From the NCBI GenBank assembly GCA_902627735.1, contig CACOKI010000004.1, positions 19,900 through 83,899 on the forward strand: DNA of 64,000 nucleotides. The letters run 5' to 3'. Positions 1 to 64,000 of the stretch are shown piece by piece (within the stretch, counting starts at the first letter, position 1; every line of letters starts with the position of its first letter). The notes under the pieces were generated by a model. That model ran no database searches. It saw only the letters and a list, made by a program, of their open reading frames with translations, and was not told where the DNA came from. Source of the DNA: an uncultured Pelagibacteraceae bacterium. GTDB taxonomy: Bacteria > Pseudomonadota > Alphaproteobacteria > Pelagibacterales > Pelagibacteraceae. The translations under genes and the position numbers were made by a program.

Positions 1-1
1 T

Positions 2-1684
2 TTATCTCAAAAAGGGATGATTGAATTACCAAATGAACTAGAGGGAATTACTGCTGAAATTCCTCCTCCAAAATTTAATTGTGATATTTCAACCAATGTT
101 GCAATGGTTTTATCAAAAATAAATAAGAAATCCCCAATTGAATTAGCTGAAACATTTGTCCCTTTATTAAAAAAAGATGATGATTTGATAAAACAAATAG
201 ATGTAATAAAACCTGGATTTATAAACATCAAATTTAAACCAATTTTTTGGACAAATTTTATTAAAGAAATAATTAAAAATTCAAAAACATATGGAATTAA
301 TACCAATGAAAAAAAGAATAATTATCTTATTGAATTCGTATCTGCCAATCCTACAGGTCCATTACATGTCGGCCATTGTAGAGGTGCAATTTTAGGAGAT
401 GTTATAGCAAAACTTTTATCTTTTAATAAACATAAAGTTACTAAAGAATATTATGTTAATGATTATGGTAATCAAATTATAAATTTTACTAAATCAGTTT
501 ATCTTAGAGTGAGAGAAATAAAGTTTAATGAACCATTTCCAAAAGATAATGAAGATTTATATCCAGGTGATTATCTAATCAATTTTGCAAATAATATTAT
601 TAATTCCAACAAAAATATGGATTTTGAAAATTTTGAAAAAATTTCAAATGAATTAACAGTTTTATCTACTGAGGAAGCACTAAAATTAATAAAAATGAAT
701 CTTAATAGTCTTGGTATTATTCATGATAATTTTGTAAGTGAAAAAAAACTTGTCTCAAATCAAGAAGTTCAAAAGGTAATAGATTATCTTCAAAAAAAAA
801 ATTTTGTATATAAGGGCAAAATTAAAGCACCAGCTGGTGAAGACAATGATAATTGGGTTGAAAGAGAACAATTACTTTTTAAATCAACTGATTTTGGTGA
901 TGATAAGGATAGAGCATTACAAAAATCAGATGGAGCCTGGACATACTTTGCAAGTGATGTTGCATATCATAAAAATAAATTAGATAGAAAATTTGATTAT
1001 TTGATTAATATTTTAGGAGCAGATCATGCAGGATATATAAAAAGAATTTCATCATCTGTTGAGGCTTTATCAAGCTCTAAAGTAAAACTTATTTGCAAAG
1101 TAAGTCAATTAGTTAAATTAATTAAAGATAAGAAGCCTTTTAAAATGTCTAAAAGAAAAGGTGATTACATAACTGTTGATGACTTAATTAATGAAGTTGG
1201 TAAAGATGCAACAAGATTTATAATGTTGAACAGAAGTAGTGATGCAGAGTTAGATTTCGATTTTGATAGTGTGATTGAAAAATCTAAAGATAATCCATTA
1301 TATTACGTTCAATATTGCTATGCTAGAATTTCTTCAATTTTTAGAAACCTAAATATTGATTTTACATCTAATATTGAAATTAAAGATTATAATTTTGAAT
1401 ATTCAAACGATGAAATTAATATTTTAAAAAAAATATCTGAATGGCCTAAATGTATAGATACATCTATTAACAAACTTGAACCTCATAGAATACCTGTTTA
1501 TTTGTATGAATTAGCTTCTTTATTTCATTCATACTGGAATTTAGGTAAAGATAATCCAGAAAAAAGATTTATCAACAATGAAAAAAAAATTGATAATCAA
1601 AAATTAATTTTTCTTAAAGCAATTTCAAATGTTGTTAAATCTGGTATGGATATTGTTGGTGTTTCTACACCAGAAAAAATGTAA
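2..1684 (+). CDS. argS: arginyl-tRNA synthetase (5' truncated by window edge)
   Basis: Frame is open upstream of the listed ATG (LSQKG-MIELPNE). Class I synthetase motifs: SANPTGPLHVGH (HIGH-like) and FKMSKRKG (KMSKS-like). Confidence 0.96.
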   Translation, partial: LSQKGMIELPNELEGITAEIPPPKFNCDISTNVAMVLSKINKKSPIELAETFVPLLKKDDDLIKQIDVIKPGFINIKFKPIFWTNFIKEIIKNSKTYGINTNEKKNNYLIEFVSANPTGPLHVGHCRGAILGDVIAKLLSFNKHKVTKEYYVNDYGNQIINFTKSVYLRVREIKFNEPFPKDNEDLYPGDYLINFANNIINSNKNMDFENFEKISNELTVLSTEEALKLIKMNLNSLGIIHDNFVSEKKLVSNQEVQKVIDYLQKKNFVYKGKIKAPAGEDNDNWVEREQLLFKSTDFGDDKDRALQKSDGAWTYFASDVAYHKNKLDRKFDYLINILGADHAGYIKRISSSVEALSSSKVKLICKVSQLVKLIKDKKPFKMSKRKGDYITVDDLINEVGKDATRFIMLNRSSDAELDFDFDSVIEKSKDNPLYYVQYCYARISSIFRNLNIDFTSNIEIKDYNFEYSNDEINILKKISEWPKCIDTSINKLEPHRIPVYLYELASLFHSYWNLGKDNPEKRFINNEKKIDNQKLIFLKAISNVVKSGMDIVGVSTPEKM

Positions 1685-1947
1685 TGTTAAAAGAAGTAAA
1701 ATATTTTATATATATCTTTATCATCAGTTTCTTTGTATTTTTTACTGTAAAATATTACGTTTCTGATATTAATAAAAAGAATTTTTTTAGATCTAATAAT
1801 AATATTGACGAGAAAATTAATAAGTATTCTGAAAAATTACCTGTCTTAGAGGATAATACAAAAGATATTTTAGAATATGTTGAAGATACAAATCAAAAAA
1901 AGAAGAAAAAATTTAATTTCTGGAAATTGATCGAGGTTAATGATTAA
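1684..1947 (+). CDS. short single-TM protein between argS and nagZ, possibly a truncated SPOR-family protein
   Basis: 87-aa ORF overlapping the argS stop (ATGTAATG). N-terminal TM, charged C-terminus. Assignment based on position. Confidence 0.6.
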   Translation: MLKEVKYFIYIFIISFFVFFTVKYYVSDINKKNFFRSNNNIDEKINKYSEKLPVLEDNTKDILEYVEDTNQKKKKKFNFWKLIEVND

Positions 1948-2887
1948 TCGTAGGGCATTTATCGTTGGTATTAAATCAACTAAACTTTCTAATAAAGAAA
2001 TATCTTTTTTAAAAAAGTACAAACCTTGGGGTATAATTTTATTTACACGAAATATTAAAGATATTGGTCAAACATACAAACTTACTTCATCTATTAGGAA
2101 GATATTTAAAGATAAAAAATATCCAATATTAATTGATCAAGAAGGTGGTAGAGTAAATAGATTAAAGAATATTATATCATTTAATAATTTGACTTCAGAA
2201 TTTTTTGGTGAAAAATTCATAAAAAATTTTAGAGAATTTAATTTCATATACAGTTTATTCATCGACAAAACATCTTATCTTTTAAAATCAATGGGAGTAA
2301 ACATCAACACATCTCCAGTTTTGGATTTAAGAGTTAAAGGAGCCTCAAATATAATCGGTGACAGATCCTTTTCAAAAGATCCTAAAATAGTTTCTAAAAT
2401 TGGTGACCTTTGTATTAATAATTTCAAAAAAAATGGCATTGGTACAGTTATTAAGCATATTCCAGGTCATGGTCTTGCAAAAGTAGATAGTCATAATTTT
2501 ACGCCCATAGTTAACAAAAATTTAAGCTATTTAATTAAAAAAGATTTTATACCATTTAAAAATAAAAAAACTTTTTTTGCAATGACAGCACATATTATTT
2601 TTAATAAAATTGATAATCAAAATACAGTTACCCAATCCAAAAAATTAATTAAATTGATAAGACAAAAAATAGGTTTTAAAAATATCTTAATTTCTGATGA
2701 TTTATCCATGAAAAGTCTTAAGGGCAGTTTAGAAAAAAATACAATTAAAACGTTTAAAGCAGGTTGTAATATCGTTTTACATTGCAACGGAAACTTTAAT
2801 GAAATGGAAATAGTTGGAAAAAATTCACCACTTATTGATAAATTTATTTTTAAAAAAACATCACAATTTTATGAAATTTTAAGTTAA
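1940..2887 (+). CDS. nagZ: beta-N-acetylhexosaminidase (GH3, NagZ)
   Basis: PILIDQEGGRVNRL and KHIPGHGLAKVDSHN motifs. Confidence 0.93.
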   Translation: MINRRAFIVGIKSTKLSNKEISFLKKYKPWGIILFTRNIKDIGQTYKLTSSIRKIFKDKKYPILIDQEGGRVNRLKNIISFNNLTSEFFGEKFIKNFREFNFIYSLFIDKTSYLLKSMGVNINTSPVLDLRVKGASNIIGDRSFSKDPKIVSKIGDLCINNFKKNGIGTVIKHIPGHGLAKVDSHNFTPIVNKNLSYLIKKDFIPFKNKKTFFAMTAHIIFNKIDNQNTVTQSKKLIKLIRQKIGFKNILISDDLSMKSLKGSLEKNTIKTFKAGCNIVLHCNGNFNEMEIVGKNSPLIDKFIFKKTSQFYEILS

Positions 2888-2896
2888 TATCAGTTA

Positions 2897-3637
2897 ATGA
2901 TTGCAAATGATTCATCTTTATTCAAAGTAGATGTAGATAATTACAAAGGTCCTTTGGATGTTCTGTTGGATTTGGCTAAAGCTCAAAAAGTTGATTTAGA
3001 AAAGATATCTATTACAAAACTAGCAGATCAATTTCATGAGTTTATCACAAAAGAAAAAAAGCTTAATTTAGAAATAGCATCTGAGTATCTTTTAATGGCT
3101 ACTTGGTTAGCATATTTAAAATCAAAATTATTATTACCTGGAACTCCTGAAGAAGAATTTAAAGTACAAGAAGTAGCTGAAAGATTGAAGCTTCAACTTA
3201 AAAAATTAGAATTAATTCGTTTATTATCTGAACAGATGTTAAAAAGAAAAAGACTTGGAAGAGAAATTAGAACCAGAGGGACAAAGTTAGGAACTCGTCA
3301 AATTTATAATAGTGAATTAAAAGTAAATTTATTTGAATTACTTAAAGCATACTCAACAATACTTATGACAAAAGATTTTCAAAGAATTAATATTCCAAGA
3401 TTACCAGTCTTTACTACAGAAGAAGGAATAAAAACAATTAAAGATTTTTTTGGAAAACTTTTTGATTGGAAAAAATTAGATGAATTAATACCAGCCAATT
3501 TTAAAGAAGGAAAAAAATTTAAAAGAACTGGTAAAGCAGGAATATTTGCAGGTTCACTAGAACTTGTTAAAGAAGGTAATCTAAGTATTAAACAAAAAGA
3601 TCTTTTTGAGGATATTTATATTAAAGAAAATAAATGA
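2897..3637 (+). CDS. scpA: segregation and condensation protein A
   Basis: YKGPLDVLLDLAKAQKVDLEKISI is a typical ScpA N-terminus; followed by scpB. Confidence 0.94.
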   Translation: MIANDSSLFKVDVDNYKGPLDVLLDLAKAQKVDLEKISITKLADQFHEFITKEKKLNLEIASEYLLMATWLAYLKSKLLLPGTPEEEFKVQEVAERLKLQLKKLELIRLLSEQMLKRKRLGREIRTRGTKLGTRQIYNSELKVNLFELLKAYSTILMTKDFQRINIPRLPVFTTEEGIKTIKDFFGKLFDWKKLDELIPANFKEGKKFKRTGKAGIFAGSLELVKEGNLSIKQKDLFEDIYIKENK

Positions 3638-4332
3638 TTAAAAAAAAAATAAAGAACAAGAATAATATTATTACTTTTCCGTCTAAATTGACTCAGATAG
3701 AAAAAGAAATTGAAGGAATTATTTTTGCTGCAGCTGAACCTCTAGATATTGAAACTATTTCCAACAAAGTTTCAAAAAAAACAAATATAGAAAAATCTTT
3801 AGAAAAATTACAAAATGAATATTCACAAAGAGGAATAAATCTAGTTTGTATCAAAAATAAATGGTCTTTTAGGACATCACCTAATTTATCGAGTTTAATG
3901 TCACAAGAAAAAACTGTTGAAAAAAAATTGTCAAAAGCAGCAATAGAAACATTAGCTATTATAGTTTACCACCAACCTGTTACTAGAGCTGAAATAGAAG
4001 AAATAAGAGGTGTTGCGTTTGGAACAAATACACTTGAAATATTAATGGAACTCAATTGGGTAAAACCTGGTGGTCGAAAAGATGTTCCTGGAAAACCAAT
4101 TCAATATGTAACTACTGATGATTTTTTAAGTCACTTTAATTTGCAAAAATTATCAGATTTACCTACAGTTGATGAACTGGGTGCAGCTGGACTAATAGAT
4201 AGTACAAATATAGATAATGCTATTTTTGGAACTGGTAAATTTTATAAAGAAAAACAAGACGATAAAAAAGAGGATATTTATTCAAATATTGATGAAATGT
4301 TAGGTAGCACTCTAGATAAAGAAGAAAAATAA
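3634..4332 (+). CDS. scpB: segregation and condensation protein B
   Basis: ALETLAIIVYHQPVTRAEIEEIRGV-type ScpB motif; overlaps scpA (ATGA). Confidence 0.94.
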   Translation: MIKKKIKNKNNIITFPSKLTQIEKEIEGIIFAAAEPLDIETISNKVSKKTNIEKSLEKLQNEYSQRGINLVCIKNKWSFRTSPNLSSLMSQEKTVEKKLSKAAIETLAIIVYHQPVTRAEIEEIRGVAFGTNTLEILMELNWVKPGGRKDVPGKPIQYVTTDDFLSHFNLQKLSDLPTVDELGAAGLIDSTNIDNAIFGTGKFYKEKQDDKKEDIYSNIDEMLGSTLDKEEK

Positions 4333-4404
4333 ATAATACGTCAGACTATCTAAACTACTAAAAAGTCACTTTTCATTATTACATAAAAAGGTTATAAGAA
4401 ACAT

Positions 4405-4614
4405 ATGAGCATTGGAATTTGGCAAATAGCAATAGTTGTTATACTTGTGGTATTATTATTTGGCAGGGGCAAAATATCTAGTCTAATGGGTGATGTTGCC
4501 AAAGGAATTAAAAGTTTTAAAAAAGGTATGGCATCAGATGTTACTGATGACAATGAACCTAAAAATATTTCCGAAAATAATAAAGATACAAATAATCCTA
4601 ACGATAAAGAATAA
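4405..4614 (+). CDS. tatA: Sec-independent translocase TatA
   Basis: N-terminal TM, then [24 protein letters not shown]; followed by tatB and tatC. Confidence 0.94.
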
Positions 4615-4619
4615 ATCAC

Positions 4620-4841
4620 ATGCCTACTATTGGTTGGTTTGAGATTTTAATTGTAGTTGCAATTGCAATAGTTGTTTTGGGACCTAAAGATTTTCCAATT
4701 ATGTTAAAAAAGATTGGTTCTTGGATTGGAACTGCAAAAAGATACGTTAGCAATATTCAAAATGAGGTTTCTAATCTAGATATAGAGGAAACAGAAATAA
4801 AAGAAAAAAAAGATCCTAAAAATAAAGATAATGAAAAATGA
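4620..4841 (+). CDS. tatB: Sec-independent translocase TatB
   Basis: IGWFEILIVVAIAIVVLGPKDFP; between tatA and tatC. Confidence 0.92.
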   Translation: MPTIGWFEILIVVAIAIVVLGPKDFPIMLKKIGSWIGTAKRYVSNIQNEVSNLDIEETEIKEKKDPKNKDNEK

Positions 4842-5601
4842 TGATAAAGATACTGGTTTTGTAAGCCATTTAGCTGAATTAAGAAAAAGATTAATTCATA
4901 GTTTTATATTTCTCATACTTTTTTTTGTTGGATGTTATTTTTTTGCAGAACATATTTATGGTTTTTTAGTTGAACCATATGCTAAAGCTGTAAAGGATGA
5001 TGAAAATAATAGAAGATTAATTTTTACAGCACTACAAGAAACATTTTTGACATATTTAAAAGTATCTTTTTTCACTGCTTTTTTTGTAACTTGTCCATTT
5101 ATATTAATGCAAATTTGGAAGTTTATAGCACCAGGTCTTTATAAACATGAAAAAGTTGCAATTTTACCTTATCTAATACTAACACCAATATTATTTTTTT
5201 TAGGAGGAATGTTGGTTTATTATTTGGTTATGCCATTGGCAATAAAGTTTTTTTTATCTTTTGAAAGCACTGGAATTTCTACAAATTTACCAATCCAATT
5301 AGAAGCAAAAGTTAACGAATATCTCTCATTAGTAATGAAACTGATATTTGCTTTTGGAATAAGTTTTCAACTTCCTGTTGTCTTAAGTTTATTGGCAAGA
5401 GTTGGTGTAGTTGATTCTGAATTTTTAAAAAATAGAAGAAAATATGTTATAGTTATAATTTTTGCAGCTGCTGCATTGTTAACACCACCAGATCCCATTA
5501 CTCAAATAGGTTTAGCAATTCCTTTACTTATTCTATATGAATTATCTATATTTTCAGTAAAATTTATTGAAAATAAAAAATTAAAAGATTCAGATGCATA
5601 A
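4831..5601 (+). CDS. tatC: Sec-independent translocase TatC
   Basis: HLAELRKRLIHS motif and multi-TM topology. Confidence 0.96.
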   Translation: MKNDDKDTGFVSHLAELRKRLIHSFIFLILFFVGCYFFAEHIYGFLVEPYAKAVKDDENNRRLIFTALQETFLTYLKVSFFTAFFVTCPFILMQIWKFIAPGLYKHEKVAILPYLILTPILFFLGGMLVYYLVMPLAIKFFLSFESTGISTNLPIQLEAKVNEYLSLVMKLIFAFGISFQLPVVLSLLARVGVVDSEFLKNRRKYVIVIIFAAAALLTPPDPITQIGLAIPLLILYELSIFSVKFIENKKLKDSDA

Positions 5602-6853
5602 TTTAAAAGAAATTCGAAAAAATTATGAAAATTTTAAAAAGGCACTTCAAAAAAGATTTATTGATATTGATTTTGATGAACTCGCAAATTTAGATAAAAA
5701 TAATAGAGAACTCATTCAAAAAAAAGAAAATTTAGAAAAAGAAAAAAAAGATATATCAAAATCAAAAGATAAATCGTTATTTGAAAAATCTAAACAAATT
5801 TCTTTATCTATTGATAAAATAACTGAAGAACAAAATACAATAAAAGATAAGTTAGAAAAAATTTTATCTAAGATACCAAATATTCCTCATTCTGATGTAC
5901 CTGTTGGAAAGGATGAAAACGACAATGTTGAAGTTTCAAAATCAGGCAAAATACCCGAATTTGATTTTAAACCCTTGTCCCATTATGAATTAGGAGAAAA
6001 ATTAAAAATGTTAGATTTTGATCTTGCTACCAAAACTACTGGTAGTCGGTTTGTATTTGTAAAAAATAAATTAGCTTTATTGGAAAGAGCATTATCTAAT
6101 TTTATGTTAGATACTCATATTACTAAAAACGGATATGAAGAAATATCCCCTCCATTATTTGCTTCTGATAATACAATGTTTGGTACGGGTCAATTACCTA
6201 AATTTGAAAATGATCAATTTGAAATTAAACTTGAAAAGGGAAGTGATAGAAAGTTTTTAATTCCTACAGCCGAAGTTATATTAACAAATATGGTAAAAGA
6301 TAAGATTGTTGATAAAAAGACCCTTCCATTAAGGTTTGTTGCATCTACTCCATGTTTTAGAAAAGAAGCAGGTAGTTATGGTAAAGATACTAAAGGAATG
6401 ATCAGACAGCATCAATTTTACAAAGTAGAGTTAGTTAGTATTGTGGAAAATACAAAATGTTTAGAAGAGTTAGAGAGAATGACAAATTGTGCAACAGATA
6501 TTTTAGATCTTTTAGAATTACCTTATAGAAAAATGATATTATGTAGTGGCGATATGGGTTTTAGTGCAGAAAAAACTTATGATATAGAGGTATGGCTACC
6601 ATCAGAAAATAGGTATAGAGAAATTTCTTCTTGCTCCTCATGTTCAACATTTCAGGGTGTCAGAATGAAATCAAGATATAAAGATGAAAACAAAGAAACA
6701 TTATTCGTTGGAACTTTAAATGGAAGTGGTTTGGCTATCGGAAGGACACTGATTGCTATTTTAGAAAATTATCAAGAAAAAGATGGTTCAATTAATATTC
6801 CAAAAGTTTTAAGACCTTATATGAATAATTTAGAAAAAATCACTCTCAATTAA
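5594..6853 (+). CDS. serS: seryl-tRNA synthetase
   Basis: Coiled-coil N-terminus; class II motifs (FRKEAGSYGKDTKGMIRQHQFYKVE, GSGLAIGRTLIAILENYQ). Confidence 0.97.
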   Translation: MHNLKEIRKNYENFKKALQKRFIDIDFDELANLDKNNRELIQKKENLEKEKKDISKSKDKSLFEKSKQISLSIDKITEEQNTIKDKLEKILSKIPNIPHSDVPVGKDENDNVEVSKSGKIPEFDFKPLSHYELGEKLKMLDFDLATKTTGSRFVFVKNKLALLERALSNFMLDTHITKNGYEEISPPLFASDNTMFGTGQLPKFENDQFEIKLEKGSDRKFLIPTAEVILTNMVKDKIVDKKTLPLRFVASTPCFRKEAGSYGKDTKGMIRQHQFYKVELVSIVENTKCLEELERMTNCATDILDLLELPYRKMILCSGDMGFSAEKTYDIEVWLPSENRYREISSCSSCSTFQGVRMKSRYKDENKETLFVGTLNGSGLAIGRTLIAILENYQEKDGSINIPKVLRPYMNNLEKITLN

Positions 6854-6907
6854 AGTTGTTTTAATCTTATAGATGGTATAAATATTCATCATTAATTAAG
6901 GAGTTTT

Positions 6908-7195
6908 ATGGAAAGTTCAGGAATAGGTCAATTTATACCACTAATATTAATATTTGTTATTTTCTATTTTTTCTTGATAAGGCCACAACAAAAAAAAGTA
7001 AAAGAACATAAAGCTATGGTCGAAAGTTTGAAAAAGGGAGACAAAATTGTAACTTCAGGCGGTATAACTGGAACAATTACAAGAGTTGTTGATAATGACA
7101 AAATTGAAGTTGAAATAGCTGATAACGTTACAGTTGAAGTTATTAGAGGCACAGGTGTTCAAAGCCTAATGAATTCTCAAGAAGTTAAGAAATAA
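6908..7195 (+). CDS. yajC: preprotein translocase subunit YajC
   Basis: FFLIRPQQKKVKEHKAMVESLKKGDKIVTSGGI; upstream of secD; SD aaggag. Confidence 0.95.
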   Translation: MESSGIGQFIPLILIFVIFYFFLIRPQQKKVKEHKAMVESLKKGDKIVTSGGITGTITRVVDNDKIEVEIADNVTVEVIRGTGVQSLMNSQEVKK

Positions 7196-7212
7196 TTTTC
7201 ATAGAAAATAAA

Positions 7213-8766
7213 GTGCTTTATTTTTCAAAATTAAGATTAATTTCTGTCACGATAGTTTCTATATTTTTTATTTTTATTTCATTTTCTAACTTTTTTAATT
7301 TTGAGAATAATTTCCTAAATAAAAAGATAAATCTTGGATTAGATTTACAAGGTGGATCATATCTTTTATTAGAAATCGATAATGACCCTGTAATTGAACA
7401 AAAACTTCAAAATTTAACTGTTACAATAAGAAATCATTTTAAAAAAAAAGATATTAGAATAAAAGATCTAAAACTTTCTGATCAGAAACTGTCATTTTCT
7501 GTTGATCAAAAGTTCAAACAAATAGTTTTAGATGATTTTAATTCAAAAGAAAGTGATTTTAATCCGTACTATCAAAGATTTAAATCTCATCAACTAGACA
7601 TATTAGACGAAGGAAATTATTTTACCGTAAACTATTCTCGTCAAGGTATTGTTGAAATTAAAACTTCCTCACAGGATCAAGCATTAGAAATTGTCCGAAG
7701 AAGAATTGATGAAATAGGTACAAATGAACCAAACATTCTTAAGAGAGGAAATGATAGAATTTTAGTTGAACTTCCAGGATTAGATGATCCTATGAGAATT
7801 AAATCATTACTTGGAAAAACAGCTAATCTTACTTTCAGATTTGTAACAAATAATGAAAACGACTCTTTTGGTACTGAAAAATTAGAACATGAAGATAGTG
7901 ATGAAGAATCTATGGTCAGTAAAAGAATAATAATGAGTGGTGAAAATCTTCTTGATGCTCAACCAAGAATGGATAATGAAACAAATGAAACCGTTGTCTC
8001 TTTTACTTTAGATAGGGTTGGAGCTAAAAGATTTGGTAAGGCAACATCTACAGGTATAGGAAAACAATTAGCAATAGTTTTGGATGGTAAAATTATAAGT
8101 GCACCAGTAATTAGAGATACTATAGCAAGTGGATCTGGACAAATAAGTGGAGGCTTTACTTTTCAATCTGCAACTGATCTTGCTTTATTGTTAAGATCAG
8201 GAGCACTCCCAGCTCCATTGAATATAATTGAAGAAAGAACAGTTGGACCTGATTTAGGTCAAGACTCAATAGAAGCTGGAGTAATTGCTTTAATTATAGG
8301 TTTCATTCTGGTGATTTTATTTATTTTAGTAAAGTATAAAATATTTGGCTTAATAACTAATGTGGCCTTAATTATAAATTTATTTCTATTAGTTGGAATT
8401 TTGACACTTTTTGAGGCAACTTTAACATTACCTGGAATAGCTGGAATAATTTTAACGGTAGGAATGGCAGTAGATGCAAATGTTTTAATTTTTGAGAGAA
8501 TTAAAGAAGAATTAAAAAATGAAAAAAATAATTTAATTGCATTTGATAGTGGTTACACTAAATCAAAAACAGCTATACTCGATGCAAATATAACAACTTT
8601 GTTGGCTGCAATAATTCTATTTTTCATGGGATCAGGGCCAATTAAAGGGTTTTCTTTAACTTTAGCAACTGGAATTTTTACAACTCTTTTTTCTGTATAT
8701 TTTATAGCCAGGTTATTAACCGTATTATATGTGTTTAAAAATAAAGAAAAAGAAAGACTTATCTAA
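7213..8766 (+). CDS. secD: protein translocase subunit SecD
   Basis: NLGLDLQGGSYLLLEID, GMAVDANVLIFERIKEE; GTG start. Confidence 0.96.
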   Translation: MLYFSKLRLISVTIVSIFFIFISFSNFFNFENNFLNKKINLGLDLQGGSYLLLEIDNDPVIEQKLQNLTVTIRNHFKKKDIRIKDLKLSDQKLSFSVDQKFKQIVLDDFNSKESDFNPYYQRFKSHQLDILDEGNYFTVNYSRQGIVEIKTSSQDQALEIVRRRIDEIGTNEPNILKRGNDRILVELPGLDDPMRIKSLLGKTANLTFRFVTNNENDSFGTEKLEHEDSDEESMVSKRIIMSGENLLDAQPRMDNETNETVVSFTLDRVGAKRFGKATSTGIGKQLAIVLDGKIISAPVIRDTIASGSGQISGGFTFQSATDLALLLRSGALPAPLNIIEERTVGPDLGQDSIEAGVIALIIGFILVILFILVKYKIFGLITNVALIINLFLLVGILTLFEATLTLPGIAGIILTVGMAVDANVLIFERIKEELKNEKNNLIAFDSGYTKSKTAILDANITTLLAAIILFFMGSGPIKGFSLTLATGIFTTLFSVYFIARLLTVLYVFKNKEKERLI

Positions 8767-9654
8767 ATGATAGCATTCAATAAATATTACAATCAATTCA
8801 ATATTTTATCTGTATTACTTGTTGTAACTTCTTTATTTTTTTTAGTTTTTAAAGGACTAAATTTTGGAATTGATTTTAAGGGAGGGACATTAATAGAACT
8901 TAGATCAAGTGATGACAAAATAAATGTTGCATCGCTTAGAGATAATCTTAATCAAATGGATCTTGGCGATGTATCGGTAAAAAATTTTGGAAATGAAAAA
9001 GATTTTTTAATAAAATTTGAGAATAATAGTAATAAAAATATAATTGAAGAAATAAAAGTAAATCTTGATAAATCATTTGGGAATAATTTTAATTTTAGAA
9101 GGGTGGAAAATGTAGGTCCAAAAGTTAGTTCAGAATTATTAAAATCTGGTGTAATAGCTATTTCAGTAGCATTATTATTAATGCTTATCTACATTTGGAT
9201 CAGATTTGAATGGCAATTTAGTTTAGGTGCTATTTTTGCATTATTTCATGATGTTATTGTGACTTTAGGACTGTTCTCTTTATTAAGTTTAGAAATAAAT
9301 TTATCTATTATTGCAGCAGTATTAACAATCGTAGGTTATTCAATGAATGATACGGTTGTTATTTTTGATAGAGTTAGAGAGAATTTAAGAAAATATTCTG
9401 ATATTAAAATTTTTGAATTAACAAACATTTCAATTAATGAAACATTATCAAGAACTTTGATAACTTCTATAACAACTTTATTAGCTTTATTGTCAATTTT
9501 TTTCTTTGGTGGTGAAATTTTAAAAGGTTTTTCACTTGCTATGATTTTTGGTGTAATTTTTGGAACTTATTCTTCAATATACATTGCTAATACAGTTCTT
9601 GTTAGATTGAACGTATCTCAAAAGACAATTCTGAAAGAGGACGACAAAAATTAG
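8767..9654 (+). CDS. secF: protein translocase subunit SecF
   Basis: FGIDFKGGTLIELR and SMNDTVVIFDRVREN. Confidence 0.96.
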   Translation: MIAFNKYYNQFNILSVLLVVTSLFFLVFKGLNFGIDFKGGTLIELRSSDDKINVASLRDNLNQMDLGDVSVKNFGNEKDFLIKFENNSNKNIIEEIKVNLDKSFGNNFNFRRVENVGPKVSSELLKSGVIAISVALLLMLIYIWIRFEWQFSLGAIFALFHDVIVTLGLFSLLSLEINLSIIAAVLTIVGYSMNDTVVIFDRVRENLRKYSDIKIFELTNISINETLSRTLITSITTLLALLSIFFFGGEILKGFSLAMIFGVIFGTYSSIYIANTVLVRLNVSQKTILKEDDKN

Positions 9655-10253
9655 TATAAATTTTGAGAAACAACCATTGCCAATAACATTGGTAACGACA
9701 GCAATGTGTTTGTTCTTGAAAAAAGCATAGCAATTTTAGCTGATTTAGCTTTAGTTTCAGGATCACATTCTACCATACCTAAAGCTCTTTTTTGGTTCGG
9801 CCATATTACAAACCAAACATTAAAAGCCATAATAACTCCTAGCCACATCCCTATACCAATAGCTGTATGTTTTGGTACGCCACTACCTATACTTAGAGTC
9901 ATAGCATCATGCAAATATCCATTTAAAGAAGCTAAAATTAATCCTGAAAAAATCGTTAGAGCAGCACCCCATCTAAAATAAAATAATGCCGCTGGTGCTA
10001 TAACTTTTCCTATAGCAGGCTTTTGTTCATCTGGAATTTTAGGCATATTTGGAATTTGAACAAAATTAAAATACCAAAGTAAACCAATCCACATTATTCC
10101 AACAATAACATGTACATACCTTGTTGTGGTACTCCAAAAAATTCTATCAAAAGCAAACCCATCATTTTGATAAAATAATCCTAGAAATAAAATTATAGCC
10201 AATGCTAAAGATGCATGTATTGTTTTTGATAAAGATGATAAAAAATTACTCAT
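9651..10253 (-). CDS. multi-TM membrane protein, PuuD/urate-hydroxylase membrane-domain-like
   Basis: RYVHVIVGIMWIGLLWYFNF and FRWGAALTIFSGLIL resemble the membrane domain of PuuD-type proteins; no cytochrome c domain. Confidence 0.6.
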   Translation of the reverse strand: MSNFLSSLSKTIHASLALAIILFLGLFYQNDGFAFDRIFWSTTTRYVHVIVGIMWIGLLWYFNFVQIPNMPKIPDEQKPAIGKVIAPAALFYFRWGAALTIFSGLILASLNGYLHDAMTLSIGSGVPKHTAIGIGMWLGVIMAFNVWFVIWPNQKRALGMVECDPETKAKSAKIAMLFSRTNTLLSLPMLLAMVVSQNLY

Positions 10254-10293
10254 TTTAAAAATATATACTAATTTTCTTTAATTTTAAAAATTT

Positions 10294-13149
10294 TTAATTC
10301 AAAAGTGGCTTTAAAAATTTACCTGTGTAACTTTTGTCCATTCTGCTTATTTCCTCAGGTTTCCCCTCAGCTATGATTTTTCCACCCTTTATTCCACCCT
10401 CAGGACCCATATCAACTATATAATCTGCTGTTTTTATGACATCTAAATTGTGCTCGATTACAACGACAGTATTCCCTAAAGCAACAAAAGTATGCAGAAT
10501 TTCTAACAATTTTTTAATATCATGTTGGTGTAGTCCAGTAGTAGGTTCATCTAATATATACATCGTTCTACCAGTAGATCTTTTTGACAATTCTTTAGCT
10601 AATTTGATTCTTTGAGCCTCACCACCAGAAAGTGTGGTAGCTTGTTGACCGATCTTTATGTATCCCAGTCCTACTTTTTTAAGAGTTAATAACTTAGATT
10701 TAATATTTGAGATATTTTCAAAATATTCACAACCTTCATCAACTGTCATATTTAGCACATCAGCAATGCTTTTGTCTTTAAATTTTATTTCTAAAGTTTC
10801 ACGATTATATCTTGTACCTTTACATTCATCACACTGAATATAAACGTCAGGAAGAAAATGCATCTCATAAGTTATTACACCATCACCTTCACAAGCTTCA
10901 CATCTTCCACCCTTAACATTAAAAGAAAATCTTCCAGGTTTATATCCTCTTGATTTTGATTCTGGTAATGCTGTAAACCAATCACGTATTGGACCAAAAG
11001 CACCTGTATAAGTAGCCGGATTTGATCTCGGTGTTCTTCCAATTGGAGATTGATCTATATCAATAACCTTATCAATTAATTCTATACCTTTAAAATTTTT
11101 GAATGGCTTTGGAATTTTTCTAGACTTGTTGTTATTTAAAGTAAGATTTAAAGCATTATACAAAGTTTGTAAAATTAGAGTTGATTTACCACTTCCTGAT
11201 ACTCCTGTAACACAAGTTAAACTTCCTAATGGTATTTTTAGATTTACATTATTTAAATTATTACCTGTAGCACCGGATATTTCTAAAAATCTACCATTTT
11301 TGGCTAATCTTCTCTTTTTTGGAATTTCAATTTTTAATTTATTTGAAAGATATTTACCAGTTATACTATCTTTATTTAAACTAATTTCTTTAGAAGTGCC
11401 TTGAGCAATCACTTCTCCTCCCTTATTACCTGCTTCTGGCCCAAGGTCTATAATATGATCAGCATTTTCCATTGTTTCAGTGTCGTGCTCAACTACAATC
11501 ACTGTATTCCCTAAATCTCTTAATCTTTTTAATGCATTAATTAACTTAACATTATCTTTTTGATGCAATCCAATAGAAGGCTCATCCAAAACATATAAAA
11601 CACCTGTTAAACCAGAACCTATTTGTGACGCCAATCTAATTCTTTGCGATTCTCCTCCAGAAAGAGTTCCAGATTCTCTAGATAAGGTTAGATAATCCAA
11701 ACCAACGTTTAATAAAAAATTTAGTCTTTCATTTATTTCTTTTAATATATGTTCAGCAATTTTGAGTTGTCTTTTATCTAAATTATTTTTTAAATTTTCA
11801 AACCAATTTGCAGCATCTAAAATAGATTTTTCTGTGACTTCGCTTATATGTAAACCATCAATCTTAACACATAGAGCTTCATCTTTTAATCTATGCCCAT
11901 TACATCTTTCACATTTTGTATCTGATTGATATTGAGATATTTCTTCTCTTTTCCAATCACTATCGGTTTCAAGATATCTTCTTTCAAGATTATTGATTAC
12001 TCCTTCAAACGTTTTTTTATGTGAGTATTTTTCATAACCATCATCATAAGTAAATTTTATCTCCTCATCATCAGATCCATACAAAATGATATCTTTTATT
12101 TTTTTTGAGAGTTTTGACCATTTTTCATCTAATGAAAAACCATAATGCTTAGATAGAGAAGATAAAGTTTGAGCATAATAAAGAGTTGTTGTTTTAGCCC
12201 ATGGTTCAATAGCGCCATCTGCTATACTCTTTTTTTCATTTGGAATAACTAAGTTTGGATCTACGTTTAATTTTATACCTATACCCTCACATTCTTCACA
12301 TGCTCCAAATGGGCTATTAAAAGAGAATAATCTTGGTTCAATTTCTTCAATTGTAAAACCACTTTCAGGACATGCAAATTTTGTTGAAAAAATTAATTTT
12401 TCTAATTTCCTGTATTTTTTAGGTAAAGTTTCATCCTCATATTCAACAAAAATTAAGCCATTTGCTAAATTAACTGAAGTTTCAATACTCTCTGCTAATC
12501 TATTCCCTAAAGAAGAATTAATAATAATTCTATCAACTAGAATTGAAATATCGTGTTTGATTTTTTTATTTAATTCAGGAATTTTATCAATATCATATAA
12601 CACATCATCAATTTTAATTTTTCTAAAACCTCTTTTTTTATAACCTAAAATATCTTTTTTATATTCTCCCTTACGACCTCTCACTACTGGAGCATAAATA
12701 TATATAGTTGCTTTTTTAGGGAGTTGTTTAATTTTATCAACTATTTGAGTAACTGTTTGAGATGTAATAGGTTTACCTGTAAATGGTGAATAAGGTATTC
12801 CAGCTCTTGCATATAAAACTCTCATGTAATCATAAATTTCTGTAACTGTAGCAACGGTAGATCTTGGATTTTTGGAAGTATTTTTTTGTTCAATGGATAT
12901 AGCTGGACTTAAACCCTCAATTAAATCAACATTTGGTTTTTTCATCTTATCTAAAAATTGTCTTGCATAAGCTGATAAACTTTCAACATATCTTCTTTGT
13001 CCTTCTGCATAGACAGTATCAAAAGCTAATGATGATTTTCCAGATCCAGAAAGCCCTGTTATGACCACAAATTTGTCCTTAGGAATTTCTAAAGAAATAT
13101 TCTTCAAGTTGTGTTCTTTTGCTCCCTTAATAACTATCTTTTTAATCAT
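10294..13149 (-). CDS. uvrA: excinuclease ABC subunit A
   Basis: Two ABC modules ([25 protein letters not shown]), zinc-finger cysteines, [13 protein letters not shown]. Confidence 0.98.
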
Positions 13150-13162
13150 AATTTTTGTTGCT

Positions 13163-13239
13163 TTGACTTAATAAAATTAATATTCAGAGTAAAGTGTGAT
13201 ATAATTCTAATTAACAAATTTAACAATTATTAAAATATT
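13163..13239 (+). promoter_or_regulatory. putative ssb promoter with extended -10 TGaTATAAT (13197-13205)
   Basis: TG-A-TATAAT in the uvrA/ssb divergent spacer, 35 nt before the ssb ATG; no well-spaced -35 (TTGACT at 13163 is too far). Confidence 0.4.
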
Positions 13240-13692
13240 ATGGCTGGAAGTTTAAATAAAGTACTTTTAATTGGTCGTTTAGGCGCAGACCCTGAAATTA
13301 AACAAATGGTAAATGGCAAAAGTGTTGCTAGATTAAGTCTTGCTACAAGCCAATCCTGGAAAGACAAGAATACAGGAGAAAAAAAAGAAAAAACGGAATG
13401 GCACCGTATAGTTGTATTTAACGAGGGGTTAGTAAATGTTGTACAACAATATTTAAAAAAGGGTGCTCAAATTTATGTTGAAGGACAACTTACAACCCGA
13501 AAATGGAAAGATGAACAATCAGGACAAGACAAATATTCAACTGAAGTAGTTATTCAAGGTTACAATTCTTCCTTAACGATGCTAGGGGGTAGTAATTCAG
13601 GTGGTGGTATTTCAAGTGATAATACTAAATCTTCTAATAATGATGACATGTCACAAATTTCTAATGACATGGATGATGAAATTCCATTTTAA
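13240..13692 (+). CDS. ssb: single-stranded DNA-binding protein
   Basis: [23 protein letters not shown], acidic C-terminal tip DDEIPF. Confidence 0.97.
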
Positions 13693-13697
13693 TCCTT

Positions 13698-16277
13698 ATG
13701 CAAAAAACTGAAGAGATTAAAGAAAAGAACATAAAACTTATATCTATGCATGATGAGATGAGTTCATCTTATCTTTCTTATGCAATGAGTGTTATTGTAA
13801 GTAGAGCACTCCCAGATATTAGGGATGGTTTAAAACCTGTACATCGGAGAATATTGTATGCAATGTACAAAGGTGGTTATGATTGGTCTAAACAATTTAG
13901 AAAATCAGCAAGAATAGTAGGGGATGTTATTGGTAAATATCATCCTCATGGAGATCAATCGGTTTATGATGCATTAGTTCGAATGGTTCAGGATTTTTCT
14001 ATGAGCTTACCTTTAGTTGAGGGACAAGGAAACTTCGGTTCAATTGATGGAGATCCTGCAGCTGCGATGAGATATACTGAAACAAGATTATCTAAAGTTT
14101 CACAATATCTTATAGATGATATCGAAAAGAAAACTGTTGAATTTAAAAGTAATTATGATGAAACAGAAAAAGAACCAACAGTATTACCATCTCAATATCC
14201 AAATCTTTTAGTTAATGGTGCAGGAGGAATTGCAGTTGGAATGGCAACTAGTATTCCACCTCATAATTTAGGTGAAATAATTGATGGAACTTTAGCATTA
14301 ATTGAAAATAAAGATATTACAATCAAACAATTGATGAAACATATACCTGGACCAGACTTTCCTACTGGAGGTGTAATAATAGGAAAAGATATGATCAAAC
14401 AAGGTTATTTTAAGGGAAGAGGTTCATTCAAAGTACGAGGTCAAATATCAATTGAACAAGCTAAAAATGGAAGAGAAAGATTGGTGATAACATCAATACC
14501 TTATCAAGTTAATAAATCAGTTTTAAATGAAAGAATAGCACAATTAGTAAGAGAAAAAAAAATTGAAGGTATTAGAGATATCAGAGATGAGTCTAATAGA
14601 GAAGGTATAAGAGTATCAATAGATTTACGAAGTGGCGTTGAGCCTGAAACAGTCAAAAGACAGCTGTATAAAAATACACAAATAGAGAGTTCATTTGGTT
14701 TTAATACATTAGCTATTGTAGATGGAAAACCAGAAACATGTAATCTTAAAGATTTTTTAACAAACTTTTTATCATTTAGAGAAGATGTTGTAATAAAGAA
14801 AACTAAGTTTGATCTAAAAAAAGCTGAAGATAGAGCTAATATATTAATTGGTTTATCCGTTTCCGTTGAAAATTTAGATAAGATAATTAAAATTATTCGT
14901 TCATCAAAAACACCTGAAGATGCAAAAAAATCTATATTAAAAACTAAATGGAAAATTAATAAATCTCAAAAGTTAATCTCGCTAGTTGAAAATAAGAAAT
15001 ATAAAGGTCTTTATAATCTTTCAGACAACCAAGTTGATGCGATTTTAGAATTAAGATTACAAAAATTAACTGCTCTTGGTATTAACGAAATTGAAGTTGA
15101 AATAAAAAAGCTTGCTGATTTAATAACAAAATATAAAAAAATTATTTCATCTAAAAAAGAATTATTAAAAGTAATTAGTCAAGAATTATCAAGCATCAAA
15201 GAGAAATTTTCAGTTAAAAGAAGAACAGATATAATTGATGCGGTATTAAATTATGATATCGAAGAAACTATACAAAAAGAGTCTGTTATTATTACTGTTA
15301 CTTTACAAGGTTATATAAAAAGAGGTTCATTGAATAATGTTAAACAACAAAAAAGAGGTGGAAAAGGCAAAACAGGTATCACAACACGAAATGAAGACTC
15401 TGTTGTACAAACACTATCAGTAAACACACACACATCAGTTCTTTTCTTTTCTACTGAGGGTCTCGTTTATAGAATTAAAGCCTGGAAAATTCCTGTAGGT
15501 TCTGCAGCCTCTAAAGGTAAATCTTTATTTAATATTCTGCCTTTAAAAAATCACCAATCAATAAGCTCAATTATGCCTTTCCCAGATAGTCAGTCAGAAT
15601 TAAAAGATTATCAGATTGTTTTTGCTACCTCTCAAGGAAAGGTGAGAAAAAATAGTCTTGAAGATTTTTCATCAATTAATGCTGCTGGAAAAATCGCAAT
15701 GAAATTAGACACTAATGATAAAATTGTAGGTGTTAAGATCTGCAAAGAAGATCAAGATATAATTTTGAGTACTAAGTTTGGTAAATGTATAAGATTCGAG
15801 TCAAAAAAATTAAGAGTTTTTAAAGGTAGATCCTCAAAAGGTATAAAAGGTATTGTTTTGGCTCCTAATGATCAAATTGTATCTCTTTCTATTATAGATA
15901 ATGACAAAGAAATTAAAAAAGGAAAAAAAGATAAAGATCAAAAATCAGAACTAAAAGCCAAAGAAAAGTTCATACTTTCAATTACAGAAAATGGATTTGG
16001 AAAAAAAACACCCCATACTGATTATAGAGTTACAAATCGTGGTGGTAAGGGAATTATTGGAATTATCAACTCACCAAGAAATGGTAATATTTCATCATCC
16101 TTTCCCGTTTTTGATGGTGATGAAATTTTAATTTCAACAAATAAAGGTAGAGTAATAAGAGTTGCGGTTAAAGAAATTAGGACTGCTGGAAGAAATACTC
16201 AAGGTGTTAGAATTATTAAATTATCAGGTGAAGAAAAAGTTGTTTCTGCTGACAAAATTAATGATAATTTAGTTTAA
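13698..16277 (+). CDS. gyrA: DNA gyrase subunit A
   Basis: [30 protein letters not shown]; GyrA-box-like [11 protein letters not shown]. Confidence 0.97.
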
Positions 16278-16771
16278 TGAAAAAAGTAGCTATTTATCCA
16301 GGAACGTTCGATCCAATAACATTTGGTCATATAGATGTAATTAAAAAAGGTTTAAAATTATTTGACAAAATTGTTGTAGCAGTTTCTGACGTTGATAATA
16401 AAGATTACCTTTTTAATTCAGATGAAAGAATAGAAATTACTAAAAAAGCTTTATTTTCAGATCTTAAATTAAATAAAAAAAAGATTACAATTATAAGCTT
16501 TACAACTCTGACAACGGATTTATGTAAAAAATATAAATCTAATATTATTTTAAGAGGATTGAGAGCGGTTTCGGATTTTGAATATGAATTTCAATTAGCA
16601 GGAATGAATAGAAAATTAAATAGTAATATCGAAACTTTATTTTTAATGTCTGATGTGGAAAATCAAATTATTTCATCAAAATTTGTTAAAGAAATAATAA
16701 AATTGAAAGGTGATATTAAAAAATTTGCTACTAAAAGTACTATAAAATTATTAAAAGAAAAATATGAATAA
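16277..16771 (+). CDS. coaD: phosphopantetheine adenylyltransferase
   Basis: AIYPGTFDPITFGHIDVI, ILRGLRAVSDFEYEFQLAGMN. Confidence 0.96.
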   Translation: MKKVAIYPGTFDPITFGHIDVIKKGLKLFDKIVVAVSDVDNKDYLFNSDERIEITKKALFSDLKLNKKKITIISFTTLTTDLCKKYKSNIILRGLRAVSDFEYEFQLAGMNRKLNSNIETLFLMSDVENQIISSKFVKEIIKLKGDIKKFATKSTIKLLKEKYE

Positions 16772-17324
16772 ATTTTTATTAAAAATTCTTTTTATATTCA
16801 TTTTAATAACAAACCAAACAATGTCGGAGGAGAATATTATGATTTTAAAATTAAAAGATGGCGATGTGAAAATTGAATTATTTGATGATGTTGCGCCAAA
16901 ACATGTAAAGAGAATAAAAGAATTAGCTGATGCAGGTAAGTATGACAATGTAGTTTTTCATCGTGTGATAGATGGATTTATGGCTCAAACAGGTGATGTA
17001 AAATTTGGAAATTCAAGTTCAAAAGATTTTAATTTGAGAATGGCTGGAATGGGTGGTTCATACTTACCAGATTTAGAACAAGAATTTAATAGTTTACCAC
17101 ATGATCGAGGAACTTTATCAATGGCAAGATCATCAGATCCAAATAGTGCTAATAGCCAATTCTTCATATGTTTTAAACCAGCTCCTTTTTTAGACAGACA
17201 ATATACTGTTTTTGGTAAAGTAATTTCTGGTATGGAATTTGTTGATAAGATTAAAAGAGGAGATGAGAATAATAACGGCGCTGTTTCAGATCCAGATAAA
17301 ATTATAAGTTTTAAATCTCTATAG
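16764..17324 (+). CDS. cyclophilin-type peptidyl-prolyl isomerase with signal peptide
   Basis: FHRVIDGFMAQTGD, NSANSQFFICFKPAPFLDRQYTVFGKV; N-terminal hydrophobic segment. Confidence 0.93.
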   Translation: MNKFLLKILFIFILITNQTMSEENIMILKLKDGDVKIELFDDVAPKHVKRIKELADAGKYDNVVFHRVIDGFMAQTGDVKFGNSSSKDFNLRMAGMGGSYLPDLEQEFNSLPHDRGTLSMARSSDPNSANSQFFICFKPAPFLDRQYTVFGKVISGMEFVDKIKRGDENNNGAVSDPDKIISFKSL

Positions 17325-17332
17325 TCGTTTAA

Positions 17333-18445
17333 ATGGCATTAAAAGATTTTGCCTTTAAAATTTTAAATACTGATAAATTTGCAAGACGGGGTTTAATAGA
17401 AACTCATCGAGGAAATATTAATACACCTGCATTCATGCCAGTAGGCACACAAGCTACAGTAAAAGCCTGCACCATTAATGATATAAAAAAAACTGGTTCT
17501 GAAATTATTTTAGGCAATACTTACCATTTAATGATTAGACCAGGAGTAGAAAGAATTCAAAAAGCAGGTGGATTGCATAGTTTTATGAATTGTGACTTAC
17601 CTATATTGACTGACTCTGGTGGTTTTCAAGTAATGTCACTCTCAAAATTAAATAAGATTGATAGAGAAAAAGGTGCAATATTTAACTCCCATGTAGATGG
17701 GAAAAAATATTATCTAAGTCCTGAAGAAAGTATAAAAATACAGCTAGGTTTAAATTCAGATATTGTAATGATAATGGACGAATGTCCAAAAAAAACTAAT
17801 GATTACGATTTAATAAAAAAGTCTATGAAATTATCTTTACATTGGGCTGAAAGATCCAAAAAAGCTTTTGGAAAAAAACCACATAAAGCTCTATTTGGTA
17901 TTATTCAAGGTGGTCTTTTTAAAGATTTAAGAGTTGAGTCTTTGAAGGGGTTACTATCAATAAATTTTGATGGTTATGCTATTGGTGGTTTAGCAGTAGG
18001 TGAGACACAAGAAGAAATGTTTACAGTTTTGGATGATATTAAGGATGAGCTTCCTCATGATAAACCTCACTATTTAATGGGTGTTGGAACACCATCGGAT
18101 ATTCTCGGAGCTGTAAAAAGAGGTATTGATATGTTTGACTGTGTAATGCCAACAAGATCAGGAAGAACAGGTCTTGCTTTTACATGGAACGGAAGAATTA
18201 ATATTCGTAATAAAAAATATCAAAATGATAACACTCCGCTTGATGAAAATTGTAAAAATTTGGATTTGAATAAATATTCTAAGAATTATTTAAATCATCT
18301 TTTTAATACAAACGAGATTTTAGGATCTATGATTTTAACTCTCAATAATATTAATTTTTATCAAGAATTGATGGATCAAATTAGAAAGAATATTGAGAAT
18401 GGTACTTTTGACGAATTTCACAATAAATACATAAATAAGTTGTAA
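17333..18445 (+). CDS. tgt: queuine tRNA-ribosyltransferase
   Basis: LTDSGGFQVMSL, IIQGGLFKDLR, FDCVMPTRSGRTG. Confidence 0.96.
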   Translation: MALKDFAFKILNTDKFARRGLIETHRGNINTPAFMPVGTQATVKACTINDIKKTGSEIILGNTYHLMIRPGVERIQKAGGLHSFMNCDLPILTDSGGFQVMSLSKLNKIDREKGAIFNSHVDGKKYYLSPEESIKIQLGLNSDIVMIMDECPKKTNDYDLIKKSMKLSLHWAERSKKAFGKKPHKALFGIIQGGLFKDLRVESLKGLLSINFDGYAIGGLAVGETQEEMFTVLDDIKDELPHDKPHYLMGVGTPSDILGAVKRGIDMFDCVMPTRSGRTGLAFTWNGRINIRNKKYQNDNTPLDENCKNLDLNKYSKNYLNHLFNTNEILGSMILTLNNINFYQELMDQIRKNIENGTFDEFHNKYINKL

Positions 18446-18515
18446 ATAAAAATCTATTTGTGTCAGAAATTCCTATTTGAATTATCAAAATAAATCTATA
18501 TATACGTTGTATTTT

Positions 18516-18591
<76 letters not shown>

Positions 18592-18599
18592 TTAATATC

Positions 18600-19424
18600 T
18601 TATGATATATTAATTGGTGGATATTTTAAAATAATTTCATTAGTCCATTCATTAATCTTTTTTATCCTATTATCAGGTGAGGGATGTGTACTCATAAATT
18701 CAGGAGTTTTTTTCCCTTTATTAAATTCTTTCATTCTTTCCCAAATTTTGACTGTTTCTTTTATGTTAAAGCCTGATAAAGAGGAAAAAATCATTCCAAG
18801 ATAATCTGCTTCACTTTCTTGTTTTCGGTTAAATGGATTCATTATTCCAAGCTGAGAAATTAAACCTACAGTATTCATTCCCGTGGTTCTATTAACCGTA
18901 GATAATTTACCACCAGACAATATGTCAATAACTTGTGTACTAACATTAAGAACAGCACCTCTACTTGCTCTTTCAACTGAATGTTTTGCAACGGCATGCG
19001 CAATTTCATGTCCCATTACAGCAGCTAATCCATTTTCATTTTTTGTAACTTCTAAAATTCCTGAGTAAACAGCAATTTTACCTCCAGGCATACACCATGC
19101 ATTTCTAACTTTTTTATTATCAATTAAAATATATTCCCAATCAAAGTTAGCCGTTGGATCATTTAATTTTACTTTATAGAAATATTCGCTTATCGAATCT
19201 TCCATCTTTTTACCAATTTCTTTAATTTGATCTAATTTAGAATCGGTTATTAATTTTTCATTCTTTTTAACCTTTTCATATATTTGAGCTGCTTGAGCAT
19301 TTAATTTAGCTTCAGGTATAATCTTAAATTGTCTTCTGTCTGTTATTGGTGCAGTAGCACATGAATTTAAGATTAATCCACAACAGCCAGTACCCACATA
19401 TGATAAAAATTTTCTTCTATTCAT
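18600..19424 (-). CDS. M48-family metalloprotease, predicted Tat-exported lipoprotein
   Basis: HEIAH zinc motif (AVMGHEIAHAVAKHS); N-terminus MNRRKFLSYVGTGCCGLILNSC. Confidence 0.9.
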   Translation of the reverse strand: MNRRKFLSYVGTGCCGLILNSCATAPITDRRQFKIIPEAKLNAQAAQIYEKVKKNEKLITDSKLDQIKEIGKKMEDSISEYFYKVKLNDPTANFDWEYILIDNKKVRNAWCMPGGKIAVYSGILEVTKNENGLAAVMGHEIAHAVAKHSVERASRGAVLNVSTQVIDILSGGKLSTVNRTTGMNTVGLISQLGIMNPFNRKQESEADYLGMIFSSLSGFNIKETVKIWERMKEFNKGKKTPEFMSTHPSPDNRIKKINEWTNEIILKYPPINIS

Positions 19425-19454
19425 TTAACTACAACATTGATAATATATTTAGAA

Positions 19455-19532
19455 ATGAATCTAAATAATAAAATATTATTATTTCTTTTTATTATAGCAA
19501 TTTTATTTGTAATATACTCGAGTTTTAATTGA
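19455..19532 (+). CDS. putative 25-aa single-TM miniprotein
   Basis: ATG to TGA, MNLNNKILLFLFIIAILFVIYSSFN; ends 3 nt before the DUF502 ATG. Below the ORF-track cutoff. Confidence 0.3.
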   Translation: MNLNNKILLFLFIIAILFVIYSSFN

Positions 19533-19535
19533 AAT

Positions 19536-20153
19536 ATGGCTAAGTTGAAAAAAAAAAGATCATTAACTCTTATTTTAAGAAATTATTTTATTACAGGGGT
19601 TGTTGTTTTAATACCTATAGGTTTTACTTTATATCTAAGTAAAATTTTAATTGGTCTTTCTTCTAAAATCTTACCAGAAAATATTAATCCGAATAGCTAT
19701 TTACCTTATGAAATTCCTGGCATAGAAATCTTGATTTCAATTATATTCATTACCATTGTTGGTGGTTTATCCTTATCTTTTTTAGGTAAAAGAATTTTAA
19801 AACTTATTGATGATCTATTTAAAAGAATTCCATTTCTAAGAACTATTTATTCAGCAATAGTACAGATGACAGAAACTTTCTCTAATAAGGATAATGATAA
19901 AAAAAGTGTAGTTTTAATTGAATATCCAAGAAAAGGTGTATGGGCTGTTGGTTTTGCCACCAAAGAAAATACAGGTGAGATGGCAAAAAAGACAAATCAA
20001 AAATTAATTAATGTATTTGTACCAACAACACCCAATCCAACAAGTGGTTTTCTATTAATGTTTCCAATTGATGATGTTATTTATTTAGATATGAGTTTTG
20101 AGGAAGCCTCTAAATTCATCGTTTCTGCAGGAACCTCATCGGGGAAAAATTAA
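19536..20153 (+). CDS. DUF502 family membrane protein
   Basis: Two TMs; RIPFLRTIYSAIVQMTETF; VFVPTTPNPTSGFLLMFP. Confidence 0.85.
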   Translation: MAKLKKKRSLTLILRNYFITGVVVLIPIGFTLYLSKILIGLSSKILPENINPNSYLPYEIPGIEILISIIFITIVGGLSLSFLGKRILKLIDDLFKRIPFLRTIYSAIVQMTETFSNKDNDKKSVVLIEYPRKGVWAVGFATKENTGEMAKKTNQKLINVFVPTTPNPTSGFLLMFPIDDVIYLDMSFEEASKFIVSAGTSSGKN

Positions 20154-22201
20154 ACAATATCGTTAATTATATCAGCTTGATCATATAATTTCATTAATGT
20201 TTTAAATTTACCAATATCTTCATTATTTTTTTCGATACGTTTAATTTCATTTTCTGCTAAACGAAATAGATTTTCATTTAAAACTGGATCAGCAAGTTTA
20301 AATATTTTTAATCCACTCTGTTTAAAACCTAAAATATCTCCATAACCTCTTAACTTCATATCTTCTTCAGATATTTCGAAACCATCATTTGATTTTTTTA
20401 AAATACTTAATCGTTTTTTTGCATTTTCTGTTAATGAGGATTTAAACATTAAGATACAGCTAGATTCTTTATTACCTCTTCCAACTCTTCCTCTTAGTTG
20501 ATGCAATTGGGATAATCCAAATTTATTTGCATTTTCAATTATTATTACGTTTGCATTTGGAAAATCTATTCCTACTTCAATAATTGTTGTAGATACCAAA
20601 ATATCAAATTTTTTGTTTAAAAAGTTATTTAATATAAGATCTTTTTCAATTGGATCTGTTTTACCATGAAGTAAAGCAACTTTTTTTGGAAAAATTTTCT
20701 CTAAAAACTTAAATTTAATAATAGCTGATGAATGATCAATTTTTTTTGACTCATCTATTAATGGACATACCCAAAAAACTTGATTTCCATTTTTGATTTC
20801 TTTTTTTACAAATTTAATAATATCATCTATTTTAGACTCTAATTTAGTATAAGTTTTAACCTCTTTACGAAATTTTGGTTTTTCTTTTATTATTGAAAGA
20901 TCCATATCACCATAAATGGTCATTGTAAGTGTCCGTGGAATAGGGGTTGCTGACATAAGCAAAACATCACAATTTGGTCCACCTTTGTCAGATAATTTTT
21001 TTCTTTGGTTAACCCCAAATTTATGTTGTTCATCAATAATAATTAAACCAAGTTTTTTGAATTCAACCTTTTTTTGAAAAATTGAGTGAGTTCCAAAAAT
21101 AATATTTATTTTGTTATTGCCCAGATTTTTTAATATTCTTTTTCTATCTTTATATTCTGATTTACTGGATAACAAATCAATCTTAATTGAAGTTTTAAAC
21201 AATTTTTTGGCTAATAAAAAATGTTGTCTTGCTAGAATTTCTGTAGGAGCCATTACAGCCACTTGAAATCCTGAGTGTACAACATTTAAAGCTGCAATTA
21301 ACGCTACAATAGTTTTACCACTACCCACATCTCCTTGTAATAATCTAAACATTTTTTGATTTGAAATTAGATCTTTATTGATAGTATCTAACGATCTTAA
21401 TTGATCTTTTGTTAAATCAAATTCTAATTCAGAGATAAATTTTGATTGATTGTTTATATTAAATGATTTTCCTTTTTTCTTAATCTTTTTTATTTTTTTT
21501 CTAATTTCGGAATGAACCAAGTAAGATGAAAAGATTTCATCAAAAGCAAGTCTTTGGTAAAAATCTTTATCGTATTTACCTATATTATCAGGTTTATGAA
21601 GTTCATTTATTGATTTATACCATGATATATAATTAAAATTTTTAAGAATATTTTTGTTATGCCATTCATCAAATTTAGGCAGATCTTTAATAATTTGTTT
21701 AATTATATTATTATAGACTTTTTCTGTAATACCTTCAGTTAATGAATATTGATTATGTTTAGTTTTAATTAGCGATGAATTTTCAGATACATAATTAGGA
21801 TTTGTAATTTGATATTTATTTCTAAAAAAACCAATTTTTCCGCTTATTGTTACAGATTTTCCTAATGGCAATATCTTTCTAACATAACCTTCATAGCTAT
21901 TAAAAAAAACACATTCTAAAGTACCTGTTTCATCTTTGCATAAAACCCTATTTGGTAAGTTTCTTATTCTAGGGAAATTATATTTATATGGAACTATATT
22001 TACAGTTTGCACATCTCCAATTTTTAAATCTTTAATATTTGATGAAATACTTCTATCTGTGTAGGATTTTGGAAGTTTCCAAAGTAAATCAAATATTGTG
22101 TTAATTTTTTTTCTTTTAAGCAAACTTGCAGTTTTGCTTCCAACACCTTTTAATTTGGTTAAATCCGACAATAAATAATTATAATTGTTTTTATTATTCA
22201 T
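20150..22201 (-). CDS. recG: ATP-dependent DNA helicase RecG
   Basis: LLQGDVGSGKTIVAL, IIDEQHKFGVNQR, QLRGRVGRG. Confidence 0.97.
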   Translation of the reverse strand: MNNKNNYNYLLSDLTKLKGVGSKTASLLKRKKINTIFDLLWKLPKSYTDRSISSNIKDLKIGDVQTVNIVPYKYNFPRIRNLPNRVLCKDETGTLECVFFNSYEGYVRKILPLGKSVTISGKIGFFRNKYQITNPNYVSENSSLIKTKHNQYSLTEGITEKVYNNIIKQIIKDLPKFDEWHNKNILKNFNYISWYKSINELHKPDNIGKYDKDFYQRLAFDEIFSSYLVHSEIRKKIKKIKKKGKSFNINNQSKFISELEFDLTKDQLRSLDTINKDLISNQKMFRLLQGDVGSGKTIVALIAALNVVHSGFQVAVMAPTEILARQHFLLAKKLFKTSIKIDLLSSKSEYKDRKRILKNLGNNKINIIFGTHSIFQKKVEFKKLGLIIIDEQHKFGVNQRKKLSDKGGPNCDVLLMSATPIPRTLTMTIYGDMDLSIIKEKPKFRKEVKTYTKLESKIDDIIKFVKKEIKNGNQVFWVCPLIDESKKIDHSSAIIKFKFLEKIFPKKVALLHGKTDPIEKDLILNNFLNKKFDILVSTTIIEVGIDFPNANVIIIENANKFGLSQLHQLRGRVGRGNKESSCILMFKSSLTENAKKRLSILKKSNDGFEISEEDMKLRGYGDILGFKQSGLKIFKLADPVLNENLFRLAENEIKRIEKNNEDIGKFKTLMKLYDQADIINDIV

Positions 22202-22223
22202 AAATCTTCATTATAATCTAATA

Positions 22224-22487
22224 ATGGAAACCGATATAGAAAATTTAAAAAAAAGAATTCTATATAGATCTCAATATAGAGGTACGCGTGAGATGGATAA
22301 GTTGTTACATTCTTTTGTTTTAAAATATATTAATAAAATAGATGAATCGCAGCTTTTAAATTTGGAAAAGTTTTTAGATATCGATGATGAAGATTTATAT
22401 AAATTTTATAATAATCTGAATTCAAATTTATCATTTGATGATGAAGACATTTTGAAATTATTTAAAAATTTTAAATTAAATCAATGA
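22224..22487 (+). CDS. sdhE: succinate dehydrogenase assembly factor 2 (SdhE/FAD assembly factor)
   Basis: RILYRSQYRGTREMDKLLHSF; internal ATG at 22224 preferred over 22185. Confidence 0.92.
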   Translation: METDIENLKKRILYRSQYRGTREMDKLLHSFVLKYINKIDESQLLNLEKFLDIDDEDLYKFYNNLNSNLSFDDEDILKLFKNFKLNQ

Positions 22488-22490
22488 TAA

Positions 22491-22580
22491 TGGCGGAGAG
22501 ACTGGGATTCGAACCCAGGAAAGAGTTGCCCCTTTGCCGGTTTTCAAGACCGGTGCTTTCAACCGCTCAGCCATCTCTCC
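22491..22580 (-). tRNA. tRNA-Ser (TGA), encoded CCA
   Basis: Reverse complement GGAGAGATGGCTGAGCGG...GGTCTTGAAAACC...GGTTCGAATCCCAGTCTCTCCGCCA; long variable arm. Confidence 0.96.
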
Positions 22581-22667
22581 TTGTAAGAGCTTTTATAATT
22601 AAAAATATTTAATTCAACAATAAAATAGTCTAATAAATCTATTTATTACTTAATTCTATAAATTTCT

Positions 22668-23546
22668 ATGAATGCAAATTTTAATAAAGGTTTATTATTA
22701 ACGTCATTAGGATCTTTTTGGTGGGGTTTTATAGGTGTTATATATTTTGAGTCAGTTTCATTTATAGGTCATACGGAACTTGTAGTTCATAGATGTTTGT
22801 GGACAGCTGTAATGTTATTTTTAACTACAACTTATTTATCTAAATGGAATATCTTTTTTAAAGAAATCAAAATAAAAAAAAAATTAATAGGATTGTTTAT
22901 ATCTGGACTGTTAATTTTTATTAATTGGTCTATCTGGATTTATGCAGTTGCTTCTGAAAGAATTATAGATGCAAGTTTTGGATATTTTATAATGCCTATT
23001 ATAAGTGTATTATTAGGTTATATTTTCTTTAAAGAAGAACTAAATAAAAAAAGAATTTTTTCTATATTTTTAGTATTTCTATCTATTATAGTTTTAATAT
23101 TTTTTAATTTAAAATCATTACCCTGGGTTGGTCTCATTGTAGCTTTTAGTTGGGCTTTTTATAATCTAGTAAGAAAAAAAATATTAATAGATACTGACAT
23201 TGGTCTTTTAATTGAAAGTCTATATATATTTCCATTTGCATTAGTTGTTTTTTATTTAATATCTAAAAATGGTCTAAATGATTTTAATTTAGAGAATCCT
23301 GGTTTAAGTGTTTATTTATTATTAGCAGGACCTATGACGGTGATTCCTTTATTTTTATATGTTAGAGGAGTTGAACTTATTGGGTTAGGTCCAACAGGTA
23401 TGATTTTTTATATAACACCTAGTTTGCAGTTTATTTTAGGTTATTTTTATTATGGTGAGGATTTTTCATTAGTAAAATTTATAAGTTTTATTATTATTTG
23501 GATTGCTGTAATTATATATATTAAAGATCTTTATGAAAAAAATTAA
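22668..23546 (+). CDS. rarD: EamA-family transporter, RarD-like
   Basis: GLLLTSLGSFWWGFIGVIYFES, HRCLWTAVML; about 10 TMs. Confidence 0.85.
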   Translation: MNANFNKGLLLTSLGSFWWGFIGVIYFESVSFIGHTELVVHRCLWTAVMLFLTTTYLSKWNIFFKEIKIKKKLIGLFISGLLIFINWSIWIYAVASERIIDASFGYFIMPIISVLLGYIFFKEELNKKRIFSIFLVFLSIIVLIFFNLKSLPWVGLIVAFSWAFYNLVRKKILIDTDIGLLIESLYIFPFALVVFYLISKNGLNDFNLENPGLSVYLLLAGPMTVIPLFLYVRGVELIGLGPTGMIFYITPSLQFILGYFYYGEDFSLVKFISFIIIWIAVIIYIKDLYEKN

Positions 23547-24534
23547 AATTTTTTTTTTTGTAACATTTTTTTTTATTTCTAATTCATTTGCAGATGAAAA
23601 TGTTGATTTTGAAATATGGAAAAGAAATTTCAAACAAAGGGCTTTAAATAATAATATTTCTGAAAAAACATTTGATTTGGTTATGACAAATACCAAATTT
23701 TTACCTAATGTAATTAAATATGATAGGTATCAGCCAGAATTCTATGAGGATACAAAAACTTATATATCAAAAAGAACTTCCAAAAAAAAAATTGAAAAAG
23801 GATTAAATTTTTATACTCAAAATAAAAGTTTAATTAAAACAGTAGAAACTAAATTTGATATTGAAAAAGAGCTACTTTTATCATTAATGGGTATTGAAAC
23901 TAATTATGGTACTTATGTAGGTAAGATGGATATTTTGTCTTCCTTAGCAACATTGAGTTATGATAAAAGGAGATCAGAGTTTTTTACCCAGGAACTTTTA
24001 ATTTTGTTAAGATTAATTGATACAAATCAAATTGATTATAAAACTTTATACGGTTCGTGGGCAGGAGCATTTGGTTTTTTTCAATTTATGCCATCTACTA
24101 TCAAAAATCATGCTCTTGATTTTAACAATGATAATTATATTGATTTAAAAAACCCAAAAGATTCTTATGCATCTGCAGCTAATTATTTGAATAAAATGGG
24201 ATGGAAAAAAAATGCTCCCTGTTTTTATAAAATTGAACTTAAAGACGATATATCAAAAAAATATTTAAATGTTTCAGCAAAAAAACTAAAAAATAAAAGA
24301 AAACTTAATTTTTTCAAAAAATATATTAAAAGTAGTAAAAATCTTGATACCTTAGATGGAGAGATAAAAAGTGCAATTATAACACCTGATAAAGATATCG
24401 TCCCTGGTGCAGAAACTTTAAATCCAGCATATATAGTTTTTGATAATTATGAAATTATACTTAAATGGAACAGGTCGCTAAGATTTGCTCTTGCAGTATG
24501 TACATTGAAAGATAGTATCAAAAATGAACTTTAA
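23533..24534 (+). CDS. lytic murein transglycosylase (MltB-like)
   Basis: LLSLMGIETNYGTYVG, GSWAGAFGFFQFMPSTI, DLKNPKDSYASAANYL. Confidence 0.92.
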   Translation: MKKIKIFFFVTFFFISNSFADENVDFEIWKRNFKQRALNNNISEKTFDLVMTNTKFLPNVIKYDRYQPEFYEDTKTYISKRTSKKKIEKGLNFYTQNKSLIKTVETKFDIEKELLLSLMGIETNYGTYVGKMDILSSLATLSYDKRRSEFFTQELLILLRLIDTNQIDYKTLYGSWAGAFGFFQFMPSTIKNHALDFNNDNYIDLKNPKDSYASAANYLNKMGWKKNAPCFYKIELKDDISKKYLNVSAKKLKNKRKLNFFKKYIKSSKNLDTLDGEIKSAIITPDKDIVPGAETLNPAYIVFDNYEIILKWNRSLRFALAVCTLKDSIKNEL

Positions 24535-25267
24535 ATTTTACTTAATTTTACTAATAAGTTTTTTTATTTTTAGTTGTGATAGAGTTTCAAATAAAAAAAT
24601 TGAAATAGCTCCTTCAAATAAATATAAAAATCAAGGCTTTGCATTAATCTATAACGATGATTTGAAGAATTTAAAAAAATTAGATCATCGATCATTAAAT
24701 ATTTATCATAAATTTCTCAAAAAAAAATCATTGGTAAAAATTACTAATCCATTAAATGGAAAGGCTATAATTGCTGAAGTTAAATCTAATAAAGTAAAAT
24801 TTTCAGATTTTTATAATTCAGTTGTAACATCTAGAATTGTAGAAACTTTAGAGCTTGATAAAAATGAACCATATATTGAAATTATATTGATCTCAAATAA
24901 CACAAGTTTTGTTGCAAAAAAAAGTAAAACATTTGATGAAGAAAGATCTGTTGCTGAAAAAGCTCCTGTTGATGGAATTCAAATTAATGATCTAAATGAA
25001 ACAATTAAAAAAAAAGAGAACAAAAAAAATAAAGTTTTCTCTTATTCAATTAAAGTAGCTGATTTTTATTATGAAGAGACTGCAAAATTAATGTCAAATA
25101 GGATTAAAGATGAGACATCATTAAATAATATTAACATTATTAAACTATCATTGACAAATTATAGGGTATTAATAGGACCTTTTAATGATATAAAAAGTTT
25201 AAAAGAAGCTTTTGAAAAAATGAACTCTTTTAATTTTGAAAATTTAGAAATATTAAAAAATGTTTAA
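24524..25267 (+). CDS. RlpA-like lipoprotein with C-terminal SPOR-like domain
   Basis: Lipobox FIFSC; LVKITNPLNGKAIIAEV resembles the RlpA barrel; C-terminal FSYSIKVADFYYEETA...YRVLIGPFND SPOR-like. Confidence 0.7.
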   Translation: MNFKFYLILLISFFIFSCDRVSNKKIEIAPSNKYKNQGFALIYNDDLKNLKKLDHRSLNIYHKFLKKKSLVKITNPLNGKAIIAEVKSNKVKFSDFYNSVVTSRIVETLELDKNEPYIEIILISNNTSFVAKKSKTFDEERSVAEKAPVDGIQINDLNETIKKKENKKNKVFSYSIKVADFYYEETAKLMSNRIKDETSLNNINIIKLSLTNYRVLIGPFNDIKSLKEAFEKMNSFNFENLEILKNV

Positions 25268-26411
25268 AAGATTTATACTTATAATAATATTATTTTTAAT
25301 TAATATTAATCCCATAAATGCAAATATAGATATAAAAGCTCGAACAGCTATTTTACAAGATTATCTATCTGGTGAAATATTATACGAAAAAGAACCTAAT
25401 CGATCAATTTATCCCGCTTCTATGACTAAAATCATGACAAGTATTATTGCTTTTGATCTATTAAGATCTGGTGATTTAAAATTAGATGAGAAATTTATTA
25501 TTTCTGAAAAAGCTTGGAGATTATCCACATCAGGTTATTCATCTATGTTTGTAATGGTGGGGGATGAAGTTTCAGTAGAAAATTTATTAAGAGGAATAAT
25601 TGTAGCTTCAGGTAATGATGCTTGCATTGCACTTGCTGAAGGGATTGCGGGAACAGAAGAAGAATTTGCCATTATGATGACTTCAAAAGCTCAGGAACTT
25701 GGTATGTTTGATACAAATTTTGCTAACTCATCAGGAATAAATGATCCAGATAATTACTCTACTGTTAAAGATATAATGATAATGTCAAATTATCTTATTA
25801 AAGAACATCCTGATTATTATAAATGGTTTAGTGAAAAAGAATTCACATGGGATAGAACAGGAGGGGACCCAATCACACAAGGTAATAGAAACCCACTTTT
25901 ATATAAAAATTTAGGTGCTGATGGAATTAAAACAGGATATTTGGCTGTTGAAAGATATTCCTTAGCATCATCACTTGAAAGAAAAGGTAGACGATTGATA
26001 GCTGTAGGAAGTGGATTTGAAACAAAAAAATCAAGATCTAGAGAAAGTTCAAAATTACTTACTTATGGTCTCACAAATTTTGATTTAGTGCAGATATCTC
26101 AAGCTGATGATCCTTTTTTTAGTGTTGATGTATGGCTTGGAAAAAAAAATAAAGTAGATGTTTATACAAAAGAAAATATTTACAAAACAATTAAAAAAGG
26201 TCAAAAAAAATTATTAAAAATTAAAGTTTTATATGATGGTCCTGTTGAAGCACCAATAAAAAAAGATCAAATTTTAGCAAAATTACAAATCGTATATGAT
26301 GAAGAATTAGTAGGCGAATATGATTTATTTTCGTCCAATGAAATTAAAAAAGTAAATATTTTTTCTAGATTATTGAAATCTTTTAATTATTTAATCTGGG
26401 GTGATGTCTAG
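25260..26411 (+). CDS. D-alanyl-D-alanine carboxypeptidase (S11)
   Basis: YPASMTKIMT (SxxK), ASGNDACIALAEG (SGN), DGIKTGY (KTG). Confidence 0.95.
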   Translation: MFKRFILIIILFLININPINANIDIKARTAILQDYLSGEILYEKEPNRSIYPASMTKIMTSIIAFDLLRSGDLKLDEKFIISEKAWRLSTSGYSSMFVMVGDEVSVENLLRGIIVASGNDACIALAEGIAGTEEEFAIMMTSKAQELGMFDTNFANSSGINDPDNYSTVKDIMIMSNYLIKEHPDYYKWFSEKEFTWDRTGGDPITQGNRNPLLYKNLGADGIKTGYLAVERYSLASSLERKGRRLIAVGSGFETKKSRSRESSKLLTYGLTNFDLVQISQADDPFFSVDVWLGKKNKVDVYTKENIYKTIKKGQKKLLKIKVLYDGPVEAPIKKDQILAKLQIVYDEELVGEYDLFSSNEIKKVNIFSRLLKSFNYLIWGDV

Positions 26412-27015
26412 AAAACCAGTAATAATTTTCGAAGGCATTGAAGGTAGTGGAAAAACTTCACACATTAATTATATTTCGAAATATTTGAAGAGTAGACGGA
26501 TAAAACATATAAAAATAAGAGAACCAGGCGGAACAAAAAATTCAGAAAAAATTAGAAAAATAATTCTCAATAATAAATCTACATTTAATAAAGATACAGA
26601 TTTATTATTATATTTAGCAGCTAGAAGCGAAAATATTTATCAACTAAAAAAATATTATAAAAAAAAGATAATCCTGATTGATAGATTTGTCGACTCAACT
26701 ATAGCTTATCAACATTATGGATTTGGACTAAATTTATCAATAATTGAACTTTTAAATAAATATTTACTTAAAAATTTTAAAATAGATTTTACATTTTTAA
26801 ATATTGTAAATAAAACAAATATGAAAAGAAGATTAAAAATGAGAAAAAGTTTAAATAGATATGATAAATTTGAATATAAATTTTATAATAAAGTACAAAA
26901 TGGTTTTTTAAAACAAGCAAAAAAAAATAAAAGTAAATATCTAATTGTTAACTCTAACTTGGATATAAAAATAAACAAAAAAATAATATTAGATAAAATA
27001 GATAAATTAATTTAA
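26401..27015 (+). CDS. tmk: thymidylate kinase
   Basis: IIFEGIEGSGKTSH P-loop, REPGGTKNSEKIR, LIDRFVDSTIAYQ. Confidence 0.95.
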   Translation: MMSRKPVIIFEGIEGSGKTSHINYISKYLKSRRIKHIKIREPGGTKNSEKIRKIILNNKSTFNKDTDLLLYLAARSENIYQLKKYYKKKIILIDRFVDSTIAYQHYGFGLNLSIIELLNKYLLKNFKIDFTFLNIVNKTNMKRRLKMRKSLNRYDKFEYKFYNKVQNGFLKQAKKNKSKYLIVNSNLDIKINKKIILDKIDKLI

Positions 27016-27935
27016 TGTACTTACAGCCCTCTAATCAAAAAAAACTTTATGGTTTAAATAACGAATTAATTGAATTAATTAATCTCTATAAAAATAATAA
27101 ATTACCTAGTAAAATTTTGTTATCAGGTCAAAAGGGTGTTGGCAAATCAACTCTAGCTTATCATTTAATCAATTTCATTTTATCCCAAAATGAAGACTTT
27201 TCATATGATTTAAATAATTTTTTAATTAATTCTGAAAATAAGACTTTTAAACTTATTCAGAATAAATCTAATCCAAATTTTATTCTAATTGATGTTGTTA
27301 AAGATAAACAAAATATTGATATTTCCCAAATAAGAAATCTAAAAAAAGATTTGGAAAAAACATCATTCAACAATAAACCTAAGTTTATTTTGATTGATAA
27401 TATAGAATTTCTAAATATTAATTCAATTAATTCACTTTTAAAGATTTTGGAAGAGCCTCCAATTAATACTTATTTTCTATTAATTAATAGTGAAAAAAAA
27501 ATATTACCCACTTTAAGATCGAGATGTTTAAATTTTAGATTATTTTTATCAAATCAAAAATCAATAAATATTATGAGCCAAATACTAAATTCAGATATTC
27601 ATGATTTAATTAATGTAGATTTATTAAGTTATTATAATACTCCAGGAAAAATATATAATCTAATAAATTTAGCCACTGAGAATAACATCAATTTACGTGA
27701 AGTTAATTTGGATAAATTCATAACTTTATTAATAGATGAATCTAATTATAAAAAGATAAATTCATTAAAATTATTGATTTATGAATTTATTGAAATTTAT
27801 TTGATAAAAAAAATTAATCCAAAAAATTATTTATTTGTAAACAATTTTTTTAAGAAAATAAAAGATACTAGAAAATTCAATCTTGATGATGAAACTTTAT
27901 TTATAGAATTCAAAACTAAGGTATTAAATGGATAA
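27015..27935 (+). CDS. holB: DNA polymerase III delta' subunit-like ATPase
   Basis: LLSGQKGVGKSTLAYHL, NSINSLLKILEEPPINTYFLLI, LRSRC; between tmk and metG. Confidence 0.9.
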   Translation: MYLQPSNQKKLYGLNNELIELINLYKNNKLPSKILLSGQKGVGKSTLAYHLINFILSQNEDFSYDLNNFLINSENKTFKLIQNKSNPNFILIDVVKDKQNIDISQIRNLKKDLEKTSFNNKPKFILIDNIEFLNINSINSLLKILEEPPINTYFLLINSEKKILPTLRSRCLNFRLFLSNQKSINIMSQILNSDIHDLINVDLLSYYNTPGKIYNLINLATENNINLREVNLDKFITLLIDESNYKKINSLKLLIYEFIEIYLIKKINPKNYLFVNNFFKKIKDTRKFNLDDETLFIEFKTKVLNG

Positions 27936-29469
27936 ATTTTATTATATTACAACACCCATATATTATCCTTCAGCTAAACCACACATGGGACACGCATATT
28001 CAAGTATTATTGCGGATTTCTTTGCTAGATTTAAAAAAATAGATGGTTTTAAAGTTCATTTTTTAACTGGAACAGATGAACATGGACTAAAGATACAACG
28101 AGCGGCTGAAAAAAAAGGAATTGATACATTAGATTTTTGCAATGAAATAAGTCAAACATTTAGAAATTTATCAAAAACTTTAAATTTAACAAACACTGAC
28201 TTCATAAGAACTACAGAAGATAGACATAAAAAAACAGTTCAACATTTATGGACAGAACTTGTTAATAACGGTGACATATATTTGTCGAAATATTCTGGTT
28301 GGTATTCAGTATCTGATGAAGCCTTCTATAATGATGACGAAATTGAAGAACATGATGGTAAAAAAATCGCCATTTCATCTAAATCAACAGTCGAGTGGAT
28401 GGATGAAGAGTCTTATTTTTTTAAACTATCAAAATGGGAAAAACCACTTTTAGATTTTTATAAAAATAACCCTGACTTTATATCACCAGAAAGTAGAAAA
28501 AATGAGGTAATTAGTTTTGTAAAAAACGGTTTAAAAGATTTATCTGTTAGTAGGAAAAGTTTTTCCTGGGGCATAAAAGTACCAGAGGATAACAATCATG
28601 TTATATATGTCTGGTTAGATGCATTGACAAATTATATAAGTGCACTTAATTATCCTGATAAAAAAGAAAAATTATTCAAACAATTCTGGCCTGCATCACT
28701 TCATTTAATAGGGAAAGATATTTTAAGATTTCATGCAATTTATTGGCCAGCATTTCTTTTAGCGGCAAAAATTGAATTACCTAAAAAAGTTTATGGTCAT
28801 GGTTGGATTCTTTCGGATGATGAAAAAATGTCTAAATCAAAAGGAAATATCTTAGATCCTTTAGAAATAATTGAACAATATGGTTTAGATCCTTTAAGAT
28901 ATTATTTAATAAAAGAAGTTTCTTTTGGAAATGATGGAAATATATCTCAAGATCGTTTGGAAGATTGTATAAATAGTGACCTAGCCAATAATTTTGGAAA
29001 TTTGTGCCAAAGAGTAACTGCTTTTACAATTAAAAACTGTGATAGTAAAATTCCCACTGAAATTGAATTTAGCAAAGATGATTTAAATATTTTAGATAAA
29101 TATAAAAATAATATTGATGAAATAAGGAATAAGATTGATAAACAAGATCTAAATTATTATATAGAATATATTGTAAATTCCCTCTTTGAAGCTAATAAAT
29201 ATTTTAACGACCAGGAACCATGGAAAAAAAAAGATGATAAAAAAAGGTTAAATACAATCGTTTTTACTAGTTTAGAAATAGTAAGAAAAATAAGTTTTAT
29301 GTTATATCCAATTATTCCTGAATCATCACTAAAAGCATTAGCTATATTTGATATTAAAGAAGATCAAATTAAATTCTCAAGTATTGCTGATAATAATTTC
29401 TTAAAGAAAGGAAATAGTATAAATTCAATAGGTTTATTATTTAAAAAAATAGAAAAAAAAAATGATTGA
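27928..29469 (+). CDS. metG: methionyl-tRNA synthetase
   Basis: TTPIYYPSAKPHMGHAYSS, KMSKSKGNILDP. Confidence 0.97.
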   Translation: MDKFYYITTPIYYPSAKPHMGHAYSSIIADFFARFKKIDGFKVHFLTGTDEHGLKIQRAAEKKGIDTLDFCNEISQTFRNLSKTLNLTNTDFIRTTEDRHKKTVQHLWTELVNNGDIYLSKYSGWYSVSDEAFYNDDEIEEHDGKKIAISSKSTVEWMDEESYFFKLSKWEKPLLDFYKNNPDFISPESRKNEVISFVKNGLKDLSVSRKSFSWGIKVPEDNNHVIYVWLDALTNYISALNYPDKKEKLFKQFWPASLHLIGKDILRFHAIYWPAFLLAAKIELPKKVYGHGWILSDDEKMSKSKGNILDPLEIIEQYGLDPLRYYLIKEVSFGNDGNISQDRLEDCINSDLANNFGNLCQRVTAFTIKNCDSKIPTEIEFSKDDLNILDKYKNNIDEIRNKIDKQDLNYYIEYIVNSLFEANKYFNDQEPWKKKDDKKRLNTIVFTSLEIVRKISFMLYPIIPESSLKALAIFDIKEDQIKFSSIADNNFLKKGNSINSIGLLFKKIEKKND

Positions 29470-30223
29470 TTCTCATTGTCACCTAGATCAGGAACCTTTA
29501 TTTCAAGATTTGGAAAATATTATTCAAAGATCTAAAGATATTGGTATTGAAAAAATATTAACTATAAGCACAAATTTTAAAAGTTTCGAAAATATCACGA
29601 ATATTGTTAAAAAAGATGATATTATCTATGGAACTTTCGGTATTCATCCACATGAAACTAAAGATAACTTAATTACAAAAGAAATTATCAGAGAAAAAAT
29701 TTCATTAAATAAAAAAATAATTGGAATAGGCGAAACTGGATTAGATTTTTATTACAATAATAGTGATAAAAAAAGTCAAATTAAAAGTTTTGAAGAACAT
29801 ATAAAAGCATCAATTGAAATGAAATTACCATTAATAATTCATTCTCGGGCAGCTGAGTCGGAAACATTTGATATCTTAAATAATTTTTATGATAAGAATT
29901 TAAAAATTTTGATGCATTGTTTCACTGGTAGCAAAGAATTTGCAGAAAAATTAATGGACCTAAATGCGTATTTTTCTGCAAGTGGAATTATAACTTTTAA
30001 AAATTCAATTAATTTACAAGAAACATTTAAATCAATACCATTAGAATACTTATTAATTGAAACCGATAGCCCTTATTTAGCACCCGAACCTAAAAGAGGA
30101 AAAAAAAATGAGCCTTCTTTTATTAAATTTACTGCAGATAAACTTGCAAAGTTAAAAAATATCTCCAATCAAGAACTAATAAATCAAACTTCTCAAAATT
30201 TTAATAGACTTTTTTCAAATTAA
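29462..30223 (+). CDS. TatD-family DNase
   Basis: MIDSHCHLD, IGETGLDFYY, LIHSRAAE, LLIETDSPYLAPEPKRGK. Confidence 0.95.
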   Translation: MIDSHCHLDQEPLFQDLENIIQRSKDIGIEKILTISTNFKSFENITNIVKKDDIIYGTFGIHPHETKDNLITKEIIREKISLNKKIIGIGETGLDFYYNNSDKKSQIKSFEEHIKASIEMKLPLIIHSRAAESETFDILNNFYDKNLKILMHCFTGSKEFAEKLMDLNAYFSASGIITFKNSINLQETFKSIPLEYLLIETDSPYLAPEPKRGKKNEPSFIKFTADKLAKLKNISNQELINQTSQNFNRLFSN

Positions 30224-30225
30224 TT

Positions 30226-30996
30226 ATGAAGTTTAAGATATTAGGCTGTGGTAGCTCAATGGGTGTTCCAAAATCAGACGGTGACTTTGGAAATTGTGAT
30301 CCAAAAGAAATAAAAAATTATAGAACAAGATGCTCAGCATTAATAATAGGAGAAAAAATAAATATTTTAATTGATACATCTCCAGATTTAAGACATCAAC
30401 TTTTAAAAAATAATATTAAGAACATTAATTATGTTTTATATTCCCATATGCATGCAGACCAAACACATGGGATTAATGATTTAAGAGTTTTTTATCTTAA
30501 AAATAAAAAAACAATTCCTGTTTATGCTGATATACCTACATCTAAATATCTTCAAAGGAATTTTACATATTGTTTTAAGAAAACATATAATGAATATCCA
30601 CCTATTTTGAATTTAAATAAATTGAAAAATAAATTCACATTAAAAGACAATAAGAAAAAAATTTTTATTAATTCTATAAAAGTTAAACATGGAAAAGTAA
30701 ATTCTATTTGCTATGTAATTGATAAAAAAATTGCTTACATTAGCGATGTTAGTGAAATAAAAAGAAATGATTATAGATATTTAAAAAATCTTCGATATTT
30801 GATAATAGATTGTTTGTGGTACGAATATCATCCTTCTCATTTAAATTTAGAACAATCTTTAGATTTGATAAAAATATTGAAACCTAAAAAAGCAATTTTA
30901 ACCAATTTACATTCGAAACTTGATTACAATTTATTAAAAAAAAATCTTCCAAAAAATGTAGTTCCTGCTTTTGATGGGCTTACTTTAAAGTTATAA
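30226..30996 (+). CDS. MBL-fold metallo-hydrolase (PhnP-like)
   Basis: SSMGVPKSDGDFGNCDP, YSHMHADQTHGINDLR. Confidence 0.9.
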   Translation: MKFKILGCGSSMGVPKSDGDFGNCDPKEIKNYRTRCSALIIGEKINILIDTSPDLRHQLLKNNIKNINYVLYSHMHADQTHGINDLRVFYLKNKKTIPVYADIPTSKYLQRNFTYCFKKTYNEYPPILNLNKLKNKFTLKDNKKKIFINSIKVKHGKVNSICYVIDKKIAYISDVSEIKRNDYRYLKNLRYLIIDCLWYEYHPSHLNLEQSLDLIKILKPKKAILTNLHSKLDYNLLKKNLPKNVVPAFDGLTLKL

Positions 30997-31533
30997 AATT
31001 TCTTCTATTTGTGAAATTAGCTTATTAGACATTGGTTTTGTAAAAGAACTAAATGTATTTTCAATTTTACCTTCTTTATTTATAAGAATTTTATGAAAAT
31101 TCCACTTTGGAACAGCTGATTTGCCATGATTTTCTTTTGCCCATTTAAAAACTTCATGAGCATTTTTACCTTTAACTTCTGTTATAGTTGTTAGTGGAAA
31201 GTTAATATTAAAATTTACTTCACAGAATTCTTTTATATCTGCATTGTTATTTTTTTCTTGATTAAATGAATTAGATGGGACACCAAGAACAATTAAACCT
31301 TTTTCTTTATATAAATCCCATAATTTTTGTAATTCATCATATTGTTTTGTGAAGCCACAATAACTAGCTGTATTAACAACTAAAATTATTTTATTTTTGT
31401 AATCTTTAAAATTTATTGTCTCTCCAGTTATACTTTCTATACTGAAATCATAAAATTTTTTTTCATAGTTAGCAGATGTTGATGTTTTAAAAAAAAACAT
31501 AATTAATGATAATAATAATATTCCTTTTTTCAT
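30991..31533 (-). CDS. glutathione peroxidase, predicted exported
   Basis: VVNTASYCGFTKQYDELQKL, KWNFHKILINKEG; N-terminal signal-like segment. Confidence 0.93.
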   Translation of the reverse strand: MKKGILLLSLIMFFFKTSTSANYEKKFYDFSIESITGETINFKDYKNKIILVVNTASYCGFTKQYDELQKLWDLYKEKGLIVLGVPSNSFNQEKNNNADIKEFCEVNFNINFPLTTITEVKGKNAHEVFKWAKENHGKSAVPKWNFHKILINKEGKIENTFSSFTKPMSNKLISQIEEIL

Positions 31534-32711
31534 TTGCTAGGTTTGTTTGGGGTTAGCAATATCAAAAAATAACCAAATAAAGTTGACAATAATGACCCAG
31601 TTAACACACCTATTTTTACACCATCCATATATTGCATGTTTTCAGCAAAAGCTAAATTTCCAACAAATAAACTCATTGTGAAACCAATACCTGTAAGAAC
31701 TCCTACACCATAAAAATTATACCAACTTGTATCGTTGGGCATTTGAGCTACTTTCAGCTTTATTGATACATATGAAAATATAAAAACACCAAGTTGTTTT
31801 CCTAAGAATAGTCCAAGCACGATACCTAGTGGAACTTTATCTAATAATGAAGCTAAAGATAAACCTTCCAAAGATACTCCTGCGTTTGCAAATGCAAAAA
31901 GAGGCATTATTCCAAATGCTACATACGGACTAATTGCATGTTCAACTTTTATTAATAAAGAAAAATCTTTTTCTTTTTTTCTGTGAGGTATTGTCATAGC
32001 CAGTAAAACACCAGCAATGGTAGCGTGGATGCCAGAGTTATGCGTGAAATCCCAAAGGAAAAGTCCTATAATCAAATATGGTAAAAACTTTTTAATATTA
32101 AATTTATTAATTAATAGTAAAACAATAAAAGCTAATAACATTAATGTTAAATACTTGATACTCAAATCTCCAGAATAGAATAGGGCAATAATTACTATTG
32201 CTCCTAAATCATCAATTATAGCTAATGCCGTTAAAAATACTTTTAATGATAAAGGGACTCTTTTACCCAACAAAGATAACACACCCAGAGAAAATGCAAT
32301 ATCTGTTGCTGAGGGAATTGCCCATCCATTTAAAGTTTCACTATCACCTAAATTTATAAAAACATAAAATAATGCTGGAACTAACATTCCTCCCACAGCA
32401 GCTATTATTGGCAACAGTGCTTGCTTTATATTAGAAAGCTCACCTTGTAAAAATTCTCTTTTAATTTCCAGTGTTACAAAGAAAAAAAAGATAGCCATTA
32501 AAGCATCATTTATCCAATGAATGACTGAAAGTTTTAATCCAAAATTATTTATTCCTATAAATAGATATTTGTTTAAAGTTGAAAAATAAAGATCAGATAA
32601 ATTAGAATTACTAATAACCAAAGCAATTATAGCTGCAAATAACAACACAAGTCCACTAGCAGCTTCTAATTTAAAAAACCATTTAAAAGGCTTTGAAATA
32701 TAATTTATCAT
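31530..32711 (-). CDS. nhaA: Na+/H+ antiporter NhaA
   Basis: ATDIAFSLGVLSLLGKRVP, LAIIDDLGAIVIIALFY. Confidence 0.96.
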   Translation of the reverse strand: MINYISKPFKWFFKLEAASGLVLLFAAIIALVISNSNLSDLYFSTLNKYLFIGINNFGLKLSVIHWINDALMAIFFFFVTLEIKREFLQGELSNIKQALLPIIAAVGGMLVPALFYVFINLGDSETLNGWAIPSATDIAFSLGVLSLLGKRVPLSLKVFLTALAIIDDLGAIVIIALFYSGDLSIKYLTLMLLAFIVLLLINKFNIKKFLPYLIIGLFLWDFTHNSGIHATIAGVLLAMTIPHRKKEKDFSLLIKVEHAISPYVAFGIMPLFAFANAGVSLEGLSLASLLDKVPLGIVLGLFLGKQLGVFIFSYVSIKLKVAQMPNDTSWYNFYGVGVLTGIGFTMSLFVGNLAFAENMQYMDGVKIGVLTGSLLSTLFGYFLILLTPNKPSK

Positions 32712-32713
32712 TT

Positions 32714-33178
32714 TTAGGCTAAGTCTTTAATAAATAATTTTATATCTTTCAATGTTTCAAAAAGGCTTGTTATTATAAATTCTAATTGAGGAATTTTATC
32801 ATATAGGGGATTTTTAAATGTATCTATTATAATAATCAGTGCAGTAAATGATATAATTGAAACAACAATATATGATAAGAAAATACCAAAACTAAATTCA
32901 GATTTTTTTTCATATTTTACTATTGCTGAACTCTTTTTAATATCTTTTTTTATAATAGATTGAGAATTTTCAATTATGTTCTTTTGTTTAGTTGTATATT
33001 TTTTATGAGTCTTTTTATAATTTTTTGGAATATTTATTTCTTTTGTATTTATTATTTTGGTTTTATCAAAAAACCATGTGTGATTACAATTACCACACTT
33101 TAAAAGTCTCCCTTTTTCAGGTATTAAATTGGAATCAACTTCAAATTTTTTTTTACACCTTGGACAATTAATTATCAT
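32714..33178 (-). CDS. zinc-ribbon (MJ0042-type) single-TM protein
   Basis: CPRCKKKFEVDSNLIPEKGRLLKCGNCNHTWFF plus a central TM. Confidence 0.85.
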   Translation of the reverse strand: MIINCPRCKKKFEVDSNLIPEKGRLLKCGNCNHTWFFDKTKIINTKEINIPKNYKKTHKKYTTKQKNIIENSQSIIKKDIKKSSAIVKYEKKSEFSFGIFLSYIVVSIISFTALIIIIDTFKNPLYDKIPQLEFIITSLFETLKDIKLFIKDLA

Positions 33179-33272
33179 AGGCTCTTATATATCAGATTTT
33201 AGTTAAAATTCTTTAAATTAGTACACCTTTACCCTTTTAAAAAATTAATAAGTGCTGTATTAGTACATCACT

Positions 33273-33349
<77 letters not shown>

Positions 33350-33356
33350 TTTATTT

Positions 33357-33638
33357 ATGAAAAAAGCAAAAATTTATATTCCTAATAAAAGTCCAATGCA
33401 ATCCGGACTTGGAAAGATTGATAAATGGATATTAGAATTTGAGACAAAAGATCCAACCAAAAACCCTTTAATGGGATGGGAAAGCTCTTCAGATACTTTA
33501 AGTGAACTTAAATTGGAATTTACAACTAAAGAACTTGCAATAAACTATGCAAAAAAAATGAAAATTGAATATGAAATTATTGAACCAAAAAAAAGAAAAA
33601 TTGTTAAAAAATCTTACGCAGATAATTTTTTATCTTAA
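33357..33638 (+). CDS. NADH dehydrogenase subunit, NDUFS4/ETC complex I family
   Basis: W-x-L-EFE...PLMGWESSSDTLSELKLEFTTKELAINYAKK; internal ATG at 33357, just after tRNA-Pro. Confidence 0.9.
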   Translation: MKKAKIYIPNKSPMQSGLGKIDKWILEFETKDPTKNPLMGWESSSDTLSELKLEFTTKELAINYAKKMKIEYEIIEPKKRKIVKKSYADNFLS

Positions 33639-33647
33639 TTAAAATAA

Positions 33648-34640
33648 ATGTTTAAATTTTTTACTCAAAGAAAATGGTTTTTATGGAGTATTGGTGGAAC
33701 AATAGTTATTTTATTAGCTACATGGTACCAAGTTCAACTTGATGTAAAAATAAATGAATGGTTCGGAGAGTTTTATGATACTTTACAAAAAGCCTTAACC
33801 GAACCTAATTCAGTAACAGAAAAAGAGTTTATTGCCTATCTATTTACTTTCGCAAAAATAGCTGCAGTTTATATTATCGTTGTTATTTTTAGCGATTATT
33901 TTACAAGTCATTGGACTTTTAGATGGAGAACAGCTATGGCTGATTTCTATCATGATAAATGGAATGATGCTTCATCAATTGAAGGTGCTTCTCAAAGAGT
34001 CCAAGAAGACACTCTAAAGTTTGCAAGAATTATGGAAGGACTTGGAGCGGAATTATTAAGAAGTTTAATGACTTTAATTGCATTTACTCCAATATTGTGG
34101 GGTTTATCAAAAAGTATAACCATACTTCCTTGGATAGGTGAAGTTGATCATGCGTTAGTTTGGGTTGCAATTATATCTGCTTTAGGTGGTACTTTAATAT
34201 TAGCAAGCGTTGGAATTAAATTACCAGGTATTGAATATGATATTCAAAAAGAGGAGGCCGCATATAGAAAAGAATTAGTTTTAGGAGAAGATTTTAAAGA
34301 AAGTGCACAACCTCAAAAAATAACAGATCTTTATGGTGGAGTTAGAAAGATACATTATAAAATGTATTTCCATTACTTATATTTCAATGCTGTTAAATGG
34401 AGCTATTTACAAGGTATGGTTATTGTGCCATATTTAGCTTTAGCACCAACTATTGTGACAGGTGCGATTACTTTAGGTTTTGTTCAACAAATCATTAGAG
34501 CATTTGGAAGAGTTGAAACTTCTCTGCAATATCTTGTTAGAAGTTGGCCAATTATAGTTGAGCTAATCTCTGTTTGGAAAAGGTTACGAGAATTTGAGTC
34601 AAAATTAGAAATTGATAACTCAACTGAAGTAATAAGATAA
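33648..34640 (+). CDS. SbmA/BacA-like family transporter
   Basis: WTFRWRTAMADFYHDKW, EGASQRVQEDTLKFARIMEGLG, YFNAVKWSYLQ. Confidence 0.88.
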   Translation: MFKFFTQRKWFLWSIGGTIVILLATWYQVQLDVKINEWFGEFYDTLQKALTEPNSVTEKEFIAYLFTFAKIAAVYIIVVIFSDYFTSHWTFRWRTAMADFYHDKWNDASSIEGASQRVQEDTLKFARIMEGLGAELLRSLMTLIAFTPILWGLSKSITILPWIGEVDHALVWVAIISALGGTLILASVGIKLPGIEYDIQKEEAAYRKELVLGEDFKESAQPQKITDLYGGVRKIHYKMYFHYLYFNAVKWSYLQGMVIVPYLALAPTIVTGAITLGFVQQIIRAFGRVETSLQYLVRSWPIIVELISVWKRLREFESKLEIDNSTEVIR

Positions 34641-35581
34641 TGATACTTGAAAAAAAATTTGAAGATATGATATTAAAAGTTTCAACAAGATCAGCTTTGT
34701 CATCATCATATTTCGTTGGAAAAAAAGATAAAATTGCAGCTGATAAAGCTGCAGTTGATACAATGAGGTCTGAATTAAATAAAATTGATATGATTGGAGA
34801 AATTGTAATAGGTGAAGGTGAACTTGATGAGGCACCAATGTTATATATAGGTGAAAAATTAGGTTCGATGAAAGGACCAAATATAGACATTGCTGTGGAT
34901 CCATTAGAAGGAACAAACTTTGCAGCAAATAATTTACCAGGAGCCTTATCAGTTATCGCAATAGCAGGTAAATCAAATCTTTTTAATGCACCAGAAACTT
35001 ATATGAATAAAATTTCTGCAAATGTTACTGAAAAAGGTGTTATCGACCTAGATTTTTCGATTAAGAATAATATAAAAAATTTGTCAGAATATAAAAATAA
35101 AGAACCAAAAAATCTAACTGCTTGTATTTTAGACAGACCTAGACACAAAAAAATAATTGATGAATTAAAAAATCTTGGAGTAAAATTAAAACTAATAACC
35201 GATGGAGATGTGAGTGGAGCTCTTATGGTTACAGATAAAAAATATAATGTAGATTTATTTTTAGGAATAGGTGGGGGACCTGAAGGTGTTTTAGCTGCGT
35301 CAGCATTGGATACATTTAATTGTTTTTTTCAAGGAAAATTTATTTTTGAGTCAAATGATGAAAAAAAAAGAGCAGAAAAAATGGGTATTAAAGACTTAGA
35401 TAAAAAATATGAATTAGATGAAATTGTTTCTGGAGATTCAATATTCTGTGCGACAGGAATAACAAGTGGAGATTTAGTGTCTGGAATAGAAATTATTGGA
35501 GATGAATTTGTTTCAGAAACCCTAATAACTCATAAGTCTTCAGGTCTCAAAAAAATTATTAAAATAAAACAAACTATTTAA
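34640..35581 (+). CDS. glpX: class II fructose-1,6-bisphosphatase
   Basis: GEIVIGEGELDEAPMLYIGE, IAVDPLEGTN, GIGGGPEGVLAASAL. Confidence 0.95.
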   Translation: MILEKKFEDMILKVSTRSALSSSYFVGKKDKIAADKAAVDTMRSELNKIDMIGEIVIGEGELDEAPMLYIGEKLGSMKGPNIDIAVDPLEGTNFAANNLPGALSVIAIAGKSNLFNAPETYMNKISANVTEKGVIDLDFSIKNNIKNLSEYKNKEPKNLTACILDRPRHKKIIDELKNLGVKLKLITDGDVSGALMVTDKKYNVDLFLGIGGGPEGVLAASALDTFNCFFQGKFIFESNDEKKRAEKMGIKDLDKKYELDEIVSGDSIFCATGITSGDLVSGIEIIGDEFVSETLITHKSSGLKKIIKIKQTI

Positions 35582-35626
35582 TAAAGCTTGATAATTAATA
35601 TTTTTTACAATAAAAAACACTTTTTT

Positions 35627-35701
35627 GGTCCCTTCGTCTATCGGTTAGGACACGTGGTTTTCATCCTCGAAAGAGGGGTTCGATTCCCCTAGGGACCGCC
35701 A
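35627..35701 (+). tRNA. tRNA-Glu (TTC), encoded CCA
   Basis: GGTCCCT/AGGGACC acceptor, anticodon loop ttTTCat, GGTTCGATTCC T-arm, CCA. Confidence 0.96.
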
Positions 35702-35707
35702 AAAAAT

Positions 35708-35956
35708 ATGGCATATTTTGTTTATATGTTAAAATGTGTTTCCTGTAAGAAAAAACGTACTTACGTTGGTTACACTAATGACATTAAATCTAGAATTCAT
35801 TTACATAATCTTAGCAAAGGAGCAAAATTTACTAAAGGTAATAAATGGAAATTAATATATAAAAAGAAATTTCTATCAAAATCAAAAGCAATGTCTTATG
35901 AATATTCTTTAAAAAATGATAAAGTAAAAAGATTAGAAATTTATAATAATTCATAA
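35708..35956 (+). CDS. GIY-YIG nuclease family protein
   Basis: FVYMLKC...RTYVGYTNDIKSRIHLHN; 82 aa, UPF0213-like size. Confidence 0.9.
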   Translation: MAYFVYMLKCVSCKKKRTYVGYTNDIKSRIHLHNLSKGAKFTKGNKWKLIYKKKFLSKSKAMSYEYSLKNDKVKRLEIYNNS

Positions 35957-38059
35957 ATGAATATTTCAATATTATTACCTTTTAAAGAAAATTTTACTAA
36001 ATCTATGGCAGGAGCAGTGTCTTTATTTGTAAAAGATACGTCTAAAGCCAGTACTTTTAAAGATAAGATAACTATTTTTGGTTCCACAAAAAAAAGAGAT
36101 TTTTTATTGAAAAGTTATATAAATTTAGATACAGAAAAAAAATTTTTCAAAAGTTCAAACACAGAATATGTAAAAACTTTTCTTTCTCACAAATTTTTAA
36201 AAAAAACAAATATTTTAGAAATTCATAATAGACCTAATTATATTAAACAGATCAGAGATATATATAAAGAAAAAATATTTTTATATTTTCATAATGATCC
36301 TCTTTCAATGAATGGTTCTAAAAGTATTTCTGATAGAGAATATCTAATTAGTAATGTTGATAAATTAATTTTTAATAGTAATTGGTCGAGAAAAAGATTT
36401 TTAATAAATTTAGATGATAATAAGTTTCTTAAAAAAACTGCAATTTGTTATCAATCTACAAATAAAGTAAAAATAAATTTTTCAAAAAAAAAGAAGATTA
36501 TTTCATTTATTGGTAAACTTAATAGAGCAAAAGGTTTTGATATCTTTGGTAAAGCTATTATAAAAATATTAAATGAATTTAATGATTGGAAGGGATATAT
36601 TATTGGTGATGAACCTAGAGAAAAACTTTTTTTTAAGCATAAGAATTTAAAAAATTTAGGATTCAAAAATAATGATTTCATATTAAATTTTCTAAAAAAA
36701 GTTAGTATCTCTGTTGTTTCTTCTAGATGGGACGAACCTTTTGGGAGGGCGAGTTTGGAAGCAGCTAGCAGAGGATCAGCGGTAATTATTAGTAATAAAG
36801 GTGGTTTACCTGAAACATCGTCTGCATCAATAATTTTAAAATCCTTAAATGAAAAAAATTTATATCTTCAAATTAAGAAATTAATAAAGAATAAAGATTT
36901 TTTAATTAAATCACAAAAAAAGAATTATAAAAATTTTTTTTTAGATCACAATTATGTTACATCAATCATTGATAGATTAAGAAATGAATTTAATTTCACA
37001 AATCTAAATACAAATATTAAAAAAAATTTAAAGATTATTCATATTACTAATTTTAATTATAGATTTAATGGCCGTTTACAATATAATACTGGTAGAAGAA
37101 TAAATAATGGTTTAGTAAGATTAGGTCATAATGTTCTAACTATCAGCGATAGAGATGTAGTAAGTCAAAACAAAACCTTAACTGACATAACAGGATCAAA
37201 AAAATTACAAGAAAAGATTATTAATAGTTACTATAATTTTAAACCCGATTTATTGGTTTTAGGCCATGCAGATTCAGTTTCTTTGGAGACTATAGATTTT
37301 CTTAAATCAAAAAATGTTAAGATATCTCAATGGTTCCTTGATCCAGTATCTAAATTTGGACCTGATTACAGTTCAAATAAACAAAGAATTCTACATAAAG
37401 ATAAATTAATTGATGCTAGTTTTTTAACAACAGATCCAAAATCTTTAACTTTTAAAATCAAAAACTCATTTTACATGCCTAATCCATGTGATGAAGCTTT
37501 TGAAATTTTAGAAAATTATAATAAGAATTGTGAACATGATCTTTTCTTTGCAATGAGCCATGGTGTTCATAGAGGTGAACTCAAAAAAGGTAAATATGAT
37601 AAAAGAGAAAAATTTATTAATAATCTAATTAAAAAAAATAAAAATATTGATTTTGACACCTATGGAATGAACCATATTCAACCAATTTGGGGTAATGAGT
37701 TTTTAGATAAAATTTCTAATTGTTCTATGGGTTTGAACTTGAGTAGAGGTAAACCAATAAAGTATTACAGTAGTGATCGTATTGCTCAATTAATGGGAAA
37801 TGGTTTATTAACTTTTATTGATCAAAAAACAAAATTTAATGATTTTTTTTCAAAAAATGAAATAGTATTTTACAAAGATATTGATGATTTAAGTTATAAA
37901 TTAAATAAATATAAAAAAGATACAAAAGAAAGAAGAAGAATTGCTAAGAATGGTAAAAAACATTATTTTAAACATTTTAATTCAACAATAATTGCTGATT
38001 TTATTATAAGTCGTACTTTTGGTAATAAATCTAAAAAAGAATTTATATGGGAAAAATAG
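35957..38059 (+). CDS. two-domain glycosyltransferase (GT4-like N-half, CgeB-like C-half)
   Basis: N-half: FIGKLNRAKGFDIFGKAI, SSRWDEPFGRASLEAASRG; C-half: SDRIAQLMGNGLLTFID near the C-terminus. Confidence 0.85.
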   Translation: MNISILLPFKENFTKSMAGAVSLFVKDTSKASTFKDKITIFGSTKKRDFLLKSYINLDTEKKFFKSSNTEYVKTFLSHKFLKKTNILEIHNRPNYIKQIRDIYKEKIFLYFHNDPLSMNGSKSISDREYLISNVDKLIFNSNWSRKRFLINLDDNKFLKKTAICYQSTNKVKINFSKKKKIISFIGKLNRAKGFDIFGKAIIKILNEFNDWKGYIIGDEPREKLFFKHKNLKNLGFKNNDFILNFLKKVSISVVSSRWDEPFGRASLEAASRGSAVIISNKGGLPETSSASIILKSLNEKNLYLQIKKLIKNKDFLIKSQKKNYKNFFLDHNYVTSIIDRLRNEFNFTNLNTNIKKNLKIIHITNFNYRFNGRLQYNTGRRINNGLVRLGHNVLTISDRDVVSQNKTLTDITGSKKLQEKIINSYYNFKPDLLVLGHADSVSLETIDFLKSKNVKISQWFLDPVSKFGPDYSSNKQRILHKDKLIDASFLTTDPKSLTFKIKNSFYMPNPCDEAFEILENYNKNCEHDLFFAMSHGVHRGELKKGKYDKREKFINNLIKKNKNIDFDTYGMNHIQPIWGNEFLDKISNCSMGLNLSRGKPIKYYSSDRIAQLMGNGLLTFIDQKTKFNDFFSKNEIVFYKDIDDLSYKLNKYKKDTKERRRIAKNGKKHYFKHFNSTIIADFIISRTFGNKSKKEFIWEK

Positions 38060-39000
38060 CTATTATCACAGGTATTGCTGGTCAAGATGGGTCATATTTA
38101 GCTGAATTATTACTAAAAAAAAATTACAAAATTTATGGTATTTGCAAAAAATCAAAAAAAATTAATTTTAGGAATATTGAAAAGATAAAAAAAAAAATTT
38201 TTATAAAAAAAATTGATATTAATAATTTTTCTAATATTAAAGAATTAATCAAAAAAGTTCGTCCAAATGAATTTTATCATTTAGCTGCACAAAGTTTTAT
38301 TAATTATAAATTTGAAGATGAATTTTTTAGATTAAATCCTAATATAAACGGTACTCATTATATATTATCAGCCATTAAAAAATTTTCACCAAAAACAAAA
38401 TTTTATTATGCAGCGTCCTCAGAATTATTTGGTAATGCCAAATCATTACCACAACATGAGAATACTCATTTTAATCCAAGATCAGCTTATGGTGTATCAA
38501 AAGTGGCTGGTTATTATTTGACAAAAAATTATAGAGAGGCTTATAAATTATTTGCTTGTTCTGGTATTTTATTCAATCATGAGTCACCAAGAAGAAATAT
38601 CAATTTTGTATCTCGTAAGATAACTAAAAATTTATCCTTAATTGTTAAAGGAAAAATAAAAAAAATTATTTTAGGAAATATAAATTCAAAAAGAGACTGG
38701 GGCCATGCAAAAGATTATGTTTATGCAATGTGGAAAATATTACAATCAAAAAAACCGCAGGATTTTGTTATAGGAACAGGAAAAGTTCATTCTGTAAGAG
38801 ATTTTTTACATTTAGCATTTAAAAGGGCTAATTTAGATTATAAAAAATATATTAAAATTGATAAAAGATTATTTAGACCAAATGATGATATTATATTAAA
38901 AGCAAACTTTAATAAGGCAAAAAGAATTTTAAATTGGAAACCAAAAATTAGTTTTAAATCTTTAGTCAATGAAATGGTCGACTATGATTTAAATAATTAG
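38047..39000 (+). CDS. GDP-mannose 4,6-dehydratase family SDR, possible GDP-heptose 4,6-dehydratase
   Basis: ITGIAGQDGSYLAELLL, YHLAAQSF, SELFGNA, YGVSKVAGYYLTKNYREAY, RDWGHAKDYV. Confidence 0.9.
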   Translation: MGKIAIITGIAGQDGSYLAELLLKKNYKIYGICKKSKKINFRNIEKIKKKIFIKKIDINNFSNIKELIKKVRPNEFYHLAAQSFINYKFEDEFFRLNPNINGTHYILSAIKKFSPKTKFYYAASSELFGNAKSLPQHENTHFNPRSAYGVSKVAGYYLTKNYREAYKLFACSGILFNHESPRRNINFVSRKITKNLSLIVKGKIKKIILGNINSKRDWGHAKDYVYAMWKILQSKKPQDFVIGTGKVHSVRDFLHLAFKRANLDYKKYIKIDKRLFRPNDDIILKANFNKAKRILNWKPKISFKSLVNEMVDYDLNN

Positions 39001-39004
39001 AATA

Positions 39005-40012
39005 ATGAATTCAAAAATAAAGATCTATTTTATTGAAAATTCTTATGATTATAATGCCTCTGACCTAAATTCTAGTAAAATTGCTGGTTCTGAAAAAACA
39101 CTTATAAATATCACTAATGAACTTGCCAAAGACAAGAATTTGATAATTAAAGTTTTCAATAATACTTCTGCTCCATTTTCTAAAATCAATAATGTTTATT
39201 GGGACAATGTAAATAAAATTGATAATGACGATAAGCCAGATTTTGTTGTAGCTATGTCAGATGCAAATCTTCTAAATAACTTAAATTGTAAAAAAAATTT
39301 CTTATGGTCTCACAGTATTCAATCTTTTGAAAAATTTATTAGAAAAAAACAACTTTTACCTTTTTTAAGATACAAACCTAAAATGATACTCGAGGGAGAA
39401 TATCACTTTAATCAGAGAAGTTTTTTAACATCTTTTTGTGGAAAAAAAATTTTAAAAATTGCACCTGACTATGATTTTATCGATACTCAGATTGAACCTA
39501 ATCATATCCCACCACCTACAGCAATATTTACTACAAAATCTGATCGTAATTTAAACTTTTTAATAAACTCTTGGCATGAGATAAATAAAAAAAACTCAAA
39601 AACTAATCTATATATTAATCCGCCATATAAACTGTCAGAAATGGATAAAACTATGGGTATTCATCTTAGAAATAAAGGTGATAAAAAAAAACTTATTTTA
39701 GATCTAATTAATTCAAGATTATTTTTGACACCTGGTCATAAAACTGAAGTTTTTTGTTTGGCTGCTGAAGAAGCAAGAGAACTTTGTATTCCAATTGTGA
39801 CAATGGGATACGGCTGTTTATATGAAAGAGTAGAACATGGTGTTACTGGCTTTATAGCAAAAAATCGAAGCGAATTTATTGATTATGCTTATGAAATTCT
39901 AACTAATGATAAAACTTATTTAGATTTAAAAAGGAATTTGATAGAAATGAAAAATTCAAGAAATTATTCTCATGTTAGAAATGACTTTTTAAATATTTTA
40001 AATAATGAATGA
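39005..40012 (+). CDS. glycosyltransferase (GT4-like)
   Basis: GHKTEVFCLAAEEARELCIPIVTMGYGCLYERVEHGVTGFI. Confidence 0.82.
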   Translation: MNSKIKIYFIENSYDYNASDLNSSKIAGSEKTLINITNELAKDKNLIIKVFNNTSAPFSKINNVYWDNVNKIDNDDKPDFVVAMSDANLLNNLNCKKNFLWSHSIQSFEKFIRKKQLLPFLRYKPKMILEGEYHFNQRSFLTSFCGKKILKIAPDYDFIDTQIEPNHIPPPTAIFTTKSDRNLNFLINSWHEINKKNSKTNLYINPPYKLSEMDKTMGIHLRNKGDKKKLILDLINSRLFLTPGHKTEVFCLAAEEARELCIPIVTMGYGCLYERVEHGVTGFIAKNRSEFIDYAYEILTNDKTYLDLKRNLIEMKNSRNYSHVRNDFLNILNNE

Positions 40013-41198
40013 TATCGTAATTCTAGTTGGTGGAAAAGGATCAAGATTAGGAAAATTAACAAAAAAAAATCCCAAACCTCTTATAAAAATAAAGAATAAA
40101 AGATTTTTAGATATAATTTTAAGTAAGCTTATAAGATATAATTTCAGAAATATATATTTACTTTGCTCTTTCAAAAAAAAAAAATTTTTTAGTATTTACA
40201 ACCATAAAAAGATTCATAATTCAAAAATAATATGTATTGATGAAGGAAATCCAAAGGATACAGGTGGAGCATTATTTAAATTAAGAAAAAGAATTAAGAA
40301 CAGCTTTTTTTGCATAAATGGTGATACATTTTTTGATATAGATTATAATTTGTTAAAAATTAAAAAAGATGAAAAACAGATATGCAATATAGCTATTACT
40401 AATAATAATAACTACAAAAAAAATTCCAAAGTAAATAACTTATCTTTAACTAAAAAGGGTTTAATTCAATATTCAAATAAAAAGACTAAGCTAATGAATG
40501 GGGGAGTGTATTTTTTTAAAAAAAAGATATTCAAATACATTCCTAATAAAAAGATTTCACTAGAAAATGATATCTTTAAAATATTGATATATAAAAAAAA
40601 GATAAAAGGTATATTTTTTAAAGATAAATTTATTGATATTGGTTCAAAAAATAATTTAAGTTATCTTAAAAAAAATCCTTATCTTGTAAAACAAAAAGCA
40701 GCTTTTTTAGATAGAGATGGTGTAATAAATAGATTAATCAAAAGTGGCTATGTAGTAAATTATAAACAATTAAAATTATTAAAAGGAGTGGTTGATGGAA
40801 TTAAGTTTTTAAACCAAAATGGATATTTAACAATACTAGTAACTAATCAATCTTGTGTTGGAAGATCAATTATCAGCGAAAAAAAACTCAATAGAATTCA
40901 TTTCTTATTACAAAAATATCTCAAAAAAAGAAATAATTCATATTTAGATGATATTTTTTATTCCCCTTATTACAAACATTCTAAAAATAAAAAATACAGA
41001 TTAAATTCATTTGATCGAAAACCAAATCCGGGAATGTTGATTAAAGCAATTTTAAAATGGAATATAGATTTGAAGAGTAGTTTTTTTATTGGCGATTCTA
41101 AAACAGATTTTACGGCTGCCAAGAAAGTTGGTGTTAAATTTTATTATAAAGATAAAGTGTCTTTATTAAATCAATTTAAAAAAATTTTAAATAAATGA
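40005..41198 (+). CDS. fused sugar-phosphate nucleotidyltransferase (HddC-like) and HAD-IIIA heptose-bisphosphatase (GmhB-like)
   Basis: N-half: VILVGGKGSRLGKLTKKNPKPLIKI, INGDTFFDIDY; C-half: AAFLDRDGVIN, VTNQSCVGRS, RKPNPGML, FIGDSKTDFTAA. Confidence 0.9.
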   Translation: MNDIVILVGGKGSRLGKLTKKNPKPLIKIKNKRFLDIILSKLIRYNFRNIYLLCSFKKKKFFSIYNHKKIHNSKIICIDEGNPKDTGGALFKLRKRIKNSFFCINGDTFFDIDYNLLKIKKDEKQICNIAITNNNNYKKNSKVNNLSLTKKGLIQYSNKKTKLMNGGVYFFKKKIFKYIPNKKISLENDIFKILIYKKKIKGIFFKDKFIDIGSKNNLSYLKKNPYLVKQKAAFLDRDGVINRLIKSGYVVNYKQLKLLKGVVDGIKFLNQNGYLTILVTNQSCVGRSIISEKKLNRIHFLLQKYLKKRNNSYLDDIFYSPYYKHSKNKKYRLNSFDRKPNPGMLIKAILKWNIDLKSSFFIGDSKTDFTAAKKVGVKFYYKDKVSLLNQFKKILNK

Positions 41199-42172
41199 TT
41201 ATTTCAAAGACACCGTTTAGAATTTCACTTATTGGAGGTGGAACAGATTTTCCCTCATATTACAAAAGATATCCAGGTCTAGTAATTGGAGGAACTATTA
41301 ATAAATATAGTTATGTTACTGCTAGACATTTGCCAAATGTTTTTAATTATAAACATAGAATTGTTTGGTCCAAAAACGAGGTAGTTAATAATATTAATCA
41401 AATAATACATCCAACAGTCAAAGGAGTATTTAGATTTTTAAAGATTAATAAAGGTTTGGAAATTCATTATCAGGGCGATTTACAAAAAAATTCTGGTTTG
41501 GGGACAAGCTCCTCTTTTTGTGTAGGATTAATAAATTCGTTAATGACATTAAATAATAAAAAAATTTCAAATAAAGAATTAGCGTCAAAAGCAATCTATA
41601 TAGAACAAAAAGTAATGAAAGAAAACTCTGGTTCACAAGATCCAATTTGGGCTTCTTATGGAGGATTTAATTCAATTAAATTTAATAATAATAAATTTAC
41701 AGTAAATAAAATCAAAATTACAAAAAATAATCTGGATGAATTAAGCAAAAATCTATTTTTAATTTACACAGGTATTAATAAATTTTCAAATACTATTGAA
41801 AAAGATAAAATATCTAATTTACGATCAAACATTAAATATTTATCAACAATTTATGAATTAGCCAAAGAACTAGAAAAAAACATACATCAAATTAAAAATT
41901 TTAATTACATAGGATCAATTTTAAATGAATATTGGCATATTAAAAAGAAATTGTCATCTAAAGTAAGTAATGTGAAAATCGATGAAATCTATAATGAATC
42001 TTTATCAGCTGGCGCATCAGGTGGAAAAATTATTGGATCGGGTGGAGGTGGTTTTTTGTTGATTTATTGTAAAAAGAAATTTCACTCAAATTTAAAAAAA
42101 AGATTAAACAAATTGCCTATAGTTAAATTTAATTTTGTTAATGAGGGTTCTAAAATAATTTTTAAATCTTAA
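41195..42172 (+). CDS. GHMP kinase, D-glycero-D-manno-heptose 7-phosphate kinase-like (HddA-like)
   Basis: ISKTPFRISLIGGGTDFPSYY, NSGLGTSSSFCVGLIN, GASGGKIIGSGGGGFLLIY. Confidence 0.88.
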   Translation: MIISKTPFRISLIGGGTDFPSYYKRYPGLVIGGTINKYSYVTARHLPNVFNYKHRIVWSKNEVVNNINQIIHPTVKGVFRFLKINKGLEIHYQGDLQKNSGLGTSSSFCVGLINSLMTLNNKKISNKELASKAIYIEQKVMKENSGSQDPIWASYGGFNSIKFNNNKFTVNKIKITKNNLDELSKNLFLIYTGINKFSNTIEKDKISNLRSNIKYLSTIYELAKELEKNIHQIKNFNYIGSILNEYWHIKKKLSSKVSNVKIDEIYNESLSAGASGGKIIGSGGGGFLLIYCKKKFHSNLKKRLNKLPIVKFNFVNEGSKIIFKS

Positions 42173-42899
42173 TAAAAATGGATTTTAATAGATATTTCAT
42201 ATATTCAATTTTATGTATTTTTCTTCTATTCAAAAATAAACCGTCTCTATGAACTGTCAAATGAAGACTATCTTTTTTGCTATTCGAATTCTGTTCATAA
42301 ATTAATTTTTTATTAAATTCTTTTCTGAATTCTTCAATCAAATTTTTTATAGATGATTTCTTTTCTTTTTGAAGATATATAGCAAGCCATAGATCATCAT
42401 CTAAAAACATGTTTTTGTTATATTTCACAAATTTCTCATAAAATTTCTCAATATTGTCTAAAAGTTTTGTATTCATTAAAAAACCATCAGAACATTGTCC
42501 CATTTTAATCTTAAATATTTTATTCAAATAAAAGCTATAATTAATTTGTTCTTTTTCAAATGCTTTCAAAAAAAAATGACACATATTTTTGTCATAAAGG
42601 TGATCATCATCCAATAATATTACACAATCATAATTTCTTACTTTTTCAATCGAGCCCATAATTTTAGTGCCAGGTCCAAAATCTTCACATCTATTAATTT
42701 CTAAATTTTTATAATTTAATTTGATTAAATCTTTTTCATTAATTGTTTGGTCAGGAAATCTTTGATATTTGTATGGAATATTAAGATATATCTTCTCAGG
42801 TTTTAATGTTTGTTTGTTTATATTGTCAATAATCTCCGAGATTTTTCCAATTCTTGAGGGAATTGTTGACATAGAAACACAAAATGAAAATTCTTTCAC
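42162..42899 (-). CDS. glycosyltransferase-like protein (GT-A-like)
   Basis: FCVSMSTIPSRIGKISEIIDNINKQTLKPEKIYLNIP, CVILLDDDHLYD, MFLDDDLWLAIYL. Confidence 0.75.
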   Translation of the reverse strand: MKEFSFCVSMSTIPSRIGKISEIIDNINKQTLKPEKIYLNIPYKYQRFPDQTINEKDLIKLNYKNLEINRCEDFGPGTKIMGSIEKVRNYDCVILLDDDHLYDKNMCHFFLKAFEKEQINYSFYLNKIFKIKMGQCSDGFLMNTKLLDNIEKFYEKFVKYNKNMFLDDDLWLAIYLQKEKKSSIKNLIEEFRKEFNKKLIYEQNSNSKKDSLHLTVHRDGLFLNRRKIHKIEYMKYLLKSIFIKI

Positions 42900-42905
42900 A
42901 AAATA

Positions 42906-43598
42906 TTAAACCTTAAATTTGCTTTTTTTTGCGTCTTTATAGAAACCTTTTACAGTATCAACGGTCAATTTCTTAAAAGTCTTATTTGAATTTTTTATTT
43001 GTTCAATAATTTTAGGAGGTATTGTTATTATCTGGCATCCTAATTGCTTAGCCTCTAAATAATTATAGGTTTCTCTGGTGCTTGCCCATAAAATTTCAAC
43101 ATTCTTAAATTTTTTTATATGTTTTAGGGATTTTTTAAATATTGGGATTGGATTTTTTAATTGATCTCCCATTCTTCCAGCAAAAATAGAAATAATCACT
43201 TTAGTTTTTTTATTAATTTTCTTACATATACTTTTAACTTGTTCAAAAGTGTATACGGCAGTTATATTTAATTTAACTTTTTCATCACTTAATTTTTTGA
43301 TGGTTTTTCCAGTAAATTTACCTTTAGTATTCACAACAGGTATCTTAACGTAAACATTTTTGGCCCATCCATTAATTATTTTTCCTTGGTTATACATTTC
43401 ATCAATATTGTCAGAAAAAACTTCTAATGAAACTGGCTTTTTACTACTATTTTTTAATAATTTTACAGAATATGATTTGTAACTTTTTGCTCCAGATTGT
43501 CTCATTAAACTTGGATTAGTTGTAAAACCTTTTACTATTTTATCTTTTTTGTATTTTAAAAAAATTTTATAGTCAGCACTGTCGCAAAATATTTTCAT
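42906..43598 (-). CDS. transaldolase / fructose-6-phosphate aldolase family protein
   Basis: MKIFCDSADY, VKGFTTNPSLMRQSG, VYVKIPVVNTKGK, ILWASTRETYN. Confidence 0.88.
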   Translation of the reverse strand: MKIFCDSADYKIFLKYKKDKIVKGFTTNPSLMRQSGAKSYKSYSVKLLKNSSKKPVSLEVFSDNIDEMYNQGKIINGWAKNVYVKIPVVNTKGKFTGKTIKKLSDEKVKLNITAVYTFEQVKSICKKINKKTKVIISIFAGRMGDQLKNPIPIFKKSLKHIKKFKNVEILWASTRETYNYLEAKQLGCQIITIPPKIIEQIKNSNKTFKKLTVDTVKGFYKDAKKSKFKV

Positions 43599-43609
43599 AA
43601 TTTAAGATA

Positions 43610-44563
43610 TCATATTTTAATTTTATTTAGTGCATTATTTTTGAATATATTTGCTTCTCTAATATATCTTCTAACCATTTGTGTTGTTTTGTGACCAGTC
43701 ATTGCCATAATACTACGTTCATCAGCTCCAGATTCTGCAGCGACAGTTGCAAAACCAGATCTTAAACTATGACCTGCAAAATTTTTATTTTCAATACCTG
43801 CTATATTTAAATATTCTTTCATTAACAAAACTACTGATTGGTCGGTTAATCTTTTTTCTGTTAGAAATAAACCTTTAGAAAATCTTCTAAAAATAGGTCC
43901 AGATTTGATTTTAGAAATTTCTAGCCATTTTTTAAGGTTGACTACAGGACAATATTTTTCATTGGTAAAGTAGGGTAGTCCTTTGATCATTCCTTCACCG
44001 TATTGATCAGTTTTTGATCTTCTTATGGTGATTTTAAGACCTTCAGGTACAAATTCTAAATCTTCATGATCAATTGAAATAAGCTCAGTTCGTCTAAAGC
44101 CACCTCCAAAGCCAACAAGAATAATTGACTTGTCTCTAAACTTTTTTATATTTTCAATTTTTTGTTGATCTATAACATTAATTATTGATTTTAAATGATT
44201 GATTAATATAGGTTTTTTTCCTTTTTGAATGCTTCCTTTTACTCTTTTTATCCCCATTAAATTTTCAACAATAATTGGATGTTTCGTATCTAAATAATGT
44301 CCTTTAAGTTTATGCACCATACTAATCGATACTAATCTTCTTCTTAAAGTGCTAATTTTTGAATTTTTAGAAAGATGGGTTAGATATAATGACACTATTT
44401 TTGGTTCAGATGGTAATGAATTAAAACCATGTTTAGCACAAAAAGCTCCAAAGTCTTTGAAGTCTGATTTATATGCTCTTAAAGTATTATTCGCTTTGGA
44501 GCTTTTAAGATTATTTAAAGTTGCCTCATGGAGCGATTTTAAGTCTGTAGTCAATTCATTCAT
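43610..44563 (-). CDS. tyrosine recombinase / site-specific integrase
   Basis: Catalytic residues apparent: GGGFRRTEL (R), GHSLRSGF (HxxR), MAMTGHKT (H), MVRRYIRE (Y). MNELTTDL start preferred; ORF opens at 44581. Confidence 0.92.
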   Translation of the reverse strand: MNELTTDLKSLHEATLNNLKSSKANNTLRAYKSDFKDFGAFCAKHGFNSLPSEPKIVSLYLTHLSKNSKISTLRRRLVSISMVHKLKGHYLDTKHPIIVENLMGIKRVKGSIQKGKKPILINHLKSIINVIDQQKIENIKKFRDKSIILVGFGGGFRRTELISIDHEDLEFVPEGLKITIRRSKTDQYGEGMIKGLPYFTNEKYCPVVNLKKWLEISKIKSGPIFRRFSKGLFLTEKRLTDQSVVLLMKEYLNIAGIENKNFAGHSLRSGFATVAAESGADERSIMAMTGHKTTQMVRRYIREANIFKNNALNKIKI

Positions 44564-44642
44564 AATTACTATTGATAACAATTAATTATCATTAGTAATA
44601 TATCAAGTGATTTTTAATGTCAATAGTTTAAATTGAAAAATT

Positions 44643-44819
44643 ATGGGTTCAATTGATGGAGAAATTCCTGCTATATGGTTTTTGATTAGTTCAATTGGAT
44701 TTGTTATTTTAACTGTTATTCAATATCGAAACACTGGTAAAAGTTTTAATACAATATTCTTGTCTATAATGGCTATTATATTCTTCATAAGTTACATAAT
44801 CTTATTAATTCCACGCTAA
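44643..44819 (+). CDS. putative 58-aa two-TM protein
   Basis: ATG to TAA: MGSIDGEIPAIWFLISSIGFVILTVIQYRNTGKSFNTIFLSIMAIIFFISYIILLIPR; just below the ORF-track cutoff. Confidence 0.5.
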   Translation: MGSIDGEIPAIWFLISSIGFVILTVIQYRNTGKSFNTIFLSIMAIIFFISYIILLIPR

Positions 44820-44825
44820 AATCCT

Positions 44826-45095
44826 GTGAAAGGAACAAAATTTCAATTAAAAGTTTGGAAATACCTTAAAACCATACCGAAAGGTAAGGTTAAAACGTAT
44901 AAACAGGTGGCTATTGCCATAAAAAGCCCTAAATCAGCTAGAGCTGTTGCTAATGCTTGTGCTAAAAACCCATATGCTCCAAAAATACCTTGTCATAGAG
45001 TGATTAGATCTGATGGAGCTCTTGGAGGTTACTCTGGGAGAGGTGGAATCAAGCAAAAGCTCAAATTACTTAAATCTGAAAAAGTACCTATTTAG
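44826..45095 (+). CDS. MGMT-family methyltransferase domain protein
   Basis: GTG start; GTKFQLKVWKYLKTIPKGKVKTY, IPCHRVIRSDGALGGYSGRGGIKQKLKLL. Confidence 0.9.
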   Translation: MKGTKFQLKVWKYLKTIPKGKVKTYKQVAIAIKSPKSARAVANACAKNPYAPKIPCHRVIRSDGALGGYSGRGGIKQKLKLLKSEKVPI

Positions 45096-45356
45096 AGCTA
45101 TTTTAAACCCTTTTTAAGTTAAAAAAGTTTGTAAAATCAACATTTTTTTACCCTTTCACGTGATTTTTCTCTAAATAACATAATTCACCCTTCAGTTGTA
45201 CTATATATTAGCCTATACCTAAAATAGACCCCTCTATGGGCGTTTAAATGCTATATTCAATTAGTGCATCGCTCTACTATTCAACTATATCAATGCTTTT
45301 AGACTGCCCTATTTTTATTGAATTTTCATAACCGCAATCCGAAAAAGTACCAATTT
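45073..45356. repeat. imperfect 21-bp direct repeat (copies 45073-45093 and 45336-45356)
   Basis: AATC[T/C]GAAAAAGTACC[T/A]ATTT, 19/21 identical, 242 bp apart; copy 1 lies in the 3' end of the MGMT-family gene. Confidence 0.55.
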
Positions 45357-45556
45357 TTATACGTTATTTGATGTTTTTCATAATTTGCTATAAATCTCCA
45401 CTCTTGCACAGCATATTAAGGTGATTTTAACATTAGATAATCTAAAATATTCAAAAAATTATTTTGATTATATTATTTAAAAAATTCAACAAATACAATA
45501 TTTTATAAGTAATACTTAATGTAATACTTTAAATAATAGTAAATAAATAATACCTA

Positions 45557-46408
45557 TTATTTTACTTTTTTTGCTAAGTTCTCTCTTCTTGAGATGTAAA
45601 TACCACTTAATATAATAATAAATAAACCTAAGAAAGTCCAATTATCAGGAAAATCACTAAAGAAATAATAACCTATAATAATGTTTGTAATGATCTCAAA
45701 GTAACTAAATGGAGCTAATTTAGAGGCATCAGCGTATTTAAGAGACAATATTAAGAATAAATGCCCTATACAAGCAAATATACCTATAGCAGCCATCATA
45801 GACCACTGATTTAAGGTTGGTTTAACCCACACAAATGGCATTACAACTGAAATAATTACGGCCCCTACTACACCAGTTAATAATAAAGTAAGTAGAGGAT
45901 TATCTGAGGTACTTAATTTACGAGTGATAATTAAATAAAAACCATACATCACACCTGTTCCAAGAGCAGCTATACTTGCTAAGTTAATCTCTACAAAACC
46001 TGGTCTTATTACTACTAAAGACCCTATAAAACCTATAATTACAGCAGACCATCTTCTAAATCCGACCTTCTCTCCTAAAAATATTGGTGAAAAAGCAGTA
46101 ACAATTAAAGGAGCGACGAAAGCTAAAGTTAATGCTTTAGCCAAAGAGATAACAGAAATTGCATAAAAGAAACAAATATTTGCAGTTAATAGTATTAAAC
46201 CTCTGATAAATTGTAATTTTGGTTTATTTGTCCAAACAAGATTTTTTCGAAAAAAGAAAAACATAACTGGAAAAGTAAAAGTTACAGTAAAAAAATATCT
46301 TGCCCATGTAATTTGTAATACCGGTAGATCTGCACTGAGATATTTTGCAAATCCATCCATTATTGGAAGCATTACCCATGCTAAGAGATTAAAAGTAATA
46401 GCTTTCAT
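45557..46408 (-). CDS. EamA/DMT-family transporter
   Basis: About 10 TMs; repeated EamA pattern. Confidence 0.9.
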   Translation of the reverse strand: MKAITFNLLAWVMLPIMDGFAKYLSADLPVLQITWARYFFTVTFTFPVMFFFFRKNLVWTNKPKLQFIRGLILLTANICFFYAISVISLAKALTLAFVAPLIVTAFSPIFLGEKVGFRRWSAVIIGFIGSLVVIRPGFVEINLASIAALGTGVMYGFYLIITRKLSTSDNPLLTLLLTGVVGAVIISVVMPFVWVKPTLNQWSMMAAIGIFACIGHLFLILSLKYADASKLAPFSYFEIITNIIIGYYFFSDFPDNWTFLGLFIIILSGIYISRRENLAKKVK

Positions 46409-46426
46409 AGAATAATTAAAGTTAAA

Positions 46427-47068
46427 TTATACTTTTTTCCAACAAAAGAAAGAAATTAAAAAATTGATCTGTATTAAAAAAAAGTAATTCCAGGAAACAA
46501 TATTTTTAAAGTTAGGATAATTAATTATCTTATAAATCACTAATGGTAATAAAATTAAACCTAAAGTAGATAATATGACATTAAAGTAAAACTTAAAATT
46601 TATTATAGAAATATTTAAAAAAAGATTAGGTTTTGATCTGTAAGAAATTGAAAGTAGTAATTCAGATATAACTGTAAAAAAAATATATATAAAAATACCT
46701 ATACGTCTGAAAAATCTATAGTAATCGCCTTCTCCGAGAAAAATTATATACAAAGAAAAAAAGATTATTGAAAAAATTCCTAAAAGAAACGTTAATTTGT
46801 ATAAAAATGAAGCATTATTTTCAGAGACTAGAAGATAATTAAATCTCCAATACAAAAAAATAATAAAAATAGAAATGAACATAAATGTTTTAAAGAAATA
46901 GTTAACAGGTGGATATCTTCCAACCTGAGATATTGAAGTACAACCATCAATATGAGGTATACAAAAACTAACATAATCTAGTTTAATTGAAAAAAAATAG
47001 GACATCAAAACTGTAAGAATTGGGATTGTAAAAGCTAAAATAGATATAAATCTTATTTTTTTTTTCAT
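46427..47068 (-). CDS. multi-TM membrane protein, possibly Frag1/DRAM/Sfk1-like
   Basis: About six TMs; CTSISQVGRYPPVNYFF resembles the ISDxGxYPPE motif of that family. Confidence 0.5.
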   Translation of the reverse strand: MKKKIRFISILAFTIPILTVLMSYFFSIKLDYVSFCIPHIDGCTSISQVGRYPPVNYFFKTFMFISIFIIFLYWRFNYLLVSENNASFLYKLTFLLGIFSIIFFSLYIIFLGEGDYYRFFRRIGIFIYIFFTVISELLLSISYRSKPNLFLNISIINFKFYFNVILSTLGLILLPLVIYKIINYPNFKNIVSWNYFFLIQINFLISFFCWKKV

Positions 47069-47970
47069 TAAGAAAAATATTTCAATGCAAAAAATACTAC
47101 TAAAGGTATTGTTATAAAAGACATTAAAGTTGAAACTACTATTGTGCTTGCAACACTATCAACTATTTTTTTAGGAGAATATATTGATGCTACAAGATAA
47201 TTTAAAACAGCACTTGGCATTGAACATTGTATTAATAAGACACCGGCAGCAAAACCCTCTAAATTAAAATATAAAATAAGAAGATATCCAATTATAGGAC
47301 CGATAATTACTCTCCCAATAGACGAAAATATAGCTTTATTTAACGAAAAAACCTTAAGTCTTGAGAGAGCAATACCAAGGGACATCAAAATAAGGAATAT
47401 TGTTGCATACATTAATAAAAAAGTTGTATTTTCAATAAATCCTGGAAGCTCTAAATCATAATAAAGTAAAAATACTGCAACAATTATTGCATAAAAAGGT
47501 GGACTTTTAATTATAACTTTTAAACTGAATTTTCTGTCAGCTAAAAATACACCTAAAGTGAAATGACATAAGATAATTAAAGCAGATATTGCTGCTGAAA
47601 CACCAAGTCCTTGTGAACCATAAGCAAATAAACATATTGGTAAACCCATATTTCCTGTATTGGGCATTGTTAATGGTGGTAATTCTCTAATTATATCTTT
47701 GGTATTTAGAAAAGATAATATAACAACTCCTGTTATCATAAATCCAACGATAGCTAATGCGTAATACCAAAAATAATTGAGAAAAATATTGAAAGATATA
47801 TTTACAGGATTTAAGGCATAAATAATCATTGCTGGAGTACCAACATTAGCTGCAAAATTAGTGATAAATGTAGTGTCTATTTTAGGATTTTTTTTACCTA
47901 AATAATAACCAATACCAACTACAAAAAAAACTGGGAATAATACTTCAAATAATTTTATATAAATTTCCAT
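47068..47970 (-). CDS. AEC-family transporter
   Basis: FPVFFVVGIGYYLGKK, LTMPNTGNMGLPICLFAYG, QCSMPSAVLNYLVA. Confidence 0.92.
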   Translation of the reverse strand: MEIYIKLFEVLFPVFFVVGIGYYLGKKNPKIDTTFITNFAANVGTPAMIIYALNPVNISFNIFLNYFWYYALAIVGFMITGVVILSFLNTKDIIRELPPLTMPNTGNMGLPICLFAYGSQGLGVSAAISALIILCHFTLGVFLADRKFSLKVIIKSPPFYAIIVAVFLLYYDLELPGFIENTTFLLMYATIFLILMSLGIALSRLKVFSLNKAIFSSIGRVIIGPIIGYLLILYFNLEGFAAGVLLIQCSMPSAVLNYLVASIYSPKKIVDSVASTIVVSTLMSFITIPLVVFFALKYFS

Positions 47971-48974
47971 TAGATCCTTTTTTCTAATTTAGAAATAGAT
48001 TTATTAAAATCTTTTTTAAGAACTATAAATTTATAATTATCAGGAGGAAACCATTCCTTACAGGAAATTATTTGGTTGATAAAATCTCTTCTATTATTCA
48101 AGTTAAAATGCATAAGAGCCAAAATAGGTTTTTTTAGATAATAACCCATATGTGTAATAATACCTTCTGGACTTATAATTCGGGAGGATTTTTTAACAGC
48201 ATCAAATAAATTATACCCATCAATATCTTTTAAAAAAAAAATATTCTTATTATTAAAAAATTTTTTTTTGTCATCAGAAAAATCAAAAGTATTAAAATTT
48301 GATGAAAAAAAATTATTAACTTTAAGATTATTTATTTCAGAAGAAAATAAAACATTTTCAAATTTTTGTGATAAAAACTCTAATAATCTAGAGGTTAATT
48401 GAAGATCCCAACCTAGTAAATTCTTAAAAAGATTTTGCTTATAATGAAAAAAAACGTAATTTTTTGGATAAGTAAAATCATGTGTAACTTTAGATGTATT
48501 TTTTATTAAATCTTTTTCGGATGTTTTTTCAATCAATTCCTTTTGAATTTCATAAGATGATTTTCTTTTGGTTATGTTTAGTCGATTTATTTCAATATAT
48601 TTATATAAATATTTAATTAAATATTTATCAGGTCTATTTTTGACACCTTTAATAGTAATTCCATAAAATTTAATTCTTCTAAATAATAAGGGTAAATAAT
48701 AATAGAAATTTTTAGGTGTTAAAATATATATCGTATCAATCTTATTTCTTAATAAATAAAAAAAAAAACCTATTTTTTCATATAATGAAATATTCATAGA
48801 TATTATTTTTTTAGAAATATCTGGGAACAAAAAACTAAATTTATGATTAACATCTGATAGAATGATTTGAACATTATCATTATAATGTTTATTTAATATT
48901 CTATTAATAGCTTTCAAAGATACAAATAGATCACCAGTTCTATCATTTTTTAGTATTAAAATTTTTTTTTTCAT
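47970..48974 (-). CDS. glycosyltransferase family 9-like (heptosyltransferase-like)
   Basis: ILILKNDRTGDLFVSLKAI at the N-terminus; SRIISPEGIITHMGYYLKKPILALM. Confidence 0.78.
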   Translation of the reverse strand: MKKKILILKNDRTGDLFVSLKAINRILNKHYNDNVQIILSDVNHKFSFLFPDISKKIISMNISLYEKIGFFFYLLRNKIDTIYILTPKNFYYYLPLLFRRIKFYGITIKGVKNRPDKYLIKYLYKYIEINRLNITKRKSSYEIQKELIEKTSEKDLIKNTSKVTHDFTYPKNYVFFHYKQNLFKNLLGWDLQLTSRLLEFLSQKFENVLFSSEINNLKVNNFFSSNFNTFDFSDDKKKFFNNKNIFFLKDIDGYNLFDAVKKSSRIISPEGIITHMGYYLKKPILALMHFNLNNRRDFINQIISCKEWFPPDNYKFIVLKKDFNKSISKLEKRI

Positions 48975-50266
48975 TAATTATAAAGTCTAATTAACGTTGG
49001 TTTTTCCAAAATATTCTTATTCTTCCCAAAAATTAATAAGCATTTTTTTACATTTTTCTCTGATGTTTTGTGGGTTATGATAACAATTGTAGCTTTCTTA
49101 CTTTTCTTATCAGGAGTTTGAATTAGTCTTTTTACTGATATTTTAAACTTTGCTAATTGATTTGTAATTGATGATAATACACCTGATTTATCTTTGACCT
49201 CAAATCTAAGATATAAAGAATTAGTATAATAATCATTATTATAAGTTTTTATAGATTTTCTTTTTTTAGAGGATATACCAAAAGGATATTTTATATTACC
49301 TCTTAAGATAGATAATAAATCTGAGAGAAGTGATGAAGAAGTTGGTCCTGGACCTGCTCCCTCACCTTGCAAAACACTTTCACCCACTGGTTTTCCCTCA
49401 GTTATAACAGCATTCATAACGCCATTTACATTACCTATATAAGTATTTTTGCTTACTAAACTTGGATGCACAGTTTCAAATAATTGGTTATCAATAATTT
49501 CTGATATACCTAATAATTTTATTCTATAATTTAACTGATTTGCGATTTTAATATCTTTAAGTTCAATATTTTCTATACCTTCCATTATACATTTGCTTTT
49601 TGAAATTTTATTATTAAATGCTAATGCAGATAAAATTCTTACTTTAGCAAAAGCATCAAACCCATTTAGATCTAATTTTGGATTACCAGGTTCAGCATAA
49701 CCTAATTTTTGTGCTTTAATTAAAACTTTTTTAAAATCTTCATTACTGTTTTCCATTTCAGATAAAATGTAATTTGTTGTACCATTTAATATTCCATAAA
49801 CTTTTTTAATTTTATTTGTTGCTAATCCTTCTTTAATAGTTTTGAGTATCGGAATGCCGCCAGCTACAGAAGCTTCAAATTCTAAGTTTACATTGTTTCT
49901 TTCAGCTAATTCTGATAATTTATCACCATGTTTAGCGATTAAAGCTTTGTTGGGTGTAATAATATGTATCTTTTTATTTAAAGCAAATTCAACTATTTTT
50001 TTTGAAATACCGTCAGAAGTTCCAATACACTCAAATAATATATCCACTTTTTTTTCTTTAAAAATCTTAAATGGATTTGAATAAAAAATTTTTTTATTAA
50101 TCTTAAATCTTCTTTTTTTATTTTTATTTTTAGATGATATCGCAACTATATTAATATTTTTACCTGTTTTTTTTTCAATATCTTTTCTTTTAACAATTAA
50201 CTCATTGTATAAATAAATTCCAATTTGACCTAAACCGATAATTGCAATATTAATATTTTTTTTCAT
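48974..50266 (-). CDS. hom: homoserine dehydrogenase with ACT domain
   Basis: IGLGQIGIYLY, ITPNKALIAKHGDKL, GILNGTTNYILSEM, GEGAGPGPTSSSLLSDL. Confidence 0.96.
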   Translation of the reverse strand: MKKNINIAIIGLGQIGIYLYNELIVKRKDIEKKTGKNINIVAISSKNKNKKRRFKINKKIFYSNPFKIFKEKKVDILFECIGTSDGISKKIVEFALNKKIHIITPNKALIAKHGDKLSELAERNNVNLEFEASVAGGIPILKTIKEGLATNKIKKVYGILNGTTNYILSEMENSNEDFKKVLIKAQKLGYAEPGNPKLDLNGFDAFAKVRILSALAFNNKISKSKCIMEGIENIELKDIKIANQLNYRIKLLGISEIIDNQLFETVHPSLVSKNTYIGNVNGVMNAVITEGKPVGESVLQGEGAGPGPTSSSLLSDLLSILRGNIKYPFGISSKKRKSIKTYNNDYYTNSLYLRFEVKDKSGVLSSITNQLAKFKISVKRLIQTPDKKSKKATIVIITHKTSEKNVKKCLLIFGKNKNILEKPTLIRLYN

Positions 50267-50439
50267 TATTGATCTAATTTTGGATAGGGTTTATTTTTTG
50301 AATAATCTTCTAATTTTATTTTAAACTCATTAAAACTCATATCATTTGAAAAATCAAAATTATAGATAGAATCATCATTAATATTACTTTGTGAACAAGA
50401 ATAAAAAAATAGAATTATTAATAATAACTTTAACTTCAT
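50266..50439 (-). CDS. small putative lipoprotein (57 aa)
   Basis: MKLKLLLIILFFYSCSQSNINDDSIYNFDFSNDMSFNEFKIKLEDYSKNKPYPKLDQ; lipobox-like FFYSC; stop overlaps the hom start and ATG overlaps the argC stop region. Confidence 0.65.
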   Translation of the reverse strand: MKLKLLLIILFFYSCSQSNINDDSIYNFDFSNDMSFNEFKIKLEDYSKNKPYPKLDQ

Positions 50440-51458
50440 TTTAGACCCTCAAGTTTATTAAGATTAAATTTTATATTTAAATTTTGTATTGCTTGCCCAG
50501 CACCTCCTTTAATTAAATTATCAATTGCTGATAAAATTATTATTTTATTCTTATATTTTGTTTTACATATAGAAATTAAACAATTATTTGTATTTATTAC
50601 ATCATTAGTACTAATTTGAGAGCCAATCTTTAAAATTTTGACAAATTCTTGATTTTTATAAAATCTTTTTAATGTGTTCTGAACTTTTTTAATTTTTACA
50701 TTATTTTTAAGATCTATATACATTGTACTTAAAATACCTCTAAACATAGGAGATAAATGAGGAGTAAATGAAAATTTTATATTATTTTTGCTAAACTTTT
50801 TTAATTCCTGTTCAATCTCAGAATTATGTCTATGGAAACCAACTCCATAAGCACTTAATGATTCATATAGGTTTTTTTGATTGTATTTTTTATGAACTCC
50901 TCTTCCTGCTCCAGAATAACCAGACTTAGAGTCAATAATAATATTATTTGTTAAAATTAATTTCATTTTTAACAAAGGTATTAGTGTTAATAGAATAGAT
51001 GTTGGATAACATCCAGGACAACTTATTATATTAAATTTTTTTATTTTATCTTTAGAAATTTCAGGTAATGAATAAATACTATTTTTGATATTTTTAATAG
51101 ACTTATGTTTTTGTTTATACCATTCTTTATAATCATTACTTTTTCTAAGTCTGAAATCAGCAGATAAATCAATTAGAACATTATTGTTTAACAATTTATT
51201 AGATATTTCTTGTGCCTGGCCATTAGGTAAAGCTGTAAAAATAACATCAACTTCTTTTAAAAGATTTTTATCAAATTTAATAATTTTTGGTAAATCTTTA
51301 TTTTTTAAAGATTTTTCATAAATTGAAATATTTTTACCAACAGATGATTGCCCACATAAATATTTAATATTTATATTTTTATGTTTCACCAATAGTTTAA
51401 TTAGTTCAATACCAATATATCCTGTTGATCCAGCAATTAATACATTTAGCTTACGCAT
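50436..51458 (-). CDS. argC: N-acetyl-gamma-glutamyl-phosphate reductase
   Basis: IAGSTGYIGIELIKLL, SCPGCYPTSILL, SGYSGAGRG. Confidence 0.96.
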   Translation of the reverse strand: MRKLNVLIAGSTGYIGIELIKLLVKHKNINIKYLCGQSSVGKNISIYEKSLKNKDLPKIIKFDKNLLKEVDVIFTALPNGQAQEISNKLLNNNVLIDLSADFRLRKSNDYKEWYKQKHKSIKNIKNSIYSLPEISKDKIKKFNIISCPGCYPTSILLTLIPLLKMKLILTNNIIIDSKSGYSGAGRGVHKKYNQKNLYESLSAYGVGFHRHNSEIEQELKKFSKNNIKFSFTPHLSPMFRGILSTMYIDLKNNVKIKKVQNTLKRFYKNQEFVKILKIGSQISTNDVINTNNCLISICKTKYKNKIIILSAIDNLIKGGAGQAIQNLNIKFNLNKLEGLK

Positions 51459-51491
51459 TCTCCATTATAACAGTTTAAAATTAAAAAAAAA

Positions 51492-51929
51492 TTATCTTTT
51501 AGAAAATTGAAAACTTCTTCTGGCTTTTCTTCTTCCAGGTTTTTTTCTTTCAACCGCTCTAGAGTCTCTAGTGGTTAATTTTTCAGATTTAAGAGTGGTT
51601 TTTAAATTTTCATCAAACAAAACCAAGGCTTTTGAAATACCGTGAACCATAGCACCCGCTTGACCTGTAGGCCCTCCTCCTTTTACAGTGCATCTTACGT
51701 CATATTCTGTTGGCTGTTTGATTAATTCAAATGGTCTAGTTATTTGCATCTTGTGATTATCACTAGAAAAATATTCACTATAAAGTTTTCCATTTACATA
51801 AATTTTACCTGAACCTTTTTTAACCCAAACTTTAGCTATTGAAGTTTTTCTTCTTCCTGTAGCATATTTACTATCTTTAAAATCTAATTTAATTTTTTCA
51901 GATTTAAGATTTGATTGAATATTTTCCAT
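51492..51929 (-). CDS. rpsI: 30S ribosomal protein S9
   Basis: YATGRRKTSIAKVWVKKGSGKIYVNGK; C-terminal KKPGRRKARRSFQFSKR. Confidence 0.98.
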   Translation of the reverse strand: MENIQSNLKSEKIKLDFKDSKYATGRRKTSIAKVWVKKGSGKIYVNGKLYSEYFSSDNHKMQITRPFELIKQPTEYDVRCTVKGGGPTGQAGAMVHGISKALVLFDENLKTTLKSEKLTTRDSRAVERKKPGRRKARRSFQFSKR

Positions 51930-51930
51930 A

Positions 51931-52389
51931 TTATTTTCTTACAATATTTTTGTTATTCAATTTTCCGAGTTCTATAATCTTTGGATTTTGAGAAGTATGT
52001 GGGTGGTCGTTTCCTGTGTAGATCTTTAATTTTGTAAGTTGTTTTTTTCCTAAAACACCACCTGGTAACATTCTTTTTACTGCTAATTTTAATACTTCTC
52101 CTGGTTTTTTATTATGAAGTTTTTCTGGAGTAGTTTCTTTAATACCTCCTGGATGTCCAGTATGTTTAAAATATTTTTTATTTTGGAATTTTTTTCCAGT
52201 AAATCTTATTTGTTCAATATTCTTTACAACGACAAAGTCTCCATCATCCATGTGTGGTGTATAAGTAGTTTTATTTTTCCCTCTGATTATTTTCGAAATA
52301 ACAGTAGCCAATCTTCCAACAACAGCATTTTTTGCGTCAATTTCATACCATGATGAAGTGATTTGGTCTTTTTTCAAGAATTTTGACAT
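51931..52389 (-). CDS. rplM: 50S ribosomal protein L13
   Basis: WYEIDAKNAVVGRLATVISKIIRGKNKTTYTPHMDDGDFVVVKN. Confidence 0.98.
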   Translation of the reverse strand: MSKFLKKDQITSSWYEIDAKNAVVGRLATVISKIIRGKNKTTYTPHMDDGDFVVVKNIEQIRFTGKKFQNKKYFKHTGHPGGIKETTPEKLHNKKPGEVLKLAVKRMLPGGVLGKKQLTKLKIYTGNDHPHTSQNPKIIELGKLNNKNIVRK

Positions 52390-52440
52390 AATGCGAGGAT
52401 TAATACTATTTAAAAATATAAAGTCAAATTTTAAATTATG

Positions 52441-52468
52441 TTGAATTAATTAATTTTTTTGATATAAA
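52441..52468 (+). promoter_or_regulatory. putative metY promoter (-35 TTGAAT, 16 nt, -10 TATAAA)
   Basis: TTGAAT 52441-52446, TATAAA 52463-52468; predicted start at about 52474-52476. Confidence 0.5.
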
Positions 52469-52472
52469 GACA

Positions 52473-52518
52473 TTAGCCGATTTGTACCTTATTGCTGGCT
52501 TTGTATGCTAAAAAGGTT
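52473..52518 (+). promoter_or_regulatory. SAM-II-like riboswitch aptamer
   Basis: tAGCCGATTTGTACCTTATTGCTGGCTTTGTATGCTAAAAAGGT: P1 AGCC/GGCT (52475-52478/52497-52500), pseudoknot ACCTT/AAGGT (52486-52490/52513-52517), GCTAAAAAGG signature. Confidence 0.75.
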
Positions 52519-52532
52519 TTCACAAACACTGT

Positions 52533-52590
52533 CGGTAGGTATTTGAACTGTATTGTACACCTTGCATAAAGCTAAAGTACTAAAAAGGAG
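52533..52590 (+). promoter_or_regulatory. SAM-V-like riboswitch aptamer directly before the metY Shine-Dalgarno
   Basis: AGGT(52537-52540)ATTTGAACTGTATTGTACACCT(52559-52562)TGCATAAAGCTAAAGTACTAAAAAGGAG; same spacing logic as the first module. SD AGGAG 52586-52590. Confidence 0.65.
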
Positions 52591-52594
52591 CAAA

Positions 52595-53923
52595 ATGAGT
52601 AAAAAAAGAAATAACCCAGAAACTATAGCCATTCATGGGGGTGACTATAGAAGTGACCCAACCACAAATGCGGTTGCGGTTCCAATTTATAAAACTACTT
52701 CATATCAATTCCAGAGTACAGATCATGCTGCTAATCTTTTTGCATTAAAAGAATTTGGCAACATTTACACTAGAATTATGAATCCAACTAATGATGTTCT
52801 TGAAAAAAGAATTGCATCTTTAGAAGGAGGATTGGCGTGCCTAACAGTATCTTCTGGTCAGACAGCATCTTCTTTTGCAATTTTAAATGTTGCACAAGCT
52901 GGTGATAATATCGTTAGCTCTACTGATCTTTATGGTGGAACCGTATCCTTATTTACACACACTTTGAGTAAACTTGGTGTTGAAATTAGATATGCAGATC
53001 CATCAGATCCAAGTAACTTTGAAAAATTAATAGATGATAAGACTAGAGCTTTTTATGGTGAAACATTACCTAATCCATATTTAAGAGTTTTTCCTATTAA
53101 AGAAGTTTCAGATATAGGTAGAAAATATAATATCCCCTTAATAATGGATAATACAGCCGCTCCTGTAATTTGTAAACCAATTGAACATGGTGCTGCAATT
53201 GTAATTCATTCATTAACTAAATACATTGGTGGACATGGAACTGCAGTTGCTGGAAGTATAGTTGATAGTGGTAATTTTGATTGGACAGCAGATCCTAAAA
53301 GACAACCTTTGTTTAATGAGCCAGATGCTAGCTATGGAGGAGCTATTTGGGGGAAGGCTGTTCCTGAATTAACAGGCGCAAACATACCTTTTGCTGTAAG
53401 AGCAAGAGTATGTTTATTAAGAGACCTTGGTTCTGCATTGGCACCTGACAATGCTTTTGCAATAATTCAAGGTTTAGAAACTGTTGCACTTAGAATGAAA
53501 CAACACTGTGAGAATGCTGAAAAAGTAGTTAATTTCTTAAAAAAACATAAAGAAATAACAAAAGTTATTTATTCTACTGAACATACCAAATCTATATCAG
53601 ATAGAGCTAAAAAATATCTAAGAGGTGGAAATGGTCCAATGGTAGGTATAGAACTTAAAGGTGGTATTGAAGCTGGTAAAAAATTTATAGAATCATTAAA
53701 AATGTTTTATCATGTTGCTAATATTGGAGATGTAAGAAGTTTAGCTATTCATCCTGCAAGCACTACTCATAGTCAACTAAATGAAAAGGAACTTAAAGCA
53801 TCAGGAGTTACACAAAGTTACGTAAGACTTTGTATAGGCATAGAACATATTGATGATATTATTGAAGATTTAGATCAAGCTTTGAATAAATCTTCTAAAG
53901 GAAATTTAAAAGCTGTTAGTTAA
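52595..53923 (+). CDS. metY: O-acetylhomoserine sulfhydrylase / Cys-Met metabolism PLP enzyme
   Basis: NPETIAIHGGDYRSDPTTNAVAVPIYKTTSYQF, IVIHSLTKYIGGHGT; ATG at 52595 preferred over 52553 because the upstream stretch is the RNA leader. Confidence 0.92.
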   Translation: MSKKRNNPETIAIHGGDYRSDPTTNAVAVPIYKTTSYQFQSTDHAANLFALKEFGNIYTRIMNPTNDVLEKRIASLEGGLACLTVSSGQTASSFAILNVAQAGDNIVSSTDLYGGTVSLFTHTLSKLGVEIRYADPSDPSNFEKLIDDKTRAFYGETLPNPYLRVFPIKEVSDIGRKYNIPLIMDNTAAPVICKPIEHGAAIVIHSLTKYIGGHGTAVAGSIVDSGNFDWTADPKRQPLFNEPDASYGGAIWGKAVPELTGANIPFAVRARVCLLRDLGSALAPDNAFAIIQGLETVALRMKQHCENAEKVVNFLKKHKEITKVIYSTEHTKSISDRAKKYLRGGNGPMVGIELKGGIEAGKKFIESLKMFYHVANIGDVRSLAIHPASTTHSQLNEKELKASGVTQSYVRLCIGIEHIDDIIEDLDQALNKSSKGNLKAVS

Positions 53924-54932
53924 ACTTCATGTTTATATAAAGAAAATAAACACTTGAGGTAACTAAAAAAATTGAACTTATTTGGTGCATAGAAGCAATA
54001 TATATCTGTGCACCATTAATAATTGTTAAAATACCAAAAATTATCTGTAGTAAAATAAATATACCAAGTATTTTTACTGTTTTATATAAATCATACATTT
54101 TATTTACATAAATCTTGTAAATAATCCAAAAATAAAAAATTAAGATTATATATGCTAGATTTCTATGAATGAATTGAACTAAAGAAGGATCACTAAAAGC
54201 TGCTAGTCTAAAAAGGTTTAGTAATTTATTATCATTTGGAAAATAAGTAGTTCCCATCAAAGGCCATGTATTATAAATTTTACCCGCATCCATACCAGAT
54301 ACGAACGCACCAATAATAATTTGTAAAAAAATCAATACAAGAAATAAAAATGGTATCGTTGAATTTAATTTACTAAAATTTTTTACAATTATCTTTATTT
54401 TTAAGTAGTTCCAAAAAATTAAAGAGAGAATTAAAAAAGCTACAATTAAATGAACGGATAATCTAAAATGGCTTACATCAACCTTATCAATGAGACCACT
54501 CTGTACCATATACCAACCTAAAAAACCTTGAAAGCATATTAGTAGAAAAATCAGATAAAAATTTAACAATTTGGAAATTCTAATTTTAAAGGAAAAATAT
54601 AATAACGGAATTAAGAATCCTAAGCCTATTAATCTTCCAAGAAAACGATGTGCCCATTCCCACCAAAAAATTACTTTAAATTCATCAATTGTCATATCAT
54701 AATTTTGTAATTTAAATTCAGGTATACTCTGATAAAGAATAAAATACGAATTCCAATCCTCTTGATTTAAAGGAGGAAAAAAACCAGAAAATAACTCCCA
54801 TTCTGTTATGGAAAGACCTGAGTCAGTCAACCTGGTTAAACCACCAACAACTATCATTATGGATACAATCCAAAACATAGTGATCAACCATAATGAAAGT
54901 AAATAATTAATTCTTGTATTTAATGTATACAT
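53916..54932 (-). CDS. ctaA: heme A synthase (COX15/CtaA)
   Basis: VVGGLTRLTDSGLSITEWELFSGFFPPLN, EWAHRFLGRLIGL, FIHRNLAY. Confidence 0.95.
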   Translation of the reverse strand: MYTLNTRINYLLSLWLITMFWIVSIMIVVGGLTRLTDSGLSITEWELFSGFFPPLNQEDWNSYFILYQSIPEFKLQNYDMTIDEFKVIFWWEWAHRFLGRLIGLGFLIPLLYFSFKIRISKLLNFYLIFLLICFQGFLGWYMVQSGLIDKVDVSHFRLSVHLIVAFLILSLIFWNYLKIKIIVKNFSKLNSTIPFLFLVLIFLQIIIGAFVSGMDAGKIYNTWPLMGTTYFPNDNKLLNLFRLAAFSDPSLVQFIHRNLAYIILIFYFWIIYKIYVNKMYDLYKTVKILGIFILLQIIFGILTIINGAQIYIASMHQISSIFLVTSSVYFLYINMKFN

Positions 54933-54975
54933 ATCGGAATAAATATAATAATTTTTTGAATATCCAAATAAATAA

Positions 54976-55266
54976 ATGTCGCCACTTAAAAGAAAAAAAC
55001 TAAATAAAATTAGAATTGAACTAGATAAACTAGATGACTCTTTTATAAAATTAGTAAAAAGAAGAACAATACTAGTAAAAAAAGTTTTAAAACTTAAAGA
55101 GAAAAAAAATCAAATCGTTGACCAGAAAAGAATAAAATTAATTTTGAAAAATATTAAAAAAAAATCTATAAAAAATAAAATTGATCCTAAAATAACTCAT
55201 AGAATATGGCAAAATATGATACTGGCTTATATTGATTTCGAAAGAAGAAATTTTAAGAAAAAATAA
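54976..55266 (+). CDS. chorismate mutase
   Basis: IRIELDKLDDSFIKLVKRRTILVKKVLKLK AroQ-like helix pattern. Confidence 0.85.
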   Translation: MSPLKRKKLNKIRIELDKLDDSFIKLVKRRTILVKKVLKLKEKKNQIVDQKRIKLILKNIKKKSIKNKIDPKITHRIWQNMILAYIDFERRNFKKK

Positions 55267-55458
55267 TTATTTACTGTGTGGTGGAAGTTTTTTTTCAACA
55301 AAAACTTCATGTTTTCTAGTAGCTGGATTATATTTTTTTGCTTTCAATTTAACTTTAGCTTTTTCTCCACCAGCAGGTTTTTTTACATAATAAAAAAAGG
55401 GACTATCTGGTTTAGACTCTGGTACCATTCTTACTTTTACATGAGTTTTTTTAGCCAT
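55267..55458 (-). CDS. rpmG: 50S ribosomal protein L33
   Basis: MAKKTHVKVRMVPESKPDSPFFYYVKK...KKYNPATRKHEVFVEKKLPPHSK. Confidence 0.93.
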   Translation of the reverse strand: MAKKTHVKVRMVPESKPDSPFFYYVKKPAGGEKAKVKLKAKKYNPATRKHEVFVEKKLPPHSK

Positions 55459-55459
55459 A

Positions 55460-55828
55460 TTATTTTTTTAAACTTTTTATTATATTAGAAATTTTAATTA
55501 ACTTATTTTTAAAATTATTTGCTTTTATAGATTTATTTGACATTTCGTCAAGTTTAAATGATTTTTCTTCATTCAAAATTTTCTTTACTCCATTAATAGT
55601 CATACCTTGATCTTTTAGTAAAAAATGAATTTTTTCTATAATTTTAATGTTTTCATGATCATAATATCTTCTATTTCCATTAAATATTTTAGGTTTTATT
55701 TGTTTAAATTCTTTTTCCCAATATCTAAGTGTATGAGTTGGTATTGATTTAGTTCTTTTCGATTTTAAGCCTAAAATTTTTACAACCTCACTTATAGTTT
55801 TGTAACTATTATTAGTTTTATTTGTCAT
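55460..55828 (-). CDS. MerR-family transcriptional regulator
   Basis: YKTISEVVKILG...HTLRYWEKEFKQIKPKIFNGNRRYYDHENIKII. Confidence 0.92.
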   Translation of the reverse strand: MTNKTNNSYKTISEVVKILGLKSKRTKSIPTHTLRYWEKEFKQIKPKIFNGNRRYYDHENIKIIEKIHFLLKDQGMTINGVKKILNEEKSFKLDEMSNKSIKANNFKNKLIKISNIIKSLKK

Positions 55829-56117
55829 TATCTATATTTACGAATTTTTTTAGCTCTTTAGATGGTTTAAATAAAACTACTTTTCTCTCAGAAATAATCT
55901 TTTTTTCTTTAGTTTTCGGATTTCTTCCAATTCTTGATTTTTTTGATCTTACAAAAAAAGTACCAAATTTTGATATCTTAATTTTTTTTTCTTTTTTTAG
56001 GTTAAAAGTTATCAATGAAAAAAAATCTTCAATAAGATTTTCCGAAATTAATTTTGAAAAACCTATTTGCATATAAACTATATTGATTAGATCTTTTCTT
56101 TTTAAATTAATTCTCAT
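55818..56117 (-). CDS. ihfA: HU/IHF-family DNA-binding protein, likely IHF alpha
   Basis: KISKFGTFFVRSKKSRIGRNPKTKEKKIISERKVVLFKPSKELK. Confidence 0.9.
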   Translation of the reverse strand: MRINLKRKDLINIVYMQIGFSKLISENLIEDFFSLITFNLKKEKKIKISKFGTFFVRSKKSRIGRNPKTKEKKIISERKVVLFKPSKELKKFVNIDNDK

Positions 56118-57122
56118 CTACTTTATATTGTTTTTAATCTTATCTATTAAATTTCCTTTTATAATTTTATTACAAACATTTAAAGAATTTGAAAAGCCAA
56201 TATAGTCAGTCCCTCCATGACTTTTTACAACGGGACTGTCTAAACCTATAAATATAGCTCCATTGTATAATCTTGGATCTAATCTTTTTTTAAATTTTCT
56301 TAAATTTGAAATATTTAATAAAGATGAAATTTTTCCTAAAATTGAGTCGCTTAAAGCTTTTTTAAGTTCTGTAGTTATAAAATTTGCTGTACCTTCAGCA
56401 GTTTTTAATGCTACATTACCAGTAAAACCATCTGAGACAATTACATTCACCTCACCATTCATCAGCTCATTTCCTTCTATATACCCAGCAAAATTAAAAT
56501 TATCATTTTTTTTTTCATTTAATTCTTGGAATGTTTCTTTAATTATTTCATTACCTTTTAATTCTTCAGACCCAATATTTAATAAAGCAACATTTGGGTT
56601 TTCATTGGGATAAAGGGATTTGTACAAGGAAGCTCCCATAATTGAAAAATCAACTAAATTTTTTTTATTACATTCTATATTTGCTCCTAGATCTAATACA
56701 ACACTCATTCCTTTTTTATTTGGCCATAAAGCAGATAAAGCAGGTTTGTCTATATTTTCAATCATCTTAAGATTTAATTTGGCTATTACCAATAAAGCTC
56801 CTGTGTTTCCTGCTGAAATAACTATGTCTGTATCTTTTTTTTTTACACTTTCTATTGCCATCCACATACTAGTATCTTTTCCTCTTTTGGCTGCTTCTAA
56901 TGGACTGTCAGTGCTTTTTACAGAATTCGTTGTGTGTATAACCTCAAAAAAATTTTTACCTATCTTATTTTTTATATAATTTTCAATTTCATCTTTATTT
57001 CCATAAATTTTATAAAAATTATCATTATTTATTTTATGGTTATGAATTATCCCATCTACAATTTTTTTAGGTGAACCATCGCCACCCATTGCATCAATAG
57101 CAATTTTTATCAAATCTGACAT
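56118..57122 (-). CDS. plsX: phosphate acyltransferase PlsX
   Basis: IAIDAMGGDGSPKKIVDG, VISAGNTGALLV, VSDGFTGNVALK. Confidence 0.97.
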   Translation of the reverse strand: MSDLIKIAIDAMGGDGSPKKIVDGIIHNHKINNDNFYKIYGNKDEIENYIKNKIGKNFFEVIHTTNSVKSTDSPLEAAKRGKDTSMWMAIESVKKKDTDIVISAGNTGALLVIAKLNLKMIENIDKPALSALWPNKKGMSVVLDLGANIECNKKNLVDFSIMGASLYKSLYPNENPNVALLNIGSEELKGNEIIKETFQELNEKKNDNFNFAGYIEGNELMNGEVNVIVSDGFTGNVALKTAEGTANFITTELKKALSDSILGKISSLLNISNLRKFKKRLDPRLYNGAIFIGLDSPVVKSHGGTDYIGFSNSLNVCNKIIKGNLIDKIKNNIK

Positions 57123-57140
57123 TTTTTGATTTTAAAATAT

Positions 57141-57323
57141 TTATTCTTTTGGGTCTATAACTTGACGGCCTTTATACATACCAGTTTTAAGGTCTAAATG
57201 ATGAGATAATCTATATTCACCAGATTTTTTGTCTTCAATTACATTTTTTGATGAGAATTTCATATTTTTTGCTCTTCTCATTCCTGTTCTTGATGGTGTT
57301 TGTTTACGTTTTGGTACAGCCAT
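57141..57323 (-). CDS. rpmF: 50S ribosomal protein L32
   Basis: [18 protein letters not shown]. Confidence 0.96.
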
Positions 57324-57326
57324 AAT

Positions 57327-57794
57327 CTAAGAGTTAATTACACTTTTTAAGTAAGAATTCAAAGTTTTTTTTGATAAATCTTTATTAAAATTATCAAAAT
57401 AAACTACCAATTTATCTAATTTATTGAAATTAAACAATAATTCTGAAAATTTATTTAATTTTTCATTGTTTTCTAATTCATCCCAAAGATGTATATCTGA
57501 TATAATCTTATGAAAAAGATTAATATAATCTTTCATTTTTTTATTAATTGACTGATCTCCATAACCAATTTCTCTAATACTTAATTCAATTTGTCTAAAA
57601 TTAAAATCATATATCTCTTGAAGTATTTTTTTGTTTTGATCTGATTTAAAATTTTTTAAAAAAAAAGCAAAATGTAATAAAAATAAGGTTATTCTGTCAG
57701 AAAATTGATCTTGGGATTTGATATCAGCATATAAATTTTTATTAGTAGTTAATTTGATTAAATTATTGTAAATATGTATAAATTGATTATTCAT
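57327..57794 (-). CDS. ubiquinol-cytochrome c chaperone (CBP3/UQCC1 family)
   Basis: DRITLFLLHFAFFLKNF, FNFRQIELSIREIGYGDQSINKKMKDYI; divergent from bamE. Confidence 0.85.
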   Translation of the reverse strand: MNNQFIHIYNNLIKLTTNKNLYADIKSQDQFSDRITLFLLHFAFFLKNFKSDQNKKILQEIYDFNFRQIELSIREIGYGDQSINKKMKDYINLFHKIISDIHLWDELENNEKLNKFSELLFNFNKLDKLVVYFDNFNKDLSKKTLNSYLKSVINS

Positions 57795-58260
57795 GAAAAT
57801 CTTTGTTTATCTATTAATAGCTTTTTTATTTATAACAAATTGCTCATTAAATAAAGTTGTAAAAAAACACGGTATAAGAAATCTTGAGATAAAACAGGAA
57901 AAATTAAATATCAATCAATCTAATATCAACGATATAACAAAATTATTAGGTCCACCTTCTACTAAAAGTACTTTCGACAATGATATTTGGATTTTTATTG
58001 AAAGAGAAATTACTCATGAAAAAATTTTTAAACTAGGAAAAGAAAAATTAATTACTAATAATGTTCTAGTTTTGGAAATTGATAATAAAGGAATGTTAGT
58101 AAAAAAAGATTTCTATGATATTAACAAAATGAAAAATATTAAAATTAGCTCTCTTAAGACAGAAAATAAATATTCAAAACGTTCGTTTGTATTTGATTTC
58201 TTGTCTAGTATGAGGCAAAAAATTAATGATCCACTAAAAAAAAGAACTAAAGTTGACTAA
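57793..58260 (+). CDS. bamE: outer membrane assembly lipoprotein BamE
   Basis: Lipobox FITNC; NINDITKLLGPPSTKSTFDNDIWIFIER. Confidence 0.88.
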   Translation: MKIFVYLLIAFLFITNCSLNKVVKKHGIRNLEIKQEKLNINQSNINDITKLLGPPSTKSTFDNDIWIFIEREITHEKIFKLGKEKLITNNVLVLEIDNKGMLVKKDFYDINKMKNIKISSLKTENKYSKRSFVFDFLSSMRQKINDPLKKRTKVD

Positions 58261-58279
58261 TAGAAAAAATATTAACTAT

Positions 58280-60385
58280 CTAACCTGCTATTACTGCCAA
58301 TAATAATAAAGCCACAATATTTGTTATTTTTATCATTGGGTTTACTGCAGGACCAGCAGTATCTTTATATGGGTCTCCAACAGTGTCACCAGTGACAGCA
58401 GCTTTGTGAGCTTCTGAACCTTTGCCACCATGGTTTCCATCTTCGATATATTTTTTTGCATTATCCCAAGCTCCTCCTCCAGCCGTCATAGAAACTGCTA
58501 CAAATAATCCAGTTATAATTACACCTAATAACATAGCACCAACAGAAGCTAAAGCTGCAACCTGACCTCCTATTGCAAAAATAATAAAATATAAAACAAT
58601 TGGAGATAACACAGGCAATAAAGATGGAATTATCATTTCCTTAATAGCTGCAACAGTTAATAAGTCTACAAGTTTAGCATAATCAGGTTTTTGTTTTTTT
58701 TTCATTATACCTGGATACTTTTTAAATTGACGCCTGACTTCTATGACAACTGCACCACCTGCTCTACCAACAGCCTGCATTCCCATTGATCCAAATAAAT
58801 AAGGAAGCATACCACCAATTAATAATCCTACAACGACATAAGGATTTGATAAATCAAAAGTAACAACAATACCCTCAAGATTTGAACCTATCTCTTTTGA
58901 AAAATGTTTAATATCTTCTGTATAAGCAGCAAAAAGTACCAGAGCTCCTAAGCCTGCAGATCCTATAGCGTATCCTTTAGTTACTGCTTTTGTAGTGTTA
59001 CCTACAGCATCTAAAGCATCAGTTGTTTTTCTAACACTATTAGGTAATTTTGACATTTCTGCAATACCACCTGCATTATCAGTAACTGGACCGTAAGCAT
59101 CAAGGGCTACAACCATTCCTGCTAAAGCTAACATGGTTGTAACGGCTATAGCAATACCATATAAACCAGCAATATGATTTGTTAGTAAAATACCTGCCAC
59201 AATAATTAACGCTGGTACAGCTGTCGCTTCTAAAGAAATTGCTAAACCTTGTATTACATTTGTACCGTGACCAGTTGTTGATGAACTAGCAACACTTCTA
59301 ACTGGTCTATAATTTGTGCCAGTATAATATTCAGTTACCCATATTAATAAACCTGTTATTATCAATCCAATTACTCCACAATAATATAAATTCATTCCAG
59401 AAAATGATTTGTTATTTAAATTATATGTATTTTCTAAACCTAAAACAAAATCAGTAACAGGGTATAATATTGCTAATGAAGCTATAGCTGATACAACAAA
59501 ACCTTTATATAAAGCCCCCATTACATTCTTACTTTTACCAAGTTTGACAAAAAAAGTTCCAACAATCGATGTTAAAATACATGCTCCGCCAATAGTAAGT
59601 GGGTAAATCATCATTGCCATATCACCTGGAAAAAAAATTGAAGCTAAAACCATCGTTGCAACTATTGTAACAGCATATGTTTCAAATAAGTCTGCAGCCA
59701 TACCTGCACAATCACCAACATTGTCTCCAACATTATCAGCAATTACCGCTGGATTTCTTGGATCATCTTCAGGTATTCCAGCCTCAACTTTTCCAACTAA
59801 ATCAGCTCCAACATCGGCACCTTTAGTGAATATACCACCACCTAATCTTGCAAAAATTGAAATTAAGGATGCACCAAAACCTAAAGCTACAAGAGCATTC
59901 ACTATTTCTCTTTCATCTATATTGAATTTTAATAATAAATAATAATAAACTGCAATTGATAATAAAGCTAAACCTGCAACAAGCATTCCAGTTACAGCAC
60001 CAGATTTAAAAGCAACTGAAAGACCGCTTGCTAATCCTTTACGAGAAGCCTCTGCTGTTCTTACATTTGCTTGAACAGAAACTAACATTCCAACATAACC
60101 TGCAATACCTGATAAAGTGGCACCGATCAAATAACCCAATCCAACAAGTGGACTAAAAGCTACACTAACAATTACCAAAACAACAACTCCAACAATAGCA
60201 ATAGTTTTATATTGTCTAGCTAAATAAGCTTTTGCTCCAATTTGTATAGCAGATGCAATATCTTGCATTTTAGAATTACCAGCACTTGAATTCAGAATAT
60301 TTTTTCCTGTGAAGTATCCATAAACGATTGATAAAAAACCTGCTGCTATTGTGTATAAAAGAATAGTTTCGACTGTTGAGTTCAT
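58280..60385 (-). CDS. hppA: membrane-bound proton-pumping pyrophosphatase
   Basis: [54 protein letters not shown]. Confidence 0.98.
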
Positions 60386-60466
60386 AATATCTTTAATTAA
60401 GTTGTTGGTTGTTAGTTTTAAAAGCCGGACAATACAAAAAAAGATATAAAACGCAATGATTAACTT

Positions 60467-61426
60467 TTAAAATTGATGAAAATAACCTTTGGTTTTAATA
60501 GCTATTTTCTTATTTTTTTCATCTATAATTTGGGATTTTTGAGTGTGGTCACAAATTTTTCCTATTTTTGAAATCTTTATACCTAAAGACTTACTTGTTT
60601 TAGTAATGATTCTCGATTTAGATGGAGAAGCTGTAAATAATATCTGGTAGTCATCTCCTTTTGAAATAGAAGATATTTTTTTAATAATATTTAGATTAAT
60701 TAACTTATTAAGATTATTTGATATTGGAATACTCTTTAAATACAATTTATATGAGAGTTTTTGTTTATTTATCAATTTTTCTAAATCAGCTATTAAGCCG
60801 TCTGATATATCAATCGAAGTATTTGCAAGAGAGAATAATTTTTTTGTTAAGTTTATTTGTAAGTTAGGGAGAAAATATTTCTCTTTAAAATATTTTCCTA
60901 ATTTTTTCTCCAAATTGATTTTTTTTTGAAAGACTTTTAAACCAATAAAACTATCACCTAGATTACCAGTAACATATATGTCATCGCCCAATTTTGCTTT
61001 ATTTCTGAAAATAATTTTTTTTGAAAATCCTAGCGAAATTACAGTAAAACTTAATTTTGTTGAGAATACTGTATCACCACCGCAGAGACAAATTGAATAT
61101 TTTTTTTGTTCCTCCTTTAAGGATTTTGAAATTAATTCAAGATTTCTTTTAGAAAATGATTTTTGGTTTCCAGAACCGGAAATAAAATAATATTTGGGAT
61201 TTACACCTTTGCATATCAAGTCAGATATTGATGATCTAATTATTTTTTTAATAACAAGATTTGGATATCTAAAATTTACAAAATGAATACCTTCAATATA
61301 TGTGTCGACAGAAATGACTAACTCTTTAGACTTATCAAAAAATACATCATCATTTAAATTTAATGAACTTTTATTATTATTGGATAATTTGGAAAAATAT
61401 TTTTTTATAAGATCAAATTCTTGCAT
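60467..61426 (-). CDS. thiL: thiamine-monophosphate kinase
   Basis: NLNDDVFFD, CLCGGDTVFS, TGNLGDSFIGLKVF, SIDISDGLIADLEKL. Confidence 0.93.
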   Translation of the reverse strand: MQEFDLIKKYFSKLSNNNKSSLNLNDDVFFDKSKELVISVDTYIEGIHFVNFRYPNLVIKKIIRSSISDLICKGVNPKYYFISGSGNQKSFSKRNLELISKSLKEEQKKYSICLCGGDTVFSTKLSFTVISLGFSKKIIFRNKAKLGDDIYVTGNLGDSFIGLKVFQKKINLEKKLGKYFKEKYFLPNLQINLTKKLFSLANTSIDISDGLIADLEKLINKQKLSYKLYLKSIPISNNLNKLINLNIIKKISSISKGDDYQILFTASPSKSRIITKTSKSLGIKISKIGKICDHTQKSQIIDEKNKKIAIKTKGYFHQF

Positions 61427-61823
61427 TAGTTAATCTTATTTTCTTTGCAATATTATCAAGTAAAGCATTGAGGTATTTTGTTTGTGAGTCATCTAAAAAG
61501 AAATTAGAGGCATCTAAATATTCTTTGATAATAATTTTGATTGAAACATTTGGTTTATACAAAAGTTCATAAGTTGCTGATTTTAATATTACTTGAAATA
61601 ATTTATCCAATTTACTAATCTTAAATTTTTCACCTAAATTTTTATCTAATTCTTCAATTAAAATATCATCACGTTCAATAGTTCCAGAAACTATATCTTT
61701 AATAAATTTTTTGAATCTATGTTTAGGAAAAGTTAATTCTTCATCATTGTTAAAAAATTTTCCATATAATTTTTGAATAATAATTACCCTCGGATTGTTT
61801 TTTGAACTAAAAGAGGTTTTCAT
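61413..61823 (-). CDS. nusB: transcription antitermination protein NusB
   Basis: Helical NusB-like protein with ILKSATYELLYKPNVSIKIIIKEYLDASNFF; between thiL and ribH. Confidence 0.9.
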   Translation of the reverse strand: MKTSFSSKNNPRVIIIQKLYGKFFNNDEELTFPKHRFKKFIKDIVSGTIERDDILIEELDKNLGEKFKISKLDKLFQVILKSATYELLYKPNVSIKIIIKEYLDASNFFLDDSQTKYLNALLDNIAKKIRLTNARI

Positions 61824-62209
61824 TATTGTGACAGAACTGAAATGACAGCATTTGCAGCTTCAGCACCTTTTTTTTTTCTTACTTTAGCTTGTCTCATATT
61901 AAGACAAGTTATAATCCCATTTCCTATTGGTTTTTTTGACTCTATGGCTATATTCATAATACCTTGAGTTGAGGCTTGAGATATAAAATCAAAATGTGGG
62001 GTTTGACCTTTTATTACACATCCAAGAGCAATAAATCCATCGTATTTTTTTAAATTTTTTGCAATTGTTACCGGTATTTCAAAAACACCAGGAACATTTA
62101 TTATTTTAATTCGAGTTAATTTCGATAATGATTTTTGGGCACTCGATAATAAAGCATTAGAAATATCTTTATAATAATTTGCATTTACAATTAATATTTT
62201 TTTTTTCAT
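61823..62209 (-). CDS. ribH: 6,7-dimethyl-8-ribityllumazine synthase
   Basis: VPGVFEIPVTIAKNLKKYDGFIALGCVIKGQTPHFDFIS. Confidence 0.95.
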   Translation of the reverse strand: MKKKILIVNANYYKDISNALLSSAQKSLSKLTRIKIINVPGVFEIPVTIAKNLKKYDGFIALGCVIKGQTPHFDFISQASTQGIMNIAIESKKPIGNGIITCLNMRQAKVRKKKGAEAANAVISVLSQ

Positions 62210-63309
62210 TAGATTAATTCTTGTTTAGTTATTTTTATATCAAAACCCTCTAAACCAATAACCTTTTTTGGAGATTTTGTAATTAAAATCATTTTTTTAA
62301 TCTTTAAATCTTTAATAATTTGAGCTCCAATACCATAATTTCTTATTTGTTTATTCTCTCCACTTTGAATGATTTTTTTATTCTTATAATCTTTAAGTGT
62401 TTGAGTAACTGATTTTAAATTTGTATCTTTAATAAAAACTAAAACACAATTGCTGTATTTCTTAAAATAATTTAAAGTTTTATTAAATGAATTAGGTAGT
62501 TTTTGGTTAATCAGATAATTTTGAACTACATTTGATGATATAACTCTAACTCTAGGTATTATCCCTTTTTTAATAACTCCCTTAACCAAAGCAAAATGTT
62601 CTGAACCATCCAATAAATTTTCATAAATCTTAATTTTAAATTTTTGATTGTTAACTTTAATATCTGAAGTTTTTTTCAATTTAATTAATTTTTCTTTTTT
62701 TAACCTATAAGAAATTAAATCTTCAATTTTAGCTATTTTAAGATTATGTTTTTTTGCAAAATTAAGTAAATTTTGACCTTTAGCCATTGTTCCATCTTCG
62801 TTCATAATTTCACAAATCACAGCTGAATTATTTTTTTTGGCAATTTTTGAAATATCTACAGAAGCTTCCGTATGCCCTGCTCTGACAAGCACACCTCCAT
62901 CTTTTGCTATAATTGGAAATACATGACCTGGAGAAACAATATCTTTTTTATTTACATTTTTTTTTGATGCTATTCTAATAGTCCTAGCTCTATCTTTTGC
63001 AGATATTCCAGTTGTTATTCCTTTTTTAGCTTCAATTGAAACAGTAAAAGCTGTTTTGTTTCTTGATTGGTTTATAGGAGACATTAAAGATAAGTTTAAT
63101 CTTTTAGCTTGCAAACTATCTAATGCTAAACAAATTAAACCTCGGCCGTATTTAGCCATAAAATTAATATTTTTAGCATTTGTATCTGATGTAGAGATTA
63201 CAAGATCTCCTTCATTTTCTCTTTTTTCATCGTCAACCAAGATAAACATACCACCTTTTTTTGCGATCTTGATTATCGTTTCTATTGATGAATAATTACT
63301 TTTTTTCAT
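62209..63309 (-). CDS. ribB: 3,4-dihydroxy-2-butanone 4-phosphate synthase with degenerate GTP cyclohydrolase II-like C-terminus (RibBX-like)
   Basis: RibB half intact (MFILVDDEKRENEGDLVIS, RAGHTEASVDISKIA). C-half lacks RibA zinc-cysteine motifs. Confidence 0.92.
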   Translation of the reverse strand: MKKSNYSSIETIIKIAKKGGMFILVDDEKRENEGDLVISTSDTNAKNINFMAKYGRGLICLALDSLQAKRLNLSLMSPINQSRNKTAFTVSIEAKKGITTGISAKDRARTIRIASKKNVNKKDIVSPGHVFPIIAKDGGVLVRAGHTEASVDISKIAKKNNSAVICEIMNEDGTMAKGQNLLNFAKKHNLKIAKIEDLISYRLKKEKLIKLKKTSDIKVNNQKFKIKIYENLLDGSEHFALVKGVIKKGIIPRVRVISSNVVQNYLINQKLPNSFNKTLNYFKKYSNCVLVFIKDTNLKSVTQTLKDYKNKKIIQSGENKQIRNYGIGAQIIKDLKIKKMILITKSPKKVIGLEGFDIKITKQELI

Positions 63310-63889
63310 AAAAAAAATTTTTAACGTATTTAGAAAGTATGTCTATTTCAACGTTAACTAAACCACCTTTTTTAATTTTAGATAAATTTGTTAATTTGAA
63401 AGTGTGTGGAATAACCCAAATTTGAAAACCTTTTTTTGTTATTTTAGATATTGTTAAAGAAATACCATTGATACATATTGATGCTTTTTCTATTAAATTT
63501 TTTCTTTCTTTTTTAACTATTTCAAAGTCAAAGATATATGACTTATCTATTTTTTTGATACCAATAACTTTACCAACAGTATCAATATGTCCCTGACAAA
63601 TATGACCTGATATTTTTTGACCATATTTAAGTGGAAGTTCTAAATTTACATGTTCATCAATTTTAAGATATTTAAATTTTGATCTATTGATAGTTTCATT
63701 TGAGAGATAAAATTCCATTATTTTTTTCTTAATTGTAATTAAGGTCAAACAAACACCATCGCAAGCTACTGAGATGCCAATATCTTTTTTTGTTAGTTTA
63801 ATATCAGATTTTATAAAAATATTAATACCATTAGGTCTTTTTTGAACCTTTTTTACAATCCCCTTAAAAAATATAATTCCATTAAACAT
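63296..63889 (-). CDS. ribE: riboflavin synthase alpha subunit
   Basis: MFNGIIFFKGIVKKV, ISVACDGVCLTL, SGHICQGHIDTVGKV, SICINGISLTI. Confidence 0.94.
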   Translation of the reverse strand: MFNGIIFFKGIVKKVQKRPNGINIFIKSDIKLTKKDIGISVACDGVCLTLITIKKKIMEFYLSNETINRSKFKYLKIDEHVNLELPLKYGQKISGHICQGHIDTVGKVIGIKKIDKSYIFDFEIVKKERKNLIEKASICINGISLTISKITKKGFQIWVIPHTFKLTNLSKIKKGGLVNVEIDILSKYVKNFFYEKK

Positions 63890-63890
63890 T

Positions 63891-64000
63891 TTATCTTTTA
63901 TAGATGGTAATATTGTCTTTGGCTAGTTTAGTAATTATTTTTGTCTTAACTTTATAATTTTTTTTTAGAATACTATATGATGTAAAAATCACACTTTTTT
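63891..64000 (-). CDS. C-terminal fragment of the next rib-operon gene, likely ribD (truncated by window edge)
   Basis: Open frame ...KSVIFTSYSILKKNYKVKTKIITKLAKDNITIYKR*; stop lies 1 nt upstream of the ribE ATG. Identity by synteny only. Confidence 0.45.
   Translation of the reverse strand, partial: KSVIFTSYSILKKNYKVKTKIITKLAKDNITIYKR

Follow-up and report, generated by a model that had tools for sequence, protein, structure and literature searches.

A SAM-II-like module and a SAM-V riboswitch in tandem, without a terminator, in the metY leader of a SAR11 bacterium

In the window analysed here, a stretch of 64,000 nucleotides from an uncultured Pelagibacteraceae bacterium (contig CACOKI010000004.1), the gene metY is preceded by a leader in which the same strings, ATTTG-N6-ATTG and CTAAAAAGG, occur twice in succession. 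This repetition raises the question of whether the gene is controlled by one sensor of S-adenosylmethionine (SAM) or by two, and whether two sensors would act independently or together. A preliminary description of this DNA had read the leader as a SAM-II-like aptamer followed by a SAM-V aptamer and had supposed a SAR11 origin. Its strings, pairings and coordinates were all correct for both modules (Table 1), and the origin was confirmed as well; the closest named protein of the encoded MetY belongs to the uncultured Pelagibacteraceae bacterium isolate AG-359-D09 (100% identity).

Table 1. Features of the metY leader and gene (positions are those of the window)
Feature	Position	Strand	Details
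Sigma-70-like promoter	52441..52468	+	-35 TTGAAT 52441-52446, 16-nt spacer, extended -10 TGATATAAA 52460-52468
Module 1, compact SAM-II-like aptamer	52475..52518	+	41.6 bits, E=7e-8, clade-excluding covariance model
Module 1 P1 AGCC/GGCU	52475-52478/52497-52500	+	
Module 1 strings (putative pocket AUUU..AUUG)	52480-52484 (ATTTG), 52491-52494 (ATTG), 52508-52516 (CTAAAAAGG)	+	N6 between ATTTG and ATTG
Module 1 pseudoknot P2a ACCUU/AAGGU	52486-52490/52513-52517	+	
Module 1 P2b GC/GC	52494-52495/52507-52508	+	
Module 1 core GCUAAA	52507-52512	+	
Module 2, SAM-V riboswitch RF01826	52528..52593	+	84 bits, cut-off 41
Linker element UCGGU	52532..52536	+	complementary to module 1 GCCGA 52476-52480
SAM-V P1 AGGU/ACCU	52537-52540/52559-52562	+	
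Module 2 strings	52541-52545 (ATTTG), 52552-52555 (ATTG), 52580-52588 (CTAAAAAGG)	+	N6 between ATTTG and ATTG
SAM-V P2b GUAC/GUAC	52555-52558/52577-52580	+	
SAM-V P3 GC/GC	52564-52565/52571-52572	+	
metY Shine-Dalgarno AGGAG	52586..52590	+	within SAM-V 3' strand; 4 nt before ATG 52595-52597
metY, O-acetylhomoserine sulfhydrylase	52595..53923	+	TIGR01326 573 bits, cut-off 495

The metY locus and its SAM-V riboswitch

On its upstream side, metY has rplM as a divergent neighbour, the same synteny as that of SAR11_1029 and SAR11_1030 in Candidatus Pelagibacter ubique HTCC1062 (PMC2704228). The metY transcript is predicted to start at about position 52475, downstream of a sigma-70-like promoter. 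A strict consensus promoter scan, which demands a T at the last -10 position, did not list this promoter; a TTG together with a TG..TA.AA box is found at the same upstream distance in 128 distinct leaders, and this conserved spacing agrees with the earlier placement of the transcript 5' end at the first aptamer.

The downstream module (module 2) is the sole Rfam riboswitch match in the scan of the window, where it covers the full length of the SAM-V model RF01826 (model positions 1-66; E=2e-12) with a score well above the cut-off, as well as the one match of this model in the whole genome, and its earlier assignment to SAM-V therefore holds. As in SAM-V, its 3' pseudoknot strand holds a Shine-Dalgarno (SD) sequence, which lies next to the ATG of a gene for methionine synthesis. 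Taken alone, module 2 differs in nothing of substance from the SAM-V element of Candidatus Pelagibacter ubique metY, with which it shares sequence, structure, gene, SD overlap and the rplM/metY synteny (PMC2704228). The SAM-V homologues of HTCC1062 metY and bhmT bind SAM and not SAH (PMC6061858), and by analogy with them module 2 would bind SAM and turn translation off, as is established for SAM-V elsewhere. A further proposal, that CCTT (52560-52563) could pair with the SD as an on/off switch, did not survive the comparison: CCT belongs to the SAM-V P1, T52563 as the fourth base differs among relatives, and in the published model it is P2a that sequesters the SD, in the SAM-bound state (PMC6061858).

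SAM-V was matched in 52 of 147 genomes from the order and in 183 of 399 from the genus; regions upstream of these matches were sampled, and 164 distinct leaders were analysed. Several other SAM-V elements were met in this comparison. The HTCC1062-like genome (G011), whose riboswitch coordinates agree with the published table (PMC2704228), contains a SAM-V element of 57.6 bits (L068, 1126163-1126227) about 20 nt past the stop codon of the upstream gene, which has no upstream module and apparently serves osmC within the bhmT gene cluster. In the bhmT leaders L017 (G011, around 1127359), L121, L126 and L164, the SAM-V SD precedes a short open reading frame of about 23 codons (MNITSYYFVTFFLQNKRKKNEHK, then stop), the last bases of which overlap the start of bhmT, so that the two may be translationally coupled; this frame contains CCTTTTTTCTCC, which is close to the complement of the SD region GGAGAAAAGAGG. 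SAM-V-like elements of 33.6-43 bits also occur in alphaproteobacteria other than SAR11 (L190, L191, L195 (family f51), L192, L193), and in most of them the core has the variant form CAGATTGTGC and the ATG is preceded by ACTAAAGAGAGGA; these elements probably form a SAM-V subgroup mostly missed by RF01826.

A SAM-II-like module at the 5' end of the leader

Module 1 was scored with a covariance model of 35 related modules from which the window's own clade had been left out; the rest of the genome holds nothing that this model matches credibly (the next best hit reaches 12.7 bits). The form to which it belongs, hereafter type A, can be written xGCC-GAUUUG-N5/6-AUUGC-x-GGC-L3-GCUAAA-N2-GGA, preceding SAM-V, and is present in 134 of the 164 distinct leaders (127 metY and 7 mmuM), all in the window's genus, the metY and mmuM leaders of HTCC1062 carrying it as well (L039 and L044). 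In a second set, partly overlapping the first, 79 of 80 named SAR11 metY loci match the type-A pattern and the 80th is a one-base variant. On metY, the type-A module is nearly universal in the window's genus.

The pocket residues UUU, AUUG and UAAA are invariant in the 134 leaders, the motif having been part of the search pattern; one further leader (L318) was seen to depart from it, in a flanking base. The SAM contacts in the SAM-V crystal structure are U8, U9, U20, G21, U47, A48 and A50 (PMC6061858; the SAM-II contact list is given in PMC11508383), and their counterparts, as we map them (AUUU, AUUG and CUAAA), are all present in module 1 and invariant. L3, the linker and the two bases that follow GCUAAA, by contrast, differ among type-A leaders. 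The P1/P2 pairs of an H-type pseudoknot can form in nearly all of the 134 leaders, with compensating changes at two positions only, one in P2a (U-A to A-U in the window's clade) and one in P1 (G-C to A-U in HTCC1062 mmuM); indeed, P1 is nearly invariant and covariation is therefore scant. The fourth P1 pair is not consistently paired across leaders. Comparison of the leaders shows module 1 to be real, conserved and co-inherited with SAM-V, and it likely senses SAM. A leader peptide or second start after the AAGGA of module 1 was considered and rejected, as no start codon lies at a suitable distance.

With the Rfam SAM-II model RF00521, even a permissive scan of 52400-52620, with E values of up to 10 allowed, returned nothing, and because module 1 misses the gathering threshold of 36 bits, we do not assign it to RF00521. 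The preliminary description had taken a missing covariance match as decisive against a module, which is misleading in this case: the published bhmT and metX SAM-II elements reach only 15.5 and 26.7 bits in the HTCC1062-like genome and are missed at the same cut-off. SAM-II elements of SAR11 thus generally escape the Rfam model, which lacks sensitivity in this lineage. A model built from type A only gave 45 strong matches in the 147 genomes, all of them lying immediately 5' of a SAM-V match, and 17 weaker ones in other genera (E<=0.006). Among the latter, seven of the eight inspected precede metX and resemble SAM-II, and one coincides with an RF00521 match (G034 C12). Two metX elements of SAR11 with a short L3 (L227 and L228) are closely similar to module 1. 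The SAM-II that RF00521 describes on metX has the pocket GAUUU...AUUGC...GCUAAA and the pseudoknot P2a in common with module 1, which differs from it in scoring below the cut-off, in a P1 cut to GCC/GGC, and in having neither a terminator nor an SD of its own. On these similarities, module 1 is SAM-II-like, and the proposal of a SAM-II-like aptamer directly upstream of SAM-V is upheld both by the score of the clade-excluding model and by the kinship with metX elements.

We give almost no credence to the idea that module 1 is instead a duplicated SAM-V. The strings repeated in the two modules would be expected from a duplication, and the SAM-II and SAM-V cores are almost superimposable (PMC6061858), but the module 1 model that retrieves metX SAM-II finds no SAM-V in 147 genomes, and the GAUUU/AUUGC flanks, the short L3 without P3 and the P2a of 3-5 bp all follow SAM-II. 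Apart from module 1, another SAM-II-like element (L234; G027 C1, around 87693) has GGAGG as its P2a 3' strand, which is also an SD a few bases before an ATG; it may be a SAM-II of the translational kind, from a second family of the order.

A tandem without a terminator and its linker

A tandem of SAM-II and SAM-V upstream of bhmT was reportedly described in Poiata 2009, as later papers have it. In the original 120 SAM-II/SAM-V tandems, SAM-II always stands before an intrinsic terminator, and 149 tandems have been counted (PMC9481103, a 2022 review). The bhmT tandem to which the preliminary description had likened the metY leader is thus a published precedent, but equating the two misses the form found on metY and mmuM. 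Both share the order of a SAM-II-like element followed by SAM-V, the ligand class and SAR11 hosts (PMC9481103, PMC11508383), whereas the metY/mmuM form has no terminator, a shorter module 1 with a P1 of 3-4 bp, and a different linker, with UCGGY. No intrinsic terminator was found between the modules in the window, and the same detector found one in 0 of the 134 type-A leaders, in contrast to 23 of 23 terminator-type tandems. The translational SAM-II of Sinorhizobium metA (PMC9373788) resembles the metY leader as a SAM-II aptamer tied to translation and mRNA stability; however, it is a single aptamer that contains the SD, with a terminator downstream, whereas the metY SD lies in the second aptamer.

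For HTCC1062, the accessible papers list SAM-II only on bhmT and metX and treat the metY and mmuM leaders as SAM-V only (PMC2704228, PMC5069961). Each of the two parts falls into a known class, and tandems as such have been published; nevertheless, the terminator-less SAM-II-like/SAM-V tandem with a co-conserved linker on metY and mmuM throughout the genus appears to be new in the accessible literature, although its priority is not certain.

Leaders of the terminator type have CGCUUUAG in the terminator's 5' arm; it is the complement of GCUAAAGCG in the aptamer (exactly so in 17 of 24 leaders), and this predicted pairing is ordinary antiterminator logic. The SAM-II domain of the bhmT tandem is unresponsive to SAM in the full-length RNA (PMC11508383), and the same pairing could be the reason why the linker silences it there. 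In the sister genus g5, metY leaders carry a terminator-type SAM-II before SAM-V; therefore, type A may have arisen by terminator loss. In another alphaproteobacterial family, a SAM-II-like element with a terminator precedes a SAM-V-like element that scores 34.9 bits, below the cut-off (L194, G611 C19), and from this case SAM-II/SAM-V tandems seem to exist outside Pelagibacterales.

The type-A linker is about 20 nt long and ends in UCGGY, which directly abuts the SAM-V P1; the complementary GCCGA comprises the 5' strand of module 1 P1 and the start of the ligand loop. Of 121 distinct type-A leaders, 111 contain TCGGY, versus 0 of 27 complete leaders that lack module 1; one further leader has TCGGY, but its sequence stops short of the place of module 1. 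Two leaders from the window's genus (L069 and L070, of G036 and G086) have a metY SAM-V with neither the upstream aptamer nor TCGGY, and constitute a natural control for the tandem. The complementarity of the linker to the 5' strand of module 1 beats that of shuffled linkers in 37 of 40 representatives; the corresponding figures are 1 and 0 of 40 for the remaining two parts of module 1 and 9 of 40 for a reversed-strand control. Four of the seven mmuM leaders pass this test, two of these in another register (L050 and L066), and in some mmuM linkers the complementarity is weak or none. The linker helix shows no two-sided covariation and no excess over shuffles, the former because both partners are nearly fixed, and its extension beyond GCCGA/UCGGY is not consistently paired. 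Folding without pseudoknots gave the helix a mean probability of 0.74 in the 30 leaders scored and did not favour it in the leader of the window. Therefore, we regard the UCGGY/GCCGA helix as well motivated but not proven.

Regulatory readings of the tandem

The reading that we prefer, and consider probable, is that in the metY leader two SAM sensors act on a single translational OFF switch and that the linker competes with the first aptamer. The SAM-II-like aptamer would stand at the transcript 5' end, followed by the SAM-V whose 3' strand holds the metY SD, and SAM binding to the latter would close the pseudoknot over the SD and turn translation off. Module 1 would also bind SAM: in its absence, UCGGY would pair with GCCGA and dissolve P1 and the ligand loop, while SAM caught early in transcription would keep module 1 folded and the linker free. 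Since UCGGY abuts the SAM-V P1, the folding of SAM-V is expected to depend in part on the state of module 1, and because both sensors would share one translational OFF platform, the response to SAM should be sharper or earlier than that of SAM-V alone. When 24 leaders were folded with a model without pseudoknots, module 1 did not change SD accessibility in any consistent way. A more specific version, in which the leader is a natural dual-aptamer SAM switch found throughout the genus and physically coupled, terminator-less and with a shared translational platform, its linker UCGGY competing with the first aptamer, is put forward tentatively and may well prove otherwise; in this respect the metY/mmuM form would differ from the bhmT tandem, which is an independent two-level system. 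As for the dual-layer SAM control of metY suggested earlier, its two modules stand as conserved elements and sensing by the first is likely, but the CCTT/SD switch has to be dropped.

Module 1 could instead act at the mRNA level, early SAM capture leading to pausing, Rho-dependent termination or 5' decay, with the linker helix shielding the transcript at low SAM and SAM-V controlling translation separately. Such an action would account for the response of HTCC1062 to sulfur limitation, which raises metY mRNA 7.1-fold and mmuM mRNA 6.1-fold but MetY protein only 2.2-fold, a translational switch alone having been assigned to these two genes despite the rise in mRNA (PMC5069961). The position of module 1 at the predicted transcript 5' end and the effect of a Sinorhizobium SAM-II element on mRNA stability (PMC9373788) point in the same direction. 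Nevertheless, none of the 134 type-A leaders has an intrinsic terminator and translational repression by itself can lower mRNA, and we consider this explanation unlikely. We find it quite improbable that module 1 is a remnant or passenger, namely a SAM-II after terminator loss, retained through linkage or because it stabilises the 5' end and having no SAM-dependent output, so that SAM-V would do all the regulation. The terminator-type metY leaders of genus g5 do offer a plausible ancestor, SAM-V does occur elsewhere without a type-A module, and the unresponsive SAM-II domain of the full-length bhmT tandem would be a parallel (PMC11508383). However, neutral remnants should decay in compact, AT-rich genomes, whereas module 1 keeps its pocket residues invariant between variable flanks in 134 distinct leaders, precedes two different genes, and is co-conserved with the linker element.

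If module 1 does sense SAM, as our preferred reading of two sensors on one translational switch holds, the in vitro constants of the isolated SAM-V (4.4-15 uM) leave half of the switch undescribed, and the increase in metY and mmuM mRNA under sulfur limitation gains a testable cause. In SAR11, MetY converts methanethiol to methionine directly, and since this abundant ocean lineage depends on reduced sulfur, the control of metY matters for marine sulfur use.
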